This document shows, one piece after another, positions 1 to 10,744 of a stretch of 10,744 nt of DNA (position 1 is its first letter; every line of letters begins with the position of its first letter). The stretch is from Flavobacteriia bacterium (lineage in GTDB: Bacteria; Bacteroidota; Bacteroidia; Flavobacteriales; Flavobacteriaceae), in the NCBI GenBank assembly GCA_011330545.1, contig DRQI01000266.1, forward strand, positions 1 through 10,744, read 5' to 3'. A program made the translations under genes and the position numbers. The notes beneath the pieces are model-generated. The model was given only the letters and a program-made list of their open reading frames with translations, made no database searches and was not told where the DNA came from.

Positions 1-881
1 AACTAAAATATAGCATTCTATTAATAATCATACCGATACTATTTTTTTCATGTAAAAAAAATGACAATAATGCTCCTTTTGATCCGGCAGCCCAAGCCCT
101 GATTGATGATGAATTATTGATAGATTTTTTACAAACACATTATTATAAAGCTCCTGAAAATAATGAGCCTTTCGGTGCGGTGGATACAATTATGAATAAC
201 GAAACGCCCTTGTTTAACCAAGTGGAAATTGAGAATGTAACACAAGATAATATTGATTATAAGTTATATTATTTGATAGTTGATGAAGGTATCAATGAAA
301 CCCCTACAAGATATGATTCAGTTTTTGTAAAATTTAGAGGTTTTACCTTAGATAGTATCAAATTCGATGAAAATGTAAATTTTCTTACGGCTAAGGGCTG
401 GCAAAATATGGCTGGAGGTATTTCTGGAGGTGTTGTTAACTCTGGTGTTATACAAGGATGGAAATATGGTGTTCCCCACTACAAAAGTGGTACAAATACA
501 ACACTTCCGGGCGACCCAATAACTTTTGAGAATACAGGTAAAGGATTATTATTTATTCCTTCAGGTTTAGGTTTTGGTATTCAGAATAGACCTGGTATAC
601 CTCCAAATTCGCCAGTATATTTCCATATTGAATTGGCAAAAGTCGTCAGAGCAGATAATGATGATGATGGTGTTATAAATAGATTAGAAGATTTGAATGG
701 TGATGGAGAAGTGGTTGATGATGATACAGATAAAGATGGAATACCCGATTTTGTTGATACGGATGACGATGGAGATGGCGTCTTAACCAAAAATGAAGAT
801 GCCAATGATGACGGCGACCCTACTAATGATGATACCGATGACGATGGTACACCTGATTATTTAGATCCGGATACCAATTAA
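1..881 (+). CDS. FKBP-type peptidyl-prolyl isomerase lipoprotein with acidic Asp-repeat tail (5' partial)
   Basis: The frame is open from the left edge (first full codon at 3), and no in-frame ATG precedes 117, so the start lies just outside the window. The first visible residues form a hydrophobic segment ending in a lipobox (FFSC, Cys codon at 51-53), so this is a lipoprotein secreted by the Sec pathway and lipidated. Visible residues about 86-214 form an FKBP domain: the FDEN, VIQGW, FIPSGLGFG and IPPNSPVYFHIEL stretches match the FKBP strand and active-site pattern, with Phe where FKBP12 has the Tyr of its 80s loop. The family catalyses proline cis-trans isomerisation and helps extracytoplasmic proteins fold. 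Residues about 218-292 are an Asp/Gly-rich array (DNDDDG, DTDKDG, DTDDDGDG, DTDDDG) resembling thrombospondin type 3 calcium-binding repeats. Bacteroidota have related FKBP lipoproteins, including gliding-associated GldI, but I cannot assign this one to gliding. It converges with the barrel gene across a shared hairpin. Confidence 0.88.
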   Translation, partial: LKYSILLIIIPILFFSCKKNDNNAPFDPAAQALIDDELLIDFLQTHYYKAPENNEPFGAVDTIMNNETPLFNQVEIENVTQDNIDYKLYYLIVDEGINETPTRYDSVFVKFRGFTLDSIKFDENVNFLTAKGWQNMAGGISGGVVNSGVIQGWKYGVPHYKSGTNTTLPGDPITFENTGKGLLFIPSGLGFGIQNRPGIPPNSPVYFHIELAKVVRADNDDDGVINRLEDLNGDGEVVDDDTDKDGIPDFVDTDDDGDGVLTKNEDANDDGDPTNDDTDDDGTPDYLDPDTN

Positions 882-883
882 TA

Positions 884-926
884 TAAATGAGTTTGAGCGC
901 AATTAAATTGTGCTCAAACTCATTTA
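884..926. terminator. Bidirectional intrinsic terminator between convergent genes
   Basis: A near-perfect hairpin of about 20 base pairs with a three-base loop (TAA at 904-906). Arms 884-898 and 912-926 pair perfectly; the stem continues inward through one G-T wobble (899/911) and four more pairs. It starts three bases after the FKBP stop and lies 23 bases beyond the stop of the facing barrel gene. Downstream on the plus strand the sequence is moderately T-rich. The position between two converging genes suggests that it stops transcription from both sides. Confidence 0.85.
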
Positions 927-948
927 AAATTTTAATCTCGCAATTATT

Positions 949-1629
949 TTATTTTCTATCGTTAAATCGGTAAGATAAGCCGAAGATAATTTGGTTGGGC
1001 CTATTGTCTACATTGATAGAAGTATTTAAAAACCGGCCGTCTAAATCATTAGAAAACCCTTTCTCCCAACGTACATCAAAACCTAATTTTCCTATTTCCA
1101 GTCCGGTACCAATTTGCAGGCCGACACTAAAATCATTGGTTTTAATATTTTCAATTTGATTGACACTAAAATCTGTATCTATAATATATTGAAAAGAGGG
1201 GCCGGCAAAAATATGCAAAGGGCCAATTACTTTTGTGCCGATTAAAATTGGCACATCTAATTTTCTGGTTTTAAAATCGGTGTTTAACGTAGTCACACTG
1301 CTGTTATACGAATTGTTCAATTCAGTATACACAATCTCAGGCCTTACATAAAACCCTAATAATCTTGCTTTTAACCAAAAACCGATGTGATAACCGGCTT
1401 TGTCATCAGCTCCGGTAATGACATTTTGAAAATTGTTGCCGGTTTGTTCAATTAACTCTGAGAGGTCGCCTCCAAAATTATAATTCAGTCCGGCTTTTGC
1501 TCCGAAGTCAATCTTCTGGGCAAAGGTTACATTAAATAAGGTAAGGGTCAGTATTGTTAATACTAATTTTTTACTCACTGAACCAATATTTTTTTTATTG
1601 AGTCTGTGATCTTTCTTTGAAAAATTCAT
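949..1629 (-). CDS. Outer-membrane beta-barrel protein, porin family (paralogue 1 of 3)
   Basis: A 226-residue secreted protein of the small Bacteroidota outer-membrane barrel type (PorT / OMP_b-brl_2-like). A signal peptide (KKLVLTILTLTLFNVTFAQ) ends near residue 37, and the mature protein opens with DFGAKAGLNYNFGG. Alternating beta-strand pattern follows, including YVRPEIVY (94-101), LHIFAGPSFQYII (138-150), FDVRWE and a final strand IIFGLSYRF. The ATG at 1629 puts 17 charged residues before the signal peptide. A GTG at 1576-1578 would give MSKKLVLT, a more normal signal start, and has an A-run upstream, but GTG starts are uncommon in this group, so the true start is open. It shares the AGPS motif and strand order with the two genes upstream. 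Ligand or pore function is unknown; such proteins are often annotated 'porin family' without evidence of a pore. Confidence 0.85.
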   Translation of the reverse strand: MNFSKKDHRLNKKNIGSVSKKLVLTILTLTLFNVTFAQKIDFGAKAGLNYNFGGDLSELIEQTGNNFQNVITGADDKAGYHIGFWLKARLLGFYVRPEIVYTELNNSYNSSVTTLNTDFKTRKLDVPILIGTKVIGPLHIFAGPSFQYIIDTDFSVNQIENIKTNDFSVGLQIGTGLEIGKLGFDVRWEKGFSNDLDGRFLNTSINVDNRPNQIIFGLSYRFNDRK

Positions 1630-1678
1630 GATAAATGATTTTTAAGGGAAAATCCCATTAATAATTGTTTATCAAACG

Positions 1679-1686
1679 CAAAAGTA
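1679..1686 (-). promoter_or_regulatory. Bacteroidota -7 promoter box for the distal barrel gene
   Basis: On the minus strand this reads TACTTTTG, an exact match to the TAnnTTTG consensus known for Bacteroidota primary-sigma promoters. It sits 49 bases before the ATG at 1629, which predicts a leader of roughly 40-45 bases. I see no convincing TTG -33 element at the usual distance. The same TACTTTT/TACTATTTT core followed by CG occurs upstream of the other two barrel genes. Confidence 0.45.
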
Positions 1687-1709
1687 ATGCCAATATTCTT
1701 TTTTGGATG

Positions 1710-2330
1710 TTAATTTAGCTGATAGGCAAAACTAAGAATAAGCTGATTCGATTTTGTTTCAATAAAATAACCCGCTCCGTCAGCAGGCACCTGATCTAAA
1801 AATGATGCCAGGTTTTCAGAAATATTAGATGTATATCGTAAATCTACAGTAAATTTATGAAGTTGTATATCAGCGCCAATGGCGTACTTGAAAGCAATAG
1901 TATTTTCAATATTCAAATCAAATGAAGGCGCAAATTTAGTATTGATAATATATTGTAAAGACGGCCCGGCATATAGATGCAATGGTTTTATAACACTAAA
2001 ACCAACCAATACAGGAAACTCTAAACTTGTCATTTTAAATTCAGAAGAAAGTGCGAGGATATTATTATATGAATTTTTGGTATGCGATAAAATGAGCTCG
2101 GGCCTAATAAAAATTTTTGTAAAGTTTACTTGCGTATAAAATCCTAATTGATACCCAATTTCATTTTCACTACTTATTTTTTCATTGAGCCCGGCAAGAG
2201 TACCAACAATAGTCAGGTTGCCATTGCCATTGTAGTTTAAACCCGCTTTAACACCATAATCAACACTTAGTTGTGCAGGCATTGTCAGGTAAAAAAGGAT
2301 GCTTATCGAGGTAACTACTATTTTTTTCAT
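1710..2330 (-). CDS. Outer-membrane beta-barrel protein, porin family (paralogue 2 of 3)
   Basis: 206 residues. A signal peptide (MKKIVVTSISILFYLTMPA, cleavage before Gln20) is followed by VDYGVKAGLNYNGNGNL, the same opening as its neighbours. The characteristic strands are IFIRPELIL (73-81), LEFPVLVGFSVIKPLHLY, AGPSLQYII (121-129), VDLRYTSNISENL, and a C-terminal strand SNQLILSFAYQLN ending on a hydrophobic/aromatic pattern typical of barrel assembly signals. It is closest in sequence to the gene at 2470-3108 (SNQ-L-S-AY/SY-LN ending and ISENL/LSKN loop). The ATG at 2330 directly precedes the signal peptide, so the start is secure. Spacing of 80 bases to the next gene and 139 bases to the previous one suggests separate transcription. 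Function beyond outer-membrane location is unknown. Confidence 0.87.
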   Translation of the reverse strand: MKKIVVTSISILFYLTMPAQLSVDYGVKAGLNYNGNGNLTIVGTLAGLNEKISSENEIGYQLGFYTQVNFTKIFIRPELILSHTKNSYNNILALSSEFKMTSLEFPVLVGFSVIKPLHLYAGPSLQYIINTKFAPSFDLNIENTIAFKYAIGADIQLHKFTVDLRYTSNISENLASFLDQVPADGAGYFIETKSNQLILSFAYQLN

Positions 2331-2377
2331 TTTGTAGTATTTAGTTTCCTACAAGATGAAAAAAATAAAAGAAGGTT

Positions 2378-2402
2378 GCGAAAAAATAGTATTTACTTTC
2401 GC
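2378..2402 (-). promoter_or_regulatory. Palindrome over a promoter-like sequence upstream of paralogue 2
   Basis: A 25-base imperfect palindrome: arms GCGAAA (2378-2383) and TTTCGC (2397-2402), with an inner AAATA/TATTT pair about a central G. The minus strand reads TACTATTTTTTCGC here, close in position and wording to the TACTTTTC...CGC box of paralogue 3. It could be the promoter with an overlapping operator, or the residue of a terminator for paralogue 3. There is no exact TAnnTTTG match, so the promoter call is weak. Confidence 0.3.
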
Positions 2403-2469
2403 ACTACATAGAGATACATATCGTAAAAACAATCTTTATCAACTTTTTAAAAACTTACTTTTAATTTTG

Positions 2470-3108
2470 TCAATTTAATTTGTAAGATATCCCTAGAGTA
2501 AATTGATTTGATTTCGTATCGAGATTATACCCAACTCCATCCACAATGGTAGCATCTAGATTGATGGCATTATTTTTTGACAGGTTAGAAGAGTATCTCA
2601 CATCTATGCCAAACCTTTTGATTTCAAACAGGCCGCCGATATTAAATGCAAATGCCAAGTCTTTATCAATATTCAAGTCAACATTATCAAACGCATCTAA
2701 TGTATTGTTTAGATGATATTCAAGAGAAGGCCCTGCATATAAGCTAAAGGGTTTGAATACCTTATATCCGAGAAGTACGGGTAATTTTAATCGAGAATTA
2801 GAATATTCAGAATCATTAGATTGATTCAATGAGTAGCTCGAATTTAATTGAGAAAACAACAATTCTGTACGGATAAAAATTTTCGAAATATCCATTTGGG
2901 CATAAACACCTATATCAAATCCAATTTCTCGATTGTCTTTAAAGAATGTTATAGGCGCTTCAGGAATTTGCAAGCCTCCAACAAGGTTTAAATCACCACT
3001 TGAACTAAAATTCAAACCGCCTTTGATACCATAAGAAATATCTAATTGGGCATTTGACGTAATAAAAGAGAAAGTGAATAATAGGGTGAAATATACTTTT
3101 TTCATCAT
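2470..3108 (-). CDS. Outer-membrane beta-barrel protein, porin family (paralogue 3 of 3)
   Basis: 212 residues from the first of two adjacent ATG codons (3106-3108 and 3103-3105); either gives a normal signal peptide (KKVYFTLLFTFSFITSNA, cleavage before Gln21). The mature protein begins LDISYGIKGGLNFSSSGDL and carries the family strands: IFIRTELLFSQLNSSY (77-92), LKLPVLLGYKVFKPFSLY, AGPSLEYHL (125-133), IDVRYSSNLSKN, and the last strand SNQFTLGISYKLN. The gene lies 64 bases downstream of the transketolase stop, and its promoter-like box is inside that gap. With the next two genes it forms a tandem paralogue set, presumably from local duplication. Substrate is not predictable; the short length suggests an 8-stranded barrel, which would be too narrow for a general porin. 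Confidence 0.87.
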   Translation of the reverse strand: MMKKVYFTLLFTFSFITSNAQLDISYGIKGGLNFSSSGDLNLVGGLQIPEAPITFFKDNREIGFDIGVYAQMDISKIFIRTELLFSQLNSSYSLNQSNDSEYSNSRLKLPVLLGYKVFKPFSLYAGPSLEYHLNNTLDAFDNVDLNIDKDLAFAFNIGGLFEIKRFGIDVRYSSNLSKNNAINLDATIVDGVGYNLDTKSNQFTLGISYKLN

Positions 3109-3161
3109 GATAAGCGTTGCTAATTCACTACCAAGATGAGAAATTGATGATTGGTTGCGTA

Positions 3162-3169
3162 GAAAAGTA
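3162..3169 (-). promoter_or_regulatory. Promoter-like box upstream of paralogue 3
   Basis: The minus strand reads TACTTTTC, seven of eight positions of the TAnnTTTG consensus, 53 bases before the ATG at 3108 and just beyond the transketolase stop. The sequence between box and gene (CGCAACC, then TCATCTTG and GTAG further on) is shared with the leader of paralogue 2, which supports a duplicated regulatory region. No -33 element is evident. Confidence 0.35.
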
Positions 3170-3172
3170 TGG

Positions 3173-4126
3173 CTATTTTCTTTTTAGCACTTTTTCTACG
3201 GCTTTTACAATAGCATCACTATTCAACCCGTATTTTTCCATAAGTTGTTCCGGAGTGCCTGATTCTCCAAAAGTATCATTGGTAGCTACAAACTCTTGGG
3301 GTGTCGGGTGGTGTTGTGCCAATACCCTAGCCACACTTTCGCCGAGGCCGCCATAATAATTGTGTTCTTCGGCGGTTACAATACATCCTGTTTTGGCAAT
3401 TGATTGCAAAATAGCCTCCTTATCTAAGGGTTTAATAGTATGAATATCAATAACTTCTGCTGAAACCCCTTTCGTTTCTAATACTTCAGCCGCTTGTAGT
3501 GCCTCCCATACCAAGTGTCCGGTAGCCACAATGGTAACATCGGCACCTTCTGTAAATTGTATGGCTTTGCCAATTTCAAATTTTTGATTGGCTTCTGTAA
3601 ATACGGGTACTTTGGGCCTGCCGAAACGCAAATACACCGGGCCGATATGGTCTGCAATGGCAATAGTTGCCGCTTTGGTTTGATGGTAATCACAGGTATT
3701 GATAACGGTCATGCCGGGTAACATTTTCATCAAACCGATATCTTCTAATATTTGGTGTGTGGCTCCGTCTTCACCCAATGTCAATCCGGCATGTGAAGCA
3801 CAAATCTTAACATTTTTGTCTGAATAGGCAATAGATTGACGGATTTGGTCATACACCCTGCCGGTAGAAAAATTGGCAAATGTTCCTGTAAACGGAATAT
3901 AACCTCCAATGGTCATTCCGGCAGCAATTCCCATCATATTGGCTTCAGCAATTCCTATTTGAAAAAAGCGTTCAGGGTGTTCTTTTTTAAAATCTCCCAT
4001 TTTTAACGAGCCAATCAAATCGGCACAAAGCGCCACTACATTAGGATGCGTATTTCCAAGTTCGGTCAATCCGTCACCAAAACCCGAACGGGTATCTTTT
4101 TTTTCGGTATATGTGTATTTTTTCAT
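3173..4126 (-). CDS. Transketolase, C-terminal subunit (split transketolase)
   Basis: 317 residues from the ATG at 4124-4126. An upstream in-frame ATG (4147) would add only seven unconserved residues (MALGLCQ), so I prefer the inner start MKKYTYTEKKDTRSGFG. This is the pyrimidine-binding plus C-terminal half of transketolase: GIAEANMMGIAAG (58-70) carries the Glu61 that activates thiamine diphosphate in this family, SHAGLTLGEDGATHQ (111-125) is the typical substrate/cofactor loop, and YLRFGRP closes the domain. Residues 190-310 are the transketolase C domain (VIDIHTIKPLD, TAEEHNYYGGLGESV). With an N-terminal partner the enzyme would move two-carbon units between sugar phosphates in the non-oxidative pentose phosphate pathway. 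That partner would supply the cofactor diphosphate site and is not in this window: the next gene upstream is maf. A TAATCTTG sequence on the minus strand at 4167-4174 is a possible weak promoter. Confidence 0.92.
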   Translation of the reverse strand: MKKYTYTEKKDTRSGFGDGLTELGNTHPNVVALCADLIGSLKMGDFKKEHPERFFQIGIAEANMMGIAAGMTIGGYIPFTGTFANFSTGRVYDQIRQSIAYSDKNVKICASHAGLTLGEDGATHQILEDIGLMKMLPGMTVINTCDYHQTKAATIAIADHIGPVYLRFGRPKVPVFTEANQKFEIGKAIQFTEGADVTIVATGHLVWEALQAAEVLETKGVSAEVIDIHTIKPLDKEAILQSIAKTGCIVTAEEHNYYGGLGESVARVLAQHHPTPQEFVATNDTFGESGTPEQLMEKYGLNSDAIVKAVEKVLKRK

Positions 4127-4221
4127 TTGACAAAGGCCTAAAGCCATTAAATTTAGTGTGCTACTACAAGATTAGTAGGTTTATAGAAGTTGTAAAAATA
4201 AAAATTGTGAGATGATAATTT

Positions 4222-4803
4222 TTAAAATTTCATCATTTCTTTATAGAACTTATGAACAGGAAACCCCATCACATTAAAAAAACTGCCTTCAATTTTTTTA
4301 ACGGCAATATAGCCAAGCCACTCTTGAATGCCATAACTTCCGGCCTTGTCGAAAGGCTTAAAATTATCGATATAAAAATCAATTTCATCGGCTTTCAATG
4401 TATCGAAATAGACCACCGTGGTATCATTAATTATTTTTGTACCGGTATTGGTTTTGATACAGATAGAAGTAATTACCTCATGCTGCTGGTTTGATAATGC
4501 CGATAACATTTTTTTGGCATCATCTCGATTTGCCGGCTTTCCCAGTATTTTTCCGTTATGGCGCACAATGGTATCTGCGGTTATTAACAAATCATTGTCA
4601 TTGAGTTCTTCTTCATAAGCATCTGCTTTTAATTGTGCTAAAAAACCGGTTATTTCGTTGCCGTGAAGGTATTTAGGATATACTTCGTCAACATCGACAG
4701 ATTTGATGGTAAACTGCAATCCCAATTCTTTTAAAAATTGTTGCCTTCTCGGCGAACCGGAAGCCAATATAATGTGATAGTTTTCTAGTTTATTATGCAA
4801 CAT
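4222..4803 (-). CDS. maf: Maf family nucleotide pyrophosphatase (YhdE type)
   Basis: 193 residues, normal length for Maf. The N-terminal LASGSPRR (13-20), the KA of the LAQLKAD helix (Lys59), ITADTIV with Asp77, LGKP with Lys89 and YGIQ with Gln160 line up with the conserved set of the E. coli YhdE subgroup, which hydrolyses dTTP, UTP and modified pyrimidine nucleotides to monophosphates. The Gln160 and SGSPRR pattern argue for YhdE rather than the YceF subgroup. C-terminal motifs PFDKAGSYGIQEWLG and IEGSFFNVMGFPV are also intact. The protein is cytoplasmic. Its start (ATG 4801-4803) overlaps the end of the prenyltransferase gene by 11 bases, which indicates translational coupling. Just after its stop, an AT-only stem (4200-4206 with 4217-4223) followed by ATTTTT on the minus strand could be a weak terminator. 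Confidence 0.95.
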   Translation of the reverse strand: MLHNKLENYHIILASGSPRRQQFLKELGLQFTIKSVDVDEVYPKYLHGNEITGFLAQLKADAYEEELNDNDLLITADTIVRHNGKILGKPANRDDAKKMLSALSNQQHEVITSICIKTNTGTKIINDTTVVYFDTLKADEIDFYIDNFKPFDKAGSYGIQEWLGYIAVKKIEGSFFNVMGFPVHKFYKEMMKF

Positions 4804-5722
4804 ATTCTATGGTAAATGAAATTACGATGATAGAGAGCATGCCCAACAACATAATTATTTTTAATAAATTACTGGCAAGGGTATAATCTTCTTTGGTTTT
4901 GGCATATAAAATTCTTGTCATAAAATAGAGTAGGGGCAACATCACCACTATGAGCATATATGCCAATAAAAACGGAACGTCAGAGAAGTTATTAAAGCTG
5001 TATAAGGTAACCAAAATAAGGGGAATAAAACTCAGTAAAAAAACGATATTTTTAGTTTTTTTTCTTCCTAATAAAATTGGTAAAGTATTCATATTCATCT
5101 TTTTATCTCCTTTTATATCTTCAATATCTTTTACTATTTCACGTAAGAACATAAACATAAAAGCAAAAACGGCATAATCAATCAATACCCGAAATGCATG
5201 GTATTGCCCTACCACATTTTTATCGGTAATTGCCGGAATGATGTCAAAAACCCCCACAATTAAAATACTCAACGATACCAATAGCGATACTATGAAATTT
5301 CCTATCACAGGCATTTTTTTGAGGTCAGAGTTATAGACCTTTAGCAAGAGTACGGCAATGATAAAAATGGCAATAAACGAGGGTTTTCCTACTTTATAAG
5401 CAACATAAAACCCAGCCAAAAGCCCTAACACATTTAAGATATAATAATAACGATAGCCTTGTTTTTTAGAGATGATTGTGCCAATGATAACTTTTTTGGG
5501 TTTGTTAACGGCATCGGCAGCAGTATCATAAATATCATTGATTATATACCCGGCTGCAGCAATGGTAATAGTTGCGAATTGCAGTATGCTAAAATCAAGG
5601 CTGTTAAGGGCGGTAGCAACTGAAAAAATAGCGAAATAACTATATTTAAACAGTAGTTGAATACCTATAATCATCACTAAGTTTTTCCATCGTATAAGCT
5701 GCAAAAACGAGGTTACGGTCAT
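4793..5722 (-). CDS. UbiA family prenyltransferase
   Basis: 309 residues, a polytopic inner-membrane protein with about eight to nine hydrophobic segments. Both Asp-rich motifs of the UbiA superfamily are present: NDIYDTAAD (62-70) and the second at 197-206 (VKDIEDIKGD), followed by NTLPILLGRKK. These bind the Mg-diphosphate of the prenyl donor. YNSDLKKMPVIGNF (130-143) matches the conserved loop between helices. Flavobacterial homologues are usually labelled geranylgeranylglycerol-phosphate geranylgeranyltransferase, but the acceptor cannot be decided from sequence alone; a quinone ring or another lipid is possible. The ATG overlaps the smpB stop as ATGA (5719-5722), and the 3' end overlaps maf by 11 bases, so the three genes form one coupled operon. 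Confidence 0.92.
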   Translation of the reverse strand: MTVTSFLQLIRWKNLVMIIGIQLLFKYSYFAIFSVATALNSLDFSILQFATITIAAAGYIINDIYDTAADAVNKPKKVIIGTIISKKQGYRYYYILNVLGLLAGFYVAYKVGKPSFIAIFIIAVLLLKVYNSDLKKMPVIGNFIVSLLVSLSILIVGVFDIIPAITDKNVVGQYHAFRVLIDYAVFAFMFMFLREIVKDIEDIKGDKKMNMNTLPILLGRKKTKNIVFLLSFIPLILVTLYSFNNFSDVPFLLAYMLIVVMLPLLYFMTRILYAKTKEDYTLASNLLKIIMLLGMLSIIVISFTIEYVA

Positions 5723-6177
5723 TTAAAATTCTTTTTAATTCTATCTAAATCGCGTTTGTTGTCCCTGTCTTTCAAGGCTTCTCTTTTGTCGTATAATTTT
5801 TTCCCTTTACAAAGGGCTATTTCTAATTTTGCCCAACCTTTATCGGTTAAAAAAAGTTTTAACGGAATAATGGTCAATCCAACATTTTGAACTTCTTTTT
5901 GCAGCTTTTTAAGTTCGCGTTTGGTAAGTAGGAGCCTGCGCTCACTTTTAGGTTGATGGTTGTATATATTGCCGTTGATATATTCTTCAATATACATATT
6001 GATTACAAAGAGTTCCCCTTTTTCATTAAACTCACAAAAACTTTCGGTAATACGCGCTTTACTGGCTCTAATTGATTTTATTTCGGTACCGGTAAGTTGA
6101 ATACCGGCGATATAGGTATCTAAAATTTCATATTCAAAACGCGCTTTTTTATTCCGTATGTTTATTCTTGGTTGCAT
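5719..6177 (-). CDS. smpB: SsrA-binding protein SmpB
   Basis: 152 residues, full length for the family. SmpB binds tmRNA and delivers it to stalled ribosomes for trans-translation. The core is clear: NKKARFEYEI (9-18), AGIQLTGTEIKSIR (24-37), INMYIEEY, then the C-terminal tail GKKLYDKREALKDRD (125-139) and RDLDR (142-146), which in known structures contacts the decoding centre and mRNA channel. The start is fixed by the family N-terminus (a short lead before NKKAR). It is the first gene of the smpB-UbiA-maf operon. A TAATTTTG box ends only five bases before the ATG, so the transcript is probably leaderless or nearly so. The tmRNA gene itself is not in this window. Confidence 0.97.
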   Translation of the reverse strand: MQPRINIRNKKARFEYEILDTYIAGIQLTGTEIKSIRASKARITESFCEFNEKGELFVINMYIEEYINGNIYNHQPKSERRLLLTKRELKKLQKEVQNVGLTIIPLKLFLTDKGWAKLEIALCKGKKLYDKREALKDRDNKRDLDRIKKNFK

Positions 6178-6182
6178 GTGGG

Positions 6183-6190
6183 CAAAATTA
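6183..6190 (-). promoter_or_regulatory. -7 promoter box of the smpB operon, very close to the start codon
   Basis: On the minus strand this is TAATTTTG, an exact TAnnTTTG match. Only GCCC-type sequence of five bases separates it from the ATG at 6175-6177. In Bacteroidota the start site lies a few bases after this box, so transcription would begin at or within about two bases of the start codon. No clear TTG is seen about 20 bases upstream. Confidence 0.5.
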
Positions 6191-6234
6191 TAAATTTATC
6201 AAAGAATAACGCTAGTTTGTACTGAAAATAATAA

Positions 6235-6286
6235 GGCTTGGCTTTTTTGAGATTTATGTCAGCAAAATTCAGTAAAATACCAAGCC
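6235..6286. repeat. 7-bp inverted repeat next to the RiPP terminator
   Basis: GGCTTGG (6235-6241) and CCAAGCC (6280-6286) are perfect complements 38 bases apart. The right copy overlaps the outer end of the terminator stem (6283-6320), so the two pairings compete for AGCC. It may be chance or the leftover of a degraded hairpin. Confidence 0.35.
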
Positions 6287-6320
6287 ATAACACCTTGCAT
6301 GTGTAGAAGGTGTTATGGCT
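6283..6320 (-). terminator. Intrinsic terminator of the RiPP-like precursor gene
   Basis: A perfect 14-base-pair stem (6283-6296 AGCCATAACACCTT with 6307-6320) and a ten-base loop. It begins 47 bases after the stop of the small gene at 6368-6526 and is followed on the minus strand by a moderately T-rich run (TGGTATTTTACTG). It separates that gene from the smpB promoter, so the small gene appears to be its own transcription unit. Confidence 0.8.
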
Positions 6321-6367
6321 ATAATCTTCTACTGTATCTTGATAGTACCTATTTACAATAAAAGATA

Positions 6368-6526
6368 TTATACGTCAGAAGTACACAAGGTATTTTTTGA
6401 AAAATCTGTGATTGTGGTAATGGTATACCAACTTCCGCCTTGAACTTCTCTTAACGATTTTCTGTTTAACGTAGCAATGGTTTGCTTGTTAAATTTTAAA
6501 TGACTTGTTTTTGCAAGTTTTTTCAT
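6368..6526 (-). CDS. Gly-Gly-leader RiPP precursor, lanthipeptide-like
   Basis: A 52-codon frame (ATG 6524-6526, TAA 6368-6370). The protein starts MKKLAKTSHLKFNKQTIATL and continues NRKSLREVQGG to residue 31. This is the leader pattern of Bacteroidota 'class I lanthipeptide' or GG-type natural product precursors: a basic N-terminus, a LxFNKxTIxxLN-like helix and a double glycine that C39 peptidase transporters cut. The predicted core is 21 residues: SWYTITTITDF then SKNTLCTSDV. It has nine Ser/Thr but a single Cys (Cys48), so at most one lanthionine ring could form; other Thr could be dehydrated or left free. No LanB, LanC, radical SAM enzyme or peptidase transporter is in the window. A dedicated terminator (6283-6320) and an A-rich leader (AATATTTTTATT) before the ATG support a real gene. 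It is the only product here that I would call a peptide natural product candidate; activity is unknown. Confidence 0.72.
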   Translation of the reverse strand: MKKLAKTSHLKFNKQTIATLNRKSLREVQGGSWYTITTITDFSKNTLCTSDV

Positions 6527-6653
6527 AATAAAAATATTAAATTGTTTTACCTACTCTATTTTGGCTTTTCGGTTTGTGCCAGAAATTATTGCAACTAATT
6601 TTTATAGGTAAATAAAAATATAAATATTTGATTATTAAAATATTACCTCTTTA

Positions 6654-6687
6654 TATTTATAAATTTAAACCCTGTATTTATAAATTT
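6654..6687. repeat. Two 13-bp AT-only direct repeats, 21-bp period
   Basis: TATTTATAAATTT occurs at 6654-6666 and again at 6675-6687, a period of exactly 21 bases, which places both copies on the same face of the helix. Each contains the palindrome TTTATAAA. They lie about 130 bases upstream of the RiPP-like gene, in a non-coding stretch (6527-6751) in which I see no other gene and no exact TAnnTTTG box. They could be regulator sites or an upstream element, or simply low-complexity sequence. Confidence 0.35.
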
Positions 6688-6718
6688 TGGTATGGATAAC
6701 TTTCAATTGAAAAAGAGT

Positions 6719-6737
6719 AAGTAGGCAAAGCCTATTT
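6719..6737 (-). terminator. Short hairpin after the histidine phosphatase gene
   Basis: AAGTAGGC and GCCTATTT around a three-base loop give an eight-pair stem with one G-T wobble, 15 bases after the phosphatase stop. On the minus strand it is followed by ACTCTTTTTC. The stem is short but GC-containing in an AT-rich setting, so weak termination between this gene and the RiPP-like gene is plausible. Confidence 0.45.
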
Positions 6738-6751
6738 TACCGAGTTTTATC

Positions 6752-7264
6752 TTACTTTGTCTTGACAAGAACAAATGAAATTTTATCGCCATCAATGGTT
6801 ACAATATAGAGATTGGCATTGTTGGTATCTTCAATAGTTGGATATACTTCCTTGCCAATTAGTTTATTAGCAAAGGTAGGAATGGTATTGCTATGCCCTA
6901 CGATTAACACATTTTTGCCTTTGGTATCTTTTAAAAATTGTTGAAGGCCAATTTTAAACGGGTGGTATGTTTTTATGGCCAAATTTTTACTTTTAGCCGT
7001 AGGCAATGCTGTGTGCATTGTTCTTTTATAGTTTGTTGAATATACGGCGTCTAACTGAAATTGTTCAAATAACTGGCGCCAATGCAAAGCCCTTAACACT
7101 CCTTTTTGAGTCAAATCAGGGTCTTTATCGGCAGGGTTACTTCTATTTTTTTCTGCATGCCGGATTAAATAATAGGTTGAAATACTGTCGTTTGTATCAT
7201 TTTGCGAAAATAGCGAAGTACAAAAAAAGAATAGTGTAACAGCTAAGAGGGCTTTTTTTAACAT
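6752..7264 (-). CDS. Secreted SixA-like histidine phosphatase
   Basis: 170 residues. A signal peptide (MLKKALLAVTLFFFCTSLFS) precedes the mature start QNDTND; the Cys15 is not in a good lipobox, so a soluble periplasmic protein is more likely than a lipoprotein. The histidine phosphatase (phosphoglycerate mutase-like) core is intact: LIRHAEK with catalytic His36 after Arg35, TNYKRTMHTALPTA with Arg81, and VGHSNTIP with His124. The small size and RHAEK motif resemble the SixA branch, although true SixA is cytoplasmic and acts on phosphohistidine of ArcB; an exported copy must have a different substrate, which I cannot name. A TATTATTG sequence (minus strand, 7283-7290) is a one-mismatch promoter box 18 bases before the ATG. 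A short hairpin follows the stop. Confidence 0.88.
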   Translation of the reverse strand: MLKKALLAVTLFFFCTSLFSQNDTNDSISTYYLIRHAEKNRSNPADKDPDLTQKGVLRALHWRQLFEQFQLDAVYSTNYKRTMHTALPTAKSKNLAIKTYHPFKIGLQQFLKDTKGKNVLIVGHSNTIPTFANKLIGKEVYPTIEDTNNANLYIVTIDGDKISFVLVKTK

Positions 7265-7317
7265 ATTGTTTGTTTAGAAACGCAATAATACAAAAATTGT
7301 AACTATTCAGCCACTCA

Positions 7318-7440
7318 CATTTCGTCCATAAAATGCTCTTTTTTCGCCTGTTTTTGTGAAATTTTCCTTGCGTAGCCCTGCTATGTGTCAGAAAATTTCC
7401 CTTCTACAGCCAAAAAAAAGCTATTTTCTACCTCAAAATG
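7318..7440. repeat. 123-bp imperfect concentric palindrome (element A)
   Basis: Nearly all complementary segments share one centre (about 7378.5): CATTT/AAATG at the ends, AAAAT 7330-7334 with ATTTT 7423-7427, a T-run with A-run (7339-7344 with 7413-7418), CTG with CAG (7348-7350 with 7407-7409), GAAATTTTC 7358-7366 with GAAAATTTC 7391-7399, and GCGTAG with CTATGT around a CCCTG loop (wobble pairs on the plus-strand transcript). No frame here is open for any useful length. It looks like a folded RNA element or a non-autonomous palindromic repeat; I cannot name a family. Confidence 0.6.
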
Positions 7441-7448
7441 GAGCAACT

Positions 7449-7758
7449 GAATTAGTTACCAAAAATTAAGTTATTTCAGCATTTTATCGAGAAATAGTGT
7501 AAGCCGTTTAAAGGGCGAAGTTTATTATGAATTTAATGGAATGCCGATACTCATGTTATTAGCATGTCTTAGAAAGTACTGTTTTTTTTAACTTCTCAAA
7601 AGAAAAAGTATAATTGATAAACAGTACTCATACCAGAGAGTATCCTATTGCATTCCATTAAAATTCACCACAACCCCTTTGTTGGTTACTAAAGAGAATT
7701 TTGTTAAGCCCGGATTATAATTAATGACATCGATTTTTAGCGAATTAGCTACCAAAAA
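7449..7758. repeat. Imperfect direct repeats flanking palindromic element B
   Basis: GAATTAGTTACCAAAAA at 7449-7465 recurs as GAATTAGCTACCAAAAA at 7742-7758 (16 of 17 identical), and similarity weakly continues to a shared ATTTC. The copies are 293 bases apart and bracket element B. They are too long and diverged to be a fresh target-site duplication, but could mark an old duplication or recombination. Confidence 0.45.
7510..7680. repeat. 171-bp nested palindrome (element B), MITE-like
   Basis: Successive complementary arms: AAAGGG 7510-7515 with CCCTTT 7675-7680; TGAATTT 7528-7534 and AATGGAATGC 7535-7544 with GCATTCCATT and AAATTCA at 7650-7667 (one extra A at 7660); GATACTC 7546-7552 with GAGTATC 7638-7644; AGTACTGTTT 7575-7584 with AAACAGTACT 7619-7628. 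Order and near-common centre would let either strand fold into one long bulged hairpin. No open frame of note lies inside. No clear target-site duplication was found at the ends, only GTT on both sides. Candidates are a miniature inverted-repeat element or a structured RNA. Confidence 0.6.
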
Positions 7759-7769
7759 CCAATGTCATT
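7723..7769 (-). terminator. Hairpin downstream of the RND/PII-like/DUF2892 operon
   Basis: AATGACAT (7723-7730) pairs with ATGTCATT (7762-7769), and TTTTT (7734-7738) with AAAAA (7754-7758) shares the same centre at 7746. The stem starts 15 bases after the stop of the DUF2892-type gene on the minus strand and is followed by AATTATAA. It could end the operon, although the trailing T-run is poor. Confidence 0.45.
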
Positions 7770-7783
7770 TCCCACTAAACAAA

Positions 7784-7969
7784 TTAATCTTTGATACCTA
7801 ATTTTCCTAAGATAATGCCCAGTAAACACCATTGTGTAAATGATGATTGTAATAAATTGGCGCCTACAAAAGCGGTAAACCACAACCAATTTGTATTTAC
7901 ATAGGTGGCTAGTAGTAAACTTATCAGTATAAATGTACCGGCAATACCTTTGATATATCTGTCTCTCAT
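7784..7969 (-). CDS. DUF2892 / YgaP-type inner-membrane protein
   Basis: 61 residues with two hydrophobic helices (about 8-23 and 28-54). The pattern MRDRYIKGIAGTFILIS, NWLWFTAFVGANLLQSS, QWCL and a closing LGKLGIKD matches the small DUF2892 family, whose domain also forms the membrane anchor of YgaP-like rhodaneses. Cys48 sits where many family members have a CP pair; here the Pro is replaced by Leu. The family's role is not established, though it is often seen near sulfur-handling genes. It lies 54 bases after the PII-like gene and is probably the last gene of the RND operon. A longer out-of-frame reading over the same bases (to 7997) looks non-protein-like and was not used. Confidence 0.8.
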   Translation of the reverse strand: MRDRYIKGIAGTFILISLLLATYVNTNWLWFTAFVGANLLQSSFTQWCLLGIILGKLGIKD

Positions 7970-8023
7970 AATGTATATTTTTTATTTTTCTAAACACAAA
8001 ACATTAAACACGTAACCCTTTGC

Positions 8024-8329
8024 TTATATAGTCCTTTCAATATTCACTACGGCCACATGAATAGACGACAGCGATTCTTGCTGTTCGTTAAAAACCGTAA
8101 CCATATCAAAAACCATATCTACATTTTCTTTTTTTACAAAAGCATAGAAAAAGATAGCTTCTCCTTCATTCATATCATTGGCAAACCAATTTTCTTGAAC
8201 TAACAAGCTCGAAGCGTCTCTATAGCCGATGACATCTTTATAGCTATAGGTTTTTACGTCTGCTTTCTTTAAGATGCTTTTAATTTCTTTTTCAAAAGCT
8301 TTGATTGATGTGATGAGTAATAGTTTCAT
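8024..8329 (-). CDS. Small PII-like (ferredoxin-fold) protein
   Basis: 101 residues, no signal peptide, cytoplasmic. The strand-helix-strand order is visible: MKLLLITSI, helix AFEKEIKSILKKADV, KTYSYKDVIGY, a loop, EAIFFYAFVKK, helix ENVDMVFDMVTVFNE, and a last strand IHVAVVNIERTI. This, and the opening KLLLI...IKSILKKADV, resemble the PII/CutA/DUF3240 group of trimeric ferredoxin-like regulators. The classic PII T-loop (uridylylated Tyr51 region, GRG) is not seen; the loop contains SSLLVQENWFANDMNEG instead. It starts 20 bases after the RND permease stop, so it is co-transcribed with it. Small PII-like proteins are encoded beside RND pumps in other bacteria, which suggests a ligand-sensing or accessory role; the ligand is unknown. 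Confidence 0.65.
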   Translation of the reverse strand: MKLLLITSIKAFEKEIKSILKKADVKTYSYKDVIGYRDASSLLVQENWFANDMNEGEAIFFYAFVKKENVDMVFDMVTVFNEQQESLSSIHVAVVNIERTI

Positions 8330-8349
8330 ATGTTGATTTTTAATTTATT

Positions 8350-10744
8350 TTATTCGTTTTCGCCTTCATTTTCCGTTGTTGTCTCGGTAGTTATTTCTTC
8401 GGCTTCTTCGGTTCTGTATTTTTTCCCTTCAATAATATAATAAAGCAACGGAACCACAATAAGCGTTAAGAATGTCGACACGATGGCTCCGGCAACTAAT
8501 GAAATTGCCAAGCCTTGAAAAATAGGGTCGAATAAGATGATAGATGCCCCGATTACAACAGCTCCGGTAGTTAATAAAATAGGTGTTGTACGTACTGCAC
8601 CGGCATCAATGATGGCTTGTTTGATAGGAATGCCGTCTTTCAACCGTATTTCAATAAAGTCAATTATCAATACCGAATTCCGTACCATTACTCCCGCCAA
8701 GGCAATCATTCCGATAAATGAAGTGGCGGTAAAAAAGGCTCCGAATGCCCAATGGCCCAAAACAATTCCGATTAATGACAACGGAATTGCCGCCATCATC
8801 ACTATGGGCGTTTTAAAATTTTGAAACCATCCTACAATGAGCATGTAAATAATAATTACTACTACTAAAAAGGCAATTCCCAAATCTCTAAATACTTCTA
8901 ATGTAATTTGCCATTCTCCATCCCATTTTATGGTAAAATTACTTTCATCAGAAGGTTGTTCCATATACAACTCATTTACGGTATACCCTTTCGGCAGTTT
9001 TATTTGTTGTAACTTTTCTTCCATTCCTAAAATGGCATATACGGGGCTTTCTAAAGCACCTGCCATATCGGCGGTAATATATACCACACTTTTTTGGTCT
9101 TTTCTGTAAATGGTCTTCTGTAAGGTATCGGTTTTTACGGCTACCAAGTCGCTAACCGGAATGGTCATTCCGCTACTTGATTTAATTTTGATATTTTCAA
9201 TATCTTGTAACGAACTTTTTTCATCGTCATCTAATGATAATACGATACCTATCCTTTCATTGGCATCATCATCATAGAGGTTAGAAATAGGATATTCTCT
9301 TAAAATGCTTGTCAATGCTGTTACAATTTGTTGTGGCGCCACTCCGTTTAGCATGGCTTTTTCTTTATCTACTTCTAAGCGGTATTCGGTTTGGTTAGCT
9401 TCCACCATCCAATCAACATCAACAATATCAGTTGTATTTTCCAAGATATTTTTAACTTGCTTGGCAACGTTAATTTGCTGTTCGTAATCAGGCCCGTATA
9501 CTTCGGCCACAATTGTTGACAATACGGGTGGCCCGGGGGGTACTTCTACTACTTTTACATTGGCACCGTATTTTTTTCCAATTTTTTGGATGGTAGGCCG
9601 TACAAGTTTTGCAATGTCATGGCTTTGGATACTCCTTTCTTCTTTGGGCAATAAGTTTACCTGTATATCAGCCATATTGCTGCCGCCTCGTAAATCGTAA
9701 TGACGTACCAATCCGTTAAAGGTAATAGGCGAGGAGGTACCTATATAATTTTGATAATTAACAACTTCAGGTTCTGTTGCAATGTACTGTGCAATTTCTT
9801 TGGTAACCAATGCTGTTCTTTCTAGGGTAGTACCCTCTGGCATGTCAATAATTACTTGAAACTCGTTTTTATTGTCAAACGGAAGCATTTTTACGGCAAC
9901 TGTTTTTGTAAAGAACATCATCATAGACCCTAACAATAAGATTATGGTAATGCCTAAAAATATCCAGCGTTTTTTAGAACTGTCTAATAGCGGTTGTTCT
10001 ATTTTTTTATAGAATTTATAGATAAATCCGGTTTCTACCCCTTGTGCTTCTTTGTGTTTTTGTTTGTCTTTTTCTTGTAATAGGTGATATCCTAAATACG
10101 GAGTAATGGTCAGAGCCACAAATAATGACAATAGCATGGCAATAGAAGCTCCGATGGGCATCGGACTCATATAGGGGCCCATCATACCCGATACGAATGC
10201 CATGGGTAAAATAGCTGCAATAACGGTAAAAGTGGCTAAAATGGTTGGGTTTCCTACTTCATTAATGGCAAAAATGGCGGCTTGCTTAAAAGGCAGGCGT
10301 TTCATTTTAAAATGCCGGTGCATGTTTTCGGCAATGATAATACTATCGTCAACTACAATCCCAACAACAAATACCAAAGCAAATAAGGTAATTCTATTCA
10401 ACGTATAGTCTAGCATATAGTAACTAAATAATGTCAAGGCAAAGGTTAAGGGTACCGAAAAGAAAACTACCAAACCACCGCGCCATCCCATAGCTAATAC
10501 TACTAAAATGGTAACGGCTAAAATGGCAATGCCTAAGTGTAATAGAAGCTCTCCTACTTTATGTGAGGCGGTTTCGCCATAATTTCTGGTAATTTCTACA
10601 TGTACGTCATCAGGAATTAGGTGTTGTTTTAAGCGGCCGATTTTAGTAATTATTTTTTCTGCTATTTTCATGGCATCAGCACCTTTTACTTTGGCAACCG
10701 ATACAGTTACGGCAGGATATTCAGAGCGGTTATTGGCATATTCT
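8350..10744 (-). CDS. RND efflux transporter permease (5' partial at right edge)
   Basis: The frame is open to the window edge; the ATG at 10669-10671 is internal, since 24 further codons (EYANNRSEYPAVTVSVAK...) upstream match the RND porter domain. About 797 codons are visible; compared with roughly 1,000-1,100 for the family, the first 250-300 residues are missing. Visible parts are the end of the first porter domain, helices TM2 onward with VGIVVDDSIIIAEN (Asp pair at 10345-10350, the proton-relay position), a second porter domain (about 9930 to 8930), then the second membrane bundle with FIGMIALAGVMVRNSVLIIDF and a Glu/Thr-rich cytoplasmic tail. The double Asp in TM4 and lack of the usual CusA/CzcA signature favour a hydrophobe/drug (HAE) type pump over a metal pump, but the substrate is unknown. 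Proton-driven, inner membrane; the membrane-fusion and TolC-like partners should lie beyond the right edge. Confidence 0.93.
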   Translation of the reverse strand, partial: EYANNRSEYPAVTVSVAKVKGADAMKIAEKIITKIGRLKQHLIPDDVHVEITRNYGETASHKVGELLLHLGIAILAVTILVVLAMGWRGGLVVFFSVPLTFALTLFSYYMLDYTLNRITLFALVFVVGIVVDDSIIIAENMHRHFKMKRLPFKQAAIFAINEVGNPTILATFTVIAAILPMAFVSGMMGPYMSPMPIGASIAMLLSLFVALTITPYLGYHLLQEKDKQKHKEAQGVETGFIYKFYKKIEQPLLDSSKKRWIFLGITIILLLGSMMMFFTKTVAVKMLPFDNKNEFQVIIDMPEGTTLERTALVTKEIAQYIATEPEVVNYQNYIGTSSPITFNGLVRHYDLRGGSNMADIQVNLLPKEERSIQSHDIAKLVRPTIQKIGKKYGANVKVVEVPPGPPVLSTIVAEVYGPDYEQQINVAKQVKNILENTTDIVDVDWMVEANQTEYRLEVDKEKAMLNGVAPQQIVTALTSILREYPISNLYDDDANERIGIVLSLDDDEKSSLQDIENIKIKSSSGMTIPVSDLVAVKTDTLQKTIYRKDQKSVVYITADMAGALESPVYAILGMEEKLQQIKLPKGYTVNELYMEQPSDESNFTIKWDGEWQITLEVFRDLGIAFLVVVIIIYMLIVGWFQNFKTPIVMMAAIPLSLIGIVLGHWAFGAFFTATSFIGMIALAGVMVRNSVLIIDFIEIRLKDGIPIKQAIIDAGAVRTTPILLTTGAVVIGASIILFDPIFQGLAISLVAGAIVSTFLTLIVVPLLYYIIEGKKYRTEEAEEITTETTTENEGENE

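Follow-up and report, generated by a model that had tools for sequence, protein, structure and literature searches.

The precursor gene and its genome

The window, a stretch of 10,744 nucleotides, is the entire contig C266 of a 3.13-Mb genome assembled in 544 contigs and 86.4% complete. Its neighbouring genes include, by Pfam, those for Maf, UbiA, SmpB, a histidine phosphatase and an AcrB-type transporter, and a small precursor gene stands alone between the phosphatase gene and smpB, with its ATG at 6526 and its stop at 6368 on the minus strand. The features of this locus are as follows.

6368..6526, minus strand: precursor gene, 52 aa, ATG to TAA (NF038153 match and codon comparison)
6434..6526, minus strand: leader, residues 1-31, LxFxKx5L ending in GG (NF038153; family alignment)
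6371..6433, minus strand: core, 21 residues, with the conserved tail ITTITDFSKNTLCTSD (relatives and codon comparison)
6548..6582, minus strand: RF02914 DUF805b cis-regulatory RNA (39.1 bits, gathering 35.6)
6527..6688, minus strand: 5' module, also present ahead of the C165 class II precursor (84% identical in an alignment of 164 columns)
6283..6320, minus strand: hairpin downstream of the gene, likely terminator (fold of 6255-6370)

A first-pass annotation, made by reading the letters, had proposed the 52-residue frame, and both its ATG and its stop are present. Residues 30-31 are GG, and the 21-residue core that follows contains six Thr, three Ser and one Cys, just as had been counted. The same annotation took the product for a RiPP/lanthipeptide-like precursor with a GG leader and proposed a search with leader models; residues 1-31 indeed match NCBIfam NF038153 (class I lanthipeptide leader) at 28.8 bits against a cut-off of 22 (E 6.4e-6 in six frames of the whole genome), and TIGR04149 scores 14.5 bits on the precursor, below its cut-off of 25. 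A Pfam scan of the precursor gave zero matches; the protein search nevertheless lists PF28317 for it. Leader positions L10, F12, K14, L20, G30 and G31 are invariant or nearly so in the family alignment, and a passage of PMC7268733 gives LxLxKx5L as the motif of Bacteroidetes class I precursors. The downstream hairpin, earlier called a terminator, folds well (-36.5 kcal/mol and z -5.55 for 6255-6370) and is absent from the list of a simple terminator scan, its loop being longer than the scan allows and a T-run lacking; its 12-nt arm occurs in the window's own contig only, among the loci compared.

The described isolation of the gene from modification enzymes holds, none being found among the ten window ORFs scanned with Pfam, a set that leaves out two beta-barrel-like ORFs. 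Three tandem outer-membrane beta-barrel-like ORFs occupy positions 949-3108 of the minus strand (949-1629, 1710-2330 and 2470-3108), the first of them belonging to PF13568. The annotation had also suggested a wider search of the genome for enzymes. The LanB domain PF04738 had no match in the 86.4% complete assembly, PF14028 had a single sub-cut-off match in a frame broken by stops, and the reductase found in the arrays described below was not found. Because of this incompleteness the LanB gap may be one of the assembly only. Matches to LANC_like were a LanM on C165 and a LanC-like gene on C176, neither linked to the precursor gene.

C165, L054:9988-13963: class II lanthipeptide locus with a precursor-like ORF at 10046-10246 (66 aa) and LanM at 10421-13294
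C176, L007:4986-8838: TPR-AraC regulator, two GG precursors and a LanC-like gene

The C165 locus carries a DUF805b element and a 5' module resembling that of the window gene. C39 peptidase domains gave three matches on two contigs, and C469 has a 730-aa C39-ABC transporter; with GG at residues 30-31 and a C39 peptidase transporter both present in the genome, export of the precursor is predicted. Around the C39-ABC gene of C469 (L091:1686-5919) lie Cys-rich GG precursors with MKKLANLKGVK-type leaders, which are of another kind than the window precursor.

The search for sibling precursors yielded one besides the window gene over the NF038153 cut-off, on C176, these two being the only such precursors in the genome. 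A precursor array in the source genome was rejected on this result. In a member of the same genus (L058, G015:C336), an NF038153 precursor has a LanC-like gene in its vicinity, together with a radical SAM protein whose SPASM domain scores over cut-off; this is an unusual pairing.

None of the other 59 genomes in the relatives set yielded the window precursor; five of them have NF038153 matches at E <= 0.01. Upstream of smpB in the 15 other genus members where smpB was located (up to 1,500 nt examined) there is no GG-precursor-like ORF, and the phosphatase gene occupies this side of smpB in ten of the 15 (nine by listing, one from a cut contig). The gene was therefore gained here or lost elsewhere, and its lone position is most likely due to gain.

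Relatives in precursor arrays and selection on the core

An iterated search of 5.77 billion proteins at E <= 1e-3 defined a family of 55 proteins including the window precursor; in earlier rounds a single search had returned two relatives besides the precursor itself, and an iterated one 20 proteins in all. A T[LIM]CxSD tail is found in 48 of the 55 and is absent from the other 7. All 48 tail-bearing members have a Ser five residues before the Cys, and 45 of them have exactly one core Cys, so that the single Cys remarked on in the annotation is typical of the family. Pairwise identity among the 48 averages 67% in the final 16 residues of the motif and 46% in the final 22 residues of the leader. 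At E <= 0.01, 48 of the 55 members have an NF038153 match, and these need not be the same 48. The closest protein by overall identity (P0032, 67%) also has the core start SWYTITTIT. The annotation called the gene unannotated, which does not apply to the whole family: NCBI names the Lacinutrix neustonica relative (P0025) 'class I lanthipeptide', and that protein shares its core tail with the window precursor, as does a member of a Bizionia array (L035).

Between the window gene and the Bizionia relative the core tail is identical over 16 residues, and nine of its 16 codons differ, all synonymously. By a simple count of synonymous and non-synonymous sites, 9 of 11.0 synonymous sites have changed and 0 of 37.0 non-synonymous sites, and this comparison answers the earlier call for a selection check: the core tail is under selection. 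The same count gives 5.0 non-synonymous differences in the tail against Lacinutrix and 3.5 against the third relative. The NF038153 match, the relatives and the codon comparison place the frame beyond chance: it is a RiPP precursor gene, intact and under selection, whose GG leader is of the class I lanthipeptide type.

One peptide pattern run against contigs of 84,980 species gave 40 stretches, of which three were confirmed, from Lacinutrix neustonica, an uncultured Bizionia and an uncultured Flavobacteriaceae bacterium. The family profile matched 13 of 397 family genomes at E <= 1e-3, the source genome included, with strong matches that reach the tail in three only (the source genome, G236 and G403). 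A profile match in G068 was rejected as a family member, being a chance match inside a long protein that we take to be methylmalonyl-CoA mutase-like.

The loci of the three confirmed relatives (L034, L050, L035, L093, L036 and L052) are arrays of GG precursors. Precursors with a leader match and GG number 35, 34 and 12 in the stretches scanned, 81 in all; 28 of the 81 cores have no Cys and 40 have one, and some core families recur between array genomes. Interleaved with the precursors are TPR and AraC-type HTH proteins, two checked by Pfam and the others recognized by likeness on reading. The accompanying enzyme set comprises HlyD, a C39-ABC transporter, LanB and an ADH_N protein (a dehydrogenase-like reductase). 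In Lacinutrix this set adjoins the array, in the third genome it is found close to a contig end, and in Bizionia it stands in a row beside another precursor set on a different contig. The Bizionia LanB has both PF04738 and PF14028, and its reductase ADH_N; the LanB of the third genome aligns over residues 24-1006 of 1039 to 9g04, a solved thiopeptide-type protein; in Lacinutrix both LanB and reductase read as pieces. Anti-phage models had no match to LanB or reductase.

PF04738 has one match in each of the three array genomes, and LanC (PF05147) has none in any of them. These searches covered the source genome and six others for LanB (five of the six with LanB), and seven genomes including the source for LanC (four with LanC). 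Strong matches to the array-type reductase were confined to the three array genomes among 12 searched, with weak ones in G034 and G417 at 26-28% identity. The reductase matches ADH_N, its other matches being below cut-off; with this dehydrogenase domain it is comparable to LanJA-type dehydrogenases such as LtnJA and RodJA (PMC11519912), and that it reduces dehydro residues is a guess.

The window precursor shares its leader pattern, GG site, size and Ser/Thr-rich core with Bacteroidota class I precursors (NF038153, leader L1a). It differs from them in standing alone, with one Cys, in a genome where LanB was not found, and its relatives belong to three array genomes without a LanC match. Pinensins, according to PMC7268733 the sole lanthipeptides that had been isolated from the phylum at that time, likewise belong to a class I system of Bacteroidota. 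The Lacinutrix and Bizionia relatives lie in arrays with TPR-AraC regulators where the DUF805b element was not found, whereas the window gene is alone and has the element.

The DUF805b element and the shared 5' module

Missing from the first-pass annotation was the RF02914 cis-regulatory RNA just upstream of the precursor gene. The match is full length (model 1-35 of 35), is the sole Rfam gathering match in the window and ends 21 nt from the precursor ATG. Elsewhere RF02914 reaches gathering on C176 (46.7 bits) and C165 (37.9), in G038, G393 and G040, and at one G220 locus. Within the source genome it lies 20-22 nt before the LanM-linked class II precursor of C165 and before precursor 3 of C176, which is next to LanC. 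Each of the seven gathering matches in 351,602 bases, taken from stretches selected because they contain precursors or the associated enzymes, is followed 15-22 nt later by the ATG of a precursor-like ORF; four of the seven ORFs pass NF038153. Rfam types RF02914 merely as cis-regulatory, whereas here the element marks RiPP-type precursors, one of them adjoining LanM.

A second model, built on 16 elements and applied at E < 1e-3, gave 17 rows in 380,226 bases, two of them for one place and hence 16 distinct places, and seven places in 514,606 bases. Sixteen of the 23 places are training sequences and seven are new, four of these before precursor-like ORFs (L056, L079:1646 and L121 twice) and three before other proteins. 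Altogether 19 of the 23 precede precursor-like ORFs (18 with GG, L012 with AG), most of the stretches having been chosen for precursors; one precedes the ATG of a frame cut short and three precede other proteins. For 17 of the 19, element and ATG are 17-22 nt apart, and for the other two 15 and 26 nt, a count that passes over a second in-frame ATG 9-10 nt from the element in two cases. NF038153 is passed by 11 of the 19 ORFs, the window's included, and the other eight are named by reading or place, among them C176 precursor 3 (13.8 bits) and the C165 precursor, both below every NCBIfam cut-off. Two element-bearing ORFs of other genomes pass TIGR04149.

Five of the 23 elements come from 20 stretches of G393 (400 kb) chosen regardless of precursors. 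Two of the five precede GG ORFs outside the profile list, one of which passes NF038153, and three precede other proteins, with DUF805b-like elements 17-21 nt upstream.

L118:3874-7077, minus strand: secreted M12-type peptidase
L124:18032-19861, plus strand: SprT-like protein
L109:5500-6033, plus strand: unknown protein

The peptidase ends in a secretion-sorting tail, the SprT-like protein is also lipoprotein-like, and the L109 protein has 177 aa. The element was found neither in fifteen smpB loci of the genus nor, at E < 0.1, in 20 arbitrary contigs of the source genome (117,791 bases). Weak rows left out of the 23 are window:4910, L119, L135 and L136 (E 0.3-0.92) and one among the arbitrary contigs (E 0.33); the L135 row lies 21 nt before a GG precursor-like ORF. 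Twenty further leader-only loci (L128-L147) included two with a strong element (L139 and L147), so that the element marks a subset. It was not found in the array stretches and is therefore part of the source genome's wiring, not of the peptide family.

The arms of the element vary with compensation, and its loop and tail are conserved. With the Rfam model defining the stem, an alignment of 16 elements has 93.3% paired cells and 16 two-sided cells (4.9 in shuffles), and neither value was reached in any of 500 shuffles. Of the five covariation measures, two do not exceed shuffles: the number of two-sided pairs (3 of 4; 310/500 as high) and that of pair types (5; 359/500 as high). Kinship of the sequences lifts such counts, which are therefore support and not proof.

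The likeness to C165 extends over the whole 5' module, with a local score of 208 against a shuffle maximum of 44 (0/300 shuffles as good), and ends about 9 nt inside the ORFs, after which the peptides differ in kind. Beyond the window's own contig, C165 alone among the compared loci matches the module at E <= 1e-3. What C176 precursor 3 has in common with the window is the element and the stretch to the ATG only (score 48, shuffle maximum 39), and the region upstream of C176 precursor 2 does not stand out (2/300 shuffles as good). The shared module is the clearest sign that the lone precursor may be wired into the control of another lanthipeptide locus. Promoter-like sites upstream of the precursor are no more numerous than in shuffles. 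TAnnTTTG is a promoter-type box motif, and none occurs in the 274 nt upstream of the precursor.

That dispersed precursors share an RNA hairpin suggests that they are switched on together, and co-regulation by a 5' UTR RNA is likely. The element would act at the RNA level, probably on translation, a mode of action favoured by its near-constant distance to the start codon and its compensated stem.

Control, modification and competing readings

On the whole we find it rather likely that this is a lone precursor under regulon control by a duplicated 5' module, modified in trans, cleaved at GG and exported through a C39 transporter. It would be a stand-alone member of a conserved-core family whose other placed members lie in large Flavobacteriaceae precursor arrays. 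Expression would be driven by the 5' module, consisting of a promoter region and the DUF805b RNA hairpin and duplicated from, or to, a class II lanthipeptide locus, and the dispersed precursors would be expressed as one regulon. The peptide would undergo LanB-type dehydration of Ser/Thr in trans, possibly with reduction of dehydro residues and possibly with one Ser-Cys ring, and, once cleaved behind GG, would leave the cell through a C39-type ABC transporter. Against this stands a source genome with no LanB (PF04738) or array-type reductase match; the C469 C39 transporter sits among a different precursor type, which counts against export by that protein, and the 3 of 23 elements that precede other proteins count against a role in RiPP loci only. 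Further points on that side are the eight ORFs named by reading or place, the choice of most stretches for their precursors, the array stretches in which the element was not found, its strong occurrence in just two of 20 leader-only loci, and the two covariation measures that do not exceed shuffles.

As to chemistry, one ring, which the peptide may form, is favoured by the Ser that all 48 tail-bearing members have five residues ahead of the Cys, and the lack of any LanC match counts against a ring built by an enzyme in the array genomes. The lack of LanC, the 28 of 81 cores without Cys and the dehydrogenase-like protein beside LanB speak for dehydrated, partly reduced linear peptides. A 'standard lanthipeptide' is doubtful because the array genomes have LanB and reductase with no LanC found; a dehydrated, partly reduced peptide is possible.

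Secretion of an unmodified peptide, with the conserved Cys serving in a disulfide dimer or as a free-thiol signal and the leader only for C39 export, would agree with the missing LanB and array-type reductase, the C39-ABC of the source genome and the single core Cys of 45 of 48 members. We judge it quite unlikely given a leader over the class I lanthipeptide model cut-off and LanB in the array genomes; the co-invariance of Ser and Cys (48/48) fits a ring, though it is compatible with a thiol. Somewhat less improbable, if still unlikely, is a stranded gene, gained without enzymes, idle in the source genome and heading to decay. The gene's absence from the 59 other related genomes searched, the LanB not found and the two precursors over the leader cut-off with no array seen would fit such a history, to which are opposed an intact frame, a core whose synonymous sites are nearly saturated with no amino acid changed, a separate 5' module that includes a conserved RNA element, a hairpin at the gene's end, and 86.4% completeness, by which enzymes may be absent from the assembly only. 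A radical-SAM RiPP system of the TIGR04149-like kind, in place of a lanthipeptide one, is very unlikely: the weak TIGR04149 match (14.5 bits) remains under the cut-off of 25, and no radical SAM protein was noticed beside the array enzymes in ORF lists judged by reading alone, even if two element-bearing ORFs of other genomes pass that model and L058 of the same genus pairs an NF038153 precursor with LanC and a SPASM radical SAM protein.

The element itself could be a DNA operator at a fixed position instead of an RNA, to which we give only a small chance, much as for the stranded gene. A fixed site upstream of many genes also looks operator-like, and two of five covariation measures do not exceed shuffles; the compensated arms (93.3% paired, 16 two-sided cells, 0/500 shuffles each, values that kinship can inflate) and a spacing locked to the start codon point the other way. 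The gene is short and the window has 52 ORFs of at least 40 aa, which would favour a chance open frame, yet the NF038153 match, the 55-member family with its relatives and the codon comparison rule this out, leaving it a negligible probability.

Returning to the lone precursor under regulon control, we would extend it only tentatively, and with more doubt than belief, to a wider scheme in which DUF805b is a common 5' UTR switch of a Flavobacteriales regulon of RiPPs (and a secreted peptidase), acting on translation at a fixed distance from the start codon and tying lanthipeptide classes together, and in which the peptide family is a cyclase-free class I branch, where a single LanB dehydrates the dozens of precursors of a genome and a dedicated dehydrogenase reduces them, giving linear or one-ring peptides that contain D-amino acids.

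Precursors of this kind are known, and NCBI has already named a relative. Two points are new as far as the literature searched goes: the family occurs in arrays that have LanB and no LanC match, and DUF805b is linked to RiPP-type precursors. A title or abstract describing these precursor arrays was not found there. A large mining study (PMC7268733) took LanC as its starting point; therefore clusters without LanC, including the arrays with the window's family, would fall outside its method. Neither 'DUF805b' nor 'DUF805' together with 'RNA motif' occurs in any paper of the literature searched, and none of the RNA-motif papers found there contains 'lantibiotic'. The DUF805b motif was reportedly first described in one RNA-motif paper, and this original paper lies outside that literature. 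An RNA motif typed by Rfam only as cis-regulatory here gains a concrete gene set and hence a testable role, and the element offers a route to stand-alone RiPP precursors that enzyme-centred mining can miss. At L079:1024-1059 on the minus strand (G218), the element stands before an ATG frame that is ended within a few codons by an inverted repeat.
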